This document shows positions 1 through 64,000 of a DNA stretch of 64,000 bases, piece by piece. Under the pieces are notes generated by a model. It was not told the origin of the DNA, did no database searches, and was given only the letters and a program-made list of their open reading frames with translations. The stretch is from Mycolicibacterium arabiense (GTDB taxonomy: Bacteria > Actinomycetota > Actinomycetes > Mycobacteriales > Mycobacteriaceae), in the NCBI RefSeq assembly GCF_010731815.2, contig NZ_AP022593.1, positions 3,906,001-3,970,000 of the forward strand. The letters run 5' to 3'. A program made the position numbers and the translations under genes. Positions within the stretch are counted from its first letter, which is position 1. Each line of letters begins with the position of its first letter.

Positions 1-982
1 CGGGGTTCGTGCCGTAGCCCGGTTGGCCGCCCGGTTGACCGCCCGGTTGACCGTAGCCACCCTGGCCACCCTGGTACGGGTCCTGGCCGCCGTACTGGCC
101 GGGCTGCTGCCCGTAGGGGTTGGGCTGGTACGGCGCCGTCTGGGGGCCACCCTGGGGCAGCTGCGGCGAAGGTGCGGGGTACTGCTGCTGCGGCCGGTCC
201 TGGCCGTACTGCGGATCCTGGCCGTACTGCGGCGAGCCGGTCTGCGGGTAGCCGCCCTGAGTCGCGTAGCGGGCCTGATCGGCGGTCTGCTGCGGCGCGC
301 TCGACTTGCGGTCGGCCAACTGCTGCCGGACGTTGCGGCCCTCCTCCTCGACCTTGTCGAGGTAGTTCTCCCACCGCTGCTGCATCGGCTTGATCAGACC
401 GCCGCCCACGCCGACGACGAGGATGCCGCCGATGGTGGCGAGGATCGCGACGAGCACTGGCAGCGTCACGGTCAGCGCGATGCCCACCTGATTCAGTGCG
501 GCGATGATGCCGAGACCGAGGATGAAGATGCTGGCGAGGTTGGCGAGCATCCGGCCGTAGGACAGGCCGCTCAACGCATTCGACACCAGATCCCGTACGG
601 CCGCAGCGATCGCCGACGCGACGACGACGATGATGAGCGCGACGACGAGCTTCGGCAGGAACGCGATGACGCCGGACAGCAGGTCGCTGATCGGATTCTG
701 GCCGAATACGCCGAACGCCAGCTGCAGGACGAACAACAGCAACGCGTAGTAGACGAGCTTGGAGACGATCGTGCTCGCGTCGTAGTCGCTGCGCGCGAGG
801 GCCTTCCGAACGCCACCGCGTTCCACTGCGCGGTCGAAGCCCACGCGTTCGAGGATCTTGTCGACGGCCTTCGCCAGCAGCTTGGCGACGATGATGCCGA
901 TGACGAGTATCAGGATGAAGGCGGCCAGTTTCGGCGCGAACGTCGCGACCGACCTCCACATGTCCTTCAGTGCATCTTCCAC
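1..982 (-). CDS. Conserved-TM-helix (MscS-like) membrane protein, C-terminus cut off
   Basis: The reading frame is open from a GTG at 982 to the window edge with no stop, so the C-terminus is missing. Upstream AAAGG gives a plausible ribosome site. About 190 residues carry four or five hydrophobic helices of the conserved TM helix repeat type (PF05552) found beside small-conductance mechanosensitive channels. A charged helix follows (around residues 205-225), then a long tail of Gly, Gln, Pro and Tyr with repeats such as QYGQDP and GGQPGGQPG. The MscS beta-domain is not visible, so channel activity is not shown. Such tails occur on mycobacterial envelope proteins. The family call is by recognition of the hydrophobic repeats. 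Confidence 0.75.
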   Translation of the reverse strand, partial: MEDALKDMWRSVATFAPKLAAFILILVIGIIVAKLLAKAVDKILERVGFDRAVERGGVRKALARSDYDASTIVSKLVYYALLLFVLQLAFGVFGQNPISDLLSGVIAFLPKLVVALIIVVVASAIAAAVRDLVSNALSGLSYGRMLANLASIFILGLGIIAALNQVGIALTVTLPVLVAILATIGGILVVGVGGGLIKPMQQRWENYLDKVEEEGRNVRQQLADRKSSAPQQTADQARYATQGGYPQTGSPQYGQDPQYGQDRPQQQYPAPSPQLPQGGPQTAPYQPNPYGQQPGQYGGQDPYQGGQGGYGQPGGQPGGQPGYGTNP

Positions 983-1144
983 GGGTACAGCCTTTCGTCT
1001 TGGTGCGACGGCGCCCCCGCGGCCGGCAATTCGAAATGACGCAGCCGTGAATTCCCGCGTGGTCTCGGCGCAAACGTCGGCGCCGAGGCTGTGTGCATTC
1101 GCAAGGAGCGCTTGTGCTCGCTGGGAGGCGGGCGTACCGTCGTA

Positions 1145-1163
1145 TATACCCCCCAGGGGTATA
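1145..1163. promoter_or_regulatory. CsoR-family operator upstream of DUF4396 gene
   Basis: TATACCCC, a 3-bp spacer and GGGGTATA form a perfect 8-bp inverted repeat. This matches the A/T-flanked C-run/G-run palindrome bound by CsoR/RcnR/CstR-type metal or persulfide repressors. It lies 25 bp before the GTG of the His-rich membrane protein. The cognate repressor gene is not in the window. Confidence 0.75.
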
Positions 1164-1187
1164 CGAACGGGAAGGGAGTCGAGCACC

Positions 1188-1847
1188 GTGACCACTCCGT
1201 CGCATCACGACCAGCACACGCAACACGAGCACCACCACATGGGCGGCAGCACCAATGCCATGGCGCTCAGCGCGACGTTGCACTGCCTCACCGGCTGCGC
1301 CATCGGCGAGATCGTCGGCCTCCTGATCGGAACGGCGCTCGGCTTGAGCAACGTGGCGACGATCGCGCTGGCCGTCGCCCTGGCGTTCTCGTTCGGCTAC
1401 GCGCTGTCGACGCTGCCACTCCTCAAGGCGGGCCTGGCGGTTGGCGCGGCGCTGCGCGTGGTGCTGGCCGCCGACACGCTGTCCATCCTCACCATGGAGG
1501 TCGTCGACAACTCCGTCATGGCGCTGATCCCGGGCGCGATGAACGCCGGTCTGGTCAACGTCGTGTTCTGGGTGGGCATGGCGATCGCGCTGACGGCAGC
1601 ATTCTTCGCCGCCTACCCGGTGAATCGCTACCTACTGCAGCGCGGCAAGGGGCATGCGCTCACCCACGAGTACCACCATTCCGGCGGCACCGCGACGGGA
1701 GCGCGGCGCTTCATCCCGTCGCTGAGCACCGGCGCTGTCGTCGCCGCGATCGCCGCGTTCATGCTGGGCGGGTTGGTGGTCGCGATCGCCGACGAACTCG
1801 GTGCTGCCGACCGGGCCGCGCACGCGCTGGTGTCGCCGCAGAGTTGA
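1188..1847 (+). CDS. DUF4396-type His-rich membrane protein, probable metal-stress gene
   Basis: 219 residues from GTG 1188, which has GGAAGGGAG about 11 bp upstream. The first 17 residues contain seven His (H6, H7, H10, H13, H15-H17). The first helix carries H32-C33 and C37 followed by E41, and a second His cluster (HEYHH) lies in a loop near residue 160. There are about five membrane helices. This is the pattern of DUF4396 membrane proteins of unknown function. The CsoR-type operator directly upstream suggests induction by copper or a related thiophilic signal, and the His/Cys residues would suit metal binding or transport. No transport reaction is known for the family. The downstream gene is convergent with only 11 bp between stops. 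Confidence 0.7.
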   Translation: MTTPSHHDQHTQHEHHHMGGSTNAMALSATLHCLTGCAIGEIVGLLIGTALGLSNVATIALAVALAFSFGYALSTLPLLKAGLAVGAALRVVLAADTLSILTMEVVDNSVMALIPGAMNAGLVNVVFWVGMAIALTAAFFAAYPVNRYLLQRGKGHALTHEYHHSGGTATGARRFIPSLSTGAVVAAIAAFMLGGLVVAIADELGAADRAAHALVSPQS

Positions 1848-1858
1848 CGGCCCGGGCC

Positions 1859-3448
1859 TCAGGTCGCCGCCGAGTACCTGCTGACGCAGTAGTGCAGGAG
1901 GACGGTCGCGTGCGGCGCCACCTCGTGCAGCGGGGCGGCGTCCTCGCAATAGAGTTCCAAGAGGTGGCCGCGCGAGGCCGACCTGGCGCCCACGACGAGC
2001 ACGGCTCGTTGGCCGAGTTCTCGTAGCAGGGCGACCTCCGCGGGGTCCGCGTTCTCGTCGTCGACATCGGCGACGAAGAACGTGCCGTTCTCGAGGGCAC
2101 GCACGGTCGCCGGGTAACGAGCAAGCAAATACACCGTGTCGTCGAATGAGTGCACCATCCGCAGTGGGCAGCCGCTGTCGCGGCGGCTGAGCATGCCGCG
2201 CTCCAACAGGAGCGCGTGGCCGTCGTCGGTGGTAATGGACGTCGCCCAGCCCGAGGCGTTGGCGACGCGACTCAGTTCGGCGGTCAATAGGTCCAGCGCG
2301 TCGGAGAGTGTGGCCTCGGGCCGCTGCGACAGGCTCGCGACCACGCGCGGAACGAGTTGGTCCAAAGCACGTCTACCGTGCGCGGCCCGGGGGGTAGGCC
2401 AGGACGTGCCGCCCGCGCCGGACTGGGTGTGCAGGCGCATCCGCCCCGGACCTTCTCGCTTGGCAGCCATGAGTGCGGCATCGGCTGCGGCGATCAGCTC
2501 GTGGGCGGACGTCAGCTGCATGTCACGCGAAGCCACACCCCAGCACAACGACACCGATGCGCCGGTCTCGGTCGTCAGCTCCTGAGCCGCTTCCCTGGCC
2601 AGGCGTTCGGCGTCGGCCAGCGTGCGCCTCGGAAGCAAGACGCAGAACTCGTCGCCGCCCATCCTGACGACCAGGGCATCCGGCACGGCGGAGCTCACGG
2701 TGCTCATGACGTCCGCGACATCGCGCAAGAGCTTGTCGCCCGCGGGGTGACCGTGGCGGTCGTTGACGATCTTCAGACCGTCGAGGTCGCCAATCAATAG
2801 CGTGACCGGTACATCGGCCGCGTAATAGTCGTGCAGACGGTCATCGAGGGCGCGTCGGTTCGCCAACCCGGTCAGCGGATCCTCGTACGCGTACTGCGAC
2901 ATCTCGCCGAAGATCTCCGCAGTGCGGATCGCCGCCGACACGGTGGACCCGATCATGCTCAGCAGTTCGACGTCGGGGGGCCCGAATCGCCGTCCGTCGG
3001 TTCCGGTCGCCCACAGTTCGCCCCACATCGACCCGTCGCACATGATGGGTACGGCCAGTTCGCTCTCCTTGCCCAACGACCGGACCAGGGCCAGTGCGGC
3101 CGAATCGGCGGCGTGGTCGTCGATGGAACTCACGTAGGGCCTGCCGTGTCGCAGCAGGTCCGTGACCAACCGGTAATCGGCCAACCGGTAGCTCTCGTCC
3201 TTCGGCCAACGTTGTTCACCCGGGCCGAGATCGCCGACGTTGATCAACGTGCGGAGCACTCCCGATTCACGTTCCCAACGGCTGATCGAGAACGAAGCGG
3301 CTCCGAGCGCCACCAGGCTCTCCTCGGCGATCGCCTCGAGGGCGGCTTCGAGCCGCCGTGCTCCCATGATCGCCCGGGACATGCGAAGCAGCATCCGCAG
3401 CGTCGACTCATCCGCGTCATTCGGTCCAAGGGCAGGCTCTGCCGTCAT
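1859..3448 (-). CDS. GAF-GGDEF protein, probable diguanylate cyclase
   Basis: 529 residues from ATG 3448, with GGGGGTG 6-7 bp upstream; an upstream in-frame extension is possible but lacks a ribosome site. Residues ~30-180 form a GAF-like sensor domain. Residues ~188-345 are a GGDEF domain with DPLTGLANRR and an intact GGDEF at 264-268, so cyclic-di-GMP synthesis is plausible. I see no RxxD inhibitory site just before it. Residues ~355-529 look like a second sensory domain that I cannot name with confidence. There are no membrane segments. It is convergent with the DUF4396 gene. Confidence 0.8.
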   Translation of the reverse strand: MTAEPALGPNDADESTLRMLLRMSRAIMGARRLEAALEAIAEESLVALGAASFSISRWERESGVLRTLINVGDLGPGEQRWPKDESYRLADYRLVTDLLRHGRPYVSSIDDHAADSAALALVRSLGKESELAVPIMCDGSMWGELWATGTDGRRFGPPDVELLSMIGSTVSAAIRTAEIFGEMSQYAYEDPLTGLANRRALDDRLHDYYAADVPVTLLIGDLDGLKIVNDRHGHPAGDKLLRDVADVMSTVSSAVPDALVVRMGGDEFCVLLPRRTLADAERLAREAAQELTTETGASVSLCWGVASRDMQLTSAHELIAAADAALMAAKREGPGRMRLHTQSGAGGTSWPTPRAAHGRRALDQLVPRVVASLSQRPEATLSDALDLLTAELSRVANASGWATSITTDDGHALLLERGMLSRRDSGCPLRMVHSFDDTVYLLARYPATVRALENGTFFVADVDDENADPAEVALLRELGQRAVLVVGARSASRGHLLELYCEDAAPLHEVAPHATVLLHYCVSRYSAAT

Positions 3449-3577
3449 TGCGTTCACCCCCGTAAACCCGTGGTTCCGAAGATTACGCCCGTGACGTGCC
3501 AGGTCGGCGCAGAACGACTCAGGTAGCAACAAGCCTTCGCTTCGTGGCCCAACCGACGCCGAGACGAGGGGACGAGC

Positions 3578-5140
3578 CTACGTGCGGGCCGCCGCCTTCG
3601 CTCTACCGATCGCCGGCACGCCCGCCAGCAGGCCGCGCTGCGGCACGCCCATGATGGGCTCCGCGGCTGCGCCGAGTTCGGCGAGCACGTCGTTGGCCGC
3701 GAGGGTGCCAGACATCGACGAGCGCTCCATCAGCCCTGAGAGATAGGGCAGTTCGACGAAGTCCCCGGCGAGGCGCAACCCGCGGGCGTCAGTCCGCACG
3801 CCCGGACGCGTCCCGGCCGATCCCGGCGGGAACGCGGGGGCCGTCGCCTCGAGGCGGTCGTGGCGGTGCAGCACCGTGGCTCCGGTGATCTCGGGCCACA
3901 GGACTGCCAACTCGTCGAACATCGCCTTCGCCGCTGTGTCGGCATCGCCGAGACTGCAGGAGTAGGAATGCAACTCGATCACCGAACCGCCGGTGGCGCG
4001 GGCCCACTGCTCGCTCGGCTCCTCCAGGCGTGAGTAGATGGCGATCGAATCGAGGTTCGGCTGGCCGCTGACCGCGCTGAACGGGGCCCGCTCGGGTGCG
4101 ACGTCCCGGTCCAACCAGTACCGGCTCACCGCGAACGGCGGTGCCACGCGCAGACTCTCGCAGCGCTGGGCCAGCAGCGGCGCTGCCGCGGCGGTCTCCG
4201 GCGACGCGGCGATCAGCGAGCGCAGGGCCCCTGGATCGAGCGCGACGATCAGGTGCCGGGTGGACAGTCGGCCCGCGCTCGTGTCGACGTCCCAGCCCGA
4301 CGCACTCGGCGCGACCGACGTGACGCGGGTGCCGGTCCGGACGTCACCGCCGTGGCGAATCAGGTGATCCCGCAACGGGTTCCAGATCGCCGTCGCGTGG
4401 TCGGTCGACGGCACGTCGAAGCCGATGCCCTCGGGGTTGCCGAGGAAGTAGTAGTGGAACATCGCCACCAGTTCCGCGGCCGACAGCTGACCCTGGTTGC
4501 AGAAGAAGGACCTGGCGAACGCCTCGAACAGCATGGTGCGGGTGCGTGCGCTCATGCCGAGGCCGTCGAGGAAGGTGGCGGCGTCGACGTCGTCGAGTTC
4601 GGCCGTCGTCGTGGCGCGGTCGTAGGCGAGCAGGGCGCGCCCCGAATCAGGGTTGGCGTTGACGAAGTCGTGTCGCGACAGGCTCTTCGACCGCAGCGCC
4701 AGCGCAAGAAGATTCAGCGGCGGTGCGGCGGGGAGGCCCGACAAGTCCTCCGGCGGCCAGTCCGCCGAGATCACGGGGTAGCTCTTCACGGGCGCTAGGA
4801 ACGACAGGTCCGGGTCGGCTCGCCGCAGGATCGACCGCCACGTGTAGTAGTGCCGGAAGAACGCGTGGAAGCCGTGCTCGATGTTCTGCTCGGTGCCGTC
4901 GGGCAGCCGTTCGGGCCACGCACCGAGTCGCCCGCCGAGGTGATCGGCAGCCTCGAGCACCGTCACCCGCACGCCACGCTCGGCCAGCACCACCGCAGCC
5001 GAGACGCCTGCGATGCCGCCGCCGACGATCACCGCCTCCGAACCCGGCGGAACGTCGTGCGGCAGCATCGGATCGGGCGTCACCAGGCGGCGCGGCCGCA
5101 TGCGGAACGGGGCAGCGCGGCTGGTCATCGGATCGCTCAC
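3578..5140 (-). CDS. CrtU-like carotenoid FAD oxidoreductase
   Basis: 520 residues from GTG 5140, with GGGAGG six bases upstream; the start overlaps the stop of the CruF-like gene as GTGA, so translation is coupled. N-terminal GGGIAGVSAA is a Rossmann FAD site. The segment HGFHAFFRHYYTWR and the later FARSFF...LSAAEL...FHYYFLG resemble CrtU (beta-carotene desaturase/methyltransferase of isorenieratene synthesis). CrtU converts beta-ionone rings to aromatic rings, but similarity alone does not fix the substrate here. It lies second in a leftward operon with CruF, opposite a CruG-CrtI operon, so a role in late carotenoid tailoring is likely. A general amine-oxidase-type flavoprotein is the alternative. 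Confidence 0.75.
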   Translation of the reverse strand: MSDPMTSRAAPFRMRPRRLVTPDPMLPHDVPPGSEAVIVGGGIAGVSAAVVLAERGVRVTVLEAADHLGGRLGAWPERLPDGTEQNIEHGFHAFFRHYYTWRSILRRADPDLSFLAPVKSYPVISADWPPEDLSGLPAAPPLNLLALALRSKSLSRHDFVNANPDSGRALLAYDRATTTAELDDVDAATFLDGLGMSARTRTMLFEAFARSFFCNQGQLSAAELVAMFHYYFLGNPEGIGFDVPSTDHATAIWNPLRDHLIRHGGDVRTGTRVTSVAPSASGWDVDTSAGRLSTRHLIVALDPGALRSLIAASPETAAAAPLLAQRCESLRVAPPFAVSRYWLDRDVAPERAPFSAVSGQPNLDSIAIYSRLEEPSEQWARATGGSVIELHSYSCSLGDADTAAKAMFDELAVLWPEITGATVLHRHDRLEATAPAFPPGSAGTRPGVRTDARGLRLAGDFVELPYLSGLMERSSMSGTLAANDVLAELGAAAEPIMGVPQRGLLAGVPAIGRAKAAART

Positions 5141-5937
5141 GAGGTACCTCCCTGGTACGTACGCCCGCGTCGGCGGGCAAGGGTCAAGGCGAACGGGATG
5201 GCGACGGCGCCCATCAGGACACCCCCGGTCACCGCGGATCCGGGCAGTCCGAAGAAGACGGCATGGGCGAGCACCGAGGAGAAGTAGACCCACAGGTACA
5301 GCGCGGCCGCGGGAGCAGAGGGACCGTCGGCGCGGGGGAGTGCACGATCGAGCGCCGTCATCACCGCGGCCGAGACCAGCAGCCAACCGACGTAGTTCGT
5401 CAACGGGATGCCCGGGATCAGGGGCAGCCCGGGCTCGGGGTCGAACCACGTCCAGTGGCCGGCCGACACCATCTGCGGGTCGAGGAACACGTCCCACGCC
5501 GTCAGCGCCGCCGCTCCGACCGCGACGACGGCCGCCCGCCGCGTGACGAGGGTTCGGGCGACGTTCAGGGCGGGCCACGCCATCATCACCCACGCCATCG
5601 GCACCACCACGGGCACGCCGATGATCTCCGCCCCGAGGGTGCCGGTGTAGGCGTACTCGCCGAACGGCCAGCCCGTCGCCACCCCGATCGACTCCGCCAC
5701 CAGGCCGCCGCCACCCGCCGCGCCGATCAGAACGGCGGCGCCACCGACACCGTGCACCCGGGCGGCGTCGGCGACCGCGGCGAGGAAGAAGACCACCACG
5801 CTGGTGACGGTCACCTCGGTGCGCCAGGCCTCGGGCATCAGGGGATAGGCGATCTGGACGAGGATCGCGGCAGCGACCAGCGTCCATACCGCCGCGTGCA
5901 TGGAGCGCACGGGCGCTACGGGCACGGCGAACGCCAT
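5137..5937 (-). CDS. CruF-type carotenoid biosynthesis membrane protein
   Basis: 266 residues from ATG 5937, with GGAGG 7-8 bp upstream. Seven or eight hydrophobic helices. The segments GWPFGEYAYT and WDVFLDPQM are typical of the DUF422/PF04240 carotenoid family, which includes the C-1',2' hydratase CruF. In other bacteria it adds water to the psi end of a carotenoid, making the hydroxyl that CruG glycosylates. The CruG-like glycosyltransferase is divergently transcribed 88 bp away, which supports the assignment. It overlaps the CrtU-like gene downstream by 4 bp. Confidence 0.8.
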   Translation of the reverse strand: MAFAVPVAPVRSMHAAVWTLVAAAILVQIAYPLMPEAWRTEVTVTSVVVFFLAAVADAARVHGVGGAAVLIGAAGGGGLVAESIGVATGWPFGEYAYTGTLGAEIIGVPVVVPMAWVMMAWPALNVARTLVTRRAAVVAVGAAALTAWDVFLDPQMVSAGHWTWFDPEPGLPLIPGIPLTNYVGWLLVSAAVMTALDRALPRADGPSAPAAALYLWVYFSSVLAHAVFFGLPGSAVTGGVLMGAVAIPFALTLARRRGRTYQGGTS

Positions 5938-6013
5938 GCGTGCTACCTCCAGCGTCGAGGAACCGGGAAGCCGACGCCCGTGCCCGCCGACTGTGCGGCA
6001 GGGCGAGACTCCG

Positions 6014-6019
6014 TAGAGT
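6014..6019 (+). promoter_or_regulatory. -10 element TAGAGT for a leaderless carotenoid transcript
   Basis: TAGAGT fits the mycobacterial TANNNT -10 and ends 6 bp before GTG 6026. Transcription would therefore begin at or next to the start codon. Confidence 0.4.
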
Positions 6020-6025
6020 TTGCAG

Positions 6026-7159
6026 GTGCCCGATGCGCGCTTGATGAAAACCCTACGCGCCACCGTGGCCGCCGGCTCGACGCTCGCCTGCATCGGTACC
6101 GCCCACCAGCTCGTCAACCAGCGCCTGCTGCGCAAGCCGCCGATGGACCCACCGCCCGTGACGTCGGCCGTCTCGCTGCTGGTGCCCGCCCGCAACGAGG
6201 CGCACCGCATCGGCCCCACCATTCGATCCCTGCTCGACCAGTGCGGACTGGCCGACGCCGAGATCCTGGTGCTCGACGACTGCTCGACCGATGGCACCGC
6301 CGAGGCGGTGCTGTCGGAGGCCGGGTCCGACCCCCGGCTGCGAGTGCTCGCGGGCGCTCAGCCGGCCGCCGGGGCGCTCGGCAAGCCGAACGCCTGCGCC
6401 CAGCTCGCCGCCGCCGCACGCGGCGACACCCTGGTCTACGTCGACGCCGACGTCGTCCTCTCGCCCCACGCCGTCGCGGCCGCGGTCGCCGTGCTCCTCG
6501 GTCCCAAGCCGTTGGACCTGCTGTGCCCGTGGCCGCGGCAAGTCACCGCCGGCATCGTCGGCCGGCTCGTCCAACCGCTGCTGGCGTGGTCGTGGCTCAC
6601 CACCCTCCCGCTGCGCATCGCCGAGGGGTCGCGGCGGCCCTCGATGGCCGTCGCGAACGGCCAGTTCCTGCTCGTCGACGCCGAGGCCCTGGCGCGGGCC
6701 GGCGGCTGGCAGGCGGTGTCCGGTGAGGTGCTCGACGACATCGGGCTGGCCAGGGCCGTGCGCGCGAGTGGGGGTCGGACCGGCGTCGCCGACGGCGCCG
6801 GCCTCGCGACCTGCCGCATGTACGCCAGCGGACGCGACCTCGGCCAGGGCTATCGCAAGTCGCTGTGGGCCGCGTTCGGTTCGCCCGCCGGCGCCGTCGC
6901 AGTGGGGACCGCGTTGACCGTCGTCTACGTCGTGCCCGCCGCGGCCGCGCTGACGGGCTCCGCGGTCGGCGCGCTGGGATACGGCGCCGCGGTGGCGGGC
7001 CGGGTGGCCGCCGCACGGTGGTGCGGCCGACCCGGGTGGCCCGCCTTCGCCGATGCCGCCGCCCATCCCGTCTCCGTGCTGGCCCTGCTGGGTCTGCTGG
7101 CCTCGTCGTGGGTTGGACGGGTGCGGGGGACGCTGGAGTGGAAGGGCCGACGGCTATGA
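6026..7159 (+). CDS. CruG-like carotenoid glycosyltransferase (GT2)
   Basis: 377 residues from GTG 6026; TTG 6020 and ATG 6044 are in-frame alternatives, and the -10 placement favours 6026. After an N-terminal hydrophobic segment, ARNEAHRIGPTIRSLL and LVLDDCSTDGT are the GT2 nucleotide-sugar site, VYVDADV is the metal-binding DxD, and EVLDDIGLARA stands where the acceptor-side acidic motif lies. The C-terminus has three or four membrane helices. CruG transfers a sugar to the 1'-hydroxyl made by CruF; that function is inferred from family and neighbours. The stop overlaps the next start as ATGA. Confidence 0.75.
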   Translation: MPDARLMKTLRATVAAGSTLACIGTAHQLVNQRLLRKPPMDPPPVTSAVSLLVPARNEAHRIGPTIRSLLDQCGLADAEILVLDDCSTDGTAEAVLSEAGSDPRLRVLAGAQPAAGALGKPNACAQLAAAARGDTLVYVDADVVLSPHAVAAAVAVLLGPKPLDLLCPWPRQVTAGIVGRLVQPLLAWSWLTTLPLRIAEGSRRPSMAVANGQFLLVDAEALARAGGWQAVSGEVLDDIGLARAVRASGGRTGVADGAGLATCRMYASGRDLGQGYRKSLWAAFGSPAGAVAVGTALTVVYVVPAAAALTGSAVGALGYGAAVAGRVAAARWCGRPGWPAFADAAAHPVSVLALLGLLASSWVGRVRGTLEWKGRRL

Positions 7160-8688
7160 GCGAGGCGATCGTGATCGGCGCCGGGCTGGGCGGTCTCGCC
7201 GCTGCAGCGCGTCTCGCGGCGGCGGGCCACCGCGTCACCGTCTACGAGAGCGCCCCGACCGTCGGCGGCAAGCTCGGCCTACTGCAGCGCGACGGGTTCA
7301 CCTTCGACACCGGACCGTCACTGCTCACCGTGCCCGACGTGCTCGAGCAGCTGTTCACCGAGACCGGCGGGCCCTCCGGCCTGCATCCGGTGGCCGTCGA
7401 CCCGGCGTGTGCGTACCGCTTCGCCGACGGCACCGAGTTCGCGATGCCGCACGATCCCGCGAACGTGCCTGCTGCGCTAGACGACGCCCTCGGCGCCGGT
7501 GCGGGAGCGTCGTGGCAGCGGCTACACGACCGGTCCCGCCGACTGTGGGACCTCGTCGGCGAACCCATTCTGCGCCAACCCATCTCGCTGCCCGCACTGG
7601 CCCGGATGAGTCTGCGGCCCGCCGACCTCCGAGCGGTCGCGCCGTGGCTGACCATCGACCGTCTCGGGCGCCGGATGCTGCCCGACCCGCGGCTGCGGAC
7701 CTGGTTGAACCGCTACGCGACGTACTCCGGGTCGGACCCGCGCCGCACGCCCGCGGTCCTCGGGGTGACGTCGTTCGTCGAGCAGGAGTTCGGTGCGTGG
7801 TACGTGCCCGGCGGGCTGCGCCGGATCGTCGACGCCAGCGCCACGCGCTGCACCGACCTCGGCGTCGCAATCCACACCGGCACCGAGGTCGAGTCCGTCC
7901 TGATGTCGGGTGGTCGCGTCAGCGGCGTCCGGGTCGACGGCCGCGACCACCACGCCGACGTAGTGGTGAGCAACGCCGACGCCGACGTCCTGCACGACCG
8001 GCTGCTACCGCCGAAGGCCATGCGCCGGCGTCGGCGTTCCCCGCGGTCGATGGCAGGCTTCGTCCTGATGCTCGGTCTGTCGGGCCGCGACCCCGGGCCC
8101 GCGCACCGGGTCTACTTCCCGGCTGACTACGACGCGGAGTTCGACGCAATCTTCGGGCGTCGGCCGGAGCCCGTGGCCGATCCCACGGTGTACGTGCACG
8201 CCCCCGATGACCCGGCGCTGCGCCCCGACGATGATTCCGAGGGATGGTTCGTCCTGGTGAACGCGCCTGCCCACGACCCGGGTCGAGGGGTCGACTGGGA
8301 TGCACCCGGTCTGCGCGAGCACTACGCCGACCACGTACTCGACGTCCTCGCCGACCGCGGCGTCGACGTCCGGCCCAGGATCCGGTTCACCGAGACCATC
8401 ACGCCCGCGGACCTGCAACGGCGCACGGGCGCCCCCGGCGGAGCGATCTACGGCACCGCCTCGCACGGCCCGAACGCGGCGCTGCGTCGCCCGGCCAACC
8501 GCAGCCCGATCCCCGGCCTGTACCTCGTCGGCGGCTCGGCCCACCCCGGCGGCGGCATCCCGCTGGTGCTCATGTCGGCGGAGATCGTCGCCCGGCTCAT
8601 CGGACCGGCGGGAACTGCGGGGGCATCGAGCGCCGGACGCCGTACAGCAATTGACCCATCCCCACGACTCCGACGGCGGTCCACGTGA
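7156..8688 (+). CDS. CrtI-family phytoene desaturase-like flavoprotein
   Basis: 510 residues, ATG 7156 overlapping the upstream stop (ATGA). GAGLGGLAAAARL near residue 8 is the FAD dinucleotide site, followed by TFDTGPSLLTVPDVL, a CrtI hallmark. The C-terminal motif LYLVGGSAHPGGGIPLVLMSAE is the family's flavin-binding end. CrtI homologues desaturate or isomerise carotenoid backbones; being next to CruF/CruG it could be a CrtD-type 3,4-desaturase rather than a phytoene desaturase. The last 92 bp overlap the convergent CDP-alcohol phosphatidyltransferase gene, and the final ~20 residues are basic and may be dispensable. Confidence 0.82.
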   Translation: MSEAIVIGAGLGGLAAAARLAAAGHRVTVYESAPTVGGKLGLLQRDGFTFDTGPSLLTVPDVLEQLFTETGGPSGLHPVAVDPACAYRFADGTEFAMPHDPANVPAALDDALGAGAGASWQRLHDRSRRLWDLVGEPILRQPISLPALARMSLRPADLRAVAPWLTIDRLGRRMLPDPRLRTWLNRYATYSGSDPRRTPAVLGVTSFVEQEFGAWYVPGGLRRIVDASATRCTDLGVAIHTGTEVESVLMSGGRVSGVRVDGRDHHADVVVSNADADVLHDRLLPPKAMRRRRRSPRSMAGFVLMLGLSGRDPGPAHRVYFPADYDAEFDAIFGRRPEPVADPTVYVHAPDDPALRPDDDSEGWFVLVNAPAHDPGRGVDWDAPGLREHYADHVLDVLADRGVDVRPRIRFTETITPADLQRRTGAPGGAIYGTASHGPNAALRRPANRSPIPGLYLVGGSAHPGGGIPLVLMSAEIVARLIGPAGTAGASSAGRRTAIDPSPRLRRRST

Positions 8689-9259
8689 CGGCGAACAGCA
8701 CGCCCCACCCCCACCCGAGCAGCGGCACGCCCGCCGGGAACACGGCCGCTCCACCGGCGGCCATCGCGACGACGATGAGCCGCGTGGGCCGCTCGGCCAC
8801 GGTCACCGCCCCGACCCCTGGCATGCCGACCGCCTGCGCGCGGGCGCGGAGGTACTCGAGCAGGAACACCAGCGCCACGGCGGCCAGCACCCAGCCCAGC
8901 GGGGCACCGAGCGCGAACAGGATGGCCCCCAGCGCGACGTCGCCGAGGCGATCGGCGACGGAGTCGACGACGGCACCGAGCGGCCTGGCCCGTCCGGTGC
9001 GCAGCGCCACCGCGCCGTCGAGCCCGTCGAGGATTCCCGCGGCGAGCACCAGAGGCACGACCAGACCGGGCCAGCCCAGGCCGGCGACGCAGGCCCACGC
9101 CCCCACCAGCACGACGACCCCGGCAGCCGACAGCACGTCCGGCGGTATCCGGCTGACCGGCCCGGACACCAGCGCCCGGATCAGCCGCAGCCACCCACGC
9201 ACCACCGGCGACGGCTGGACACCGCCGTGCAGCTCCGACCATCCGGCGTCGTCGGTCAT
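8597..9259 (-). CDS. CDP-alcohol phosphatidyltransferase family membrane protein
   Basis: 220 residues from ATG 9259. The segment DGLDGAVALRTGRARPLG followed by D and SVAD is the CDP-alcohol phosphotransferase motif, with the four metal-binding Asp present. The usual Arg of DGxxAR is Leu, as I recall from an actinobacterial subfamily. Six or so membrane helices. It would transfer a phospho-alcohol from a CDP-linked lipid to an acceptor; the substrate cannot be told. It is convergent with and overlaps the CrtI-like gene, so association with carotenoids is positional only. Confidence 0.78.
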   Translation of the reverse strand: MTDDAGWSELHGGVQPSPVVRGWLRLIRALVSGPVSRIPPDVLSAAGVVVLVGAWACVAGLGWPGLVVPLVLAAGILDGLDGAVALRTGRARPLGAVVDSVADRLGDVALGAILFALGAPLGWVLAAVALVFLLEYLRARAQAVGMPGVGAVTVAERPTRLIVVAMAAGGAAVFPAGVPLLGWGWGVLFAVTWTAVGVVGMGQLLYGVRRSMPPQFPPVR

Positions 9260-9304
9260 ACGGTCAGCCTGCCAGGGTGGCCGGGGTTTCGACGGGGAGG
9301 CGCG

Positions 9305-10117
9305 ATGAGTCGTCTCGGTGACATGGCGTCCGGAGTCCGCAAGACCTTCCCGGGAAGTGACCTTGCGCTGTGGGCGGCGGGCGCCACCTACTTCGGCGTG
9401 ATCGGACTGGTGCCACTGGCGCTGGCGTCGCTGTGGGCTGTCGGCGCGATCGCCGGCCACGACACCGTCACCGCCGCCATGGAGGCGGGCATCAGCGGCC
9501 TGCCCCAGGGGCACGGCACCCCCGAGGCGCTGCGCACGCTGACGTCGGTGGCGCTGTCGATGTCCTGGGTGCAGGCTCTGGTCGTGCTGTTCCCGGCCAG
9601 CCTCTACGGCGAGGGCCTGCGCCGCGCCTTCGTCCAGATGTCGGCGGCACGAGACACGCTGACCGGCTGGCGCGGCCGGGCCGGGCTGCTCGGCGTTGCG
9701 GCCGTCGCCCCCTTGCTCGTTCTCGCCGTGTTGGTGTCGGCGCCGTACGTCGGCCCGCTGTACGCGGGCACCGGCTGGTCCCTGGTGTGGGGTGTGGTGG
9801 TGGCGTTCCACGTCGTGTGGCTCGCCGTCTCGACCGCGCTGCTCGGCGTCTTCGGCCTGATCGGGCCCGGCCACATCCGCCCCAAGCCGCTGTTCATCGG
9901 CGCCTTCGGGACGGGCGCGATCCTCGCAGGCTTCCTGCAGGGCTTCGTGCTGTTCCTCGCGATCCCGATCCCGTGGTCGGCGCCGTTCGGAGGCCTGCCG
10001 ATCATCGGAGCGGTCTCTGCACTGGCACTGTGGCTCTTCCTGCTGCACATCCTCGTGCTCTGCGGATTTCGCGTCACTGTGGTGCTCGACGAGGTGATGC
10101 GCAGCCGGGCGAGCTAG
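9305..10117 (+). CDS. YihY/BrkB-type inner membrane protein
   Basis: 270 residues from ATG 9305, with GGGAGG 4 bp upstream. An N-terminal amphipathic stretch is followed by DLALWAAGATYFGVIGLVP, typical of the first helix of YihY/BrkB (PF03631) proteins. Six membrane helices in all. The family is poorly defined and was once proposed, wrongly, to be RNase BN. It is divergent from the phosphatidyltransferase gene (45 bp) and convergent with the S9 peptidase. Confidence 0.75.
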   Translation: MSRLGDMASGVRKTFPGSDLALWAAGATYFGVIGLVPLALASLWAVGAIAGHDTVTAAMEAGISGLPQGHGTPEALRTLTSVALSMSWVQALVVLFPASLYGEGLRRAFVQMSAARDTLTGWRGRAGLLGVAAVAPLLVLAVLVSAPYVGPLYAGTGWSLVWGVVVAFHVVWLAVSTALLGVFGLIGPGHIRPKPLFIGAFGTGAILAGFLQGFVLFLAIPIPWSAPFGGLPIIGAVSALALWLFLLHILVLCGFRVTVVLDEVMRSRAS

Positions 10118-10198
10118 CCCGCCCGGCCGCGCACGCATCAACCCGCCCGCCCGGGCGAGCTAGCCCGCCCGCCCGCGCGTGTGCTAGCCCACCCGCCC
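10105..10198. repeat. Three GCTAGCCC units between convergent genes, possible terminators
   Basis: A 21-bp sequence with a 5-bp stem (CGGGC, six-base loop, GCCCG) is repeated exactly at 10105-10125 and 10151-10171. A third degenerate copy with GCTAGCCC follows at about 10183. The TAG stop of the BrkB-like gene lies in the first copy and the TAG of the peptidase in the third. It may end transcription from both sides. Confidence 0.45.
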
Positions 10199-12076
10199 GC
10201 CCAAGTGCTCGGCGAGGAAGCGCTCGACCGCGTGATAGAGGTCGATCTGGTTGTCCGGGTTGAGGAATCCGTGTCCCTCGTCGTCCTTGACCATGTACTC
10301 GACGTCGACGCCACGGTCGCGTAGCGCCGCGACCAGGTTGTCGGATTCGGCCTGCACGACGCGAGAGTCGTTGGCGCCCTGGACGACCAGCAACGGCGTC
10401 TTGATCCGGTCGACGTACGTGATGGGCGACCGCGCCAGCATGTCGGCCTCCTGCTCGGGATCCGACGGATCGCCGACGAAGGCATGCCAGTTGTTGGCCA
10501 GGAACGGGCGCGCGACGTTCGGCAGCGTCCGCATGAAGTTGGCCAGGCTGGAGATGCCGACGTAGTCGATCGCCGCCGCGAAGACGTCCGGGGTGAACGT
10601 GACGCCCACCAGCGCGGCATAGCCGCCGTAGGAGCCGCCGAAGATCGCCACCCGCTCCCGGTCGGCGTAGCCCTGCTCGACGGCCCAGTCGACGGCGTCG
10701 ATGAGGTCGTCGTGCATCTTGCCCGCGAACTCCCCGACGGCAGCCTTGACGAAGGCCTTCCCGTATCCGGTCGAACCGCGGAAGTTGACCTGCAGCACCG
10801 CATATCCGCGGTTGGCGAGCAATTGCACCTCGGCCGCGAAGCCCCAGGCGTCGCGGGCCCACGGGCCGCCGTTTACGAGCAGGACCATGGGTAGGCCGAC
10901 CGGTTCGATGCCCACCGGCAGCGTCAGGTACGAGTGCAGGGGCAGACCGTCGCGCGAGGTGATGGTCACCGGTGTCATCGGAGCCAACGCGTCGGGGTCC
11001 AGGTGCGGCAGCGGACGGAACAGCAGCCGGCTCTCCCCGGTGTCGTGGTCGTAGAGGTACGTGGCGCCGGGCTCGCGGTCGCTGTTGAAGCTGACGATCC
11101 ACCGCCGGCCGTCGTCGTCGGAGCGCAGCGCCGTCACGTCACCCTCTGCGAGCTCCTCGACATTGGCGAGCACCTCGGCGAATCGGGGATCCAACGCGTG
11201 GATGACCTGCCGCTCGCCGACGTAGCGGGCGCCCAGCAGCTCACCGGAGCGGTTGTCGAGGATCAGGGGTGCCACCAGTCCGAGTGGGCCGGCGAGGTCG
11301 AACTCCGGGTGGCTGTCGACCTCGGTCTCCTCGCCGGTGGCCACGTCGATGCGGACCAGCCGGGTGCGGTCGGTGTCCCGGTTCGATCCGATCCAGATGC
11401 CGCTGCCGTCCGGGGTCACCTGGACGGGCCAGATGCCGAGCGGGTAGTCCTTGCCGTCGTAGGTCCCGATCAACCGCATGGTTCGAGTGGACTCGTCCCA
11501 TTGGGAGATCTCGAGGTCGCCGTCGACCGTCATGGTCGTGCCGAACAGCTTGCCATCGTGACTGCTCATCCAGCTGACGATGTTGCCGGGGTTCTCGGCT
11601 CGCAGGGTGAGTTCCCCGTTGGCGATGTCGAGTTCGTAGGCGTCCATCAGTTCGGGGGTGCGCTTGTTCATGTGCACGATCGCCCGGCCGGGCATGCCGA
11701 GGGGTTGGACGAAGTCCGTGCGCACACCGGGGAAGGGGGTGAGGTCCACCGCGGCCGCTTCGGGGTCGTCGAGGTCGATGCGGTGGACGTGCCAGTTCTC
11801 GTCGCCGTTGGTGTCCTGCATGAACAGCATCCAGCGCGGGTCGGGTGTCCACTGGAACATGGTGATGCTGCGGTTCTCGTCGGCGGTCACGCAGCGTGGT
11901 TCGGCGTCGAAGTCGGACTCTCCCCCCGTCGCCTCGACGTCGGTGACCCAGACGTTGAGCCGGTTGCGCCACGGCGCCAGGTAGGCGATGCGCGTGCCGT
12001 CGGGTGAGATCGAGGCGGCTGCGCGCTCGGGTGGGCTGAACAGCTCTTCAACGGTGATGAGGTCGGGCAGTGCCAT
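10184..12076 (-). CDS. S9 family prolyl-oligopeptidase-like peptidase
   Basis: 630 residues from ATG 12076, with GAAAGGA upstream. Residues ~1-370 show the repeating WxP/xDG pattern of a beta-propeller. The C-terminal ~250 residues are an alpha/beta-hydrolase. The nucleophile is in GGSYGGYAAL, the acid in QGANDSRV and the His in DEGHGF, so the Ser-Asp-His triad is complete. No signal peptide is seen, so it is probably a cytosolic peptidase acting on short peptides. It lies downstream of the TetR gene on the same strand with a 93-bp gap, so joint transcription is possible. Confidence 0.85.
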   Translation of the reverse strand: MALPDLITVEELFSPPERAAASISPDGTRIAYLAPWRNRLNVWVTDVEATGGESDFDAEPRCVTADENRSITMFQWTPDPRWMLFMQDTNGDENWHVHRIDLDDPEAAAVDLTPFPGVRTDFVQPLGMPGRAIVHMNKRTPELMDAYELDIANGELTLRAENPGNIVSWMSSHDGKLFGTTMTVDGDLEISQWDESTRTMRLIGTYDGKDYPLGIWPVQVTPDGSGIWIGSNRDTDRTRLVRIDVATGEETEVDSHPEFDLAGPLGLVAPLILDNRSGELLGARYVGERQVIHALDPRFAEVLANVEELAEGDVTALRSDDDGRRWIVSFNSDREPGATYLYDHDTGESRLLFRPLPHLDPDALAPMTPVTITSRDGLPLHSYLTLPVGIEPVGLPMVLLVNGGPWARDAWGFAAEVQLLANRGYAVLQVNFRGSTGYGKAFVKAAVGEFAGKMHDDLIDAVDWAVEQGYADRERVAIFGGSYGGYAALVGVTFTPDVFAAAIDYVGISSLANFMRTLPNVARPFLANNWHAFVGDPSDPEQEADMLARSPITYVDRIKTPLLVVQGANDSRVVQAESDNLVAALRDRGVDVEYMVKDDEGHGFLNPDNQIDLYHAVERFLAEHLGGRVG

Positions 12077-12169
12077 GGTGGTCCTTTCGTGTGGTGGCAT
12101 GGGGGTACTCGCCGCCGGGATTCGATCCCGGTGGTTGGTGTGTGAGTCATTCGGTTGTCGGTCAACGCT

Positions 12170-12862
12170 TTACGGGGTGACGGGCCCTCCCAGTCGGCCG
12201 TTGGTGGCGTCCCGGATGGCCTGGTCGATGAGTGCGAGCGTCTCGGCCTGGGTGACGGTGCGGCCCTCGACGATGACGGCCCGGCTCACGTCCTCGTCGA
12301 TCACGCGGAACGCCCCGGTGACGGCGGCTGCGCACAACCGGACGGACAGGTCGCCGTCGGGCAGTTGCAGGCGCCGCGCCAAGACCGGGACGAAGCCGCG
12401 TTCGAGTTGGTCGTGCACCATCAGGTACGCGGTGCGCAGGGCTGGTTCGTCGGCGGTCATGGTCGCGATCCGCATGGCGGCGATCTCGTCGTCGATGTCC
12501 TCACCGAAGATGGGGTGTGCGATGACGTCTGCCGAAAGGTGTTCGCCCAGTGAGAGTTCGGGTGGCCAGCGGTTGAGGACCTCGATGAACCGATCGGTGG
12601 TCTTGGCCAGTACGGGTTCGACGCAGCTCTCCTTGCTGCGGAAGTAGCGCCAGATGGTGCGGGTGGAGAGTCCGGCGGCGGCGGCGATGTCGTCACCGCT
12701 GGTTCCGGCGACGCCACGCTCCCAGAACAGCGCGCAGGCGAGTCGAGACACGGTGAGCCGTGCCTGCGCCTGTTTCGTCGTGGCTGCCGAGTCGATGAGA
12801 GCACTGCCTTCCGGTTCTGTGTCACTTAGTGACAGCACCACTGTGTCACTTAGTGACAGCAT
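12170..12862 (-). CDS. TetR-family regulator, autoregulated
   Basis: 230 residues if begun at ATG 12862. The N-terminal helix-turn-helix (about residues 34-82) contains TSGDDIAAAAGLSTRTIWRYF, standard for TetR. The C-terminal ligand domain is not recognisable. The start is odd: the two upstream operator palindromes lie inside the first 16 codons, so the protein begins with a repeated LSLSDT peptide. The only other in-frame early starts are two GTG codons at 12841 and 12838, also between the operators. No ribosome site precedes any of them. It may control itself and the Nudix gene that starts 57 bp away divergently. Confidence 0.8.
   Translation of the reverse strand: MLSLSDTVVLSLSDTEPEGSALIDSAATTKQAQARLTVSRLACALFWERGVAGTSGDDIAAAAGLSTRTIWRYFRSKESCVEPVLAKTTDRFIEVLNRWPPELSLGEHLSADVIAHPIFGEDIDDEIAAMRIATMTADEPALRTAYLMVHDQLERGFVPVLARRLQLPDGDLSVRLCAAAVTGAFRVIDEDVSRAVIVEGRTVTQAETLALIDQAIRDATNGRLGGPVTP
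12820..12858. promoter_or_regulatory. Duplicated TetR operator TGTCACTTAGTGACA
   Basis: The 15-bp palindrome TGTCACTTAGTGACA occurs at 12820-12834 and 12844-12858. Each is embedded in an identical 21-bp unit repeated every 24 bp. It overlaps the first codons of the TetR gene and lies 61 bp from the divergent Nudix start. Confidence 0.75.
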
Positions 12863-12907
12863 GCGTCAAGGACGTGGCCGCTGCACCCTCTCGCCAGGGC
12901 ACGTGCC

Positions 12908-12913
12908 TATGGT
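12908..12913 (+). promoter_or_regulatory. -10 element TATGGT for leaderless Nudix transcript
   Basis: TATGGT matches TANNNT and ends 6 bp before GTG 12920, placing the transcription start at the codon. No ribosome site precedes that GTG, which agrees. Confidence 0.45.
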
Positions 12914-12919
12914 CGAGCG

Positions 12920-13636
12920 GTGACGATCACCTATGACGAGGCGCTTCGCGACCGGCTCCGGGCGAACCTGGCGGCCCACGATCGCCGCACGGTGACCGAC
13001 CCGACCAAGCGCCACGCCGCCGTCGCGGTGGTGCTCGTCGACTCCGAACTCGGCGAGGACCGCGTGGACCCGGCACCGGTCGACGATTGGATCGCAGGCC
13101 GACCGATGGAGGCCGGGCTCGACGGGCGCATGGTCGGCGTGTCCGGAGGTGCGGCGTTCCTGCTCTGCCGCAGGGCGTCTCGACTGTCTGCTCACTCCGC
13201 CCAATGGGCACTGCCGGGCGGACGCATCGACCCTGGCGAGACGCCGATCGAGGCCGCGCTGCGCGAGACCGACGAGGAGGTCGGCGTGCGACTGCCCGAA
13301 TCCGCGGTGCTGGGACTGCTCGACGACTACTCGACGCGGTCCGGCTACGTGATCACCCCGGTCGTGGTCTGGGGCGGTGGCCGGCTGGAGCTTCGGCCCT
13401 CACCCGCTGAAGTGGTGGCGGTGTACCGGATCGGCCTGCACCAACTGCAGCGCGAGGACTCGCCGAGGTTCATCACGATCCCCGAGAGCCCCCGCCCCGT
13501 GGTGCAGATCCCGCTCGGCAACGACCTCATCCACGCGCCGACCGGCGCGGTGCTCCTGCAGTTGCGTTGGCTGGGGCTCGAAGGTCGCGCCGATCGCGTC
13601 GACGAACTCGAACAACCGGTATTTGCCTGGCGGTAG
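12920..13636 (+). CDS. Nudix hydrolase
   Basis: 238 residues from GTG 12920. The Nudix box is complete: GRIDPGETPIEAALRE followed by TDEEVGV (about residues 100-122). It hydrolyses a nucleoside diphosphate linked to another group; CoA or a modified nucleotide are common substrates, but nothing here decides. The N-terminal ~40 residues are charged. It is divergent from the TetR gene whose operator lies between them. Confidence 0.85.
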   Translation: MTITYDEALRDRLRANLAAHDRRTVTDPTKRHAAVAVVLVDSELGEDRVDPAPVDDWIAGRPMEAGLDGRMVGVSGGAAFLLCRRASRLSAHSAQWALPGGRIDPGETPIEAALRETDEEVGVRLPESAVLGLLDDYSTRSGYVITPVVVWGGGRLELRPSPAEVVAVYRIGLHQLQREDSPRFITIPESPRPVVQIPLGNDLIHAPTGAVLLQLRWLGLEGRADRVDELEQPVFAWR

Positions 13637-13669
13637 TTTCGGCACGCCGTGCGGGGTTATCCGGGCGGC

Positions 13670-14149
13670 ATGGCAACTCCAGGAACCCAAGGCACACCCG
13701 CCGCGTCGCCGCTGGCCCGTCGCGCCCCGGTCCAGTACGCGTCCGTCGCCGTCGGTGCCGTCTTCCTACTCGTCGGGATCGCCGGCTTCATTCCCGGGAT
13801 CACCACGAACTACGACGCACTGACCTTCGCGGGCCACCACTCCGACGCCCAACTGCTCGGGATCTTCAACGTGTCGGTGCTGCACAACATCGTTCACCTG
13901 CTGTTCGGTGTGCTCGGGCTCGCGCTCTCGAAGACGTTCACCGGCTCGCGCAACTACCTGATCGGCGGCGGCGTCGTGTACGGGCTGCTGTTCGTCTACG
14001 GCCTCGTCATCGATCATCATTCGGCCGCCAACTTCGTGCCGCTGAACGCCGCCGACAACTGGCTGCACCTGGCGCTGGCCCTGGGCATGCTCGCACTGGG
14101 TCTGATCCTCGGCCGCACCAGCGCGCCCGACGACACGCGGCACGTCTAA
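13670..14149 (+). CDS. DUF4383 four-helix membrane protein
   Basis: 159 residues from ATG 13670. After a short polar N-terminus there are four membrane helices, with the LFNVSVLHNIVHLLFG-like segment (here starting GIFNVSVLHN) typical of DUF4383. Function of the family is unknown. It follows the Nudix gene by 33 bp and its stop overlaps the convergent histidine kinase stop by 4 bp. Confidence 0.78.
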   Translation: MATPGTQGTPAASPLARRAPVQYASVAVGAVFLLVGIAGFIPGITTNYDALTFAGHHSDAQLLGIFNVSVLHNIVHLLFGVLGLALSKTFTGSRNYLIGGGVVYGLLFVYGLVIDHHSAANFVPLNAADNWLHLALALGMLALGLILGRTSAPDDTRHV

Positions 14150-15585
14150 CGGGGCAGCGTGAGCCGGAACCGAGCACCGGTCTCGTAGGGAAGGTTCACC
14201 AGGTCGCCGCCATGCGCACGCGCCAGCGCACGGGCGATCGACAGCCCGAGGCCCGCCCCGCCGCGGTCCCGATCGCGCGCGTCGTCGAGACGGACCAGCC
14301 GCTCGAAGATCCGGTCGCGGTCGCCGTTGGCGACACCGGACCCGCTGTCGGTGACCGTGATTCGCGCACACGGGCCGGCGTCGTCGACCTCGATCACGAT
14401 GGAGCCGCCGGCCGGGGTGTGCCTGCGCGCGTTGTCGGTGACGTTGGCGAGGATCTGGGCGACCCGTACGGGATCCGCCGACACCGTCAGCGACGGGACG
14501 CCCGTGACCGCGACGTCGACCGAGGGTGCCAGCATCGCCGTTCGCGCTCGGTCGGCTTCAGCGAGCCGAACCACGTCGCATTCCCGACGTTCCAGCGGCA
14601 CACCGGCATCGATGCGACTGAGGTCCAGCATGTCGGCGACCAGCCGCCCAGCGCGACGCGCCTCTGCCAGCACCAGTTCCGCGCGATGGCGTTGGCGCGC
14701 GGAGTCCGCGTCGTCGTCCTGACTGGCCGCCGAGACGATCTGCTCGGCGCCCGCGTGAATCCCCGCGATGGGCGTGCGTAGTTCATGCGCGGCGTCGGCG
14801 AGGAAGCGTCGCGTCGCCTCCTCGGCTCGCGCCGCGGTCGCCGCCGCGGTCCGCGCACTGGCCTCTGAGGACTCCAACGCGTTCACCATGGTGTCGAAAG
14901 CGGCTGCTGCGCGGCCCAATTCGGTGGTGGGTCGGTCCGGCTGCAGGCGCCTGCCCCGGTCGCCGCCAGCGATCGACTCCGCAACGTCGGTGAGCCGATT
15001 CAACGGTCGCATGGCTGCACGCACCAGCACGGCGCAGGCGCCTGCGGCGAGCACCAGCACCGCGATGCCCGAGACGACCATGATCGTCCGGAGCTGCCGC
15101 AGCAGCGCCGTGGTGGCGGTGGTGTCGGCGACGAGCAACAGGCGGCTGCCATCGATCAGTCGATGCTCGATCGTCGTGGCGGTCGCGTCGCGAGGCGGAC
15201 GTGGTGGCGGGGGAGGGCCCGGTTCACCAGGCGGTGGCGGCGGCGGGCGAGGCGGCGGTGCCGGTGGTGGAAGTTCGCCCGGCGCGTCGGCGGTGAGTCC
15301 GGGGTCGCCGTAAGTGGTGCCGTCGGGCGTGACGAGCAGGGCCCGGATCCCGCCGCCGTTGAGTTCTGCCGTCAGTTGGCCCGGCGGGGTCCCGGCCTCG
15401 GCGAGCGCATCCGCCCGGGACGCGCCCGCCAACAACCTGTCGTGTAGATCCCGGCCGGCCTGCGCTCCGATCAACAGGTCGACCGTGATGCCCAGGAGGA
15501 CGAGCAGCACCGTCAGCAGACCGAGGACCGCGATGACGACGCGTCGCCGCAGCGAAGGGGTGAGCGTGCCCGCGTCCGCGGTCAC
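14146..15585 (-). CDS. Sensor histidine kinase with polyproline extracytoplasmic domain
   Basis: 479 residues from GTG 15585, overlapping the response-regulator stop as GTGA. Residues ~13-35 and ~160-185 are membrane helices around a small extracytoplasmic domain containing about 30 residues that are mostly proline (from about residue 105). Then HAMP, an H-box with FLADAAHELRTP, the N-box NVTDNARRHTP, and G-boxes DSGSGVA and GAGLGLSIA. It autophosphorylates on His and passes phosphate to the regulator encoded upstream. The organisation resembles the TrcR/TrcS type of M. tuberculosis, but orthology is not shown. The signal is unknown. Confidence 0.88.
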   Translation of the reverse strand: MTADAGTLTPSLRRRVVIAVLGLLTVLLVLLGITVDLLIGAQAGRDLHDRLLAGASRADALAEAGTPPGQLTAELNGGGIRALLVTPDGTTYGDPGLTADAPGELPPPAPPPRPPPPPPGEPGPPPPPRPPRDATATTIEHRLIDGSRLLLVADTTATTALLRQLRTIMVVSGIAVLVLAAGACAVLVRAAMRPLNRLTDVAESIAGGDRGRRLQPDRPTTELGRAAAAFDTMVNALESSEASARTAAATAARAEEATRRFLADAAHELRTPIAGIHAGAEQIVSAASQDDDADSARQRHRAELVLAEARRAGRLVADMLDLSRIDAGVPLERRECDVVRLAEADRARTAMLAPSVDVAVTGVPSLTVSADPVRVAQILANVTDNARRHTPAGGSIVIEVDDAGPCARITVTDSGSGVANGDRDRIFERLVRLDDARDRDRGGAGLGLSIARALARAHGGDLVNLPYETGARFRLTLPR

Positions 15586-16274
15586 GGTCGCTGCGCCTGC
15601 AACCGGTAGCCGATGCCACGCACGGTGTGGATCAGGCGCGGGCCGTGGGCCTCCATCTTCCTGCGCAGACTGCTGATGTGGACATGGATCAGGTTGTCGT
15701 CGTAGGACGCGTAACCCCACACGGCGGTGAGGATCTGCCCGGCGCTCACCGTCCGGCCCCGCTGATCGAGGAGGTACTCGAGCAACCGGAACTCGGTGGC
15801 GGTCAGGTCGAGGGGGTGTCCGGCACGTGTCGCGACGCTTGCGCCCCGGTCGACCAGGAGATCGCCGACTGCGACGGTGGCTGGGATGCGTCCCCGCCGC
15901 CGCAGCACCGCGCCCACCCGCGACGTCAATTCGGACAGCTCGAACGGTTTGACGACGTAGTCGTCGGCACCGCCGTCGAGACCGCGCAGGCGGTCCGGTA
16001 GCGCGTCGCGCGCGGTCAGCATGATCAGGCCGGCGTCCCCCCAGGCGCTGATCACCTCGGCCAGGGCGAAGCCGTCGCGGCCCGGCAGCATGAGGTCGAG
16101 GACCACCAGGTCGGGCCGGTGCCCGTCGAGCGCCGCCTCGAGATCGGTGCCGTCGACGAGGCCGTGGGCCGTGTGGCCGGCGGCGGTCAGCGCCTCGACC
16201 ACCATCTCGCGAATGGCGTCGGAGTCCTCGATGACGAGAACGCGCGCCGGCGACCTGTCCGCGTCGGGTGGCAT
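15582..16274 (-). CDS. OmpR-family response regulator
   Basis: 230 residues from ATG 16274. The receiver domain (about residues 10-125) has paired acidic residues IEDSD, the phospho-acceptor in LVVLDLMLPG and the Lys in YVVKPF. The C-terminal winged helix (about 140-228) ends with HTVRGIGYRL. It forms a translationally coupled pair with the kinase. Two mirrored pairs of 11-bp-spaced TGAAG repeats just upstream are a likely binding site, which would give autoregulation and control of the divergent membrane protein gene. Confidence 0.92.
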   Translation of the reverse strand: MPPDADRSPARVLVIEDSDAIREMVVEALTAAGHTAHGLVDGTDLEAALDGHRPDLVVLDLMLPGRDGFALAEVISAWGDAGLIMLTARDALPDRLRGLDGGADDYVVKPFELSELTSRVGAVLRRRGRIPATVAVGDLLVDRGASVATRAGHPLDLTATEFRLLEYLLDQRGRTVSAGQILTAVWGYASYDDNLIHVHISSLRRKMEAHGPRLIHTVRGIGYRLQAQRP

Positions 16275-16298
16275 GCGCCCATTCTGACGTGCCGGGCC

Positions 16299-16350
16299 TG
16301 AAGCCCAGCTGAAGATTGCCTCGCACGCGCTCGTCTTCAGGTTGGCTTCA
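16299..16350. promoter_or_regulatory. Mirrored direct repeats, probable response-regulator sites
   Basis: TGAAG occurs at 16299 and 16310 and its complement CTTCA at 16335 and 16346. Both pairs have 11-bp spacing, one helical turn, as for tandem OmpR/PhoB-type half sites. The two 16-bp pairs are inverted copies of each other with two differences. They sit between the regulator gene and the divergent membrane protein gene. Confidence 0.6.
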
Positions 16351-16403
16351 CCGCCGCTGATTAGCGTCGCCCTCATCGGACCACGACACGATGGGAGCCT
16401 CAC

Positions 16404-16952
16404 ATGACCGAACAGGAACGCGCACAGGATGATTCGAAGCCAGACCGCGACGGTGACGACACCGAGGTGATCGAGCACCGTCCGGTGGAGCAGGCCGCCG
16501 TGCCGCGAGAGAATAGGTGGACCGCGGTGCGGGAGCCGGTACGGCGCCACCCCGTCGGACTGGCAGTCGGCACCGCGCTCGCAGGTCTCGTCGTCGGCTT
16601 CGGCGCCGGTGTGCTGGTCAACGCGCACCCGATGATGGCGCTCACGGTGGGAACGAACCCCGTTCCGGCCGCCCCGCAGCACGGTCCCGGGTGGAGCGGC
16701 GACGAGCGGCCCGTGCCGCCACCACCGCCCGGGGGACCAGGTGCGCCGCACGGACCGGGTGGGCCTGCGGGACCGGGTGGGCCTGCGGGACCGGGTGGGC
16801 CTGCGGGACCGGGTGGGCCTGCGGGACCGGGTGGGCCGGGTGCACAAGGTGGACCGGGTGGGCCCGAAGAGCAAGCGCCACCTCCGCCACCGCGCGGCGA
16901 GCAGGCACCGGCGCCCGCCGATCCGTCGCCGTTGCCTGCGGAACGCGGTTGA
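16404..16952 (+). CDS. Single-pass membrane protein with collagen-like Gly/Pro repeats
   Basis: 182 residues from ATG 16404, with GGGAG 8-9 bp upstream. Residues 1-50 are charged and cytoplasmic, ~51-73 form one membrane helix, and the rest would be outside. The outer part is Pro-rich with a central run of perfect GGPAGP units, flanked by PPPPP tracts. No enzyme domain is visible. It faces the two-component system across the mirrored repeats, so it is likely a target and perhaps an accessory of the kinase, whose own sensor loop is proline-rich. Confidence 0.7.
   Translation: MTEQERAQDDSKPDRDGDDTEVIEHRPVEQAAVPRENRWTAVREPVRRHPVGLAVGTALAGLVVGFGAGVLVNAHPMMALTVGTNPVPAAPQHGPGWSGDERPVPPPPPGGPGAPHGPGGPAGPGGPAGPGGPAGPGGPAGPGGPGAQGGPGGPEEQAPPPPPRGEQAPAPADPSPLPAERG
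16752..16837 (+). repeat. 18-bp tandem repeat encoding GGPAGP
   Basis: Four exact copies of the unit GGACCGGGTGGGCCTGCG and a fifth that diverges at its end. The period is a multiple of three, so copy-number change would lengthen or shorten the repeat domain without a frameshift. Confidence 0.9.
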
Positions 16953-16959
16953 CGTTCAG

Positions 16960-17895
16960 CTAGCGGAGCCGACCCGCGAGTGCGACGCCCAGCGCCCGGC
17001 CCGACAGCCAGGCCGATTCGACCCTCGGCGCACCCGACGGGCACCAGGAATCACCACAGAGCCCGAGCGGCCTTCCGCCCAGCGAGGTGAGCCCGAATGC
17101 ATCGTCGCCGTGCGTCCCCGACGGCTTGGCGAAGGTCCAGCGGTGCGCGTGCGTCCACTGCGGTTCGACGTCGACGCCCAGGGCCCGGCGCAGCGCCTCG
17201 AGCACCGGTGCCGCTGCGCCGGGCGGGTTCTCGAGGTGTGCCCGCGCCCGTTGGGCGGTGGTGTGCGCGACCAGCACGGCAGCGCCGTCGCCACGCCGTG
17301 AGCCGTCGTCGGCGACGAAGGCGATGTCCGGATCGTCGTTGACGAATGCCGCGTCAGGTAGCTGCCAGCAGTGCCGTTCCCACCCCGCCGCGACGGCGAT
17401 GACGGGTTCATAGGACACCCAGTCCGCGGCGTCGGGCGCCAGTCGCGCTGCCTGCGGATCGGGCATCGCCAGCACCACGGCGTCGTGATCCAGCTCGTCG
17501 AGCGAGCCGACCTCGGTGGTGAGGCGGACCTCGGCGGGCAGCGTCGCCCGGACCAGTGAGCGGAGCCCGTCGGGTGTCGCGTAGCGCATCGGACCCTCCG
17601 ACCTGCGGTGGCCGTCGGAGGAGAACACGTCGAAGGCGTCGGTCCACGGCCGCGCCAGCCCATCGGTCACCCAGCGGTCGACCACGGCGCTGAAGAGGGG
17701 CTCCTTGGCGGTGAAGTACGCCGCGCCCACGTCGACCCGCCGACCCTGCACGGTGGGCGACGCCATCCGGCCGCCCGGCGCCCTGCCCCGCTCGATCAGG
17801 TCGACCGCGACGCCGTGGTCGAGCAACGCCTGCGCGCAGGACGCACCCGAGAGGCCCGCTCCGACGACCGCGACACGTTGTGACACGGGTCCCAC
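16960..17895 (-). CDS. Renalase-like FAD-dependent oxidoreductase
   Basis: 311 residues from GTG 17895, chosen because AGGAGG lies 8 bp upstream; a later GTG at 17886 is too far from it. VAVVGAGLSGASCAQAL near the N-terminus binds FAD, and ERGRAPGGRMAS follows, as in renalase-type NAD(P)/FAD amine oxidoreductases. The protein is shorter than flavin amine oxidases (about 450 residues). The substrate is unknown. Convergent with the repeat membrane protein. Confidence 0.78.
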   Translation of the reverse strand: MGPVSQRVAVVGAGLSGASCAQALLDHGVAVDLIERGRAPGGRMASPTVQGRRVDVGAAYFTAKEPLFSAVVDRWVTDGLARPWTDAFDVFSSDGHRRSEGPMRYATPDGLRSLVRATLPAEVRLTTEVGSLDELDHDAVVLAMPDPQAARLAPDAADWVSYEPVIAVAAGWERHCWQLPDAAFVNDDPDIAFVADDGSRRGDGAAVLVAHTTAQRARAHLENPPGAAAPVLEALRRALGVDVEPQWTHAHRWTFAKPSGTHGDDAFGLTSLGGRPLGLCGDSWCPSGAPRVESAWLSGRALGVALAGRLR

Positions 17896-17999
17896 GGTAG
17901 ACACCTCCTGTAACACCTGAGCGGCAAGTCGACGATGAACCGTCTGACGCGGCAGCGCCACCGAGCACGGCCTGCCGCCAGGGTTGGAGGGAACTCGAA

Positions 18000-18842
18000 G
18001 TGATTCGTCGTCTTGGCATGGCCGTCGTCGTGGCCGGTGTGGCCCTCGGTGGGCTGGCCACCGGCACTGCTGCCGCCGCACCCGCCGGCCCGGCCGGATG
18101 CGCCGACTTCCACTGGATGGGCGCTGCCGGCTCCGGTCAGCGCGACGGTGCGAAGCTGACGCAGAACGGCGGGATGGGCGACGTCGTCTACCAGTCCTAC
18201 GAGCAACTCGAGTCCGAACTCGCCGCGAGCGGCTACACGATGACCGCTGAGGCCGTGCAGTACCCGGCCGCGCCGGTCCCGCTCGACGGCGGCATCGGCG
18301 GCTGGCTGGGTTTCATGGACAGCGTCAAGGTCGGCACCGACGCGACCGCAGCACAGTTCGAGGCGTTCACCGAGCGGTGCCCGAACACGAAGGTCGTCCT
18401 TGCCGGCTACTCCCAGGGCGCCATGGTGGTGCACCGCAACCTCTACGACCTCGCCGATGATCCGCATGTCGCGGCGGCGCTGCTGGTCGCCGACGGTGAC
18501 CGCCTGCCCGTAGACACCACCATCCCGATGGGTTCGGCGGCCGTCGCCCCGGGCATCGGGCACGGCGTCGCGCAGGAGCACTCGTTCCTGGCCGACACGA
18601 ACACCTCGCCGCTTCCGCCTGCGATCGGCGCGCGCACGATCAGCGTGTGCGACGTCGGCGACCCGGTCTGCGACTACGACCCGGCCACCAGTGAATTGAC
18701 GGCGACCGACCTCGCGATCCACACCGCCTACGCGCCCGCCGAAAGCGGCGCCCACGCATGGGGCGCACCGCTCTACCAGCTGGTGATGAACGCGGCTGCC
18801 GCGCCGAGCGCGGACGTGTCGCTCAGCGCGCAGGGCGGCTGA
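18000..18842 (+). CDS. Secreted cutinase-like serine esterase
   Basis: 280 residues from GTG 18000, with GGAGG 9-10 bp upstream. Residues 1-26 are a signal peptide ending in Ala-rich sequence. The nucleophile is in GYSQGAM, preceded by RCPNTKVVLA; the acid is probably in VCDVGDPVCD and the His in AIHTAY, as in mycobacterial cutinase-like proteins. These hydrolyse esters or lipids in the envelope or medium. Its stop and that of the convergent SPL-like gene are enclosed in the 10-bp palindrome TGACCGGTCA. Confidence 0.82.
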   Translation: MIRRLGMAVVVAGVALGGLATGTAAAAPAGPAGCADFHWMGAAGSGQRDGAKLTQNGGMGDVVYQSYEQLESELAASGYTMTAEAVQYPAAPVPLDGGIGGWLGFMDSVKVGTDATAAQFEAFTERCPNTKVVLAGYSQGAMVVHRNLYDLADDPHVAAALLVADGDRLPVDTTIPMGSAAVAPGIGHGVAQEHSFLADTNTSPLPPAIGARTISVCDVGDPVCDYDPATSELTATDLAIHTAYAPAESGAHAWGAPLYQLVMNAAAAPSADVSLSAQGG

Positions 18843-18846
18843 CCGG

Positions 18847-19941
18847 TCAGGTCCAGTACAGCGTCCGCGCGGCGGGCAGCGTGGCGGCCAACTCGGCTGC
18901 GAACCACGACTTGAGGTCGGCCATCGTCTCCTTCGGATAGACGTACTTCGCCGAGCCGTACTTGCCGAACTTCCGGGTACGCGAACCCTCGTCCATCTCC
19001 AGCTTGGTGCGGGGATACCAGCTCGTCAGCACGTCCTTGCTGCCCGCCGTGAACCGGTGGGTGATGCACTCGACGGTCAGGTCGAGGTCGGGAACGTCGG
19101 CCACCGCGGCGGCGACGTCGGCGAGCAACCGGCCGTAACCCTCCCGCCAATCGGGGATCGGCATGATCGGGGCGATGGTGAGCCCCACCCGGTATCCCGC
19201 CAGCGCCAGGCTGCGCAGGGCGACGATGCGCCTGGGCAACCGTGCCGTCCCTCCCTCGAACCGGCCCGCGACCTCGTCGGCGTTCACCGATACCCGCACC
19301 CGGGTGCGGCCGTGATGCGGCAGGTCGAGCAGCGGTGCGACGTTGTCGTACTTGGTCGTGAAGCGCAGCCCGACGGGTGAGGCCCAGTCATGCTCGCCGA
19401 CGTGGGCGATCGTCGTCGACAGCGACCCCGTGAGGTGTTCCAGCGCGAGGGGGTCGGTGTAGCAGGACGCCTCGAAGGTGGTGCCCTCGTCGGCTCGGTC
19501 GTCGGACGCCGACGTGATGGTGCCGCGGCCGACATGCCCGTCCATCTCCGAGAGGATCTCCGGCAGGTTGGCGTACACGCGGGTGATCGGCGGCCCGGAC
19601 AGCGAGCCGGCCAGATAGCAGTACTGACAGTGCCCGGGGCAACCCTCGGCGAGGTCGATGCGCCAGTCCGCGCTGGGCGGGATGGGCTGCAGCTTTCGCT
19701 TCGACGGCGGTGCGACCACGACCGCCAACGTGCGCTTGGCCAGAGCATAGGTGGCCCGGTCGTCCTCGCCGCGAGACGTCGGGAGCCGGTCGCCGGACAG
19801 CAACTGGATGTCGGGGACACCTGCCGCCTCGCACCGCGCCACGATCTCCGCGCCGTGGGGCAGTTCGGCTGCCGACCTGGTGACCAGGACGCGGGCCGGG
19901 GTCCAGAGGGTGGGGGTGGTGGACGTGGTGGCTGAGGTCAT
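18847..19941 (-). CDS. Spore photoproduct lyase-like radical SAM protein
   Basis: 364 residues from ATG 19941. GCPGHCQYCYLAG near residue 100 is the CxxxCxxC iron-sulfur site of radical SAM enzymes. DWRIDLAEGCPG and KYDNVAPLLDLPH fit the SPL/PF-type family. Spore photoproduct lyase repairs a thymine dimer of spores; mycobacterial members are of unknown substrate because these bacteria do not make that photoproduct in the usual way. It may be a DNA-repair or modification enzyme. Confidence 0.82.
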   Translation of the reverse strand: MTSATTSTTPTLWTPARVLVTRSAAELPHGAEIVARCEAAGVPDIQLLSGDRLPTSRGEDDRATYALAKRTLAVVVAPPSKRKLQPIPPSADWRIDLAEGCPGHCQYCYLAGSLSGPPITRVYANLPEILSEMDGHVGRGTITSASDDRADEGTTFEASCYTDPLALEHLTGSLSTTIAHVGEHDWASPVGLRFTTKYDNVAPLLDLPHHGRTRVRVSVNADEVAGRFEGGTARLPRRIVALRSLALAGYRVGLTIAPIMPIPDWREGYGRLLADVAAAVADVPDLDLTVECITHRFTAGSKDVLTSWYPRTKLEMDEGSRTRKFGKYGSAKYVYPKETMADLKSWFAAELAATLPAARTLYWT

Positions 19942-20059
19942 CGTGCTCGGTTCAACGAGTGTGATCTTGACGCTGTTCCGGCAGCACGTGTGGTGTGTCC
20001 TACCCCGATGTCACTGGTCGAAGTGTTTGGAATGGCGAAGTAGGGGCAGCCTGCCTCTC

Positions 20060-20746
20060 GTGTCCGAGCCTAGGAGTCACGATCTCGCCGTGCGCATGGC
20101 CGAACTGGCTCGCGCCGTCGCGGCGCCCCGCTCCGCCGAGGAGATCTTCTCGGAGGTGACGGAGGCCGCAGTGGAGCTGATCCCCGGTGTGGACACCGCA
20201 GGCATCCTGCTGATCACCAAGGGCGGAAAGTTCGAATCCCACGCTGGGACTACCGATCTGCCGCACGAACTCGACGCACTTCAGCACATGCTGAAGGAGG
20301 GGCCGTGCATGGACGCCGCGCTCGACGACGTCATGCTCCGCACCGAGGACTTCCGGAACGAGATGCGGTGGCCCGCCTACTCGGCGGCCGTGGCGAATCT
20401 GGGTGTCCTGAGCGGAATGTCGTTCCGGCTGTACACGAACGAGCGAACCGCGGGTGCACTCAACCTCTTCGGCTTCGAGCCCATGAACTGGACCGTCGAT
20501 CAGCAGACCGTCGGGTCGGTGCTCGCCGCTCATGCTGCCGCGGCGATCATCGCCAATCGTCAGGGTGAGCAACTCCACTCGGCCCTCAACACGAGGGATC
20601 GAATCGGCCAGGCCAAGGGCATCATCATGGAGCGTTTCGGGGTCGACGACATGCGGGCGTTCGACATGCTGCGTCGACTCTCCCAGGAAAGCAATACTCC
20701 GCTGGTAGAGGTCGCCGAAGGCGTCGTCAACACACGCGGCAGCTGA
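20060..20746 (+). CDS. GAF-ANTAR antitermination regulator
   Basis: 228 residues from GTG 20060; GTG 20090 and ATG 20096 are alternatives with no clear ribosome site to choose. Residues ~20-165 are a GAF domain including EGPCMDAALDD and the start of an ANTAR domain at about residue 175 is RIGQAKGIIMERFGVDDMRAF. ANTAR domains bind paired-hexaloop RNA hairpins to prevent termination. A second GAF-ANTAR gene lies convergently 0.3 kb away. The ligand and RNA targets are unknown. Confidence 0.85.
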   Translation: MSEPRSHDLAVRMAELARAVAAPRSAEEIFSEVTEAAVELIPGVDTAGILLITKGGKFESHAGTTDLPHELDALQHMLKEGPCMDAALDDVMLRTEDFRNEMRWPAYSAAVANLGVLSGMSFRLYTNERTAGALNLFGFEPMNWTVDQQTVGSVLAAHAAAAIIANRQGEQLHSALNTRDRIGQAKGIIMERFGVDDMRAFDMLRRLSQESNTPLVEVAEGVVNTRGS

Positions 20747-20752
20747 CTTGGG

Positions 20753-21058
20753 CTACGACGTCTCGTCACGCTCGTCGGTCGGCTCCTCGAGACGTGCCTG
20801 CACGAAGTCGTCGCTGTAGGGCGCGCGGGGCGGGGCGATCTCGTCGAGCCGTTCGTTGATCACGTGGGCGACGACGTCGTGCTGGATCGGCGGCAGCGCG
20901 ATCGCCCCGTTGAGGTAGGCGTCGAGTTCGAATCGTCCCGCCTCCCCACCCATGCTGAAGTACCGCAGCCACAACTCGTCGACGGTGAGGCTGGCCGCCT
21001 CGAGTGCCATCTGGAAGCGTGCGTTCAGGCCGTGCTGTGTCGTCACGAGTTCACTCAT
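20753..21058 (-). CDS. Small hypothetical protein downstream of GAF-ANTAR gene
   Basis: 101 residues from ATG 21058, overlapping the 3' end of the GAF-ANTAR gene by 8 bp, so it is co-transcribed and coupled. It is acidic and soluble, with VDELWLRYFSMGGEAG in the middle and RAPYSDDFVQARLEE near the end. I do not recognise the family. Its place directly after a GAF-ANTAR gene suggests it works in the same response. Confidence 0.65.
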   Translation of the reverse strand: MSELVTTQHGLNARFQMALEAASLTVDELWLRYFSMGGEAGRFELDAYLNGAIALPPIQHDVVAHVINERLDEIAPPRAPYSDDFVQARLEEPTDERDETS

Positions 21059-21767
21059 CCGTAACGGAGTCGACGACGGATTCGGCGACGTCGCGCAGTG
21101 ATCGTCGCGTCCTGTGGGAGTCGGCCATGAGTTCGCGGAGCGCATCCTCGGAACTCACCTGGCGGCGCGCCATCACGATTCCGCGCGCCGTGGCCACGAC
21201 GTCACGGATGCGCAGCGTCTCCTTGAGGCTGTCGCTGACGCGGGTTGCGGCTTCGACCGTCTGGACGTTCCCGACGAAGATCGCCGCTTGCTCGCCGAAG
21301 CGCCGCAGCAGGTCTTCGTCTTGCTCGTCGAACGCGTCGAGTTGTGTCGAGTAGACCTTCATCGCGCCGTAGGCCTTGTCTGCGTGGATCAGCGGTGCGC
21401 TGAGGAACGAGCGCATGCCCAGCTCCCGGGCCCGCGGAACCCATGCGGGCCAACGGCCTTCGTCTTCCCTGCCGTCGGACCGGAACGCCGCCAGCTCCCG
21501 CCACGAACTGAGGCAGGGGCCCTGATCGAGGTCGTACTGCAGGTCGTCGAGGCGCTCGACCAACGGATCCGTCGCCGCCGAGGAAGTGCGCTTGCCGTCG
21601 GCGGACAACAGGCTGATGCCGGCACCGATGCTGTTGCCGATGGTGTTGGCAGTCAGCGACGTGAGGGTCTCCAGGGCACTCTTCACCGTCGCCTCGGTGA
21701 GGAGGATTCCCGATAGATGCGCGAAGACGGCCGCCAGTTCGTCGGCGGGGGTGGGTCCTGCGGTCAC
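21051..21767 (-). CDS. GAF-ANTAR antitermination regulator, second copy
   Basis: 238 residues from GTG 21767; AAGGA lies 10 bp upstream, and the longer open frame above it has no sign of translation. Residues ~20-165 are GAF-like with LDQGPCLSSW and AYGAMKVYSTQ. The ANTAR domain is at the C-terminus, with RDVVATARGIVMARRQVSSEDAL and a Ser/Arg-rich last helix. Sequence differs enough from the neighbour at 20060 to suggest different signals. A weak SigF-like promoter (CGTTT, 15 bp, TGGTAC) lies about 55 bp upstream. Confidence 0.82.
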   Translation of the reverse strand: MTAGPTPADELAAVFAHLSGILLTEATVKSALETLTSLTANTIGNSIGAGISLLSADGKRTSSAATDPLVERLDDLQYDLDQGPCLSSWRELAAFRSDGREDEGRWPAWVPRARELGMRSFLSAPLIHADKAYGAMKVYSTQLDAFDEQDEDLLRRFGEQAAIFVGNVQTVEAATRVSDSLKETLRIRDVVATARGIVMARRQVSSEDALRELMADSHRTRRSLRDVAESVVDSVTDE

Positions 21768-21918
21768 TGAACGATCATCCTTCTGAACTACCGGTGTTTG
21801 CCTGGGAAACGCCGGGACGAATGGGTACCACCGCCGCTGATCCGCAAACGTCAGGGCCCGTTCGTCTTTGGGGGACGCCGATCGAGGGTAGTACCCGAGG
21901 TGACGAAGGAGAGAAATC

Positions 21919-22056
21919 ATGCCGAAGGATTCATCGCACGACGAACAAGAGGCCAAGATCGATCCGCCAGGGCCCGTGGATCATGGCCGCGAGGGCGGCA
22001 TGGCGACTCGAGAACTGGCGCCGGAACTCACCGAAACCGACCGCGACGACGAGTAG
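21919..22056 (+). CDS. 45-residue acidic micro-protein
   Basis: ATG 21919 has an excellent AAGGAGAG ribosome site 6 bp upstream, and the frame ends at TAG 22054-22056. The product is highly charged: MPKDSSHDEQEAKIDPPGPV followed by a Gly-rich centre and an acidic end TETDRDDE. No domain recognised. Upstream, TCTTT, 16 bp and GGGTAG could be a weak SigF promoter. It lies between a GAF-ANTAR gene (divergent) and the SQR-like gene (convergent). Small size and strong ribosome site argue that it is real. Confidence 0.6.
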   Translation: MPKDSSHDEQEAKIDPPGPVDHGREGGMATRELAPELTETDRDDE

Positions 22057-22062
22057 CCGGTA

Positions 22063-23223
22063 TCAGACCCGGCCCTTCAAGATCAGGTTCCAGTACGTCT
22101 GGGGCAGCCCGTACCGGTCGAACGCCCACGCGACGCGCCTCGGCTTGAGCGGGTCAACGAAGGACGGCAGTGACGACGTCACCTTCCCTGAGCGGTCGAA
22201 CTCGCCTGCGATCAGTAGGTGCGCGTCGGTCGCGACCGGGGCGACCGTGTACCCGTCGTATCCGCTCATCGATCCGCCCGTACGGGCGGCGAGCACGTTG
22301 TCCACCAGGATCTTGACCTGTCGGCGCAGCGCCCCGCCGGACGGGTCCGTCTCGACACCGGCACCGTCGCCCACCGCCCAGACGTCGGGGTGGGTGCGGT
22401 GCCTGAACGTGCGGGGGTCGACATCGACGACGTCGTGCCGGTCGGAGTCGGTCAGGCCTGAGTTCGCGAGCCACGTCGGCCCGCGGAACGGGGGCACCAG
22501 GTGCAGCAGATCGTAGGACACGAGTCGTTCACCGTCCGGACCCGCGGCGGTCAGTTCGTTCCGTCCTGGATCGAGCGCGGTGACCGAGGTGCGGTGCAGC
22601 ACCTCGACATTCAGCTCTTCGAGGCAGCGGCTCAGCCGGACGTCGAGGTCGGGCACGTCGACGAGACCGGCCCGGTCGACGATCAAGGTGATGTCGATGT
22701 CGGCGAGGCGCCCGGCGCGCTTCCAGTGCGCGGCAGCGAGGAACAGCGGCTTGATGGTGGTCCCGGTGCAGCTGACCGGTGGCCGCGGAACGGTGAACAC
22801 CGCGCGCCCCGTCCGCATCTCTCGGACCAGGTCCCAGGTCTCCTCCGCATGGTCGAGGTAGTTGCTCGCCATGGCTGGGCTGCGCAGCGCTTCTGCGATG
22901 CCGGGAAGCGCCTCGTCGTCGGGCACCAACCCGGCGCCGAGGACGAGGTCCCGGTAACCGTGCACCCGGCCCGAGGCGAGGGTGACCGTGCGGGCGTCGG
23001 GGTCGACGGCCACCGCAGAGTCCTGAATCCACGTACAGCCCGTGGGCGTCACCGATCGCTGGGTCCGCTCGGCGGTGCGCAACGCCGCTTGGCCGCCGCC
23101 GACGTAGGACAGCAGCGGGCGGTAGGTGTGGACGAGTTGAGGTTCGACCACGGCAACGCTCGAGACGCCTTTGCGCAGGAACCGCGCCGCAGCGCTGATC
23201 CCGGCATTGCCGCCGCCGATCAC
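22063..23223 (-). CDS. Sulfide:quinone reductase-like flavoprotein
   Basis: 386 residues from GTG 23223. VIGGGNAGISAAARFL at the very start is the FAD site. PPVSCTGTTIKPLFLAAAHW matches the Cys-containing segment of SQR-type type II NADH dehydrogenase relatives, and DVWAVGDGAG near 300 is the second flavin motif. The start is awkward: the first beta-strand residues (SDVL) lie upstream of the only in-frame GTG, and AGGAGG lies about 35 bp before it with no standard start at the right distance. A CTG at 23283 that overlaps the upstream stop is possible. It would oxidise sulfide or another donor with quinone as acceptor. Confidence 0.75.
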   Translation of the reverse strand: MIGGGNAGISAAARFLRKGVSSVAVVEPQLVHTYRPLLSYVGGGQAALRTAERTQRSVTPTGCTWIQDSAVAVDPDARTVTLASGRVHGYRDLVLGAGLVPDDEALPGIAEALRSPAMASNYLDHAEETWDLVREMRTGRAVFTVPRPPVSCTGTTIKPLFLAAAHWKRAGRLADIDITLIVDRAGLVDVPDLDVRLSRCLEELNVEVLHRTSVTALDPGRNELTAAGPDGERLVSYDLLHLVPPFRGPTWLANSGLTDSDRHDVVDVDPRTFRHRTHPDVWAVGDGAGVETDPSGGALRRQVKILVDNVLAARTGGSMSGYDGYTVAPVATDAHLLIAGEFDRSGKVTSSLPSFVDPLKPRRVAWAFDRYGLPQTYWNLILKGRV

Positions 23224-23279
23224 CAGGACGTCGGACCACCCGTCAGGGCGGGTGGCCGACGCCTCCTGAGAGCTGATGT

Positions 23280-23561
23280 TCAGCGCCGCACGGTGTTACC
23301 GCGGCTGCTGCGCTTGCCGGTGATGCCGAGGTAGGCAGCGATAAGTATGACGGCCAAGATGACGCCGACCAAGAACGGAACGATCGCGAAGCCGTCATAA
23401 CCTAGTAGGTCGTAGGTCAACCAAGACCCGATAGTCGAGCCGAGGACACCGAGCAGAACCGTCACCACCACGCCGATGTTCTGCTTACCGGGCATGACCA
23501 GTCGGGCGAGGGCGCCCACGATGAGTCCGACGACGATGGCGCCGATGATTGTTCCGATCAC
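23280..23561 (-). CDS. GlsB/YeaQ/YmgE-type small membrane protein
   Basis: 93 residues from GTG 23561, with AGGAG 8 bp upstream. Three membrane helices with IIGAIVVGLIVGALARLVMP and the GVVVTVLLGVLGSTIGSWL segment of the transglycosylase-associated/YeaQ family, which are general stress proteins of unknown mechanism. Same strand as the SQR-like gene, 56 bp apart, so probably co-transcribed. A weak SigF-like pair (GGGGT, 16 bp, GGGTAC) lies upstream. Confidence 0.85.
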   Translation of the reverse strand: MIGTIIGAIVVGLIVGALARLVMPGKQNIGVVVTVLLGVLGSTIGSWLTYDLLGYDGFAIVPFLVGVILAVILIAAYLGITGKRSSRGNTVRR

Positions 23562-23659
23562 GACTTACTCCTGAAGGTAGGTCAGCGGAACCGCTCCGCT
23601 GTGCAGGCACCGAAGTACCCGGTTTCAGTGGCGGATACCCCTGCCCAAGCGAACGTCTT

Positions 23660-24388
23660 CTAGGCGCCGCCTTCTGTCGAGGTGCGGGCCATGACGCCGA
23701 GGCCGGCGAGGATCAACTCCAAGGATGCCTCGAACGACGACTCGAGCATCATCGAACGCAGGTGGTGGGCGGCGGCTTCGGCGTGCGGGGTGTCGTCGGG
23801 TGTCAGTCTCTCGGGTAGTCCGCGCCACGTGTCGTGGTCGGCGTCCTGGATCTGCTGCGGCAGCGCCGTGAACGCGCCGTCGAGCATCGCTTGACCGAGC
23901 AGGAAGTCCGACAGCGACCTGAACCATCGCGTCGCCGCCTCCACGTCGAACCCGCCGTCGCGCAGCAGCCCGATCGTGATCTCGACGGCGCGTATCTCGT
24001 TGGGCAGTCCGGTGGTTCGGGTGGCGATCGCCGTTCCGGTGAGCGGAAACTCGTTGGCGTACACGCGGTACAGCGCCCGTGCCAGGTTGGCAAGCGAGGT
24101 GAGCCAGTCGTCCGTGGGCGTCCAGCGGTCGAGCGCAATGCCGATCATCCGGTCGGCGACTGCGAGCAGGACGTCGTCGATCCCGGTGAAGTAGCGGTAG
24201 AGCGCGGTCGGGTCGGCGCCGACCGCCGCGGCGAGCGTGCGAGCGCTCAGCACCCCCACGCCCCGCATCTCGATCAGGTTCACCGCCGAGTCGATGTAGA
24301 CGTCGCGGGACAGGTCGGTCCCGGATCGCGTCCGCCTGCGGCGCTTGCCCGTAGCAGGCTGCCGATTCGGCGTCGTCGCCTCGGTCAT
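23660..24388 (-). CDS. TetR-family regulator
   Basis: 242 residues from ATG 24388, with AAGGGGA upstream. Basic N-terminus (GKRRRRTRSG), then a helix-turn-helix with SARTLAAAVGADPTALYRYF. The C-terminal part is a TetR_C-type ligand domain. A strong palindrome lies directly upstream of its ribosome site, so autorepression is likely; the divergent small gene at 24470 shares the region and may be controlled too. Confidence 0.85.
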   Translation of the reverse strand: MTEATTPNRQPATGKRRRRTRSGTDLSRDVYIDSAVNLIEMRGVGVLSARTLAAAVGADPTALYRYFTGIDDVLLAVADRMIGIALDRWTPTDDWLTSLANLARALYRVYANEFPLTGTAIATRTTGLPNEIRAVEITIGLLRDGGFDVEAATRWFRSLSDFLLGQAMLDGAFTALPQQIQDADHDTWRGLPERLTPDDTPHAEAAAHHLRSMMLESSFEASLELILAGLGVMARTSTEGGA

Positions 24389-24396
24389 CTCGGTCC

Positions 24397-24424
24397 CCTT
24401 ATGTCAACACCGTTGACCATAAGG
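24397..24424. promoter_or_regulatory. TetR operator with GTCAACACCGTTGAC core
   Basis: GTCAAC, three bases, GTTGAC is a perfect core. It extends on both sides to CCTTAT/ATAAGG with a one-base offset in the left arm. It lies between the TetR start and the divergent hypothetical gene. Confidence 0.75.
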
Positions 24425-24469
24425 CACCCGATGTCGGAATGTGGTCGAGACGACTAGGGGGCCGTAGCA

Positions 24470-24733
24470 GTGGATGACGCACGCGTACGCGAGATCGAGC
24501 GCATCGCCGGCGAAGGCGGATACGTCAGCTATCGCGTCCGGCTCCAGACCCCGTCGGGCCCGCGCGACGTGACCTTTAGCGGCAACATCTTCGTCGGTCC
24601 CGTGGCAGTCACGGCGGACACCGACGGGCAGTGGGCCGACGAGGTGATCGACGACCCCCGCCGGTTCGGTGAGTTCTACTCGCCGGATTGGGTACGGCGC
24701 TACGTCGCGACGCGGCAACTGGCAGCCGGCTAG
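24470..24733 (+). CDS. Small hypothetical protein divergent from TetR
   Basis: 87 residues from GTG 24470, with AGGGGG 8 bp upstream. A soluble, mixed-charge protein with YRVRLQTPSGPRDVTFSGN and a C-terminal FGEFYSPDWVRRYVATRQL. No family recognised. Control by the neighbouring TetR is suggested by the operator between them. Confidence 0.65.
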   Translation: MDDARVREIERIAGEGGYVSYRVRLQTPSGPRDVTFSGNIFVGPVAVTADTDGQWADEVIDDPRRFGEFYSPDWVRRYVATRQLAAG

Positions 24734-24799
24734 CTCGGCGTTGCTGTCTGCGGGTGCCTCACTCGAGCCAACGACGTCACCGGCCGGACCGCGTCACGC

Positions 24800-24825
24800 G
24801 GTTTGACCAGTTCAGCCTCGGGTAT
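24800..24825 (+). promoter_or_regulatory. SigF promoter GGTTT-N15-GGGTAT
   Basis: An exact match to the mycobacterial SigF consensus (-35 GGTTT, 15-bp spacer, -10 GGGTAT). The predicted start near 24832 leaves a leader of about 45 bases before the cutinase-like gene. Confidence 0.8.
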
Positions 24826-24876
24826 TGATCGCGTGGGCGGCATCCGTCGCCGGAACGCGTGAAGAGGAGTTCCCGA

Positions 24877-25584
24877 ATGACAGGTCGACGATTCGTTCGC
24901 TCACTGGCGATGGCGGCCACCGGTGTCTGGGCCGTGACGCTGGGTGCGCTCGCTCCGGCGGCCTCCGCCGAGCCGGTGCCCTGCCCCGATGCCGAGGTGA
25001 TCTTCGCCCGCGGTACCGCTGAACAGCCAGGCGTGGGCGGCGTCGGCCAACAGTTCCTCGACTCGGTACGCGTACAGGCCGGCGGTCGGTCGGTCGGCGA
25101 ATACGCCGTCAACTATGCCGCTGGCAGCAACTTCGACGACCGCGAGGCGTTCGCGCGGACCGTCATCGACGGCGTCCGCGACGAGGGGCAGCGCGTCGAG
25201 TTCATGGCGGCCAACTGCCCCAACACCCGGCTGATCCTGGGGGGCTACTCCCAGGGCGCCGTCGTCACCGGCTTCACGACGTCGGCGTCGGTGCCCGCGG
25301 GCGTGCCCGCCGACTTGGTTCCCGCGCCGCTGTCGGCGGAGGTCGCCGACAACGTCGCCGCAGTGGTGCTGTTCGGCAAGCCGTCGGGACAGTTCCTGGA
25401 CAAGTACGGCGCGCCCGCCATCGAGATCGGCCCGCTGTTCCAGCCCAAGACGCTCGACCTGTGCAACGCCGGCGACAACATCTGCGAGGGCAACTTCAAC
25501 GGGCTGCCCTCGATCGCTCACGGCCTGTACGGCCCGAGTGGTCTGGTGAACCAAGGCGCCGCCTACGCGGTCGGCCGCCTCTGA
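24877..25584 (+). CDS. Secreted cutinase-like esterase, SigF-type promoter
   Basis: 235 residues from ATG 24877, with GAGGAG 7 bp upstream. Residues 1-31 are a signal peptide ending PAASA. It then has the full cutinase pattern: CPDAEVIFARGTAE, NCPNTRLILGGYSQGAVV with the nucleophile Ser, LDLCNAGDNIC with the acid, and the His in IAHGLYG. Mycobacterial cutinase-like proteins cleave esters and phospholipids at the cell surface. The exact SigF promoter places it in the stationary-phase/stress regulon. Stop overlaps closely with the convergent polymerase gene. Confidence 0.9.
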   Translation: MTGRRFVRSLAMAATGVWAVTLGALAPAASAEPVPCPDAEVIFARGTAEQPGVGGVGQQFLDSVRVQAGGRSVGEYAVNYAAGSNFDDREAFARTVIDGVRDEGQRVEFMAANCPNTRLILGGYSQGAVVTGFTTSASVPAGVPADLVPAPLSAEVADNVAAVVLFGKPSGQFLDKYGAPAIEIGPLFQPKTLDLCNAGDNICEGNFNGLPSIAHGLYGPSGLVNQGAAYAVGRL

Positions 25585-25585
25585 G

Positions 25586-26560
25586 TCAGGCCCCGGCGTC
25601 GTCGTCTTCGGCGTCGCGACGGGCCCGGGCGCGTCGCTTGCCCTCGTGCATTGCGGCCACCCGGGCCACCGGAATCTCGCGCCCCTGCTCGATGAGGTCA
25701 TCCGGCAGTCGCTGCGGCGCGGGCATCGCGTCGTTCCACGGGTCGCGGTCGCCCAGCGCGGCCAGTGCCGTGTGCACGGTGAAGTCGGGCGGTGCCACGT
25801 CGTCGAGATCTGACCAGTCCAGTGGGAACGACACCGGCGTGCCCGGCCGTAAGCGCGGGCTGTAGGCGGCGGCGACGGTGGCACCCCCGGCGCGCGTCGA
25901 GTCGACGAACACCTTGCCCTCGCGGTCTTCGACGATGAACGCGGTCGTCGCGATGCTCGGGTCCAGCGCCTCGGCCCGGGCGGCCAACGCACGCGTCGCA
26001 GCGGCGACGTCCTCGACGGGTGCCGAGTCGTCGATGGGCACGAAGACGTGAATTCCCTTGGCGCCGCTAGTCTTCACGGCACCAGCGAGGCCGGAGTCCC
26101 GTAGCGCCTGGTGCACCAGGTGGGCGACGGCGACGACCGCGCTGAACGGTCCGTCGCCCGGCGGGTCCAGGTCCAGCACGAGGTGCGTGGGCCGGTAGAC
26201 GTTCTCCGCGAGGCCCAGCGTCGGGTGGTACTCGATCGCTCGCTGGTTCGCCAGCCACAGCAGGGTCCGCCGGTCGTCGCACAGCGGATAGTGCACTTCG
26301 CGGTGCGACGCCTCTGCCCAGATGGTCACCGTCTTGATCCAGTCGGGGGTGTACTTCGACGCGTTCTTCTGCATGAACGGCGCCCGGCCGCGCAACGCTC
26401 GCAGCACCGTCAACGGTCGGCCGGCGAGCCCAGGCAACATCCGGTCCGACACTGCGTCGAGATAGTCGACCAGGTCGCGCTTGGTGGCGCCGGCGTCGGG
26501 ACCCAGCGTCTGATCGAGGTTGGTCAGGTCGACCCCGGCGCGCTGCTCGGACACGCTCAT
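25586..26560 (-). CDS. LigD-type polymerase domain protein (PolD-like)
   Basis: 324 residues from ATG 26560, with GGGGCG upstream. It is a stand-alone archaeo-eukaryotic primase fold of the LigD polymerase type. HLVLDLDPPGDGPF holds the catalytic DxD, KTSGAKGIHVFVPI the nucleotide-binding His/Lys region, and KVFVDSTRAG the third acidic residue. There is no ligase or nuclease domain. Mycobacteria encode such stand-alone enzymes (PolD1/PolD2), which add nucleotides, often ribonucleotides, during repair; which one this is cannot be said. Confidence 0.85.
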   Translation of the reverse strand: MSVSEQRAGVDLTNLDQTLGPDAGATKRDLVDYLDAVSDRMLPGLAGRPLTVLRALRGRAPFMQKNASKYTPDWIKTVTIWAEASHREVHYPLCDDRRTLLWLANQRAIEYHPTLGLAENVYRPTHLVLDLDPPGDGPFSAVVAVAHLVHQALRDSGLAGAVKTSGAKGIHVFVPIDDSAPVEDVAAATRALAARAEALDPSIATTAFIVEDREGKVFVDSTRAGGATVAAAYSPRLRPGTPVSFPLDWSDLDDVAPPDFTVHTALAALGDRDPWNDAMPAPQRLPDDLIEQGREIPVARVAAMHEGKRRARARRDAEDDDAGA

Positions 26561-26639
26561 CGCCCCAGGGTAAGCCGGTCCTGGATGACCCGAGTGTGAC
26601 GACGCGGCCGATTCCCGCACTCCGTGCTGGGCACTCGCC

Positions 26640-26645
26640 TAGCAT
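26640..26645 (+). promoter_or_regulatory. -10 element TAGCAT for leaderless oxidoreductase transcript
   Basis: TAGCAT fits TANNNT and ends 7 bp before ATG 26653, the spacing expected when transcription starts at the A of ATG. No ribosome site precedes that ATG. Confidence 0.45.
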
Positions 26646-26652
26646 CGCGCGC

Positions 26653-28866
26653 ATGAGCATGCCAGGAACGACCACGCGGCCGGGCATCTGCCGCATCTGC
26701 TCCGCGCACTGCGGGGTGCTGGCCACCGTCGTCGACGGCAGGCTCGCGAAGGTGACCGGCGACCCCGACAACCCGATGTTCAAGGGCTACACGTGCAGCA
26801 AGGGTCGGGCACTGCCGGACATCCACAACAACCCGGCGCGCCTGCTGCACAGCCAGAAGCGCCAACCGGACGGGACGTACGCGGCGATCGACGCCGAACG
26901 CGCGACCGACGAGATCGCCGAACGGCTACGACACCTCATCGACACCTACGGGCCTCGCTCGGTGGCGCTCTACATCGGCACGAACTGTCTGCCGTACCCG
27001 GCGAGTCCGCTGACCGCCAATGCGTTCATCCGCGCCATCGAATCGCCGATGTTCTTCACCGCCAACACGATCGATCAGCCGGGCAAGCAGATCGCGCTGG
27101 CCGCCCACGGGCACTGGCTGGGCGGGGACGTCCCGTTCGACGAGGCCGACAGCTGGATGCTCGTCGGGACCAACCCCCTGGTGTCCAAGGCGATCGGCAT
27201 CCCAGGCCAGAACCCCGGCCAGAACCTGCGGGCCGCCATCGGCCGGGGGATGAAGCTCGTCGTCATCGACCCGCGCCGGTCGCAGACCGCGGCGCGCGCA
27301 GCCATCCACATCCAGCCCCGCCCGGGCGAGGACGTCGCGATCATCGCCGGGATGATCAACCTGATCATCCGAGAGGGGCTGTGCGACAACGACTTCCTCG
27401 CCGAGCACGTCGCAGGCTTCGATGAGCTGGCGTCGGCCGTCGCGGAGTTCACGCCGCAGTACGTTGCCCAGCGCGCCGACGTCCCGGTCGAGCAGCTGAT
27501 CGACGCGGCACGACTGTTCGCCACGTTCGGCGACCGCCGCGGCATGGTGAACGCCGGTACCGGCGCCAACTTCGGGCTGCACGGAAACCTGCTCGAGTAT
27601 CTGTGCCTGTGCCTGACGACGATCTGCGGTCGATGGCAGCGCGCAGGCGAACGCGTCACCCGCCCGAACACGCTGATGCCCGCCTACACCGCCAAGGCGC
27701 AGGCGCACCCGCCCTACGAGGGTTGGGGTTACGGCGAGCGGTTGCGCGTGCGTGGGCTCACCGACACGGTGGCAGGCATGCCGACCGCCGCGCTGGCCGA
27801 CGAGATCCTGTTGGAGGGCGAGGGCCGCGTCAGGGCACTGATCTGCGTCGGCGGCAATCCGATGGCGGCCTGGCCGGATCAGCGAAAGACCCACCGCGCG
27901 TTGGAGTCTCTCGACCTACTGGTCACGCTCGACACCGAGATGTCGCTGACGTCGCGGCTCGCGGACTACGTCATCGCACCGATGATGCAGATGGAGACGC
28001 CGGCCATGACCCAGGGCAGCGAACTCATCAAGTACTACGCCAGCGGCACCGGCATCCCGGCCGCCTACGCGCAGTACGCGCCGCGGCTGGTCGACCCGCC
28101 CGAGGGCAGCGACCTGATGGAGGAGTGGAAGTTCTTCCTGGGCTTGGCCAAGCGCATGGACCTGCAGATGTTCTTCGTCAACTTCTTCGGCGCCGGCGGC
28201 GGCCGGTTCATGGAGTCGCCTCCGGTGGTCGTGACAATGGACGGCGACACCCAGCTCACGACCGAGGAGCTGTTCGAGCAGATGTGCGCGAACTCCCGCG
28301 TCCCGCTCGCCGACGTCGCCGCCCACCCGCACGGCAAGGTGTTCGACGTCGACGCCGTGGTCGCCGAGCGTGATCCCGACTGCACCGACCGTCTCGACGT
28401 CGGCAACGCCGTCATGCTCGCCGAACTCGTCGACGTCATGGCCGAGGACTTCGACACCGCCCGCGGTGACACGGCATTCCCGCTGCGGCTCATCCCGCGA
28501 CGGCACGGCAGCTTCATGAACTCCTCGGGCACCAACCTCGCCAAGCTCAACGGCGGCAAGCCCTACAACCCGGCGTACATGCACCCCGACGCCATCGATG
28601 CCCTGGGCCTGGCGTCCGGAGATCTGGTAACCGTCACGTCGCCGCACGACTTCATCCCCAGCGTCGTCGAGGCCGACGACACCCTGCGCCGCGACGTGAT
28701 CGCCATGCACCACGCGTTCGGTGGGCTGCCGTCGGAGGACGACGAGGTTCGCGAACGGGGAAGTAACGTCGGTCGGCTGGTCCCCACCGACTTCGAGTAC
28801 GACGCGATCTCCGGCCTGCCACGCCAGGGCAACATCCCGGTGCGCGTCACCCCGCGCACCGGCTGA
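26653..28866 (+). CDS. Molybdopterin oxidoreductase (formate dehydrogenase/nitrate reductase family)
   Basis: 737 residues from ATG 26653. The N-terminus CRICSAHCGVLATVV with a fourth Cys in YTCSKGRAL is a 4Fe-4S site. The rest follows the DMSO-reductase superfamily: MLVGTNPLVSKAIGIPGQNP, VVIDPRRSQTA, and a C-terminal molybdopterin dinucleotide-binding domain from about residue 610 (LRLIPRRHGSFMNSS). I cannot identify a Cys or Sec metal ligand, so the substrate is undecided. No partner subunits or chaperone are adjacent, so it probably uses soluble electron carriers. Confidence 0.85.
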   Translation: MSMPGTTTRPGICRICSAHCGVLATVVDGRLAKVTGDPDNPMFKGYTCSKGRALPDIHNNPARLLHSQKRQPDGTYAAIDAERATDEIAERLRHLIDTYGPRSVALYIGTNCLPYPASPLTANAFIRAIESPMFFTANTIDQPGKQIALAAHGHWLGGDVPFDEADSWMLVGTNPLVSKAIGIPGQNPGQNLRAAIGRGMKLVVIDPRRSQTAARAAIHIQPRPGEDVAIIAGMINLIIREGLCDNDFLAEHVAGFDELASAVAEFTPQYVAQRADVPVEQLIDAARLFATFGDRRGMVNAGTGANFGLHGNLLEYLCLCLTTICGRWQRAGERVTRPNTLMPAYTAKAQAHPPYEGWGYGERLRVRGLTDTVAGMPTAALADEILLEGEGRVRALICVGGNPMAAWPDQRKTHRALESLDLLVTLDTEMSLTSRLADYVIAPMMQMETPAMTQGSELIKYYASGTGIPAAYAQYAPRLVDPPEGSDLMEEWKFFLGLAKRMDLQMFFVNFFGAGGGRFMESPPVVVTMDGDTQLTTEELFEQMCANSRVPLADVAAHPHGKVFDVDAVVAERDPDCTDRLDVGNAVMLAELVDVMAEDFDTARGDTAFPLRLIPRRHGSFMNSSGTNLAKLNGGKPYNPAYMHPDAIDALGLASGDLVTVTSPHDFIPSVVEADDTLRRDVIAMHHAFGGLPSEDDEVRERGSNVGRLVPTDFEYDAISGLPRQGNIPVRVTPRTG

Positions 28867-28938
28867 CCTCGCTCGGGGAATCGGGTCGCCCTGCTGTGGG
28901 TTGCATCACACGACGGCCGACAGCGAAGGGGACCGACG

Positions 28939-29358
28939 ATGGCGAAGATGACCAACGAGGAGCGCGAGGCGTTCCTGGCGGAATTGCACGTGGGCGTGAT
29001 CGCCGTCGAGCGTGAGGATCGCGCGCCGCTCGCCGTGCCGATCTGGTACGCCTACGAGCCCGGCGGCGACGTGGTGCTGTGGACCGACGCGGGGTCGGTC
29101 AAGGAGAAGCTGATCCGCGCGGCAGGCCGCTTCACGATCACCGTTCAGGTCGAGGAGCCGCCCTACCGGTACGTGACCGCCGAGGGCCCGGTGACGTCGA
29201 TCGACCCCGCCGACGAGGCGACCGGCCTCGCGATCGCGGTGCGGTACCTCGGTGAGGAGGACGGCCGGGCGTTTGCGGAACAGAGCCTGAACCCGGACTC
29301 GGTGATCATCCGCATGCGCCCCGAGCGCTGGCTGAGCAGCGACTACTCGAAGGAGTAG
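28939..29358 (+). CDS. PPOX-fold (pyridoxamine oxidase/F420-type) protein
   Basis: 139 residues from ATG 28939, with GAAGGGGA upstream. A short split-barrel flavin fold: LAELHVGVIAVEREDRAPLA, then VPIWYAYEPGGDVVLWTD and a C-terminal RMRPERWLSSDYSKE. Mycobacteria have many such proteins using FMN or F420. Cofactor and substrate cannot be read from the sequence. Confidence 0.8.
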   Translation: MAKMTNEEREAFLAELHVGVIAVEREDRAPLAVPIWYAYEPGGDVVLWTDAGSVKEKLIRAAGRFTITVQVEEPPYRYVTAEGPVTSIDPADEATGLAIAVRYLGEEDGRAFAEQSLNPDSVIIRMRPERWLSSDYSKE

Positions 29359-29375
29359 GGGGTTGCGTCGCGCGG

Positions 29376-29813
29376 CCTTGCAGGGGCGAGTGTGAACGTG
29401 GCGACGCTTCAGGCCTTGCAGCCGGCGAGTGTGAACGTGACGACGCTTTAGGCCCATTTGACGTCGTGAGTTTCACACTCGACGCGGAATGCGCGGGGTC
29501 CCGCCGAGTGTGGGGGTTGTGCACGCGGGTTCTCGGGCTTTGCATTCAAAAACCACACAGTCGACGCCGGCCTTGCAGCCGGCGAGTGTGAACGTGACGA
29601 CGCTTCAGGCCCGTTTGACGTCGTGAGTTTCACACTCGACGCGGAACGGGTGGGGTCGCGCCGAGTGTGGGGGTTGTGCACGCGGGTTCTCGGGTTTGCA
29701 TTCAGAACCCACACAGTCGCGCCCGCCTTGCAGCCGGCGAGTGTGAACGTGACGACGCTTTAGCCCATCTGACGTCGTGAGTTTCACACTCGACGCGGGA
29801 CGGGTGGGCCGTC
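29376..29813. repeat. Three-copy ~156-bp repeat with CGAGTGTGAA palindromes
   Basis: This gene-free stretch contains three tandem units beginning CCTTGCAGCCGGCGAGTGTG at about 29414, 29571 and 29726 (spacing 157 and 155 bp), preceded by a partial unit at 29376. Each unit holds an imperfect hairpin: CGAGTGTGAA and ACGAC on the left arm, GTCGT and TTCACACTCG on the right (29426-29481, 29583-29638, 29738-29792). Extra GAGTGTGG and CACACAG arms lie between. No convincing reading frame was seen. The role is unknown; similar short palindromes are scattered in mycobacteria. Confidence 0.8.
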
Positions 29814-29833
29814 CCCGGTGAGAGGATGTCCGC

Positions 29834-30598
29834 GTGGCAGAGCGCGTTCGATTCCCCAGCACCACCGGCCCCGAACTGGCCGGCACCATCGACGTGCCCG
29901 CGGGCTCCGGCCGCGATTCAGTCCGCGGCTGGGGCGTCTTCGCTCACGGCTTCACCCTCGGCAAGGACTGCCCCGCCGCGAGCCGCATGTGCAAGCAACT
30001 CGCGAGCGAGGGCATCGGCATGCTCCGCTTCGACAACCTCGGCCTGGGTGGCTCAGACGGGGACTGGGGTGACGGCTCGTTCTCGCACAAGGTCGCCGAC
30101 ACCGTGCGCGCCGTCGAGTACATGAACGACTCCGGCCGCGAGGTGCGTCTGCTCGTCGGGCACTCGTTCGGTGGCGCGGCAGCGATCGCCGCGGCGCGCG
30201 AATGCGACACCGTCGCAGCGGTCGCGAGCGTCGGGGCGCCCTACGATCCCGCGCACGTCGAGCACAACTACGACGCCCTGCTTGAGCGGATCGAGGCCGA
30301 GGGCGAGGCGCCGTTCCCGGTCGGCGGCAAGGCGCTCACCCTCAAGAAGCACTTCATCGAGGACGTCCGGGCCGCAGACCTCACCGAGAAGATCCGCACG
30401 CTGCGACGGGCGCTACTGGTGATGCACTCGCCGACCGACAACACCGTCGGGATCGCCAACGCCAGCGACATCTTCCAGGCGGCGCGCCACCCCCGCAGCT
30501 TCGTATCGCTCGAGGGCGCCGACCACCTACTCACCGGCAAGAACCAGGCCGCACGGGCGGCCCGGATCGTCAGCGCGTGGGCTGACCCTTACCTGTAG
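29834..30598 (+). CDS. Alpha/beta hydrolase (esterase/acyl transferase-like)
   Basis: 254 residues from GTG 29834, with GAGAGG upstream. The fold shows FAHGFTLGKDCPAA as the oxyanion loop, GHSFGGAAAIAAA with the nucleophile Ser, HSPTDNTV with the acid and GADHLLTG with the His. Proteins of this kind in bacteria are often fused to or paired with OsmC-like proteins. No OsmC is adjacent here. Its last 29 bp overlap the 3' end of the convergent BCCT transporter gene. Confidence 0.8.
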   Translation: MAERVRFPSTTGPELAGTIDVPAGSGRDSVRGWGVFAHGFTLGKDCPAASRMCKQLASEGIGMLRFDNLGLGGSDGDWGDGSFSHKVADTVRAVEYMNDSGREVRLLVGHSFGGAAAIAAARECDTVAAVASVGAPYDPAHVEHNYDALLERIEAEGEAPFPVGGKALTLKKHFIEDVRAADLTEKIRTLRRALLVMHSPTDNTVGIANASDIFQAARHPRSFVSLEGADHLLTGKNQAARAARIVSAWADPYL

Positions 30599-32360
30599 GT
30601 GGATCGGTGTCGCGGGACTCGGCGGTGACGAGTTCGAAGTCGTCACCGTACTGCCCCGCGCCGGTGACGACCGCACGCTCGACCAGTTCGGTGCTCCGCC
30701 TGTCGACGGCGACGATCCGGTCGGTGCGCAGGTCCTTGTACAGGGCCACGCAGAGCAACACCATCACGAGCACGAACGGAACGGCAGCCACGATCGTCAG
30801 GTCCTGCAGGCCGGTCAAGGCGTCTGCTCCGCCACCACCGATGATCAGCATGATCGCCGCGACCGCGCCGGTCAGGATTCCCCAGAACACCACGGTGCCG
30901 CGCCGCGGATCGTGTGAGCCACGCTCCGACAGCGAGCCCATCACGATCGATGCGGCGTCGGCGCCCGAGATGAAGAAGATCGCCACCAGCACCATCACCA
31001 GCACGGTGGTGATACCCGCCAGCGGCATCGTGTCGAGCAGCTTGAACAGCGAGCCGGTGCTGTCGACGGCGCCGTCGGCGTCGACGAGATCGCCGAACGT
31101 GCGCTGCCGCTCGATGGCCGAACCACCGAAGATGGCGAACCACACCAGGCTGACCATCGTCGGGACCAGCAGGACGCCGGTGACGAACTGACGGATGGTG
31201 CGGCCGCGGCTGATCCGTGCGATGAACATGCCGACGAACGGCGTCCACGAGACCCACCATGCCCAGTAGAAGATCGTCCAGCCCGAGAGCCAGCCGGCGA
31301 GTTCGGCGTCACCATTGGCGTCGGTGCGCGAACTCATCGCAACGAAGTCCCGCACGTAATCGCCCAGCGCGCTGGGGATCAGGTTGAGGATCAGCAGGGT
31401 CGGGCCTGCGACGAACACGAACAGCGCCAGCAAGAGCGCGAGCACCATGTTGATGTTCGACAGCCACTGGATGCCGCGTGCGATGCCGGACACGGCGGAC
31501 AGCACGAACGCGATCGTCAGCACGGCGATGATCGAGACCAGGATCGGGGTGCCGACGGTGCCGACCCACCCGTTGAACTCCAGACCGTCTCCGATCTGCA
31601 GGGCTCCAAGGCCCAGGGAGGCGGCAGACCCGAACACCGTCGCGAAGATCGCAAGGATGTCGATGACCTTGCCTGCCGGGCCGTTGGCGCGGTCACCGAA
31701 CAGTGACGTGAACGCCGCGGACAGCAGCCCCGAGCGGCCCTTGCGGAACATGCCGTAACCGATCGCCAGGCCGACCACCGCGTAGATCGCCCACGGGTGC
31801 AGGCCCCAGTGGAACATCGTGGTCGCCATCGCGGTCTGGAACGCCTCGTCGGACTGCGCCTCGCTGGTGCCCGGCGGTGGTGTGACGAAGTGGTTGAGCG
31901 GCTCGGCCACACCCCAGAACATCAGGCCGATGCCCATGCCCGCACTGAACATCATCGCGATCCAGGACACCGTGCGGAACTCGGGTTCCTCGTCGTCGCA
32001 GCCGAGGGGGATGCGGCCGTACTTGCTTGCGGCCAGCCACAGTACGTAGACGACGAAGAAGCTCGCGGCGAGGACGAAGAACCAGCCGAGGCTCTTGATC
32101 AGCGATTCCTTGGCGTTCGCCGACACCGTGGAAAGGCTCGACGTGTCGAGCAGACCCCACACGACGAAGGCGATCGACAGCACGCCGGTGACGCCGAAGA
32201 CGACCCAGTCGCGGCCGGGGTGCGCCTCGGCCGGGGTGACCCGCTCGGTCAGCGGTGCCAGCGGGTGACGTCCTCGACCGACCGACCCCGGTCCGGCGGG
32301 CCCACTTGCGGTGACCGGGACGGACTTCGGTTCGGAGGCGCTGTTCGTATCTAGCGACAT
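30570..32360 (-). CDS. BCCT-family betaine/choline/carnitine transporter
   Basis: 596 residues from ATG 32360, with GAGGGAGA upstream. Twelve membrane helices. MFSAGMGIGLMFWGVAEP and FYWAWWVSWTPFVGMFIARI are the family's glycine-rich and Trp-rich signatures (helices 3 and 8). The basic, polar tails are of the osmoregulated BCCT type. The gene ends a leftward cluster for betaine demethylation, so glycine betaine or dimethylglycine is the likely substrate. It follows the IclR gene with a 176-bp gap that holds a candidate operator, so it may also have its own promoter. Confidence 0.92.
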   Translation of the reverse strand: MSLDTNSASEPKSVPVTASGPAGPGSVGRGRHPLAPLTERVTPAEAHPGRDWVVFGVTGVLSIAFVVWGLLDTSSLSTVSANAKESLIKSLGWFFVLAASFFVVYVLWLAASKYGRIPLGCDDEEPEFRTVSWIAMMFSAGMGIGLMFWGVAEPLNHFVTPPPGTSEAQSDEAFQTAMATTMFHWGLHPWAIYAVVGLAIGYGMFRKGRSGLLSAAFTSLFGDRANGPAGKVIDILAIFATVFGSAASLGLGALQIGDGLEFNGWVGTVGTPILVSIIAVLTIAFVLSAVSGIARGIQWLSNINMVLALLLALFVFVAGPTLLILNLIPSALGDYVRDFVAMSSRTDANGDAELAGWLSGWTIFYWAWWVSWTPFVGMFIARISRGRTIRQFVTGVLLVPTMVSLVWFAIFGGSAIERQRTFGDLVDADGAVDSTGSLFKLLDTMPLAGITTVLVMVLVAIFFISGADAASIVMGSLSERGSHDPRRGTVVFWGILTGAVAAIMLIIGGGGADALTGLQDLTIVAAVPFVLVMVLLCVALYKDLRTDRIVAVDRRSTELVERAVVTGAGQYGDDFELVTAESRDTDPPTGKGQPTR

Positions 32361-32439
32361 GTCGTTCTCCCTCGAGTCCTGTCAGCGGTTGTGCGACGTA
32401 CAGGCGGCAACTCGACGCATTCGGTGCATCCGTTGCTCA

Positions 32440-32451
32440 TTCAACATTGAA
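32440..32451. promoter_or_regulatory. TTCAA-CA-TTGAA palindrome, candidate IclR operator
   Basis: TTCAACATTGAA is a near-perfect 5-bp inverted repeat in the 176-bp gap between the IclR gene and the BCCT gene. Nearby GTTG and CAAC half-sites resemble those upstream of the dimethylglycine oxidase gene. Binding by the local IclR protein is inferred. Confidence 0.4.
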
Positions 32452-32536
32452 CGGGTACTGAACGCCCGGCAAACGCGAGATCCGACCTTGCTCCGCGGGG
32501 CAGTCGGTGTCAACTCGGCGTTTGCGTCGATGATGT

Positions 32537-33358
32537 CTATCCCACGTGTCCGAGACGTCTACTGACCGCGGCCGCCGAGGCGATGGTCATCTCCGCGACC
32601 AGGTCGAAGCGCGAGGGCTCCAGGCGGTAGGCCGGTCCCGAAACGCTCATCGCCGCAACCACATTGCCGGTGTGGTCGCGGATCGGCGCCGCCACTGCGT
32701 TGAGGCCGACCTCGAGTTCCTCGCGCACACTGGCCCATCCGACTTCGCGGACCCCGGCCAGCTCCGTCTCCAGCGCACGAACGTCGGCGATGGTGTTGGG
32801 CGTGAACGTCTCCAGCGAGCGCGGCAGCAGCGCGCGCAGCTCCTCGGTGGGTAGTGCGGCCAGCAGAACCTTGCCGCTCGACGTCGTGTGGGCCGGGCAG
32901 TTCTGTCCCACCCAGCTGCGCAGCGTGATCTCGGCCGGGCCGTGGGATTCGACGACGTTCACGATGCGGTTCCCGTCGAGAACGGCGACGTTGGTGGTCT
33001 CCCCGCTGCGTTCGGCGAGGTGGGCGCAGATCGCCTGACTCTCCTTTGCCAGGTCCATTTGGGCGCTGGTCGAGCCTGCGAGCCGGACGATTGCGAACCC
33101 CAGCCGGTACTTGCCGCGGTCGTACAACTGTTCGACGAATCCGCGGGACTCGAGGACGGCGATCAACCGTGACACCGTCGACTTGTGTACGCCCAGCTCA
33201 AGGGCGATTTCGGTGACGCCTGCAGTGCCCAGCTTGCCCAGGATCTCGAGCACGGTGAGTGCGCGATCGACCGATTGGACGGCGGCAACGGACTTCTCCC
33301 GGGGCGCGGATTCGTCGCTGAGCCGGGGCATGTTCCGTTCAGTGTAGGCAATCGTCAT
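32537..33358 (-). CDS. IclR-family regulator of betaine catabolism
   Basis: 273 residues from ATG 33358, with GGAGAG 5-6 bp upstream; ATG 33331 is a weaker alternative. Helix-turn-helix around residues 35-85 with GVTEIALELGVHKSTVSRLI and an IclR effector domain (about 110-270) with CPAHTTSSGKVLLAAL. It lies inside the betaine cluster, between the Rieske oxygenase and the transporter, and is the likely local regulator; whether it represses or activates is not shown. Confidence 0.9.
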   Translation of the reverse strand: MTIAYTERNMPRLSDESAPREKSVAAVQSVDRALTVLEILGKLGTAGVTEIALELGVHKSTVSRLIAVLESRGFVEQLYDRGKYRLGFAIVRLAGSTSAQMDLAKESQAICAHLAERSGETTNVAVLDGNRIVNVVESHGPAEITLRSWVGQNCPAHTTSSGKVLLAALPTEELRALLPRSLETFTPNTIADVRALETELAGVREVGWASVREELEVGLNAVAAPIRDHTGNVVAAMSVSGPAYRLEPSRFDLVAEMTIASAAAVSRRLGHVG

Positions 33359-33385
33359 TTGCTCTCCGCCCTGTGCCGGTCTTCT

Positions 33386-33403
33386 CCTCGCGCAAGCGCT
33401 CGT
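33386..33403 (-). repeat. Start-less copy of the micro-ORF element before IclR
   Basis: On the minus strand ACGAGCGCTTGCGCGAGG is the micro-ORF sequence ATGAGCGCTTGCGCGAAG with ATG changed to ACG. It lies just upstream of the IclR start and in frame with it. It is probably a decayed third copy of the element found twice at 35724-35791. Confidence 0.55.
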
Positions 33404-33415
33404 CAGGCGCTGCCC

Positions 33416-34588
33416 CTAGCCGTACAGCCTGGCGACCACCCAGTCGTGGAATTCACCGATGTGGTGCTCCGACGGGACCAGCACGCCGCCCGCCCGATAC
33501 CCCCGCGACGACATCGCCGGTTGGGTCCGTTCGCAGGCGTCGAAGTCCTGCAGGTTGACCCGGTGGAACAGCTCGACGGACCGGTCGAGATCGCGGCCTC
33601 CCTCGACCACCTGGGGGAGGTAGAGCCAGTCGCACTCCACCACCGTGCGGTCGGCGGCCATGGGATACATCCGGTGGAAGATCACGTGGTCGGGCACCAG
33701 GCTGACGAACACGTTCGGCCGCACCGTGATCGCGTAGTAGCGGCGGTCCTGCTCGGCCGTCACGCCGGGAATCGGGTCGAGTCCCGCGCTGCCGTCGACG
33801 GTGAAGCCCTCGACGTCCTCGCCGAACAACGCGCCGTGACCGACGAAGTACTGCGCAGCGAGACCGTCGGCGAACTCCGGCAGCACCTCGGTGAGTTCCG
33901 GGTGGATCGTCGCGCAGTGATAGCACTCCATGAAGTTCTCGACGATGAGCTTCCAGTTGGCCTTGACGTCGTAGACGACCCGACGACCGACCGACAGCTC
34001 CGGGATGCCGTAGCCCTCGATGGCCTCGGGGTGGCCGAGGCGCCTAGTGACGGTGCCGATGACGTCGTCCTCGAACGAGGGAGGTTCCGCGGCCAGGCAC
34101 ACCCACGCGTACCCGAGCCACTCCCGCAGCGCGACCTTGATCAGGCCGTACTCGGTACGGTCGATGCGCGCCCCCGTCGCATCGGTCAGCGAGCCGAGAT
34201 TCGGTGCGGCGGCCAGCTTTCCGTCGAGGCCGTAGGTCCAGGCGTGGTACGGGCACTTCAGGTGGCGCTTGGCGACACCGGAGTCCTCGGTGCACAGCAT
34301 GGCGCCGCGGTGTCGACAGACGTTGAGGAACGCGTTGAGCGTGCCGTTCCGCCCGCGGACGACGAGCACGCTCTCGCGACCGACCTGGACCTTGCGGAAC
34401 GCGCCCGGCTCGGGCAGATCCGCGCTGCGGACCGCGCAGAACCACATGCGCTCGAAGATGAGGTCCTGTTCGGCGTCGAACTTCGCAGGGCTGCAGTAGT
34501 AGTCACCGGCCAGGGTCGGCACCAGTGAGCTGCCGGTCGGCGTGGCGGAGGCCAGGCCGGTGGGTTGGGGGTCGTCGATGGTCGTCAC
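33416..34588 (-). CDS. Rieske oxygenase, probable glycine betaine demethylase (GbcA-like)
   Basis: 390 residues from GTG 34588, overlapping the sarcosine oxidase stop as GTGA. The Rieske cluster is CRHRGAML followed by CPYHAWTYG (about residues 92-117). The catalytic mononuclear iron site is in [16 protein letters not shown]. Overall length and order fit the oxygenase component of the glycine betaine monooxygenase family, which removes one methyl group to give dimethylglycine. The matching reductase (GbcB type) is not in the cluster. Downstream genes are IclR and the BCCT transporter. Confidence 0.85.
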
Positions 34589-35727
34589 GTGGTCACCAGC
34601 CGTCGCGGGTCGAAGAGTCCGATGGGATGGGCGGTCGCGCCCGTGGTCGCAAGGTCGGCCAGCACTTCGCCGACGACGGGCACGAACTTGAAGCCGTGGC
34701 CGGAGAATCCGCACGCCACGGTCACGTTGTCGTAGTCGTGTGGGCGGGTGATGACGAAGTGCTCGTCGGGGGTGTTGGAGTACATGCAGGTGGCCGTGTG
34801 CACGGCGGGGCCAGACAGCGCCGGCAGCAGTTGGGTCACCCGGTCGCGCATCTCGTCGACCTCGCCGGCTCGCACGGTCCGGTCGATGGTGTCGGGCGTG
34901 CACACCTGACCCTTGCGGAAGAACGCGGTCTTGACGCCGCCCGTCGGCCCGTCGATGGCCGGGAACCCGTAGATCTGCTGGCCGTTGGCGTTCTCGTCGA
35001 TGTAGATCGGGTGGTCCTCGAACGGCCCGATGCCCCCGGCGGGGTCGAGCCAGTAGAGCACCTGCCGCTCGATGGTGATCGGGATGCCGAGGTCGGTGAG
35101 CAGCTCCGGTGCCCACGCGCCGGGGCAGATCACCAGCTGGCCTGCGGTGTACGTGCCGGATCCGGTGGTCACGGTGACGCCCCGTGGCCCGTCCGACCAG
35201 CCCGTCACCTCCTCGCCGAAACGCAGAGTCGCGCCCTCGCGGGCGGCGAGGTCGATGTGCGCCTGCACGGTCATCTCCGGGCGGGCGAACCCTGCCTTGG
35301 CCTCGTAGACCGCGACGTCGTCGGCCCCCGGCGTGAAGGTCGGGAAGCGCCTGCGGATCTCGGGCGCGTCGAACACCTCGTGGGCCAGAGACCATTCCCG
35401 GGCCGCACGCAGGCTGCCGGCCACGGTGAGGCACTCGGGCGGACCGATGAACAAGCCGCCGGTCATCTCGTACACCTCGAGCCCGCTGAGCCCGGCGAGT
35501 TCCTCCCACAGCTCGTAGGCGCGCAACAGCAGCGGCACGTATGCAGGATCCTCGAAGTACGACTGCCGGATGATCCGCGAGCCGCCGTGACTGGAACCCC
35601 GATCGTGTGCCGGGGTGAACTTCTCGAGTCCCAGTACCCGGGTGCCCCGGCGCGCGAGGTGATAGGCGGCGGCGCTGCCCATGCCGCCCAGCCCGATCAC
35701 GATGACGTCGTATGCATTGTCCTTCAT
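34585..35727 (-). CDS. Monomeric sarcosine oxidase-like flavoprotein
   Basis: 380 residues from ATG 35727, with AGAGGA 5 bp upstream. [20 protein letters not shown] binds FAD. C314 in [13 protein letters not shown] corresponds to the Cys that holds FAD covalently in monomeric sarcosine oxidase. It would oxidise sarcosine to glycine and formaldehyde, or another N-methyl amine. Its ATG overlaps the stop of the second micro-ORF as ATGA. Confidence 0.9.
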
Positions 35728-35759
35728 CGGGGTCCTCTGATCTTCGCGCAAGCGCTCAT
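35724..35759 (-). CDS. Micro-ORF 2, [11 protein letters not shown], coupled to sarcosine oxidase
   Basis: Eleven codons plus TGA. Its ATG overlaps the stop of micro-ORF 1 and its own stop overlaps the ATG of the sarcosine oxidase gene, both as ATGA. AGAGGA inside it is the ribosome site for the next start. It is a 32-bp-offset copy of micro-ORF 1 with three base changes. It may be a leader or coupling peptide; translation is inferred. Confidence 0.5.
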
Positions 35760-35791
35760 CGGGTTCCTCTGCTCTTCGCGCAAGCGCTCAT
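35756..35791 (-). CDS. Micro-ORF 1, [11 protein letters not shown], coupled to dimethylglycine oxidase
   Basis: Eleven codons plus TGA. Its ATG overlaps the TGA of the dimethylglycine oxidase-like gene and its TGA overlaps the ATG of micro-ORF 2. Internal AGAGGA is well placed to start micro-ORF 2. The only ribosome signal before it is AAGG two bases upstream, so it would depend on ribosomes finishing the upstream gene. Confidence 0.5.
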
Positions 35792-38250
35792 CGCCTTATC
35801 AGCTTCATCTCGGGGTCCACCACCGGCTCGGAATGCACGGTCGCGCCGTAAGTTTCGGTCAGGTAGTCGACGCGCACCGCGTCGCCGACCTCGACGTCGG
35901 CGGGCAGCCAGGCGTAGGCGATGCTGCGGCCGATGGAGGCGGAGTAGCCGGCGCTGGTGACGTAACCGACCGTCGCGTCGTCGGCACCGGCGAGGGTGAC
36001 GGGTTCCTTGCCGAGCACCACTGCGGTGGGGTCGTCGAACACGATGCTGCGCAGCACCTTCGACGGCGGCGCGGCGGCGTCGAGGGCCGCCTTGCCCAGG
36101 AAGTCGCCCTTCTTGGCCGACACCGCGAAGCCGACTCCGGCCGCGCCGGGCTGATGCTCGGTGGTCATGTCGGTACCCCAGGCGCGGTAGCCCTTCTCCA
36201 ACCGCAGGCTGTTGAAGGCGATCCGTCCGGCCGCGATTGCGCGGTGCTCGCGTCCCGCGTCGAACAGCAGGTCCCACAACTTCAGGCCGTGCTCCGCGGA
36301 AGCGTATATCTCCCAGCCCAGTTCACCGACGTAGGAGACCCGCATCATCGTCACGGGCACCGAGCCGATGAACGTCTGCAGGGCGCGGAAGTAGCCGAAC
36401 GCCTCGTGCGAGATGTCGGCGGCACACAGTGGCGCGACCAGGTCGCGGGCGCGCGGCCCCCACACGCCCACGCAACACGTGGCGCCGGTGACGTCGCGGA
36501 CGGTGACGCCGGTCGACGGCAGATGCCTGCGGATCCAGTCCATGTCGAGGGGACCGTTCGCGCCGACCTGGAACAGCTCGTCTCCGAGTCGTGCGACGGT
36601 CAGATCGCTTCGGATGCCGCCGGTTTCGTCGAGCATTAGCGTGTAGGTGACCGAGCCCGTGCGCTTGTCGACGTTGTTGGTCGTCATGCGCTGCAGGAAG
36701 TCGCAGGCGCCGGGTCCACTGACCTCGTAGCGGGTCAGCGGCGTCATGTCGTACAGCGCGACGTGCTCGCGGGTCCAGCGCGCCTCGGCGATCGAGATCG
36801 GCGAGTAGAACCGGCCGGACCAGTCGTCGCGTTCCGGGAAGTCAACTCCGGCGGACGACAATTCGCCGATCAGTCCGGCGTTCGCCTCGTACCAGGCGGG
36901 GCGCTCCCAGCAGCCACCTTCGAAGAAGTGGGCGCCGAGTTCTTCCTCCCGTCGGTGGAAGGGGCTCACCCGCAGATTGCGCGGGTCGCTGCGGTACTGG
37001 TGCGGATGGAGGATGTCGTACACCTCGACGAAGGCCTGCGAACTCGTCTTCAAGATGAACTCGGGGCTCTTCGCGGGCTCTTCGAACCGGTATAGGTCGC
37101 ACTCGTGGACGTCGGTGGTCGGGGCGCCGTCGAGGATCCACTCGGCCATGGCCTTGGCCACGCCTGCGGAGTGCGTCACCCACACCGCCTCGGCCACCCA
37201 GAACCCGGGCAGGTCGCGGTGCTCGCCCATGATCGAGAACCCGTCGGGGGTGAACGAGAAGATGCCGTTGAAGCCCTCCTCGACCTTCGAGTCACCAAGG
37301 GCAGGAAGGAGTTCGGCGCTGGCCGCCCAGCCGGGTGCGAAGTCGTCGTCGGTGAACGGCAGCATCGACGGCATCGACTCGCTTGCCGTGTCGATCCCCC
37401 CGTCGGAATCGGTCAGCAGTGTCGTCATGTCCACCGGCATCGGGCGGTGGCCGTAGAAGCCGATGCCCAACCGGTCACCGTGCTCGCGGTAGTAGAGGTC
37501 CTGGTCCTGGTGGCGCAGGATCGGCAGTCGCGGATCGCCGTCCCACCCGTCGCGGCGCAACTCGGCCAGCTGACCGGTCTTGGCGTACTGATGGGCCATC
37601 GGTACCAGCGGCACGGTGAGCCCAACCCGGGCGCCGAGTTGGGCGCCCCAGAATCCGGCGGCCGAGACGACGACGTCGGCATCGAACTCGTCGCCGGCAG
37701 CAGTCCGTACGCCGACGACCCGTCCGTCCCGATCGAGGACGTCGGTCACCTCTTGATGGGGGAGGAAGCGCGCGCCTCGGCTAATGGCCCGCTCGGCCTG
37801 CGCGGTGGCAGCTGTCAGCGCTCTGGCCAGCCCGTCGGTCGGGGTGTGGAAGCCGCCGATGATTCGGCGCTCGTCGAGGAGCGGGTGCAGTGCCTTGCAG
37901 GCCGCGGGGTCGATCAGCTCACCGGGAACGCCCCAGGCCCGCGCCCACCCGTGCCTGCGGTGCAGCTCGGTCCAGCGGGCCTCGGTGGTCGCCACTTCCA
38001 GACCGCCGACCTGGTCGAATGCGCCTAGTTCGACGAACTTCTCGACCGTGTAGGTGGCCAACTCCGTCATGGTCTTCGACCCGTTGGTCTGGAACACCAG
38101 CCCTGGGGCATGCGAGGTGGACCCGCCGGTGGCGAACATCGGGCCACGGTCCAGGACGGTGACGTCGGTACATCCCCTGGCGGTGAGTTCGTCGGCCAGC
38201 GACGTGCCGACGATTCCCGCGCCGATGATGACGACTTTGGGCTGGGCCAT
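35788..38250 (-). CDS. Dimethylglycine oxidase-like FAD/GcvT fusion protein
   Basis: 820 residues from ATG 38250, with AGGAGC upstream. The N-terminal half is a DAO-fold oxidase: VVIIGAGIVGTSLADEL, then H47 in GGSTSHAPGL, a probable covalent FAD site. The C-terminal half (from about residue 440) is a folate-binding aminomethyltransferase (GcvT) domain with FLQRMTTNNVDKRTG and SYVGELGWEIYAS. Enzymes of this kind demethylate dimethylglycine and pass the one-carbon unit to tetrahydrofolate as methylene-THF, avoiding free formaldehyde. It is first in the leftward operon. Confidence 0.9.
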   Translation of the reverse strand: MAQPKVVIIGAGIVGTSLADELTARGCTDVTVLDRGPMFATGGSTSHAPGLVFQTNGSKTMTELATYTVEKFVELGAFDQVGGLEVATTEARWTELHRRHGWARAWGVPGELIDPAACKALHPLLDERRIIGGFHTPTDGLARALTAATAQAERAISRGARFLPHQEVTDVLDRDGRVVGVRTAAGDEFDADVVVSAAGFWGAQLGARVGLTVPLVPMAHQYAKTGQLAELRRDGWDGDPRLPILRHQDQDLYYREHGDRLGIGFYGHRPMPVDMTTLLTDSDGGIDTASESMPSMLPFTDDDFAPGWAASAELLPALGDSKVEEGFNGIFSFTPDGFSIMGEHRDLPGFWVAEAVWVTHSAGVAKAMAEWILDGAPTTDVHECDLYRFEEPAKSPEFILKTSSQAFVEVYDILHPHQYRSDPRNLRVSPFHRREEELGAHFFEGGCWERPAWYEANAGLIGELSSAGVDFPERDDWSGRFYSPISIAEARWTREHVALYDMTPLTRYEVSGPGACDFLQRMTTNNVDKRTGSVTYTLMLDETGGIRSDLTVARLGDELFQVGANGPLDMDWIRRHLPSTGVTVRDVTGATCCVGVWGPRARDLVAPLCAADISHEAFGYFRALQTFIGSVPVTMMRVSYVGELGWEIYASAEHGLKLWDLLFDAGREHRAIAAGRIAFNSLRLEKGYRAWGTDMTTEHQPGAAGVGFAVSAKKGDFLGKAALDAAAPPSKVLRSIVFDDPTAVVLGKEPVTLAGADDATVGYVTSAGYSASIGRSIAYAWLPADVEVGDAVRVDYLTETYGATVHSEPVVDPEMKLIRR

Positions 38251-38260
38251 GACCTGCTCC

Positions 38261-38297
38261 TGTTGCGTATAGAGCAACTAATGCGTACTGCGCAACA
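38261..38297. promoter_or_regulatory. GTTGC/GCAAC inverted repeats upstream of the betaine operon
   Basis: GTTGC at 38262 and GCAAC at 38274 form a 5-bp inverted repeat with a 7-bp spacer. TGTTGCG at 38261 also pairs with CGCAACA at 38291. The site lies just before the ribosome site of the first gene, suiting a repressor, probably the local IclR protein. Confidence 0.5.
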
Positions 38298-38342
38298 GTA
38301 AGCGGTGCGCTGACATGCCGCAACAGGTGTGACCCCGGCGTG

Positions 38343-38551
38343 TCAACGCCCGGGAAGGCGCGTCGTCACCTCCTGCAGGATCCACTCGTTGCCGTCGGGG
38401 TCGTCGAACGAGGCGAAGGAGCCATAGCTGTTTCGCTGGGAGTCGGGACCGGGCACGCGTCCGGCGGTGCCGGCGCGGTGAAACACACCGTTCGAGTCGT
38501 TCTACGCGCGGTCCACGTCGGCGACGGGGTGAATCGATCGCAGCCCACCGG
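38343..38551 (-). pseudogene. VOC/glyoxalase-family remnant
   Basis: The minus strand reads FHRAGTAGRVPGPDSQRNSY followed by GSFASFDDPDGNEWILQEVT to a TGA at 38343-38345. This is the C-terminal half of a glyoxalase/bleomycin-resistance (VOC) protein. Further upstream the same strand gives GLRSIHPVADVDRA, like the start of a second betaalphabetabetabeta module, but then an in-frame TAG (about 38503) and a missing stretch break it. No start codon or full length remains. It is decayed. Confidence 0.7.
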
Positions 38552-38564
38552 CGTTTGACCCGGC

Positions 38565-39662
38565 ATGGCACTCGATCAGTACTACCTCCTCGGCCGCTCC
38601 GGACTGCGCATCAGCCCACTGTCGCTGGGCACCATGAACTTCGGCACGAGCGGCTACCACGCCGCATACGGCAAGACCATCGACGACGTCCGTCCCATCT
38701 TCTGTCGTTACCTGGAGGCGGGCGGAAACTCCATCGACACGGCGGACTTCTACACCGCAGGCGAGAGCGAGACGATCCTCGGGGCGCTCATCGCCGAGAC
38801 CAGGGCGCGTGACCGGGTCGTGCTCACGACCAAGTTCACGAATGCCGTCGACCCCGGTGACCCCAACTCCGGCGGCAACGGCCGCAAGCACATGGTCCGT
38901 GCCCTCGAGGACTCGCTACGCCGCCTGGGCACCGACTACGTCGACCTGTTCCTGTTGCACACGTGGGACCGGATCACGCCGGTGGAGGAGGTGATGCGTA
39001 CGTTCGACGACCTGGTCAGAGCGGGCAAGATTCGCTACGCGGGATTCTCCGACGTGCCGAGTTGGTATGCGGCCCAGGGGCAGACCTTCGCCGATGCGCA
39101 TGCGCTCACGCCGGCGGTCAACGTCCAGTTGCCCTACTCCCTGGTCGATCGGACGATCGAGACCGAACACGTCGCGATGGGTCGGGTGCTGGGCATGGGC
39201 ATCTCGGCGTGGAGCCCACTGGGTGGTGGCTTCCTCAGTGGCAAGTACCGGTACGACGGCAAGGGCGCCACGGGGGAGGGGCGGTTGAGCCTTCCTGGGA
39301 CATCGGGACTGTCGCTGACCGATCGGGAGTGGGGCATCCTCGAACCGCTCGGCGAGGTCGCAGACGAACTGGGCGTGTCCATGGCGCAAGTCGCCATCAA
39401 TTGGGCGGCCACCCAGCCGGGCATCGCGTCGGCGATCGTGGGTGCGAGCAGCGTCGCCCAACTCGATGCGTCGATCGCGGCGATGGACGTGGAGCTGCCC
39501 GCCGACCTGCGTGCCCGCCTCGATGCGGCCAGCGCCGTGCCGCCGCAGTCGCTGTATCGAATGTTCACACCCGAGTACCAGCACCAGCTCATCAGCCCGA
39601 CGGTCAGGGTGGGCGACAAGCCCTCCGGCTACCGCCCCAGCGTGTTGAACTGGGCATCGTGA
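38565..39662 (+). CDS. Aldo/keto reductase
   Basis: 365 residues from ATG 38565. A TIM-barrel NADPH reductase. The catalytic tetrad is visible: D and Y in IDTADFYTAGESE, K in VVLTTKF and H in LFLLHTWD. The nucleotide-binding end has AIVGASSVAQLDASI. Resembles the YajO/AKR 12-13 type acting on carbonyls of unknown identity. The next gene starts within its stop codon (GTGA), so the two are an operon. Confidence 0.88.
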   Translation: MALDQYYLLGRSGLRISPLSLGTMNFGTSGYHAAYGKTIDDVRPIFCRYLEAGGNSIDTADFYTAGESETILGALIAETRARDRVVLTTKFTNAVDPGDPNSGGNGRKHMVRALEDSLRRLGTDYVDLFLLHTWDRITPVEEVMRTFDDLVRAGKIRYAGFSDVPSWYAAQGQTFADAHALTPAVNVQLPYSLVDRTIETEHVAMGRVLGMGISAWSPLGGGFLSGKYRYDGKGATGEGRLSLPGTSGLSLTDREWGILEPLGEVADELGVSMAQVAINWAATQPGIASAIVGASSVAQLDASIAAMDVELPADLRARLDAASAVPPQSLYRMFTPEYQHQLISPTVRVGDKPSGYRPSVLNWAS

Positions 39663-40657
39663 TCAACAGGCGAGAATTCGCTGCGATGGTGGGGCTCGCA
39701 GCGGCGGGAACTGCTACCGTCCTTGCGCCTCCGGCGGCGGGTGCGCCAGAGTCTGCGGGCAACAGCGGCTTTCGATCCATGGGTCGGATTCAGGCTGGTG
39801 TGCTCGACGTCGGGTACGCCGAGGACGGGCCGCCCGACGGCCAGCCGGTGATGCTGCTGCACGGGTGGCCGTACGACATTCACAGCTTCGTCGACGTCGC
39901 ACCGCTGCTCGCTCAGCGAGGCTTCCGCGTGATCGTCCCGTACGTACGGGGATTCGGCAGCACGCGGTTCCTGTCGGACGCCACCATGCGCAATGGCCAG
40001 CAAGCGGCCGTGGCGAGCGACGTCATCGCGCTGATGGACGCGCTCGACATCCCGGACGCGATTCTCGCCGGCTTCGACTGGGGCGCCAGGTCGGCCGACG
40101 TGGTCTCTGCGCTGTGGCCCGACCGTGTTCGCGCGCTCGTCGCGGTCAGTGGCTACATCGTCGTCAACCTCGAGGACAACCTCGAACCGTTGCAGCCGCA
40201 GGCCGAGTACGGCTGGTGGTACCAGTACTACTTCGCCACCGACCGGGGCGAGAAGGGCTACCGAGCGAACACCCGCGACTTCAACCGACTGATCTGGCGG
40301 AACGCATCTCCGCTGTGGTCGTTCGACGATGCGACCTACGACCGCACGGCAGCGTCCTTCGACAACCCAGACCACGTCGACGTCGTGATCCACAACTACC
40401 GGTGGCGGCAGAGTCTCGCGCCCGGCGAGCCGCAGTACGACGACCTCGAACGCCGCCTCGCGGCCAAGCCGGCGATCACCGTTCCGACGATCACGGTGTC
40501 CAGCGACTTCGACGGGCCGGCCAAGGACGGCAACGCCTACCGGCAACGGTTCACCGGCAAGTACTCGCACCGGGTGCTCGACGGCATCGGGCACAACGTG
40601 CCCCAGGAGGCGCCGCGGCAGTTCGCCGACGCCGTCATCGAGGTCGCGGGTTACTAG
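39659..40657 (+). CDS. Tat-exported alpha/beta hydrolase with Asp nucleophile
   Basis: 332 residues from GTG 39659, overlapping the aldo/keto reductase stop by 4 bp. INRREFAAMVGLAAAGTATV is a twin-arginine signal ending near residue 29. The mature part has LLHGWPYDIHSF as oxyanion loop and AGFDWGARSADV, where the nucleophile is Asp, as in epoxide hydrolases and haloalkane dehalogenases. The His is in DGIGHNVPQE. Hydrolysis of an epoxide or halide outside the membrane is likely; the substrate is unknown. Confidence 0.85.
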   Translation: MINRREFAAMVGLAAAGTATVLAPPAAGAPESAGNSGFRSMGRIQAGVLDVGYAEDGPPDGQPVMLLHGWPYDIHSFVDVAPLLAQRGFRVIVPYVRGFGSTRFLSDATMRNGQQAAVASDVIALMDALDIPDAILAGFDWGARSADVVSALWPDRVRALVAVSGYIVVNLEDNLEPLQPQAEYGWWYQYYFATDRGEKGYRANTRDFNRLIWRNASPLWSFDDATYDRTAASFDNPDHVDVVIHNYRWRQSLAPGEPQYDDLERRLAAKPAITVPTITVSSDFDGPAKDGNAYRQRFTGKYSHRVLDGIGHNVPQEAPRQFADAVIEVAGY

Positions 40658-40670
40658 ACGCAGGGCGTGG

Positions 40671-41276
40671 TCACGCAGCGGTGGCGGAGTCGGGCGCGGC
40701 ATGTCGTGCCGGGTCGAGGTCACTCAGGGCCAAGCGCAACTGCTTGCGCGCCCGGTGGATTCGCGACATCACGGTTCCGAGGGGGATGCCCTCCATCTCC
40801 GCGATCTCCTTGTAGGCGTACTGGCCGACGTCCGCGTAGTAGACGGCCCGCGACAACGTGCCGGGCAGCGCGGCGAACGCCTGACGCAGCCGCCCATCGG
40901 GCAGTCCCTGCAGCGCTTCGACTTCGGCCGACCGGTGAGCGGAGGACCGGTCCCCAGCCAACTGCGCGTCGCTGAACGTGTCGGTCAGCAGTTCCCTCGG
41001 GCGCCGTTCGGTCCGGCGGTGGCCGCTGATCCAGGTGTTGACCATGATGCGGAACAGCCAGGCCCTCAGGTTGGTGCCCGGGTCGAACGACTCAAAGCCG
41101 TTCCACGCCTTGGCGAGAGTCTCCTGGACGAGGTCCTCAGCGTCGTGGGCATTGCCGGTGTAGCGGCGTGCGACGCGTTGGAGTTCGGCACGTAGCGGGC
41201 CGACGGCGCGTTCGAATTCGGCTGTCTGACTGACGGGCGATGATGTCACCACTTCATGACAGCAGTGCCTGGGCAT
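40671..41276 (-). CDS. ECF-type RNA polymerase sigma factor
   Basis: 201 residues from ATG 41276; TTG 41285 or GTG 41252 could also be used, as no ribosome site is clear. Region 2 has DAEDLVQETLAKAWNGFESF and FRIMVNTWISGHRR. Region 4 has YKEIAEMEGIPLGTVMSRIH. This is close to the SigH/SigR group of oxidative-stress sigma factors. No anti-sigma gene with a HxxxCxxC motif is adjacent; the downstream neighbour is convergent. Confidence 0.85.
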   Translation of the reverse strand: MPRHCCHEVVTSSPVSQTAEFERAVGPLRAELQRVARRYTGNAHDAEDLVQETLAKAWNGFESFDPGTNLRAWLFRIMVNTWISGHRRTERRPRELLTDTFSDAQLAGDRSSAHRSAEVEALQGLPDGRLRQAFAALPGTLSRAVYYADVGQYAYKEIAEMEGIPLGTVMSRIHRARKQLRLALSDLDPARHAAPDSATAA

Positions 41277-41406
41277 CGCGTCCAACGATCGTTTTTGATG
41301 ACTTCCATCGTCAGTGCAGATGACGTTGGTCGCGGGCGAATCACGGGAACGAAGCCGGCGTTCTAGTCAGATGCATCGCATACGACGATCGGAATCCTGG
41401 GAGGCC

Positions 41407-41426
41407 ATCACGACGGCTGATAACTT
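41407..41426 (+). promoter_or_regulatory. LysR T-N11-A box overlapping a leaderless -10
   Basis: ATCA at 41407 and TGAT at 41418 form an inverted repeat with T-N11-A spacing, the standard LysR box. TAACTT at 41421-41426 fits the -10 and ends 7 bp before GTG 41434. Binding would block its own promoter. Confidence 0.5.
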
Positions 41427-41433
41427 CGTCGGG

Positions 41434-42330
41434 GTGGAGCTGCGCCAACTCGAGTACTTCATGGCCGTCGCCGACGACATGAGCTTCACTCGGGCCGCGC
41501 ATCGCGTCCACGTCGTCCAGTCGGCCCTCTCCACGTCGATCAAGAAGCTGGAAGAGGAGTTGGAAGTCCAGCTGTTCGACCGCTCCCGCCAGCAGATCCG
41601 ATTGACCCCGGCCGGCGAGGAACTCCGCAAGCACGCGCGCCAACTGCTGCGCGGCGCCCGATTGGCGAAGGACGCACTTCACGACTACCGCGGCCATCTC
41701 ACCGGCACCGTCGACTTCGGCTCCCTGGTGACGTTCGGCGCGCTGGACGTGCCCAAGGTCCTCGGCGACTTCCACTCCGCTCACCCGCATGTGCGAATCA
41801 GGTTGCGGCTCAGTCAGACAGGATCGTCGTCGTACATGACCTCGATCGCCGACGGCGCGTTGGACCTCGCGCTCGTGTCGGCACCCAACCGGTTCCCCGC
41901 GGGAATCGACCTGCACCTACTCGCCCAGGAGCAGATGGTGTTCACCTGTCGCTCCGATCACCGGCTCGCGGCCCGGAAGCGGGTCGACATCACCGAGTTG
42001 GCGGACGAGAACCTCGTCGGCTTCCCCGAGGGCTTCGGCATCAGGAGGTTGGTCGACGACGCATTCGCCGCGGCAGCGCTGACCCCTCGGACGCTCTACG
42101 AGGTGCCCGCCGACTTCACCGTCCCCGCCGCGCTGATCCGCAACGCCCTGGGCACGGCGTTCATGCCGGTGAGCGAACTCGCCCGATTCGGGGACCTGGT
42201 CGGCATTCCGCTCGTCACGCCCATCGACTGGCAGATCTACCTCGCCCGCCCGGAACGTACGGACATCAGCCCCGCGGCCGCCCGACTGGCCGACATGTTG
42301 GTGGCCGCGGCCGAGGAGGCACGGCTCTAG
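41434..42330 (+). CDS. LysR-family transcriptional regulator
   Basis: 298 residues from GTG 41434; a longer frame upstream adds about 40 residues with no LysR-like sequence. The helix-turn-helix occupies residues 1-60 (VELRQLEYFMAVADDMSFTR and VVQSALSTSIKKLE). The C-terminal ligand domain of two lobes has GTVDFGSLVTFGAL. Ligand unknown. Its stop overlaps the convergent GGDEF gene stop at a CTAG. Confidence 0.9.
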   Translation: MELRQLEYFMAVADDMSFTRAAHRVHVVQSALSTSIKKLEEELEVQLFDRSRQQIRLTPAGEELRKHARQLLRGARLAKDALHDYRGHLTGTVDFGSLVTFGALDVPKVLGDFHSAHPHVRIRLRLSQTGSSSYMTSIADGALDLALVSAPNRFPAGIDLHLLAQEQMVFTCRSDHRLAARKRVDITELADENLVGFPEGFGIRRLVDDAFAAAALTPRTLYEVPADFTVPAALIRNALGTAFMPVSELARFGDLVGIPLVTPIDWQIYLARPERTDISPAAARLADMLVAAAEEARL

Positions 42331-43439
42331 ACCGACGGATTCTCGGGAGGTTCGAGCACCGTCAGCCGCGGCGCCATCACGCACCGAATCTGGTTGCCGC
42401 CCGCGCGGCGGGCGTCGAACATCGCCGTCGTCGCGATGGTGAGCAGCTCCTCGAGCACGTCTGCCTCGGGATACCCGGCCAGCGGGAGCAACGGCGTGCT
42501 GACGACGCCAAGGCTGGCGGTCAGCCGCAATGGTGCGGAAGCGATGGCGCCGCGGATCCGCTCGACCAGCGGAGTCGGATCGAGATCGGTGAAGAGGTCG
42601 CCGACGAGGAACTCGGCGTCGCTGACGTGGGCCAGCACCGCCTCCCGCCGCACGGTCTCCCGCAAAGCCTGGGCGACGACGATCCTGGCCTCCTCACCAC
42701 CCGCGACCCCGCGCAGGCTGGTGACGAGCGAGAAGCTGTCGAGGTTGACGACCGCGATGACCAGGTAGCGGTCGTCCTCGCGGCTGCGGGCACTCAGCGA
42801 GGTCGCGATGCGATCGTCGAACCCCCGGCGGTCCAACAGTCCGGTCAGTGGCTCGACTTCGCCGTGCAGCACGTCGGAGTCGATCACCCGGATGGCCATC
42901 CGGCAGGCGAACGCGACGAACCCGCACATCAGTGCGACCGTGAGCGCGCCGCTGGTCGCCAGTGCCACGTCCGTCGAACCGGCCCGCACGGCGAGCACCA
43001 CGATCGTCGCGATGGCGACCCCCAACGTGAACGTCAGGAGCCGCACGGAGTGGAAGAACGCGATCAGGGCGATCAGGATGGCGAAGCTCGTCGCCCCGAG
43101 CAGGCCCGCGGCGGGGCTGGGACCGATCAGGCACGCAATGGAGATGCATACCGTCGCGGCAAGCGCACACCCCACCGACTGCGTCCTGCTGGGCCACCGG
43201 CGTCGTGACCAGACGGCGACGATCGCCGCACCGCCGACCGTCACGCACACGGCGAGGATCAGGTGCACCGCGCTGCGCGGCCCGCCGGTGCCGAACATCA
43301 CCAGCAGCGGCATCACCCCCAGGAGGCTGACCACGACGACGACGACGCGCTGCGTCGGCCGTTGCAAACCGCGGGCGGCCAGGAACGAGGTCAACCAGTA
43401 GTAGTGGTCGGACAACCCGTGTCCAGATCGAACGCCCAC
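42327..43439 (-). CDS. Membrane GGDEF-domain protein with degenerate active site
   Basis: 370 residues from GTG 43439, with GGAAAGG 7 bp upstream. The N-terminal ~185 residues have six membrane helices. The GGDEF domain follows from EPLTGLLDRRGFDDR. The signature itself reads SDAEF at residues 273-277, so the two glycines are lost and cyclase activity is unlikely. Such domains often act as effector or scaffold. Divergent region of 113 bp toward the methyltransferase gene holds nothing clear. Confidence 0.85.
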   Translation of the reverse strand: MGVRSGHGLSDHYYWLTSFLAARGLQRPTQRVVVVVVSLLGVMPLLVMFGTGGPRSAVHLILAVCVTVGGAAIVAVWSRRRWPSRTQSVGCALAATVCISIACLIGPSPAAGLLGATSFAILIALIAFFHSVRLLTFTLGVAIATIVVLAVRAGSTDVALATSGALTVALMCGFVAFACRMAIRVIDSDVLHGEVEPLTGLLDRRGFDDRIATSLSARSREDDRYLVIAVVNLDSFSLVTSLRGVAGGEEARIVVAQALRETVRREAVLAHVSDAEFLVGDLFTDLDPTPLVERIRGAIASAPLRLTASLGVVSTPLLPLAGYPEADVLEELLTIATTAMFDARRAGGNQIRCVMAPRLTVLEPPENPSV

Positions 43440-43552
43440 GTGGGAACCTTTCCGGCGGGCGCTGACATCGGTTGTGCACTACGTCGCCTAGATGATCAAA
43501 GTATCCCAACCCAGCGGTCGGGCAAACGTCATCGGCGGGATCGGTTCCAGGC

Positions 43553-44311
43553 TCAACCGTGCCGAAGGCTGACCAGCGCCCCGGATATCTTGCCCTCGTC
43601 GAGCAGCCGACCCATCCGCCCGGACTGCTCTTCGGCCACCTGCCACAGCCGATGCCCGCCGTACCGCTGCTCCAGGGCCGAGGAGACTTCGTCGAGGCTG
43701 TTCTGCCACGGGTCGGGGATGGCGGGAAGGTCGGCCGTGCTGATCCAGTCCTCGACGCGCAGCCCCGCCGCGTCGACGTGCCCCACCAGCGAGCCGGTCG
43801 TCGGGAAGTGGTTGCCCTCCGGTTGCTCGTCGTCGGAGATCGGTTCGCGGGCCAGGAACACCAGCAGACCGATGCGCCCTGGTGACCGGACCACCCTGCG
43901 AAGTTCGGTGAGCAGGGTCAAGTGGTCGCTCATCGTGCACATGACCCCGAGGGACCAGGCCGCGTCCACCGATTGGTCGGCGAACGGCAGCGCGGTCGCA
44001 CTGCCCTGAACCACCGGATACCCGAACAGGGTGCGGGCGGCACGGCACGCGCCGGCCTCGGGCTCCACCAGCATCGGCGCCGCCGAGCGGTGCTCGGCTG
44101 CGTAGGCACTCGGCCCGCCGACCCCGGCACCGCAGTCCAGCAGGGTGTCGCCCGCGCTCAACGCCAACCCGTTCATCAGCCAATCGAGCGCGGCGGGGCT
44201 GCCACTGCCCCGGCATCCGGCGGGGACGTAGAAGTCCTCGCCCATGTCGACGGCCACCTCGGCAGTCCACTCCGCGACGGTTCCGAACTCCGCCGACATC
44301 GCGTCACCCAC
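43553..44311 (-). CDS. Class I SAM-dependent methyltransferase
   Basis: 252 residues from GTG 44311, chosen because GGAGG lies 6 bp upstream; ATG 44299 is the alternative. It overlaps the MTHFR-like gene by 8 bp. LLDCGAGVGGPSAYAA is motif I, binding SAM, and WSLGVMCTMSD fits motif II-III. Acceptor unknown. It ends the SigF-promoter operon of membrane protein, SDR and MTHFR-like protein. Confidence 0.82.
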   Translation of the reverse strand: MGDAMSAEFGTVAEWTAEVAVDMGEDFYVPAGCRGSGSPAALDWLMNGLALSAGDTLLDCGAGVGGPSAYAAEHRSAAPMLVEPEAGACRAARTLFGYPVVQGSATALPFADQSVDAAWSLGVMCTMSDHLTLLTELRRVVRSPGRIGLLVFLAREPISDDEQPEGNHFPTTGSLVGHVDAAGLRVEDWISTADLPAIPDPWQNSLDEVSSALEQRYGGHRLWQVAEEQSGRMGRLLDEGKISGALVSLRHG

Positions 44312-45290
44312 CGTGTACCTCCGTACGAATCCGTCTGCCGACTTCGGCCTTGGTCTCGGAGCCGATCCGCCCGCTCGCGGCGGACGCAAGCCCCGAGACG
44401 TTGACGCCCTCCACCCCGTCGATCGACAGCAGTGCACGCGCCTCGGCGCACGCGGCCTCGATGCCGGCCTCGACCGGATCGGCGGCACTGAGGATTCCGT
44501 CGACGATCGCGTCGTCCAGGGCGAGCCCGGGCAGGCCCGCCAGCACGGCAGCCGACCGCTCGTCGGTGACCACCGCGACCGCGGCAACGACGGGGATGAC
44601 GAGCCCGGCCGCACGCGCTGCAGCCATGAAGTCGGCCACCATCGCTGGGGATGCCACGTGATTCAGCACCGCCAGGCTCGCACCTGCCCGCTGCTTCTCG
44701 ACCAGCCGCGCGGGCCTGCCCGCGACCGGTGGCGCGGTCGGCGTCTCCGGAACCGCGGCCGTCATGCCGACCGATGCCGCCAGCGACACCAGGCGAGGGC
44801 CGTCGAGGTCGAACGTCTGGGTGACGTCGGGACGCACGTCGTAGCCCCGTCCGTCACCCGTCACGCACAGGACAGTCGGCACTCCGAGTAGCGAGAGCCC
44901 CCGTAGTTCCTGCTCGAGGACGATGCGATTGCGGTCCCGGCACGACAGCGTGATCCACGGTGTGGCACCCGCATCGAGCAGCATGCGGCTCATCAGGGTG
45001 GGCGGGAAGTCGGGCCGGTTCTGATGCTCACCCACCAGCACGGCATCGCACGACGGCCCGAGGATTGCCGCGGTGGCCGCGACGTCCTCGGGGTCGAACG
45101 GAACGCAGCTGAAGTCGGTGAGGATCAGCGGTGCCGCCGCCGGCGCAGTCTCGGGCACGACGCCGGTCCACGGCACGGGGGCGGGGAACGCGCATGGGCC
45201 GGGCCGCATCTCGCACTGGCCATCGGGCCGCACGCCGCCGCAGGGCCCGAAGTGCATGCGCTTGGGACACTGATCGGTTACCGAGTGCAC
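44304..45290 (-). CDS. MTHFR-like protein with N-terminal Cys-rich module
   Basis: 328 residues from GTG 45290, overlapping the SDR gene by 13 bp. Residues 8-28 read CPKRMHFGPCGGVRPDGQ then CEM, the motif of the MTHFR C-terminal zinc/iron domain (PF12225), here at the N-terminus with Cys at 8, 17, 26 and 33. Residues ~50-300 look like the MTHFR TIM barrel (CDAVLVGEHQNRP, TLSCRDRNRIVLEQELRGLS, VLCVTGDG). It should reduce or bind a methylene-folate; the standard FAD-binding details cannot be proved by eye. Permuted order is unusual. Confidence 0.75.
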   Translation of the reverse strand: MHSVTDQCPKRMHFGPCGGVRPDGQCEMRPGPCAFPAPVPWTGVVPETAPAAAPLILTDFSCVPFDPEDVAATAAILGPSCDAVLVGEHQNRPDFPPTLMSRMLLDAGATPWITLSCRDRNRIVLEQELRGLSLLGVPTVLCVTGDGRGYDVRPDVTQTFDLDGPRLVSLAASVGMTAAVPETPTAPPVAGRPARLVEKQRAGASLAVLNHVASPAMVADFMAAARAAGLVIPVVAAVAVVTDERSAAVLAGLPGLALDDAIVDGILSAADPVEAGIEAACAEARALLSIDGVEGVNVSGLASAASGRIGSETKAEVGRRIRTEVHGG

Positions 45291-46147
45291 ACGGCCTCGC
45301 TGGGCACGAGAGCGTTTCCGGTCATGGGCTCTTGCTCTTCACGACGAAAGCCGCCGAGGCGGAGCAGCGGTCCCACCATGACGTCGAAAGCGCTTGGCAG
45401 AAACCGGTATGCGACGAGCATGGGACGGTTCGCCTTACCGACCTGATGCTCGCTCGAACGGCCGGAGTCGGTGGCGGCGACGATGGCACGCGCCATCTTG
45501 TCGGGCCCGTCCTTCACCGGTAGGACCCTGGCGCGGCGGCCGAAGAAGTTGGCCGACCGTGGGTAGATTGGCGTGTCGACGGCGCCCGGGTAGATGCCGT
45601 GCACCGCGATGCCCGGTGTTCGCCTGGTCTCCTGCCTGAGCATCCGCACCATGGCGGTGATCGCGAACTTGCTCATCACGTATGCGCCCATGTAGGGCAC
45701 CGCGGCGTGTCCGAGCAGTGAGCCGATCACGACCAGTTGCCCGCAGCCGGTGGCGCGGAAGTGGCGCACCGCGGCGCGGGACACGTTGGCCGCGCCGTTG
45801 ACGTTGGTGCGGATGACGGAATCGAAGACCTCCGCAGGAAGATCGATGAACTCGCCGAAGGCGGCGACGGCACCGTTCTGCACGACGACCTGGACCGACC
45901 CGAGGCGCTCGACGGCCGCCGCGAACGCAGCGTCGACCTCGGCTGCCGTACCGATGTCGGCCGAGTGCACGAGAACGTCGGGTGCGCCCGCCGCCATGCA
46001 CTCGGCCTCTACCAGCCGTAGTTCATCCACGCCGCGCGCCACCAGTGCCAGCCGGCAACCCCTGGCGGCGTACCGCAGCGCGGTGGCGCGCCCGATGCCG
46101 CTCGAGGCGCCGGTGATCAGGACCGTGGGCCGCGGCGTTGCCGTCAC
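45278..46147 (-). CDS. Short-chain dehydrogenase/reductase
   Basis: 289 residues from GTG 46147, overlapping the membrane protein stop (GTGA). TVLITGASSGIGRATALRYA binds the nucleotide. S in VIGSLLG, Y and K in YMGAYVMSKF complete the catalytic set. Substrate unknown; similar SDRs act on steroid or lipid carbonyls. It is the second gene of the SigF operon. Confidence 0.88.
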   Translation of the reverse strand: MTATPRPTVLITGASSGIGRATALRYAARGCRLALVARGVDELRLVEAECMAAGAPDVLVHSADIGTAAEVDAAFAAAVERLGSVQVVVQNGAVAAFGEFIDLPAEVFDSVIRTNVNGAANVSRAAVRHFRATGCGQLVVIGSLLGHAAVPYMGAYVMSKFAITAMVRMLRQETRRTPGIAVHGIYPGAVDTPIYPRSANFFGRRARVLPVKDGPDKMARAIVAATDSGRSSEHQVGKANRPMLVAYRFLPSAFDVMVGPLLRLGGFRREEQEPMTGNALVPSEAVCTR

Positions 46148-46698
46148 GAGGTGGGCAGCAACCTCTGCACCAGACCCTTTGACACTTCCTCGGGCCGATA
46201 CTGCTCGGCCGCGAAGGCGCCGATCGCAACGATGCCGCCGGTCAGGGCAGGCACGGCCCACTGCAGCACTGCGAGTTGCTTCTGCGCACTGGCAACCTCG
46301 GGCGGGGTGGTCGCATTCGGGGTGGTGCCGTCCTCGGCGGGCACGGCGTGGTGCTCGGAGACCTTCTTGCCGAGCACCCGGCTGTATGCGGTGACGCCGA
46401 GCGCCGCGACGGTGAGCACCGTCTTGGTCACGGCCATGCTCGGCACGCCCTGCTGGATCTTCGCCCGGCCGAGGTCGTGCTTGAGCAGTCCGGCCGCTCC
46501 GACGAGGTGGATGCCGATCGCTGCGGCGTTGACCGGGGTCCACTTGTCCCAGCCGGCATTGGCGACGGCACCGACGCGCGTCGAGATGCCCGCCTCCGAC
46601 GAGGCGGGGTTGAGCGCTACGGCGTTGGCGAGCGTGCCGCCGAACCAAGCGGCGATACCGAGGTCGTGCATCTGATGAAAGATCGTGGCGCGTGCCAT
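46144..46698 (-). CDS. Three-helix membrane protein of unknown function, SigF-type promoter
   Basis: 184 residues from ATG 46698, with AGGAG 8 bp upstream. Starts MARATIFHQMHDLGIAAWFG; hydrophobic segments lie at about 15-30, 55-75, 90-105 and 140-160. No family name comes to mind, though the protein type is common in mycobacteria. It is first in a leftward operon of four overlapping genes, driven by an exact SigF promoter about 55 bp upstream. Confidence 0.75.
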   Translation of the reverse strand: MARATIFHQMHDLGIAAWFGGTLANAVALNPASSEAGISTRVGAVANAGWDKWTPVNAAAIGIHLVGAAGLLKHDLGRAKIQQGVPSMAVTKTVLTVAALGVTAYSRVLGKKVSEHHAVPAEDGTTPNATTPPEVASAQKQLAVLQWAVPALTGGIVAIGAFAAEQYRPEEVSKGLVQRLLPTS

Positions 46699-46750
46699 GA
46701 GGAACTCCTGAGGTGGGGTGGCTGTGTGTGTCCGTGGTGTTGTGACCGTG

Positions 46751-46776
46751 GTACCCAACGTCGCTGGCCCAAAACC
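46751..46776 (-). promoter_or_regulatory. SigF promoter GGTTT-N15-GGGTAC, leftward
   Basis: On the minus strand GGTTT (46776-46772), a 15-bp spacer and GGGTAC (46756-46751) match the mycobacterial SigF consensus. It serves the membrane protein-SDR-MTHFR-methyltransferase operon. Confidence 0.8.
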
Positions 46777-46801
46777 GTTTCACCGGGCCGCGCTCGGGTA
46801 G
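46776..46801 (+). promoter_or_regulatory. SigF promoter CGTTT-N15-GGGTAG, rightward
   Basis: CGTTT, 15 bp and GGGTAG precede the zinc alcohol dehydrogenase gene by about 35 bp. Its -35 shares one base pair with the -35 of the leftward SigF promoter, so the two are back to back. Confidence 0.75.
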
Positions 46802-46836
46802 CAGTCCGGGGCCGCCAAAACCTAGGAGTGACGCCG

Positions 46837-47985
46837 ATGCGCGCAATGGTCTACCGGGGCCCGTACAAGATTCGTGTCGAAGAGAAGGACATGCCTCCGA
46901 TCGAGCATCCAGGAGATGCGATCGTGCGCGTGACGATGGCGGCGATCTGCGGATCGGACCTACACCTCTACCACGGGATGATGCCCGACACCCGGGTCGG
47001 CATGACGTTCGGCCACGAATTCATCGGCGTCGTCGAGGAAGTCGGCCCGTCGGTTCAGAACCTGAAACCCGGCGACCGGGTCATGGTGCCCTTCAACGTC
47101 TACTGCGGGTCCTGCTACTTCTGTGCGCGGGGGCTGTACTCCAACTGCCACAACGTGAATCCGAACGCCACCGCCGTCGGCGGGATCTACGGCTACTCGC
47201 ACACCTGCGGCGGCTACGACGGTGGCCAGGCCGAGTTCGTCCGGGTGCCGTTCGCCGACGTGGGCCCCACGATCATCCCGGAGTGGATGGACGACGAGGA
47301 CGCCCTGCTGTGCACCGACGCACTGTCCACCGGCTACTTCGGCGCGCAACTCGCCGACATCGTCGAGGGCGACACCGTCGCGGTGTTCGGCGCCGGTCCC
47401 GTGGGCCTGTACGCCGCCAAGTCGGCCTGGCTCATGGGCGCAGGCCGGGTCATCGTGGTCGACTACCTCGAGAACCGGTTGGAGAAGGCGCGGACGTTCG
47501 CCCACGCCGAGACCCGCAATTTCGCCGAGTACGACGACATCGTCGTCGAAATGAAGAAGGCCACAGGGCATCTCGGCGCAGACTCGGTCATCGACTGCGT
47601 GGGCGCCGAGGCCGACGGCAACTTCCTCCAGCACGTCACGGCCGCGAAGTTCAAACTGCAGGGCGGCTCCCCGATCGCCTTGAACTGGGCCATCGACTCG
47701 GTGCGCAAGGGCGGCACCGTCTCGGTCATGGGCGCCTACGGGCCGATGTTCAGCGCGGTCAAGTTCGGTGACGCGATGAACAAGGGGCTGACTCTGCGGA
47801 TGAACCAGTGCCCCGTCAAACGGCAATGGCCGCGGCTGTTCTCCCACATCCAGAACGGCTACCTCGAGCCCAATGACATCGTGACGCATCGAATTCCGTT
47901 GGAGCACATCGCCGAGGGCTACCACATCTTCTCGGCCAAGCTCGACGGCTGCATCAAGCCGATCATCCTCCCCAACGCCAGCTGA
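46837..47985 (+). CDS. Zinc-dependent alcohol/formaldehyde dehydrogenase
   Basis: 382 residues from ATG 46837, with TAGGAG 8 bp upstream. MDR family. Catalytic zinc ligands are in AAICGSDLHLY and FGHEFIGVVEEVG; the structural zinc site is CGSCYFCARGLYSNC. NAD binding is VAVFGAGPVGLYAAK. Closest in type to the glutathione-independent formaldehyde dehydrogenase group. If so it would clear formaldehyde, such as that released by sarcosine oxidase. SigF-driven, followed at 12 bp by a hypothetical gene. Confidence 0.88.
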   Translation: MRAMVYRGPYKIRVEEKDMPPIEHPGDAIVRVTMAAICGSDLHLYHGMMPDTRVGMTFGHEFIGVVEEVGPSVQNLKPGDRVMVPFNVYCGSCYFCARGLYSNCHNVNPNATAVGGIYGYSHTCGGYDGGQAEFVRVPFADVGPTIIPEWMDDEDALLCTDALSTGYFGAQLADIVEGDTVAVFGAGPVGLYAAKSAWLMGAGRVIVVDYLENRLEKARTFAHAETRNFAEYDDIVVEMKKATGHLGADSVIDCVGAEADGNFLQHVTAAKFKLQGGSPIALNWAIDSVRKGGTVSVMGAYGPMFSAVKFGDAMNKGLTLRMNQCPVKRQWPRLFSHIQNGYLEPNDIVTHRIPLEHIAEGYHIFSAKLDGCIKPIILPNAS

Positions 47986-47997
47986 CAGGAGCGCGTC

Positions 47998-48558
47998 ATG
48001 GTGTACACGAATGACCATCCCCCCATCCCGGACAGCGACGAACTGAGGGTCCGCATCCCCGGGTGGGGTGCCGACCTCGACCCGAAGGACCGTCTCGCGT
48101 TCCCGAAGTTCGACACGTCGCCGACGGGTGCGCACTGGGAACTGCCCGAGCAGCAACCCGAGAAGTGGCCGAGGGAGCGGTCGATCGAACACCAACGCCT
48201 CACGCCGGTGTTCGGCACGTCGAGCCCGCCGCGCGGGCTGTCCGGCGTGATCCGCAAGTACGCCTACCGCCGCTTCAGCGAAGGCCGCGCCGCGCATTGG
48301 CTACTGCTCATCGGCGCCGATCGGGTGGACGCCATCGAGAGCCACCTGGCGTCGTTCGCCACGCTGCGGCCGGACAACCCGATCACGGAAACCGGGATCA
48401 AGAGCGAACTCACCCACAATGGCTACGCATCGCGGGTGGGCACCACCCGCGTCGACAGGTCGCACACCTGGATCGACCCGATCCTGGTCACGGGGCCGTG
48501 GGTGCTCGCGGGCGCCCTGGTGGTGAGGGCGGGCCGCCGGCTCACCCGGCGACGGTGA
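47998..48558 (+). CDS. Hypothetical protein co-transcribed with the dehydrogenase
   Basis: 186 residues from ATG 47998, with AGGAG 8 bp upstream and 12 bp after the dehydrogenase stop, so the two share a SigF transcript. The middle contains SGVIRKYAYRRFSEGRAAHW then LLLIGADRVDAIESHLASF, and the C-terminus has one hydrophobic segment (VTGPWVLAGALVVRAG) followed by Arg. It may sit at the membrane. No family recognised with confidence. Confidence 0.7.
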   Translation: MVYTNDHPPIPDSDELRVRIPGWGADLDPKDRLAFPKFDTSPTGAHWELPEQQPEKWPRERSIEHQRLTPVFGTSSPPRGLSGVIRKYAYRRFSEGRAAHWLLLIGADRVDAIESHLASFATLRPDNPITETGIKSELTHNGYASRVGTTRVDRSHTWIDPILVTGPWVLAGALVVRAGRRLTRRR

Positions 48559-48574
48559 GCCAGCGACCGTCGCG

Positions 48575-48601
48575 GGTTTCGTCCGGCAAACGCCTGGGTA
48601 C
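48575..48601 (+). promoter_or_regulatory. SigF promoter GGTTT-N16-GGGTAC
   Basis: GGTTT at 48575, a 16-bp spacer and GGGTAC at 48596 match the consensus. It lies 54 bp before the 34-residue zinc-ribbon gene and would also transcribe the hydrolase behind it. Confidence 0.78.
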
Positions 48602-48654
48602 TTCACCCCGACGCTGCAGAAGGCCGGCGGATTGGCTCTTCGAGAGGTAACCCG

Positions 48655-48759
48655 ATGATCGACTTCATCTGCCCGACCTGCGGCACACTCGCATTCGATG
48701 GTCCGACCTGCAACTCTTGCGACGGTCGCCGCGACGACGCCCTGCCCATCGCGAGCTGA
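48655..48759 (+). CDS. 34-residue zinc-ribbon micro-protein
   Basis: ATG 48655, with GAGAGG 7-8 bp upstream, to TGA 48757-48759. The product has CPTC at residues 6-9 and CNSC at 19-22, a spacing suited to one zinc knuckle, and ends RRDDALPIAS. It has an exact SigF promoter, a good ribosome site and a complete zinc motif, so it is very likely a real gene despite its size. The next gene starts 3 bp after its stop, which suggests coupled translation. Its role is unknown. Confidence 0.7.
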   Translation: MIDFICPTCGTLAFDGPTCNSCDGRRDDALPIAS

Positions 48760-48761
48760 TC

Positions 48762-49913
48762 ATGGTGCTCGACACCGCGCGCCGGCTGATCGAACTGCGT
48801 CCCACTGACGTGGTACTGGCTTCCACCCGGGTGTACTCGTCGCTACCCGTGGTGGGCAAGCACCTCGAGCCCTTCGCGGGTCTCACGGCGATGGCGATGT
48901 ACGGCGGGCACTACGCGCCCGCCGCGATCCGGGCGGCGTACAGCAGGCACAGCGGCGTGAGCGCGGTGGTCGCGGGAGCAGCCGAGACCATGACGCCCGA
49001 TGCTGCCGCTGAACTCGCGGTCAAGGCCGGTGGCAATCGCATGCCGCCCTTCGTCCGGGCCCGTGCGCAGCGCAAGCGTTGCCTGTACCGCAGCTCCATC
49101 CAATACGGCGACCACCCGTCGCAGCTCCTCGACGTCTGGCGCAAGCCGAACCTGCCGCCCAACGCGCCCGTGCTGCTGTTCGTGCCCGGCGGCGCCTGGG
49201 TGCAGGGCACCCGCGTGCTGCAGGGCCACACGCTGCTGTCGCACCTGGTGAAGCGGGGCTGGGTGTGTCTGACCATGGACTACCGCGTGTCACCGGTGCA
49301 CCGCTGGCCGCGCCACATCGGCGACGTCAACGCCGCGATCGCATGGGCCAGGGCCCACGCGCACGAATACGGCGGTGACTCGGACTTCGTCGCCATTGCC
49401 GGCTGCTCCGCCGGTGGCCACCTCGCCGCACTCGCCGGTCTCACACCCGGTGACCCGGCGTTCCGCGGCGAACTGTCCGACGATGCGGACACGACTGTCG
49501 ACGCCGTCGTCGGAATCTACGGTCGCTACGACTGGGAGGACCGCTCCACCTCGACGCGTAGGAGCTTCCAGAGCTTCCTCGAACGCGTCGTCGTCGGACG
49601 GCGCCAGGCACGCCATCCCGAGATCTTCCGGGCCGCTTCGCCAATGGCGCGCATCCACGAGGATGCGCCACCGTTCTTCCTCATTCACGGCGAACACGAC
49701 GCGATCATTCCGGTCGGCGAGGCCCGCGACTTCCACGCTGCATTGCAAGCGGTTTCGCGAAACCCCGTCGTCTACTCCGAGGTGCCCCGCGCAGGACACG
49801 CGTTCGATCTCGTCGACTCGTCGCACGCGCGGCGCTGCGCGGTCGAGGTCGGGCACTTCCTCAACGGAGTCCGAGACGCCCACGTGGGGCGCCGGACCGC
49901 CGCTGCCGTCTAG
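48762..49913 (+). CDS. HSL-family alpha/beta hydrolase (lipase-like)
   Basis: 383 residues from ATG 48762. The first ~110 residues are helical. The hydrolase part has VLLFVPGGAWVQG (oxyanion GG loop), AIAGCSAGGHLAAL with the nucleophile, FFLIHGEHDAIIP with the acid and GHAFDLV with the His. Similar to mycobacterial Lip proteins. No ribosome site of its own precedes the ATG, so it depends on the zinc-ribbon gene directly upstream. SigF regulation is likely through that transcript. Confidence 0.88.
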   Translation: MVLDTARRLIELRPTDVVLASTRVYSSLPVVGKHLEPFAGLTAMAMYGGHYAPAAIRAAYSRHSGVSAVVAGAAETMTPDAAAELAVKAGGNRMPPFVRARAQRKRCLYRSSIQYGDHPSQLLDVWRKPNLPPNAPVLLFVPGGAWVQGTRVLQGHTLLSHLVKRGWVCLTMDYRVSPVHRWPRHIGDVNAAIAWARAHAHEYGGDSDFVAIAGCSAGGHLAALAGLTPGDPAFRGELSDDADTTVDAVVGIYGRYDWEDRSTSTRRSFQSFLERVVVGRRQARHPEIFRAASPMARIHEDAPPFFLIHGEHDAIIPVGEARDFHAALQAVSRNPVVYSEVPRAGHAFDLVDSSHARRCAVEVGHFLNGVRDAHVGRRTAAAV

Positions 49914-49924
49914 CGGTTCCGCCG

Positions 49925-49930
49925 TCTAGA
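49925..49930. repeat. Left target-site duplication TCTAGA of the IS element
   Basis: TCTAGA borders the left end TGTACTGACC and is repeated exactly at 51019-51024. It fits NCTAGN, the known preferred target of IS481-type elements. Confidence 0.85.
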
Positions 49931-50913
49931 TGTACTGACCTGAGAGGTTAGGTACACGGTTGGCTGGTGGTTGACCGCCGAGTGCGGTGTGGCCGCGGTG
50001 ATGATTGTAGGTATGCAGCCAGCGCGGGTACTCCTCGCAGCGCTCCGCGTCACTGGTGTAGAGCCGCGCGTAGGCCCATTCGTCGGCCAGGGTGCGGTGG
50101 AAGCGCTCGACCTTGCCGTTGGTCTGCGGCCGGTACGGACGGGTTCGCCGGTGCTCGATATCGCCCAATGCGTCGCGGAACGCGTGCGATCGATAACAAG
50201 ATCCGTTGTCAGTCAATACCTTCCGCACATCTATGCCGTGCGTGACGAACCAGGCGTTGGCGCGCACCCAGAAGTCGGCTGCAGTGTCCTTGCGTTCATC
50301 GGTCAGCAGTTCGGAGTACGCCAGCCGTGAGTGCGCATCGATGGCGGTGTGGATGAAGTGATAACCGCGCACCGGATTGTGATACTTGGTCTGCACCCCC
50401 GAACTCTTGTCGGCCTGCTTGTTGCGTTTCCCGGCGGCCAGACCAAGCATCCGCCAGCCTCCGCCGGCGGGGATCTTGCCCAGCTTCTTGACGTCGACGT
50501 GCGAGATCTCCACACGATGCGGATTCCATGCGGCGCACGACTCGGCCGGTAGCGCGGTCGAGCCACCGCAACCTCGCGATGCCGTAACGGCGCAGCACGT
50601 TGTGCACCGTGGAGACGTTGAGCCCCAGCAGGTAGGCGATCCTGGCCGGTCCCCAACGGCGGGTGACACGCACTCCGATGATGCGCCGCTCGGTGCGCGT
50701 CGGCGTGCGATTCGGGCTGTGATGCGGCCGCGAGCTGCGGTCGGACATTCCGGCCTCACCCTGCTCGCAGTAGCGGTCCCTCCAGCGTGCGGCGGTCGTC
50801 GCCGACACCTGGAAACGTTCGGCCGCACGTCGCAGCGGCCACCCGTCATCAACGACGCAACGAGCCAACCGCAGACGGCCGGTTTCGGACAAAGGGGCAT
50901 TACGGTGAACCAC
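49926..50913 (-). pseudogene. IS481-family transposase, frameshifted
   Basis: The N-terminal frame runs from GTG 50913 with MVHRNAPLSETGRLRLARCV, a helix-turn-helix and LRWLDRATGRVVRRMESASC. The catalytic frame continues as HVDVKKLGKIPAGGGWRMLG with D in AIDAHSRLAYSEL, D in VLTDNGSCYRS and E in GKVERFHRTLADEW. The two are in different frames. The join around 50502 looks like loss of two bases in a GDLVHVDVKK-like stretch. The protein is thus probably dead. The stop codon of the second frame (TAG) is supplied by the target duplication. Confidence 0.8.
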
Positions 50914-51018
50914 GAAGACCTCCGAGATCGGTGAGCGTTCCTAGACAGCTCGCACTCCACTCGGAGGTCTTCGTCTTGTCACCTCACCACGCCGTCACCA
51001 ACGTCCGTGGTCAGTACA
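49931..51018 (-). mobile_element. IS481-family insertion sequence, 1088 bp
   Basis: Ends are the perfect 10-bp inverted repeats TGTACTGACC (49931-49940) and GGTCAGTACA (51009-51018), with weaker pairing further in, and 6-bp direct repeats TCTAGA flank them. It carries one frameshifted transposase gene on the minus strand. It inserted in the gap between two convergent genes; the stop codon of the Rieske gene lies in the right copy of the duplication, so neither gene was broken. Confidence 0.9.
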
Positions 51019-51024
51019 TCTAGA
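51019..51024. repeat. Right target-site duplication TCTAGA of the IS element
   Basis: Exact copy of the left TCTAGA. Its CTA (51020-51022) is the TAG stop of the Rieske gene on the minus strand. Confidence 0.85.
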
Positions 51025-51472
51025 CCAGCCAGATGGCGCCGTTGCGCACCTCGACGTCGAAGGTGCGCAGCTTCGCCACGTTTCCGAAGAGCTTGAACAT
51101 CGACGAGTATGGCTTGAACCCGAAGATGCGACCCTTGGGGCCGTTCTTCATCGCTCCGCTCTTGACGTCGTAATCGGCACGGTGCCAGGGGCATTGGAGG
51201 CAACCGTCATCGGTCACGCGGCCACGGCCGAGCTTTGCGAATTGGTGGCGGCACAGGTTGCTGGTCGCGAACGGCGTGCCGTCGGGCGTCATCCCGACCG
51301 CGAGCACGCCGTGCTCCTGGGTGTCCACCTCGATCACCCGCCGTTCGTCGAGTCGGTCGACGTCGACCAGGCGGCGGCCCTGGGCGGTGACGGGATGGTC
51401 ATGGGTGACCGGCGGAAAGAGGCTGTGGGTGTCGACACCGCGTTCGTGCGGCTCGTTGCGAAGATTGGGCAT
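51020..51472 (-). CDS. Rieske 2Fe-2S protein, SigF-type promoter
   Basis: 150 residues from ATG 51472. The cluster ligands are in CRHQFAKLGRG and CPWHRADYDVKSG. It is small, without catalytic domain, like ferredoxin-type Rieske partners, with a C-terminal ARVRNGAIWLV-like strand (here VEVRNGAIWLV). The SigF -10 ends 9 bp before the ATG, so the message has almost no leader. Electron-transfer partner unknown; it could serve an oxygenase elsewhere. Confidence 0.85.
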   Translation of the reverse strand: MPNLRNEPHERGVDTHSLFPPVTHDHPVTAQGRRLVDVDRLDERRVIEVDTQEHGVLAVGMTPDGTPFATSNLCRHQFAKLGRGRVTDDGCLQCPWHRADYDVKSGAMKNGPKGRIFGFKPYSSMFKLFGNVAKLRTFDVEVRNGAIWLV

Positions 51473-51481
51473 GGCTCGGAA

Positions 51482-51507
51482 CTACCCCTGGCCAGTGCGC
51501 CAAAACC
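51482..51507 (-). promoter_or_regulatory. SigF promoter GGTTT-N15-GGGTAG, leftward
   Basis: On the minus strand GGTTT (51507-51503), a 15-bp spacer and GGGTAG (51487-51482). The start site would fall within a few bases of ATG 51472, giving a leaderless or near-leaderless message. Confidence 0.78.
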
Positions 51508-51576
51508 AGGCCCGGGGTTTGAAGCGTCGCGGGCAGGCAACCCGTCGCTCGAGGTCTTCTAGTGGGAAGTGTGAAC

Positions 51577-52653
51577 ATGCGCATCGTCATCACCGGGGCA
51601 TCCGGCAACGTCGGGACGGCGTTGCTGCGCCGACTCGTCGAGTCGGGAGCGGATCACGAACTCGTCGGCGTCGTGCGGCGCCCGCCCGAGCCGACCGGCG
51701 TGTACGCAAACGTCCGCTGGCACGAACTCGATCTCGCAGAACCAAGTGCGACATCGCAATTGCAGACCATCTTCGACGGCGCCGACGCCGTCGTCCACCT
51801 CGCCTGGGGCTTCCAGCCCACCCGCAACGTCGACTACCTGTCCCGCGTCGGCGTCGGCGGGACGTCCGCGGTCCTCGAGGCCGCGCACGCCGCGTCGGTG
51901 GGGCACCTGCTGCACATGTCTTCCGTGGGTGCGTACGCGAAGGGCCGCTACGGCCAGCGGGTGGACGAGTCGTTGCCCACCACCGGCATCTCCACGTCGC
52001 CCTACAGCAGGCACAAGTCGGCCGCCGAATCGATCCTCGACGACTACGAGCGCAAGCACCTCGACGGCGGTGTGCCGATCACCAGGATGCGGCCCGGTTT
52101 CATCGTGCAGCGCGCCGCGGCGAGCGGATTGATGCGGTACGCGTTGCCCGGCTTCGTGCCGATGATGGCGGTGCCCCTGCTGCCGCTGCTGCCACTCGAC
52201 CGGCGACTGTGCATCCCGCTGATCCACGCCGACGACGTCGCGGACGCCTTCGTCAGCGCCATTGAGCATCGTGCCGCAGGCCCGTTCAACCTGGCCGGGG
52301 AGCCACCACTGACGCGTGAGCACGTCGCCGAGGTGCTGGGTGCCAAGTCCCTGCACGTGCCGTCCTGTGTGCTGGGGGCGCTCGTCGACGTCAGCTGGCG
52401 CGCGCGTCTGCAGCCCATCGACCGCGGTTGGCTCGACCTGGCCTTCAGCGTGCCGTTGCTCGACACCACCCGTGCCCGCGAAGAATTGGGCTGGGAGCCG
52501 AAGTGGTCGTCGGTCGAGGCGCTGGGCGACGTCATCCACGGCGTCGCGCAGGAAGCGCACGCCGACAGCCCACCTCTGCGCCGTCGATCGCTGCTCGAAC
52601 AGTTGCAGCGCGACCTCACCAAGGGTCTGCTGACCACCAGGCACCTTCCGTAG
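51577..52653 (+). CDS. NAD-dependent epimerase/dehydratase
   Basis: 358 residues from ATG 51577, because GGGAAG lies 7 bp upstream; GTG 51562 is an in-frame alternative. RIVITGASGNVGTALLRRL binds NAD, LHMSSVGAYAKG has the Ser and SPYSRHKSAAE the YxxxK-type motif (Y then K). Extended SDR of atypical type; substrate unknown. It runs straight into the flavoprotein gene, whose GTG shares one base with its stop. Confidence 0.85.
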   Translation: MRIVITGASGNVGTALLRRLVESGADHELVGVVRRPPEPTGVYANVRWHELDLAEPSATSQLQTIFDGADAVVHLAWGFQPTRNVDYLSRVGVGGTSAVLEAAHAASVGHLLHMSSVGAYAKGRYGQRVDESLPTTGISTSPYSRHKSAAESILDDYERKHLDGGVPITRMRPGFIVQRAAASGLMRYALPGFVPMMAVPLLPLLPLDRRLCIPLIHADDVADAFVSAIEHRAAGPFNLAGEPPLTREHVAEVLGAKSLHVPSCVLGALVDVSWRARLQPIDRGWLDLAFSVPLLDTTRAREELGWEPKWSSVEALGDVIHGVAQEAHADSPPLRRRSLLEQLQRDLTKGLLTTRHLP

Positions 52654-53795
52654 TGCCCCGACGAGGTCACGCACCGGTCGTCGTCATCGGCTCGGGCCCG
52701 TGCGGTCTCGCGATCGCCCGCCAACTGCTGCACGAGCAGGACGTCGAGGCCTCGATCCTGGACCGGGCCTCCGCCCCGGCGGCGACCTGGCGGGCCCGCT
52801 ACGACGGGTTCCGGTTGAACACCTGCGGCTTCTGGTCGCACCTTCCCGGGCAACGCATCCCGCTGTCCCGCGGCCGCTGGCCGACGCGCGACGACATGGT
52901 CGCTTACTTCGACGACTACGCCCGCCAGCAGGGACTGCGGCCCGAGTTCGGCGTCACGGTAACTCGAGTGGACCGTCGCGACGGTGTCTGGGAGCTGACT
53001 ACCGATGTCGAAACCCGAACTGCCGCAGCGGTGATCGTCGCCACGGGCAACTACCACACGCCCGACCTGCCGGCCTGGCCCGGCATGGAAGGCTTCACCG
53101 GTGACGTCGTCCACTCCGCGGACTACCGGAACGCCGAACGCTTCGCAGGCCTCGACGTCCTCGTGGTCGGCTCGGGCAACTCGGCCACCGACATTGTGCT
53201 GCAGCTCTGCGACGGCGTCGCACGACGCGTGACGATGGCAGTGCGGGCAACGCCGCACTTCGTCCCCCGGTCCGCGGCAGGCATCCCGGTCGATGCGTTC
53301 AGCCCGGCGTTCAGTCGGCTGCCGGTTCCGGTGCTCGACCGCGCGGCGGCCGTAATGCAGCGGGCCTGGTTCGGCGATCTGACCGATCGGGGGCTGCCGA
53401 CACCCACGGAAGGCATCTACACCGCGCTGCTCTCCGAGGGCCGCATCCCGACAATCGGCGACCAGTTGGTGCCGCGGATCATGGACGGCCGGATCCGGGT
53501 CGTCGGCGCCGTGGAGTCGTTCGACGTGGACCGGGTCCTGCTGGCCGACGGCACGTCGGTCGAGCCGGACGTGGTGATCGCGGCCACCGGCTACCGTCGC
53601 GGTCTCGAGCCCATGGTCGGCCACCTCGGCGTGCTCGATGCCGACGGCGGGCCGGTGTCGAACGGATTGCCAAGCGCCGCACCGGGACTGTGGTTCGCCG
53701 GTTACGACGAGCCGTTGATCGGGCCGCTGAAGTCGTTCCGGCTGGGAGCCTCGCCACTGGCGGCCGACGTGGCCCGGTACGTCGCGGCGGTGTGA
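52653..53795 (+). CDS. Flavin-containing monooxygenase-like NAD(P)/FAD protein
   Basis: 380 residues from GTG 52653, no ribosome site, start overlapping the previous stop as TAGTG, so coupled. VVVIGSGPCGLAIARQLL binds FAD; RLNTCGFWSHLPGQRIPLSR resembles Trk/FMO substrates entry; VLVVGSGNSATDIVLQL is the second, NADPH, Rossmann site. IVATGNYHTPDLPAWPG is the FMO ATG motif. Probably an N- or Baeyer-Villiger-type oxidation of an unknown metabolite, together with the epimerase. Confidence 0.85.
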   Translation: MPRRGHAPVVVIGSGPCGLAIARQLLHEQDVEASILDRASAPAATWRARYDGFRLNTCGFWSHLPGQRIPLSRGRWPTRDDMVAYFDDYARQQGLRPEFGVTVTRVDRRDGVWELTTDVETRTAAAVIVATGNYHTPDLPAWPGMEGFTGDVVHSADYRNAERFAGLDVLVVGSGNSATDIVLQLCDGVARRVTMAVRATPHFVPRSAAGIPVDAFSPAFSRLPVPVLDRAAAVMQRAWFGDLTDRGLPTPTEGIYTALLSEGRIPTIGDQLVPRIMDGRIRVVGAVESFDVDRVLLADGTSVEPDVVIAATGYRRGLEPMVGHLGVLDADGGPVSNGLPSAAPGLWFAGYDEPLIGPLKSFRLGASPLAADVARYVAAV

Positions 53796-53805
53796 CGACG
53801 CCGAC

Positions 53806-53836
53806 ATGGTTAGTGCCCTAACCATTAGCGTACTAT
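53806..53836 (+). promoter_or_regulatory. OhrR-type operator and leaderless -10
   Basis: ATGGTTAG, 4 bp and CTAACCAT (53806-53825) is a perfect 8-bp inverted repeat. TACTAT (53831-53836) fits the -10 and ends 7 bp before GTG 53844. A repressor on the palindrome would block the promoter. Confidence 0.75.
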
Positions 53837-53843
53837 CGAAGGC

Positions 53844-54335
53844 GTGACCACTACCACGACGGTCGAGGCCGACGCGCTCGCTCTCGAGCAGCAGGTGTGC
53901 TTTGCGCTCGCCGTCACCAACCGTGCAGTGCTGTCGGTCTACCGGCCGCTGCTCGAGCCGCTCGGGCTGACCCACCCGCAGTACCTGGTGATGCTCGCGC
54001 TGTGGGACCACCGAAAGGCATCGGCGGACGGCTCGGACCCGATGTCGGTCAAACAGATCGCGACGGCATTGCAGCTGGATTCGGCGACGCTGTCACCGAT
54101 GCTCAAGCGCCTCGAAGCGTTGGGCTTCATCACCCGGACCCGCAGCGCCGTCGACGAGCGGACCACGCGCGTGGAGTTGACCGAGGCCGGCGTCGAGTTG
54201 CGCGAGCAGGCGCTGGAGATCCCGCCCGCCGTGGTGGAGCGACTCGGCGTCGACCTGTCCGAACTGCACGAGCTGCGCCGTGCGCTCACCCGCGTCAACT
54301 CGGCCGCGCTCGCGGCGGGTGCGCTGGAACGCTGA
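53844..54335 (+). CDS. MarR/OhrR-like peroxide-sensing regulator
   Basis: 163 residues from GTG 53844. EQQVCFALAVTNRAV has the Cys (C19) at the place of the redox Cys of OhrR, followed by YRPLLEPLGLTHPQYLVMLA. Winged helix with DSATLSPMLKRLEALGFITR. OhrR repressors lose DNA binding when Cys is oxidised by organic peroxide. The usual partner Ohr is not adjacent; the next gene is DUF5313, 26 bp downstream. A perfect palindrome just upstream implies autoregulation. Confidence 0.85.
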   Translation: MTTTTTVEADALALEQQVCFALAVTNRAVLSVYRPLLEPLGLTHPQYLVMLALWDHRKASADGSDPMSVKQIATALQLDSATLSPMLKRLEALGFITRTRSAVDERTTRVELTEAGVELREQALEIPPAVVERLGVDLSELHELRRALTRVNSAALAAGALER

Positions 54336-54361
54336 TTACCCCCCGACCCTCAGGAGTGAAG

Positions 54362-54793
54362 ATGTCCGCCGACACGGCGTCCGCCGACAAGCCCAACCTC
54401 TGGCAGTACCTCACGTACTGCTACGGCCGCCGGCTACCCGCCTCGATGAACCGTTGGGTTGCCGAGGATCTCGCCGGCGACGGTGCGGTGCGCAGGCACG
54501 TCATCCGAATGGCGATCCCACCGCTGCTCGTGCTCGGTCCGCTGTGGTTGATCCCCGCCTCGTTCTACGTGCACCTCGAGATGACGGCGCCGATCTACAT
54601 CTGGGCGGTGCTCATGGCCGTAGCTCTCAACAAGGTGTGGCGTCGCCACCGCCTCGCGACGCACGGCATGGACCCCAACCTGGTCGACGTGATCAAGCGC
54701 AAGCGCGACGCCCACATCCACGACGACTACGCCCGCCGCTTCGGACCCCGTCCCGAAGAGGCCAAGTGGCAGCAGAACAGCAGCCCCTTCTGA
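54362..54793 (+). CDS. DUF5313 small membrane protein
   Basis: 143 residues from ATG 54362, with AGGAG 5 bp upstream. Typical start PNLWQYLTYCYGRRLPASMN, then two membrane helices (about 55-72 and 75-95), and a basic C-terminus with HGMDPNLVDVIKRKRDAHIH. Family function unknown, restricted to actinobacteria as far as I recall. Follows the OhrR-like gene closely, so likely under its control. Confidence 0.8.
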   Translation: MSADTASADKPNLWQYLTYCYGRRLPASMNRWVAEDLAGDGAVRRHVIRMAIPPLLVLGPLWLIPASFYVHLEMTAPIYIWAVLMAVALNKVWRRHRLATHGMDPNLVDVIKRKRDAHIHDDYARRFGPRPEEAKWQQNSSPF

Positions 54794-54800
54794 CCCCAGG

Positions 54801-56993
54801 TCAGCCGACCGGGGCAGGCTCCTCGCGCCGCTCCAGCTTGTTGCCCTCGATGTCCACGTCGGGCACGTACCTCTCGAACCAGCGGGAGTGGACCCACGCC
54901 TTGCTGCCGAGCATGGCCAGCACGGCCGGGATCAGCGTCAGGCGCACGACGAACGCGTCGAGGAACACGCCGACCGCCAGCGTCAGGCCGACCGATTTGA
55001 TGATCGGGTCGCCGCCTGCGAGGAACGCGATGAAGACGCCGAACATGATCAGCGCCGCCGCGGTGACGACGCGGGCGGTGAGCCCAACACCGTCGCGCAC
55101 GGCCTGCTTGGCGTCGCCCGAGTCGCTGCTGTACTCCTCCTTGATGCGCGACACCACGAACACCTGGTAGTCGCTCGACAGGCCGAAGATGATGGCGAGC
55201 ACGATGATCGGCAGGAAGCTGATCGTCTCGCCGGGCGTGATGCCGAGAAGTCCTGCGGCCCAGCCCCACTGGAAGACGGCGACCTGCACGCCCATGGCCG
55301 CGAAGACCGACAGCAGGAAGCCGACGATCGACGTGATCGGCACGATGGCCGTGCGGAACGCGATGGTCAGCAGGACGAACGCCAGCCCGACCACCACGAC
55401 CAAGAAGATTGGCAGCGCTGCGGCCAGCTTGTCGGAGGTGTCGATGTTGGACGCGGTGGTGCCGCCCACCAGGATCGAGGCGCCGGTGTCGCCCACGATG
55501 GCGTCGCGGTCGGCGCGGATGCGCTTCACGAGGTCCGCGGTCGCGGTGTCGTTGGGCCCGGTCGACGGGATCACCTGGATGATGGCCGCACCGTTCTGCA
55601 CCATCGCCGGCGCTGCGACGACGACGCCTTCCTCGCGCTTGAGGTTGTCGGCGATCGCCTGCACGGCAGCGGGATTCGGCGCGTTGGAGAGGTCGGCGAC
55701 GACGAGCAGCGGGCCGTTGAACCCGGCGCCGAGGCTGTCGGCTGTCAGGTCGTAGGCCTTGCGCGAGGTATTGGTCTCGGGCTGGGAGGCGCCGCTGGGT
55801 AGGCCGAGGTGCATGCCGAGGGCCGGTAGACCCGTGACGATGAGGGCCGAGACGCCGGCGATCAGCAGCGGGACGCGGAAGCGCACGACGAAGCGTGCCC
55901 ACGCGGCGCCCGCGGTGCGGCGCGGGGTGTAGGCGGCGACGAGCGCGGCTTCCTTCGGGCGCTGCGGCTGCAGGGGTGCCTTGATGAACTTCGACACCCG
56001 GTTGCCCGCGAAGCTGAGGAGGGCGGGCAGCAGGGTGAGGGCGATCAGCAGGGCGACCAGGACCGAGACCGCGGCGGCGATGCCCATGTAGGTGAGGAAC
56101 GGGATGCCCACGACGGCCAGGCCGCACAGCGCGATGATCACGGTGAGCGCGGCGAAGACGACGGCGCTGCCCGCGGTGCCGACGGCGAGGCCGATCGACT
56201 CCTCACGCGGTTTCAGCAGCAGCAGGTTGTTGCGGTAGCGGTTGAGGATGAACAGCGCGTAGTCGATGCCGCAGGACAGGCCGAGCATCAGGGCGAGTGA
56301 CAGTGCGGCCGATGGCATGTCGACGAATGCGGCGGCGGCGAAGATGCCCAGCGCGCCGATGCCGACGCCGATGCTGGCGGTCAGGATGGGCAGCCCGGCG
56401 GCGACGACCGCGCCGAACGTGACGAGCAGGATCAGGAACGCGACGGCGATGCCGATGATCTCGGGCAGGTGCGGGACGCTGACCTTGTAGCCGGGGAAGA
56501 CGCTGCCGGAGTACTCGACCTGCACGCCTGCGGACTGGGCGGGTGCCATGGCGTCGGTCAGGCCCTTGAGCGCCTGGTCGTTCACCTCGCCGGGGGCGGC
56601 CTTCCACTGGACGGTGCCGAGGCCGACGCGGCCGTCGGGGGAGACGAGGCGGGTCTGGCTCGGCCCTGCCGCGGCGGCGATGTCGGGCTGCCTGCCGAGT
56701 CCGGCGATTGCGTTGTCGATGGGGCCTGCCAGGGCGGGGTCGGCGAGGCTACGGCCGTCGGGTGCGGCGAACGTGATCTGGGTCTGGGCGCCGCTGAAGG
56801 CGGGCAGCTTCTGCTTGAGCTGCTCGACGGCCTGCTGGGACTCGGTGCCGGGGATGCTGAAGTCGTCACTGGGTTCGCCGCGCAGACCGATGCCCGCTGC
56901 GGCGACGACGCCGAGCAGTGCCAGCCAGCTGACCAGCACCAACCACCGGCGGCGGTAGCTGAAGCGTCCGAGGGCGTAGAGATAGCGCGACAT
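54801..56993 (-). CDS. MmpL/RND-family membrane transporter
   Basis: 730 residues from ATG 56993, with AAGGA 8 bp upstream; the GTG at 56996 is less suited. Two halves each with a large outer loop: helices around 18-40 and 175-330, and again 520-690. The proton-relay Asp-Tyr pairs are in CGIDYALFILNRYRN and SSDYQVFVVSRIKEEY. Exports lipids or other hydrophobic molecules; the substrate cannot be told. The gene lies downstream of the acyl-CoA carboxylase gene (102 bp), so a lipid link is likely. Confidence 0.88.
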   Translation of the reverse strand: MSRYLYALGRFSYRRRWLVLVSWLALLGVVAAAGIGLRGEPSDDFSIPGTESQQAVEQLKQKLPAFSGAQTQITFAAPDGRSLADPALAGPIDNAIAGLGRQPDIAAAAGPSQTRLVSPDGRVGLGTVQWKAAPGEVNDQALKGLTDAMAPAQSAGVQVEYSGSVFPGYKVSVPHLPEIIGIAVAFLILLVTFGAVVAAGLPILTASIGVGIGALGIFAAAAFVDMPSAALSLALMLGLSCGIDYALFILNRYRNNLLLLKPREESIGLAVGTAGSAVVFAALTVIIALCGLAVVGIPFLTYMGIAAAVSVLVALLIALTLLPALLSFAGNRVSKFIKAPLQPQRPKEAALVAAYTPRRTAGAAWARFVVRFRVPLLIAGVSALIVTGLPALGMHLGLPSGASQPETNTSRKAYDLTADSLGAGFNGPLLVVADLSNAPNPAAVQAIADNLKREEGVVVAAPAMVQNGAAIIQVIPSTGPNDTATADLVKRIRADRDAIVGDTGASILVGGTTASNIDTSDKLAAALPIFLVVVVGLAFVLLTIAFRTAIVPITSIVGFLLSVFAAMGVQVAVFQWGWAAGLLGITPGETISFLPIIVLAIIFGLSSDYQVFVVSRIKEEYSSDSGDAKQAVRDGVGLTARVVTAAALIMFGVFIAFLAGGDPIIKSVGLTLAVGVFLDAFVVRLTLIPAVLAMLGSKAWVHSRWFERYVPDVDIEGNKLERREEPAPVG

Positions 56994-57095
56994 CACGAGT
57001 CCTTGGAGATGACAGTTTCAGGGCAAGTGTCTACATGCCCACTCGTCATCGATTCATTCGTGTGATGTCCGCCGCAGCAGCGCTCGCGGGGTGAC

Positions 57096-58685
57096 TCACC
57101 AGGTGTCGACGAACCTCCTCGGCAGGTCGGGCCGGGGATGGGCTGCGGCCGCGGCTAGTGTGCTGGCGATCACGCCGCGGGTCTCTGCGGGGTCGATGAC
57201 GTCGTCGATCTCGAACAGCATGGCGGCGTTGAGGGCCTTGGCGTTGTCCTGCGCCGCGGCGGTGGCTTGGGCGACGATGCGCTCGCGTTCGGCGTCGTCG
57301 GCGATGGCCTCGAGTTCCTTGCGCATGCCGAGGCGGACGGCGCCTTCCAGACCCATCGGCCCGAGGTGGGCGCCAGGCCACGCCACGGTCAGCAGGGGTT
57401 CGTGCAAGCTGCCGCCGGCCATCGCCTGCGCGCCGAGACCGTAGCCGCGACGCAGGACGACGGCGATCAACGGCACCGTCAGCGATGCACCCGCGACCAG
57501 CAGCCGTGAGCCGCGGCGGACCAGGCCCTCTGCCTCGGCGGCGGGACCGACCATGTAGCCCGGGCAGTCGATCAGCGAGATCACCGGCAACCCGAATGCC
57601 TCGCACAGCTGCAGGAAGCGCGCGGCCTTATCGGCGGCGCCCGCGGTGATCGCGCCCGCCATGACGCGGGTGTTGTTGGCGATGACACCGACCGGTCGGC
57701 CCTCGATGCGGGCGAGCGCGGTGACCATCTCGGGGGCGAAGCGCTCGCGCAGGAAGGTGACAGTGCCGGTGTCGGCGAGGGTTTCGATGATCGGGTTGAC
57801 GACGTACGCGCGCCGGGCGCGTTCGGGTACGAGGGTGCGCAGCGCGGTCTGGTCGGCGGCCGGTCCGGGCGCGGTGGTGCCCTGGAAATAGCCGATCAGC
57901 GTCTTGGTGACGGCGACGGCTGCGGCCTCGTCGGGCACGACGACGTCGACGACCCCGTTGGGAGCCTGCGTCGAGATCGGACCCACGTCGTCGGGGTGGA
58001 CGTCGCCGAGGCCGCCGCCGGCGATCATCGCGGGCCCGCCCATGCCGATGGTGGCGTCCTCGGTGGCCACGATCAGGTCCGAGCAGCCGGCGATGACGGC
58101 GTTGCCCGCGAAGCACCGGCCCTTCACGATTGCGATGCGCGGCACCAGGCCCGACAGCTTCGCCCACAGCGCGAATGCCCGGACGTCGAGCGAGGACACG
58201 ACGGGGTGGTCGGTGTCGCCCGGCCGTCCGCCGCCGCCCTCGGCGAAGAAGACCGTGGGCAGGCGGAGTCGCTCGATCAATTCGAACAGGCGGTCCTTCT
58301 TGCGGTGCCCGAGTACGCCCTGAGTTCCTGCCAGGACGGTGTAGTCGTAGGAGAGCACGGCGCATGTACTGCGTTCGGTGCCGAAGCGGTCGCCGTTGAT
58401 GCGGGCGGTGCCGGCGATCAAGCCGTCAGCGGGGGTGCGAGCGATCAGGTCGTCGACGTCGCGGCGGTTCCGCTGGGCTGCGATCGCGAACCGGCCGTAC
58501 TCGACGAACGAGCCGGGGTCGACGAGGTCGTCGAGGTTCTCCCGCGCCGTTCGGCCACCCGCCGCGTGTCTGCGTTCGACCGCCTCGGGCCGGGCCTGGT
58601 CTTCGGTGAGTCGTCGGCGGCGCAGGAGATACCGGTGGTCCTCGCGGAGCGAGTCGTCCGGCTCCTGAGAGTCGTGTTCAGCCAT
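57096..58685 (-). CDS. Acyl-CoA carboxylase carboxyltransferase (AccD-type) subunit
   Basis: 529 residues from ATG 58685, starting inside the last codons of the HNH gene (8-bp overlap). N-terminal carboxyltransferase half with TARENLDDLVDPGSF, GGGGRPGDTD and ATIGMGGPAMI, C-terminal half with SLIDCPGYMVGPAAEAEGL and HEPLLTVAWPGAHLGPMGLE. Carboxylates an acyl-CoA with an AccA-type biotin subunit elsewhere. Product would feed fatty or mycolic acid synthesis. No ribosome site, so translation may depend on the HNH gene. Confidence 0.88.
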   Translation of the reverse strand: MAEHDSQEPDDSLREDHRYLLRRRRLTEDQARPEAVERRHAAGGRTARENLDDLVDPGSFVEYGRFAIAAQRNRRDVDDLIARTPADGLIAGTARINGDRFGTERSTCAVLSYDYTVLAGTQGVLGHRKKDRLFELIERLRLPTVFFAEGGGGRPGDTDHPVVSSLDVRAFALWAKLSGLVPRIAIVKGRCFAGNAVIAGCSDLIVATEDATIGMGGPAMIAGGGLGDVHPDDVGPISTQAPNGVVDVVVPDEAAAVAVTKTLIGYFQGTTAPGPAADQTALRTLVPERARRAYVVNPIIETLADTGTVTFLRERFAPEMVTALARIEGRPVGVIANNTRVMAGAITAGAADKAARFLQLCEAFGLPVISLIDCPGYMVGPAAEAEGLVRRGSRLLVAGASLTVPLIAVVLRRGYGLGAQAMAGGSLHEPLLTVAWPGAHLGPMGLEGAVRLGMRKELEAIADDAERERIVAQATAAAQDNAKALNAAMLFEIDDVIDPAETRGVIASTLAAAAAHPRPDLPRRFVDTW

Positions 58686-60384
58686 GGTGATCGAACTGTA
58701 TGCGGCGGCGGTCTTCCTCTTCGTTGAGGCGGCGGTCGTCGGCGATGCGTTGCGTGCGGTCTTGGGCGCGGGTGCGTTGGCGGCGGGGCATGGTGAGGCC
58801 CCTGTTTGTCTGTGCCCGTGCTCGTTCGGCTTGCTCGGTGGTGATCGTGACCGGTGCGGTGGGCGCGCACAGGCTGGGGAAGAGCAGCTTGCAGCCTGGT
58901 TCGGTGGCGTACGTCTGGCCGCGTGGTGAGGTCCAGATGATGGTGCCGTCTGGGAGCTGTCGATCGCGCCAGCCGGTGGGTCCGCCCCAGAAGGTTTTCA
59001 AGAGGTGGTGTCGACGGCATAGGCATTTGAGGTTCGACGCGCAGGTCGGTCCGATCGGCCACGCGATGGTGTGGTCGATGTCGGCGGTCGTGGCTGGTTC
59101 GCTGCACCCTGGGAAGCGGCAGGTGAGGTCTCGGCACCGCACGAACTCGGCGAGCCGGCGCGATGGGGTGTAGCGGGGTTCGGGTGGGCTGTCGCCGGGG
59201 TGGCGAACCTTGTGGATCTTCGCGGTGAGCGCGAAGCGCCGGGTCAGGGCCCCGGGGAGGAACGGGCCGCCGATGATGGTGCCGGGGCGAGTGGCGGGGG
59301 ATTGGCGATGGGTGTTGGCGGGGCCGTTGGTGTTGGTGTCAGCCGCGGGCGCGGGATGGTCGCTGGTGTCTGCATCCTTGGCGCTCGTCTGGTCATTCGA
59401 GACATGCTCGGCCGGGTCATTCTTGGCTGGCTCGTCTTGGTGCTTCGTATCTCCACCCGGCTTATCGGCGCCGTTATCGTTGCCGCCCAATTCATCCCAG
59501 GTGGTCATCTCCGACAGGGGCTTGTCAAACAGCGGGTCGGGGTCGCCGTCGAGCGCTGCATCCTGCGCGACGGCCGCATCACTGGTGTCATCGAGGGTGT
59601 CCTCGTTCACCACGACATAGACCACGGCGTTGCCCGTCGGAGGCGTCTTGGGCCCGGGGCAGTCGTTGCCAGCGCATATGCAGGGCAGGTAGTCGAGCCC
59701 TTGGGTGATGGAGTGGACCGCATCGGCGCGACGCTGCTCGACCGTCCGGGGATCGCCCGGGCACACGGTGTGGGCCAGGACGTTCAAGCGCTTCTCTAAG
59801 GCCTTGCCGTGGGTGGCGAACAGGGTGCCGAACATCGTGGCCATGCCGGAGCCGTCGTAGTCGAACTGGACGTTGCGGCCCTTGGCCGTGAGCTTCGTGC
59901 GGTACACCCCCTGCGGGTCGTGCTCGGCGACGATCGCGTCGATCGCGGTGGTGAGTTTCTCCTCCGACATGGGCGCCCAGTCGGTCAAGACTTCGGCGAA
60001 GGCCTTGTCGACTGCTATCTGGGCGTCGCGGTCGCGCACCAACGCCGTCCGCGTCGTGATCGCCGACACGACGCGGTAGGACACCAGCCCGTCTGCGAAC
60101 AACGCGGCCACGTGAGGCAGCCGATCCCGCAGGGCCGTGGCGATCAACAGCTGATGTGAAGCTGCGCTCTGAGTGATGTTCTGTTCGGCCCCGATCTCAG
60201 CAGCGACGGCACCCCAGTTGTCGAGGTACCACTGCTCACGATCCGCCGAGCCATCGGCGGCGTAAGCCTGATCGAGCAGCACGACCATCGCCGCGAGTCG
60301 CCGCGCGGTGGCCGCGGCCTCGACCCGCGCCCATTCCCCGACGGTGCCGGAGGCGTCGAAGGCGGTGGCGAATCGATCGAACAT
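58678..60384 (-). CDS. 13E12-family DUF222/HNH endonuclease protein
   Basis: 568 residues from ATG 60384. The DUF222 part (about 20-290) starts TVGEWARVEAAATARRLAAM; an acidic, Pro/Asn-rich linker (about 330-430) follows; the HNH part has CRDLTCRFPGCSEPA, DIDHTIAWPIGPT and CRRHHLLKTFWGG. In M. tuberculosis these repeated genes are LexA regulated. Here a LexA box overlaps the ATG and TATAAT lies 7 bp upstream, so the mRNA is leaderless. Biological role of the family is unknown. The AccD gene starts inside its 3' end. Confidence 0.88.
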   Translation of the reverse strand: MFDRFATAFDASGTVGEWARVEAAATARRLAAMVVLLDQAYAADGSADREQWYLDNWGAVAAEIGAEQNITQSAASHQLLIATALRDRLPHVAALFADGLVSYRVVSAITTRTALVRDRDAQIAVDKAFAEVLTDWAPMSEEKLTTAIDAIVAEHDPQGVYRTKLTAKGRNVQFDYDGSGMATMFGTLFATHGKALEKRLNVLAHTVCPGDPRTVEQRRADAVHSITQGLDYLPCICAGNDCPGPKTPPTGNAVVYVVVNEDTLDDTSDAAVAQDAALDGDPDPLFDKPLSEMTTWDELGGNDNGADKPGGDTKHQDEPAKNDPAEHVSNDQTSAKDADTSDHPAPAADTNTNGPANTHRQSPATRPGTIIGGPFLPGALTRRFALTAKIHKVRHPGDSPPEPRYTPSRRLAEFVRCRDLTCRFPGCSEPATTADIDHTIAWPIGPTCASNLKCLCRRHHLLKTFWGGPTGWRDRQLPDGTIIWTSPRGQTYATEPGCKLLFPSLCAPTAPVTITTEQAERARAQTNRGLTMPRRQRTRAQDRTQRIADDRRLNEEEDRRRIQFDHHG

Positions 60385-60397
60385 ACTTTCGATTATA
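60377..60397 (-). promoter_or_regulatory. LexA (SOS) box overlapping -10 and start codon
   Basis: TCGAACATACTTTCGA (60377-60392) matches the mycobacterial SOS box TCGAAC-N4-GTTCGA at all but one position. It spans the ATG at 60384 and touches TATAAT (minus strand 60397-60392), which is exactly 7 bp from ATG. LexA would cover both. Confidence 0.75.
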
Positions 60398-60583
60398 GGT
60401 CGTGGGTCGGACGCCGCCGGGCACCGAAAAGGCACCCTGACCAGGTTGTGGACGAAATCGGCACTGGGGATGAACCTGCTCGGGGACACCCACTTCGTCG
60501 GACCGTTGGTGTAACGGTCGACGGGATCGAAGCCAGGCACCACCCTTCGCCACAAGCGCAACAGCAACCGCCAATACCCCCGG

Positions 60584-60589
60584 TACGCT
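60584..60589 (+). promoter_or_regulatory. -10 element TACGCT for the phosphoesterase gene
   Basis: TACGCT fits TANNNT, 7 bp before ATG 60597, suggesting another leaderless message. The weak GAAGAA in between could serve as ribosome site instead. Confidence 0.35.
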
Positions 60590-60596
60590 CGAAGAA

Positions 60597-61784
60597 ATGC
60601 AGGAAACCCCGGCCTCGGAGGTCGAATCCGTCGCGAAGGCCCGCCCGCGTAGGCGCTGGCGTCGCCTCGTCGTCGTCTCGGTCATCATGCTGCTGCTGTT
60701 CGGGCTGCCGTGGTGGACGCTCGTCGCGGCCGGAACCCACTGGCCCACGGCAGTAGTCGTGCTGGGCACCGTCATCATCGTGGGCGCGATGGTGGCCCTG
60801 CCCACGATGATGGTCTTCGGGCACGGCCGTCGGCACCGCGACTGGGCCGCCGTCACCGGTGACGTCCTACTCGGCGCGGCCTGGGTGTTCTTCGTCTGGT
60901 CGCTGCTGGGCCAAGTGCTGCGCCTCGCGCTCTTCGCGTTCGGCGTCGACGATCCGGCCAGGTCGCGCATCGTTGCGCTGTCGGTGCTCGCCGTCGCCAC
61001 CACGCTGCTTGTCTGGGGCTACGCCGAGGCGATGCGCGTGCCGCGGGTCAAGCACGTAGACGTCCGCATCGATCGGCTCGGCCGGGGCCTAGACGGCCTG
61101 CGGGTCGTGATGATCACCGACACCCACTACGGGCCGATCGACCGATCCCGTTGGTCCACAAGGACGATCGACCGCGTCAACGAACTCGACGCCGACGTCC
61201 TCTGCCACGTCGGCGACATCGCCGACGGCAGCGCGGAGGTCCGCGAGCCACAGTCCAGGCCGCTCGAGCACGCGCGAGCACGACTCGCGCGCGTCTACGT
61301 AACCGGCAACCACGAGTACATCGGCGAAGCCCAGGGCTGGGTCGACTACATGGCCGACATCGGTTGGGACACACTGCACAACCGGCACATCGTGGTCGAA
61401 CGCGACGGCGACCGCCTCGTGATCGCCGGCGTGGACGACGCCACCGCCAGGGGATCGGGTCAAGCCGGCCACGGAGCGAATCATCAAGCGGCGCTTGCCG
61501 ATGCCGACCCGAACCTGCCGGTGCTCCTGCTCGCGCACCAGCCCAAGCAGATCGACCAGGCCGTGGCGGCGGGGGTGGACCTACAGATCTCCGGCCACAC
61601 CCACGGCGGGCAGATCTGGCCGTTCAACTTCCTGGTCCGGCTCGACCAACCCGTCGTGCACGGTCTCAGCCGCCACGGCGAACGGACGCAGCTCTACACC
61701 AGCCGCGGGACGGGCTTCTGGGGTCCGCCGTTCCGCGTCTTCGCCCCCAGTGAGATCACGGTGCTGACCCTGCGCAGCACCTGA
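60597..61784 (+). CDS. Membrane-anchored metallophosphoesterase
   Basis: 395 residues from ATG 60597. Four or five membrane helices up to about residue 145, then a calcineurin-like phosphoesterase domain. Metal ligands are in MITDTHYGPID, HVGDIADG, VTGNHEYIG, LLAHQPKQID and SGHTHGGQIW. This matches the YaeI/YkuE type that works on phosphodiester or UDP-linked lipids near the membrane. The 212 bp upstream, shared with the 13E12 gene, holds the promoters of both and nothing else that I can identify. Confidence 0.9.
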   Translation: MQETPASEVESVAKARPRRRWRRLVVVSVIMLLLFGLPWWTLVAAGTHWPTAVVVLGTVIIVGAMVALPTMMVFGHGRRHRDWAAVTGDVLLGAAWVFFVWSLLGQVLRLALFAFGVDDPARSRIVALSVLAVATTLLVWGYAEAMRVPRVKHVDVRIDRLGRGLDGLRVVMITDTHYGPIDRSRWSTRTIDRVNELDADVLCHVGDIADGSAEVREPQSRPLEHARARLARVYVTGNHEYIGEAQGWVDYMADIGWDTLHNRHIVVERDGDRLVIAGVDDATARGSGQAGHGANHQAALADADPNLPVLLLAHQPKQIDQAVAAGVDLQISGHTHGGQIWPFNFLVRLDQPVVHGLSRHGERTQLYTSRGTGFWGPPFRVFAPSEITVLTLRST

Positions 61785-61795
61785 CCGCGAGTCCA

Positions 61796-61821
61796 GGTGT
61801 GGCCGCCGAACAGCGGGGTAC
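61796..61821 (+). promoter_or_regulatory. SigF-like promoter GGTGT-N15-GGGTAC
   Basis: GGTGT, 15 bp and GGGTAC, one base from consensus in the -35. It ends 9 bp before ATG 61831, so the message would be leaderless or nearly so, as at the SigF-type Rieske gene. Confidence 0.65.
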
Positions 61822-61830
61822 TCGCCCGCC

Positions 61831-62091
61831 ATGACCACCGCTGGACGACCAACCAACCCCGATCCCGAGGACGCGAAGATCCCGGGACTCGAGCCGGGTG
61901 GCGGCGTGGCCCCTGGTGACACTCCGCCCATCGCCGCGACGACGTCGCAGTCGGCGAACAGGGATCCGATACCGAAGGGCAACCGCTTCACCGCGAGCGG
62001 CGTCACCGGCATCGTCATCGCCGTCGTGGGGGCCATCGCCTTCCTGGTCATCGCCGTGTTCCTGGTGATGTACCTCGTCGGCAAGTACTGA
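61831..62091 (+). CDS. Small DUF6480-type membrane protein
   Basis: 86 residues from ATG 61831. Polar, Pro-rich first half (NPDPEDAKIPGLEPGGGVAP), typical of DUF6480-like stress proteins, then one membrane helix (about 58-83, VTGIVIAVVGAIAFLVIAVF). A SigF-type promoter lies directly upstream. Function unknown. Confidence 0.75.
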   Translation: MTTAGRPTNPDPEDAKIPGLEPGGGVAPGDTPPIAATTSQSANRDPIPKGNRFTASGVTGIVIAVVGAIAFLVIAVFLVMYLVGKY

Positions 62092-62100
62092 CGCCGACCG

Positions 62101-62769
62101 CTACGACGGCTCGGCGCTGTGGATCGCCTCCTGAATCGACCGCTGCACCGAGTGGTCGGAGATGAACAGCATCTCGTCGCCCGCTTCGAGCACGTGCTCG
62201 GGCTGCGGCAGGATCACCTCACCCGCACGGACCACCGTCACCAGGGCCGTATTGCCGGGTAGCGCCAGGTCGGCCACCCGCTGACCGACCAGGGGATTGG
62301 TCGAGGGCAGCGTCATCTTGGCCAGATCGGCTCGGCCCTCGCGCAGTCCCATCAACCGGATCAGATGGCCTACGTCGATCGCGCCCTCGATGCCCGCGAC
62401 CAGGGCGCCCGGCGTGGACACCGCCACGTCGATGCCCCAGGCCTGGCTGAACAGCCACTCGTTGCGGACCTCGTTGATCCGGGCCACCACCCGCGGTACC
62501 CCGAACTCCGTCTTCGCGAGGAGACCCACCACGAGATTGGCCTTGTCGTCACCGGTGGCCGCGATCAACACGTCGCACGTCTGAGCACCCGCCTCCTGAA
62601 GGGCAGTCAGCTCGCAGGCGTCGGCGTTGAGCCAGTCCGCGCCGGGCACGGTCGCGGGTTCGAACCGCCGTCGCTCGCGCTCGATCAACAGCACCTTGTG
62701 GCCGTACTCGAGCAATTCGCGCGCGACGGAGCGGCCGACGTTGCCTGCGCCGGCGATCCCGATTCGCAT
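62101..62769 (-). CDS. TrkA-family (RCK) potassium-transport regulator
   Basis: 222 residues from ATG 62769, with GGAGCG 5 bp upstream; GTG 62784 and ATG 62802 lie upstream in frame. RIGIAGAGNVGRSVARELL is the RCK_N NAD(H)-binding site, with acidic LIERERRR at the end of beta-2. A TrkA_C domain occupies about 140-220. These proteins gate K+ channels or antiporters on NAD(H) or c-di-AMP. The divergent antiporter gene 142 bp away is the obvious partner. Confidence 0.88.
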   Translation of the reverse strand: MRIGIAGAGNVGRSVARELLEYGHKVLLIERERRRFEPATVPGADWLNADACELTALQEAGAQTCDVLIAATGDDKANLVVGLLAKTEFGVPRVVARINEVRNEWLFSQAWGIDVAVSTPGALVAGIEGAIDVGHLIRLMGLREGRADLAKMTLPSTNPLVGQRVADLALPGNTALVTVVRAGEVILPQPEHVLEAGDEMLFISDHSVQRSIQEAIHSAEPS

Positions 62770-62910
62770 CTTGCGCTCCGCCACACGCTCATCTTCCCGC
62801 ATCGGGGCCCGCCGTGAGTCCGCACTGGCGCGGACGACGACCACGCCCGACGGCCGTCGTGCTGATTTACTGACACCCTCGAACGCCACCACGTCTAGCG
62901 GGGATGCCAC

Positions 62911-64000
62911 TTGACCTTGCAGCAGCTGTATCTGGCGCTGTTGATCGGCGGCCTGGTGCTGCTGGCCAGCATCGTCGGAACGCGCGTCGCGACGCGCGTC
63001 GGCTTCCCCAGCCTGCTGTTCTTCCTGCTCGTCGGCGTCGCAGTCGGTGAGGACGGCCTCGGCCTGGACTTCGACGACGTCGAACTCGCCCGCAACGTCT
63101 GCACGGCAGGCCTTGCGGTGATCCTCGTCGAGGGCGGCCTGACCACCCGCTTCTCCGACATCCGCAAGGTGCTGGCACCCGCAGGCGCGCTGGCCACCGT
63201 CGGCATCCTCGCCAGCACGGTCATCACCGCCGTCGGGGCGCACTTCCTGCTGGGCTTGGACTGGCAACTGGCGCTGCTCGTCGGTGCGATCGTCTCCTCG
63301 ACCGACGCCGCCGCCGTGTTCTCCGTGCTGCGCGTGCTGCCGCTGCCGCGCCGAGTGGCCGGCCTGCTCGAGGCGGAGTCCGGCTTCAACGACGCGCCCG
63401 CGGTGATCCTCGTGCTGATGTTCAGCGTGGTGCCGTTCGTGTTCGACCCCGAGGGCCTGATCTCCCACGTGGTCTACGAGCTGGCCGCGGGTGCCGCCAT
63501 CGGACTGGGGTTCGGCTTCCTGGGCGCCGCGACGCTGCGCCGGATAGCGTTGCCCGCATCCGGGCTCTATCCGATCGCGACGTTCGGCCTGGGGCTCGTC
63601 GCGTTCGCCGCCGCAGGCACCGTGCACGCCAGCGGATTCCTCGCCGCCTACCTGGCCGCAGTCGTACTCGCGAACTCCGGTCTGCCACACCGATCGGCCA
63701 CCCGATCCTTCGCCGAGGGGTTCGGCTGGCTGGCGCAGATCGGGCTGTTCGTACTCCTCGGGTTACTCGTCGACCCGAGCGAACTGGCGCCCGACGTCGT
63801 CCCGGCGATCGTCATCGGCCTCGTCCTGCTGCTGGTCGCCCGGCCGCTGTCGGTCGTCGTCTCGCTGATCGGCTTCCGATTGCCGTGGCGCGAGCAGGCC
63901 TTCCTGTCGTGGGCCGGGCTGCGCGGCGCGGTGCCCATCGTGCTCGCCACGTTCCCGATCGTCGCGGGCGTCCCCGACAGCGCCCGGCTGCTCAACATCG
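62911..64000 (+). CDS. CPA-family cation (K+/H+ or Na+/H+) antiporter, 3' end missing
   Basis: Open from TTG 62911 to the window edge (over 363 residues). GGGGA lies 6 bp before the TTG, and a TAG in the same frame at 62896 excludes longer starts. Ten or more membrane helices. VSSTDAAAVFSVLRVLPL holds the conserved ligand region, VILVEGGLTTR and ESGFNDAPAVILV the acidic Asp pair, AFLSWAGLRGAVPIVLA the final motif, as in potassium/proton antiporters of the NhaP2/CvrA type. A C-terminal TrkA_C domain may follow past the edge. Divergent from the RCK gene. Confidence 0.85.
   Translation, partial: MTLQQLYLALLIGGLVLLASIVGTRVATRVGFPSLLFFLLVGVAVGEDGLGLDFDDVELARNVCTAGLAVILVEGGLTTRFSDIRKVLAPAGALATVGILASTVITAVGAHFLLGLDWQLALLVGAIVSSTDAAAVFSVLRVLPLPRRVAGLLEAESGFNDAPAVILVLMFSVVPFVFDPEGLISHVVYELAAGAAIGLGFGFLGAATLRRIALPASGLYPIATFGLGLVAFAAAGTVHASGFLAAYLAAVVLANSGLPHRSATRSFAEGFGWLAQIGLFVLLGLLVDPSELAPDVVPAIVIGLVLLLVARPLSVVVSLIGFRLPWREQAFLSWAGLRGAVPIVLATFPIVAGVPDSARLLNI

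Follow-up and report, generated by a model that had tools for sequence, protein, structure and literature searches.

The REP and ERIC repeats of enterobacteria are tiny, dispersed, intergenic and palindromic and have no gene of their own. MIRUs enter DTGA (stop-codon) sites and carry small ORFs that overlap the neighboring genes. As summarized in the excerpts of PMC2734929 and PMC3635867 that cite their description (Supply 1997), MIRUs are units of 40 to 100 bp that occupy 41 places in H37Rv, with proposed roles that include differential translation within operons (PMC2734929), and most of them are intergenic and are thought to lie in operons (PMC3635867). Repeat units of 77 and 53 bp are given for the senX3-regX3 region in an excerpt of PMC4213456. 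For the VNTR/ETR-F array, which is located upstream of fpg1 and consists of 55- and 79-bp units, the relevant section of PMC2734929 reports a correlation of repeat length with the downstream mRNA level and states that these units are unique to the M. tuberculosis complex.

Here we describe a 32-bp repeat of Mycolicibacterium arabiense and its relatives that came to notice as two micro-ORFs between two oxidase genes. These micro-ORFs are tandem copies of a dispersed repeat and not a device of the betaine operon; they are neither specific to that operon nor, on present evidence, a sensor. Judging from the sequence, the repeat is probably a MIRU-like mini-repeat that is tolerated at sites of translational coupling and perhaps tunes it.

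The repeat units between the two oxidase genes

Plain coordinates in this text refer to the window, i.e., the whole 64,000-nucleotide stretch of M. arabiense DNA that was analyzed. The features of the junction, with a further copy of the repeat downstream, are the following.

35788..38250, minus strand: upstream gene, dimethylglycine-oxidase-like, with FAD oxidoreductase and aminomethyltransferase domains; putative start, taken as the methionine of MAQPKV; the stop codon TGA (35788-35790) shares bases with the ATG of micro-ORF 1
35756..35791, minus strand: micro-ORF 1, 11 codons and stop
35760..35791, minus strand: repeat unit 1, 32 bp, ATGA to ATGA (Tandem Repeats Finder)
35773..35789, minus strand: core of unit 1, GAGCGCTTGCGCGAAGA
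35765..35770, minus strand: Shine-Dalgarno-like AGAGGA ahead of micro-ORF 2, so assigned also from the family-level Shine-Dalgarno counts given below
35724..35759, minus strand: micro-ORF 2, 11 codons and stop; the downstream gene begins at an ATG that overlaps the TGA of this ORF
35728..35759, minus strand: repeat unit 2, 32 bp (Tandem Repeats Finder)
35741..35757, minus strand: core of unit 2
35733..35738, minus strand: Shine-Dalgarno-like AGAGGA ahead of the downstream gene
34585..35727, minus strand: downstream gene, similar to monomeric sarcosine oxidase/N-methyltryptophan oxidase
33385..33401, minus strand: third core copy, GAGGA subtype, a one-base variant (TGAC followed by GAGCGC)

This layout bears out much of the earlier note, which had described the two 11-codon micro-ORFs and their peptides, the ATGA overlaps that chain all four coding units, an AGAGGA ahead of each next ATG, and a single Cys in each peptide. 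Two of its counts need correction: the units differ at 2 positions and not in three bases, and each peptide contains three Lys/Arg residues and not four or five. Both units begin with ATGAGCGCTTGCGCGAAGA, end just ahead of the next ATGA, and encode 11 codons; the two ORFs together span 35724-35791. Tandem Repeats Finder scores the period-32 array at 126. The spacing had been called too exact for chance, and the array score agrees with that; however, the exactness is nothing special to the betaine operon, because it comes from a 32-bp repeat unit that recurs genome-wide. A third copy had been placed before the IclR gene. It does exist, but as a one-base variant of the GAGGA subtype with its core at 33385-33401; it lies between a Rieske oxygenase gene and the IclR gene on the same strand and is present in the relative G526 and absent in the relative G594. 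The micro-ORFs are real in the sequence, and their translation is likely.

A dispersed repeat at gene junctions

The core of the repeat has the consensus GAGCGCTTGCGCGA(A/G)GA and is part of a 32-bp dispersed unit. With up to 2 mismatches, the core GAGCGCTTGCGCGAAGA is found at 52 places in the M. arabiense genome, compared with 3 for the reversed control pattern, and the GCTCGCGCG variant, in which the Cys codon is replaced by one for Arg, at 6 places at one mismatch. The repeat (pattern GAGCGCTTGCGCGARGA) is detected in 98 of 148 genomes of the genus, at a maximum of 100 places per genome (control, 0). Order-wide, it is found in 43 of 298 genomes (control, one place in one genome). It is absent from 20 sampled genomes of other genera of the same family and is found outside this family in many genomes of family f2, in families f6 and f12, and in single genomes of f4 and f14. 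An exact 28-base version of the repeat is present in 87 stretches of named genomes. Titles were listed for 80 of these 87 matches: 71 name Mycobacterium or Mycolicibacterium, the remaining 9 belong to drafts of other actinobacteria or Mycobacteriaceae, and M. tuberculosis and M. leprae do not occur among them. Environmental species that carry copies include M. agri and M. hippocampi. An extreme expansion is seen in G123, with 100 core places and 81 pairs at spacing 33.

Neither the 72,556 plasmid records nor the 50,697 phage records that were searched contained a match to the tandem pair (E limits, 1e-3 and 0.1), although a lone 17-base core could escape this search and records near the M. arabiense genome may be missing from them; a mobile-vector origin of the repeat was rejected on this result. 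Among open-licence texts, no matching literature was found for the repeat motifs and the peptide stem or for the term “MIRU-like,” and the matches to strings of a longer module (see below) were unrelated, judged by title; absence from print is not claimed.

The repeat is common across the genus, where many gene pairs that are unrelated to one another carry it at their stop/start overlap. Its position was examined at 42 M. arabiense sites, 23 of them with an exact core, the offsets being read by eye. At 18 of these 23 sites, the core starts on or just after the TGA of the upstream gene, on the same strand (offset -1 in 16 cases and -4 in 2), and at two more (L004 and L015) the upstream stop is 11 to 13 bases ahead. 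Counted from where the last core begins, the next start codon lies at exactly +30 in 16 of the 23. The misfits are L007, apparently within coding sequence, L011, which is antisense, and L008, for which no co-directional upstream gene was found; sites with one or two core mismatches are more mixed in their position. L011 is an inverted copy, apparently just inside the start of an opposite-strand gene, and would encode part of its N-terminus.

Besides the downstream gene of the window, the remaining 15 of these 16 downstream genes represent 15 different Pfam families, among them an EngA-type GTPase, a phosphoribosyl-AMP cyclohydrolase and an Mce-type protein. The 12 to 13 bases after the core are mostly site specific, yet near-identical within one tandem array, and therefore tandem copies probably arise locally. 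The earlier note had named a motif scattered through non-coding DNA with broken frames as the outcome that would speak against its reading; the repeat is indeed scattered, but mostly at gene junctions and with mostly intact frames. A separate observation is that like genes may follow the element although the families differ: it stands ahead of presumably yebC-like genes at L113 (G152) and L097 (G222) and, as in the window, ahead of what we take to be a sarcosine-oxidase-like gene at L116 (G303), these names being assigned from the N-terminal sequence alone.

The region was matched by 78 genomes; in these, 52 junctions that follow the dimethylglycine-oxidase-like gene were inspected, and 47 were readable. 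An intact core, defined as one with at most one mismatch, is present at 5 of the 47 (the window, G526, G594, G008 and G112). A decayed 32-bp copy is found in G598 (1/47), 17-bp ATGA-to-ATGA pieces, apparently left by deletion, are found in G035, G137, G428 and G430 (4/47), and no copy or piece is seen at the other 37. The decayed copies after this gene retain ATGA-to-ATGA lengths of 32 or 17 bp. In some genomes, including G112 and G598, the gene next after the dimethylglycine-oxidase-like one is of the Rieske type; G008 has one copy ahead of a sarcosine-oxidase-like gene. At the window junction, there are no copies in G569, one in G526, and two both in the window and in G594, where the second unit stops 11 nt short of the next ATG. 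In G569, the closest relative found, the junction (..CTGATAAGGCGATGAAGGACAACGC..) equals the window sequence minus 64 bp. With the closest relative empty and copies present in more distant ones, gain cannot be told from loss at this junction alone.

Gain is more likely elsewhere, e.g., at L034 and L031, which are empty in all three relatives (G526, G594 and G569). The 26 other M. arabiense sites correspond in G526 to 13 sites with the core, 10 without, 2 altered and 1 not found, and in G594 to 2 with the core, 19 without, 4 not found and 1 in which the copy has decayed with its length unchanged; the G569 draft yielded 12, several of them at contig ends. L034, a copy with two core mismatches, is bracketed in M. 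arabiense by two occurrences of ACCGTGA, a 7-bp flanking duplication. The direct repeat past the shared TGA (left flank versus unit end) averages 3.08 bases over 60 sites, orthologous ones included, compared with 2.66 after shuffling, and 0 of 5,000 shuffles are as high; for M. arabiense alone the values are 3.53 and 2.73 (17 sites, 13 of 5,000 shuffles). This signal of target duplication is small and is limited by the CGATGA motif that is common to most sites. When checked for MITE-like structure, the unit ends had no inverted repeat, and the flanking repeat was weak and variable in length; the only palindrome in the array is the 6-nt AGCGCT in each core. That no transposase or other mover was identified counts against the insertion account.

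Probable translation through the repeat and competing explanations

We consider it probable that the repeat is a MIRU-like mini-element, of which the micro-ORFs are tandem copies, and that it enters ATGA junctions in such a way that the overlap is restored. The 32-bp element would enter stop/start (ATGA-type) overlaps of co-directional genes, nearly always in the orientation of these genes, and convert one ATGA into ATGA-28 bp-ATGA, supplying a purine-rich Shine-Dalgarno-like tail ahead of the next start. A ribosome finishing the upstream gene could then reinitiate on the 11-codon ORF and pass on to the downstream gene, so that the insertion would be tolerated and tandem copies could accumulate; slippage or recombination would add or remove them. 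The element may also alter the output of the downstream gene quantitatively. The idea of a ribosome relay through the ATGA chain, put forward in the earlier note, survives in this general form, in that it fits the chain endings, the spacings and the lengths of the decayed copies; its narrower part, a ratio device specific to the operon, is unsupported.

Features of the reading frame were counted in loci L001 to L178 and in further genomes, and none of these array and site counts are phylogenetically independent. The loci comprise 101 sites with 182 units, 162 of which begin with ATG; of these, 117 end in ATGA and 12 in GTGA or TTGA, the other 33 stopping elsewhere. Among 57 arrays, a Shine-Dalgarno 4-mer is present ahead of the downstream start in 40, compared with 24 for the first ATG and 10 for a control place; loci preselected for a GAGG-containing tail are excluded from these counts. 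Spacings in 81 fetched arrays, a tally that includes such loci, are 102 at 32, 28 at 33, 5 at 30, and 1 at 35. The ATGA chain is maintained by a 32-bp unit and the frame by a 33-bp unit, whereas lengths of 31 and 34 bp preserve neither. An absolute frame rule, drawn from a first tally with 0 of 136 spacings at 31 or 34, was dropped, as exact-core pairs in 248 genomes, counted at spacings 31, 33 and 34, include 23 pairs at 31 (16 genomes) and 5 at 34 (4 genomes), next to 297 at 33 (70 genomes; 81 pairs in G123). The rule is a preference only.

The chain of reading reaches the downstream gene in 78 of 91 arrays, compared with 0.85 of +1-shifted and 0.43 of -1-shifted trials (among loci selected for a GAGG tail, 70 of 76 arrays, 0.94 and 0.34), and this test separates real arrays from the -1 control only, not from +1. 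A long ORF in the DERLREE frame is open in 6 of 10 33-bp arrays and in 1 of 61 32-bp arrays, 4 mixed-spacing arrays (1 open) being excluded from both counts; this contrast is weak, because a period of 33 by itself keeps the frame open. The spacing pattern favors translation through the arrays, and subfamily history could yield part of it, because the GAGGA subtype accounts for many of the 33-bp arrays. In the 33-bp arrays of L121 (G055 C1:4218986-4219266), L031 and L330, there are DERLREE protein repeats in frame with neighboring long ORFs.

A serious, if on balance disfavored, alternative is a selfish or neutral small repeat, for which the ORF, the chain and the tail would matter only as insertions elsewhere are lost by selection, and the peptide or ORF would have no role; its odds overlap those of the preferred account, the dispersed-repeat half being common to both. 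The fast turnover between relatives suits this alternative, as does RNA folding, which in three folds of the window region is no better than for shuffles (z values, -0.36, 0.98 and 0.49). So does the tail, which in 14 orthologous copies (13 in G526 and 1 in G569) changes about as often as the flanks: at 13 of 168 positions, 8 of them from the shifted copy L012 (5 of 156 without it), compared with 120 of 2,674. However, none of the 238 core positions is changed in these copies, which were accepted with up to 4 core mismatches (a limit that excludes strongly decayed copies, e.g., L023 in G526) at M. arabiense sites that were themselves picked by a near-intact core. The core is conserved above its flanks, and this, together with the under-representation of lengths that break reading, argues against an element without a translated role. 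Conversion between copies could also hold the cores alike. The more distant relative G594 has an altered core at L005 and L017 and a decayed one at L013.

The view that the copies are translated portable intercistronic cassettes is speculative and, in our estimate, rather unlikely. Each insertion at an ATGA overlap would add one reinitiation step, copy number would be an evolvable dial on the level of downstream protein, the conserved core would be recognized by a factor that spreads the element to such overlaps, and some of the 33-bp versions would serve as protein heads or tails.

We find it improbable that the ORF is incidental and the core a portable RNA or DNA signal, i.e., a site for protein binding or RNA processing between cistrons. 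The conservation of the core above that of tail and flanks and its orientation, which matches that of the genes at most sites, would suit such a signal, whereas the single-strand folding and the spacing classes, which track the reading frame, speak against it. Structured RNA was rejected as a candidate, the three folds being like shuffles.

An operon-specific relay that sets the ratio of dimethylglycine oxidase to sarcosine oxidase, as the micro-ORFs were first read, is very unlikely. The ATGA chain and the Shine-Dalgarno spacing are intact in the window, and the single copy in G008 also precedes a sarcosine-oxidase-like gene, but the same unit stands ahead of 15 further M. arabiense genes, each from a different Pfam family, 41 of the 47 readable junctions after the upstream gene are without an intact or decayed 32-bp copy, and the copies in G112 and G598 are followed by a different, Rieske-type gene. 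With the repeat genome-wide and the nearest relative found (G569) without a copy at this junction, the betaine-specific relay was discarded as the main explanation. The other role first proposed was a sensing leader. Taken as a peptide leader for cysteine or basic amino acids, it is extremely unlikely even with one Cys and three Lys/Arg codons per 11-codon ORF, as the Cys codon becomes Arg in the GCTCGCGCG variant, the repeat sits between genes of many functions, and there are 0 terminator-like sites in 35500-36000 and no unusual fold. An amino-acid attenuator would call for a run of the sensed codon together with a terminator or an alternative fold, whereas each ORF has a single Cys and the region shows neither of the latter two.

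In many mycobacterial species, up to dozens of junctions per genome bear the 32-bp unit. If the ORFs are translated, the arrays found in nature, with 0 to more than 10 copies, would be a ready series for reinitiation tuning of operon output, as well as a short, clean test object for the long-debated MIRU-type role outside the tuberculosis group. The sharp empty sites bring the insertion mechanism within reach.

Comparison with known repeats

Like REP and ERIC repeats, the 32-bp repeat is tiny, dispersed, intergenic and geneless; unlike them, it has only a 6-nt palindrome in the core and no fold beyond that of shuffles, and it carries a start codon, a stop codon and a Shine-Dalgarno-like tail. 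With the VNTR/ETR-F array, as described in the excerpt of PMC2734929, it shares the tandem arrangement between co-directional genes and the variable copy number, the difference being the unit length, 55 and 79 bp there versus 32 bp here.

There are also MIRU-sized repeats in the genus. Tandem units of 77 bp that start with ATG are found in G077, G028 and G008; when 10 other genomes of the genus were searched with the unit from G077, one of them matched, as did the M. arabiense genome, which has one copy of this 77-bp type and one partial. Such units are located at start codons in L124 (G077), L119 (G028), L126 (G008), and L147 and L151 (both G065), as well as in L148 (M. arabiense C2:4489114-4489187). 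By eye, they have flanking duplications that include the start codon: TAGACCCATGA in L147, GGGAGAGGCCCAGTGAC in L151, and AAGTGAAC, which occurs twice, 77 bp apart, in L148. In f2 genomes, the 32-bp core can be joined to a longer module (L100, L101, L103, L106, L114, L115 and L116; GAGTGAGCATCGCAGCGAGCGCCAGCGAGTGAGGAGCGGAGCGAG in L100), and these composites form tandems with cores 82 to 93 bp apart, also around ATGA or TGA junctions.

The 32-bp repeat is likened to the MIRU of M. tuberculosis by features, not by sequence, and its core appears to be different. Like MIRUs, it is dispersed between co-directional genes in direct orientation (18 of 23 exact-core sites), sits at junctions with a small ORF that overlaps both neighbors, and occurs in tandem with a variable copy number (0, 1 or 2 at the window junction; 81 arrays). 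It differs in being 32 bp long, compared with the 40 to 100 bp given for MIRUs in the excerpt of PMC2734929, the 82- to 93-bp core spacings being found only in the f2 composite. It also differs in being widespread in the genus and present in some other families of the order, sometimes joined to the longer module. By analogy, the 32-bp unit looks and probably works like a MIRU.
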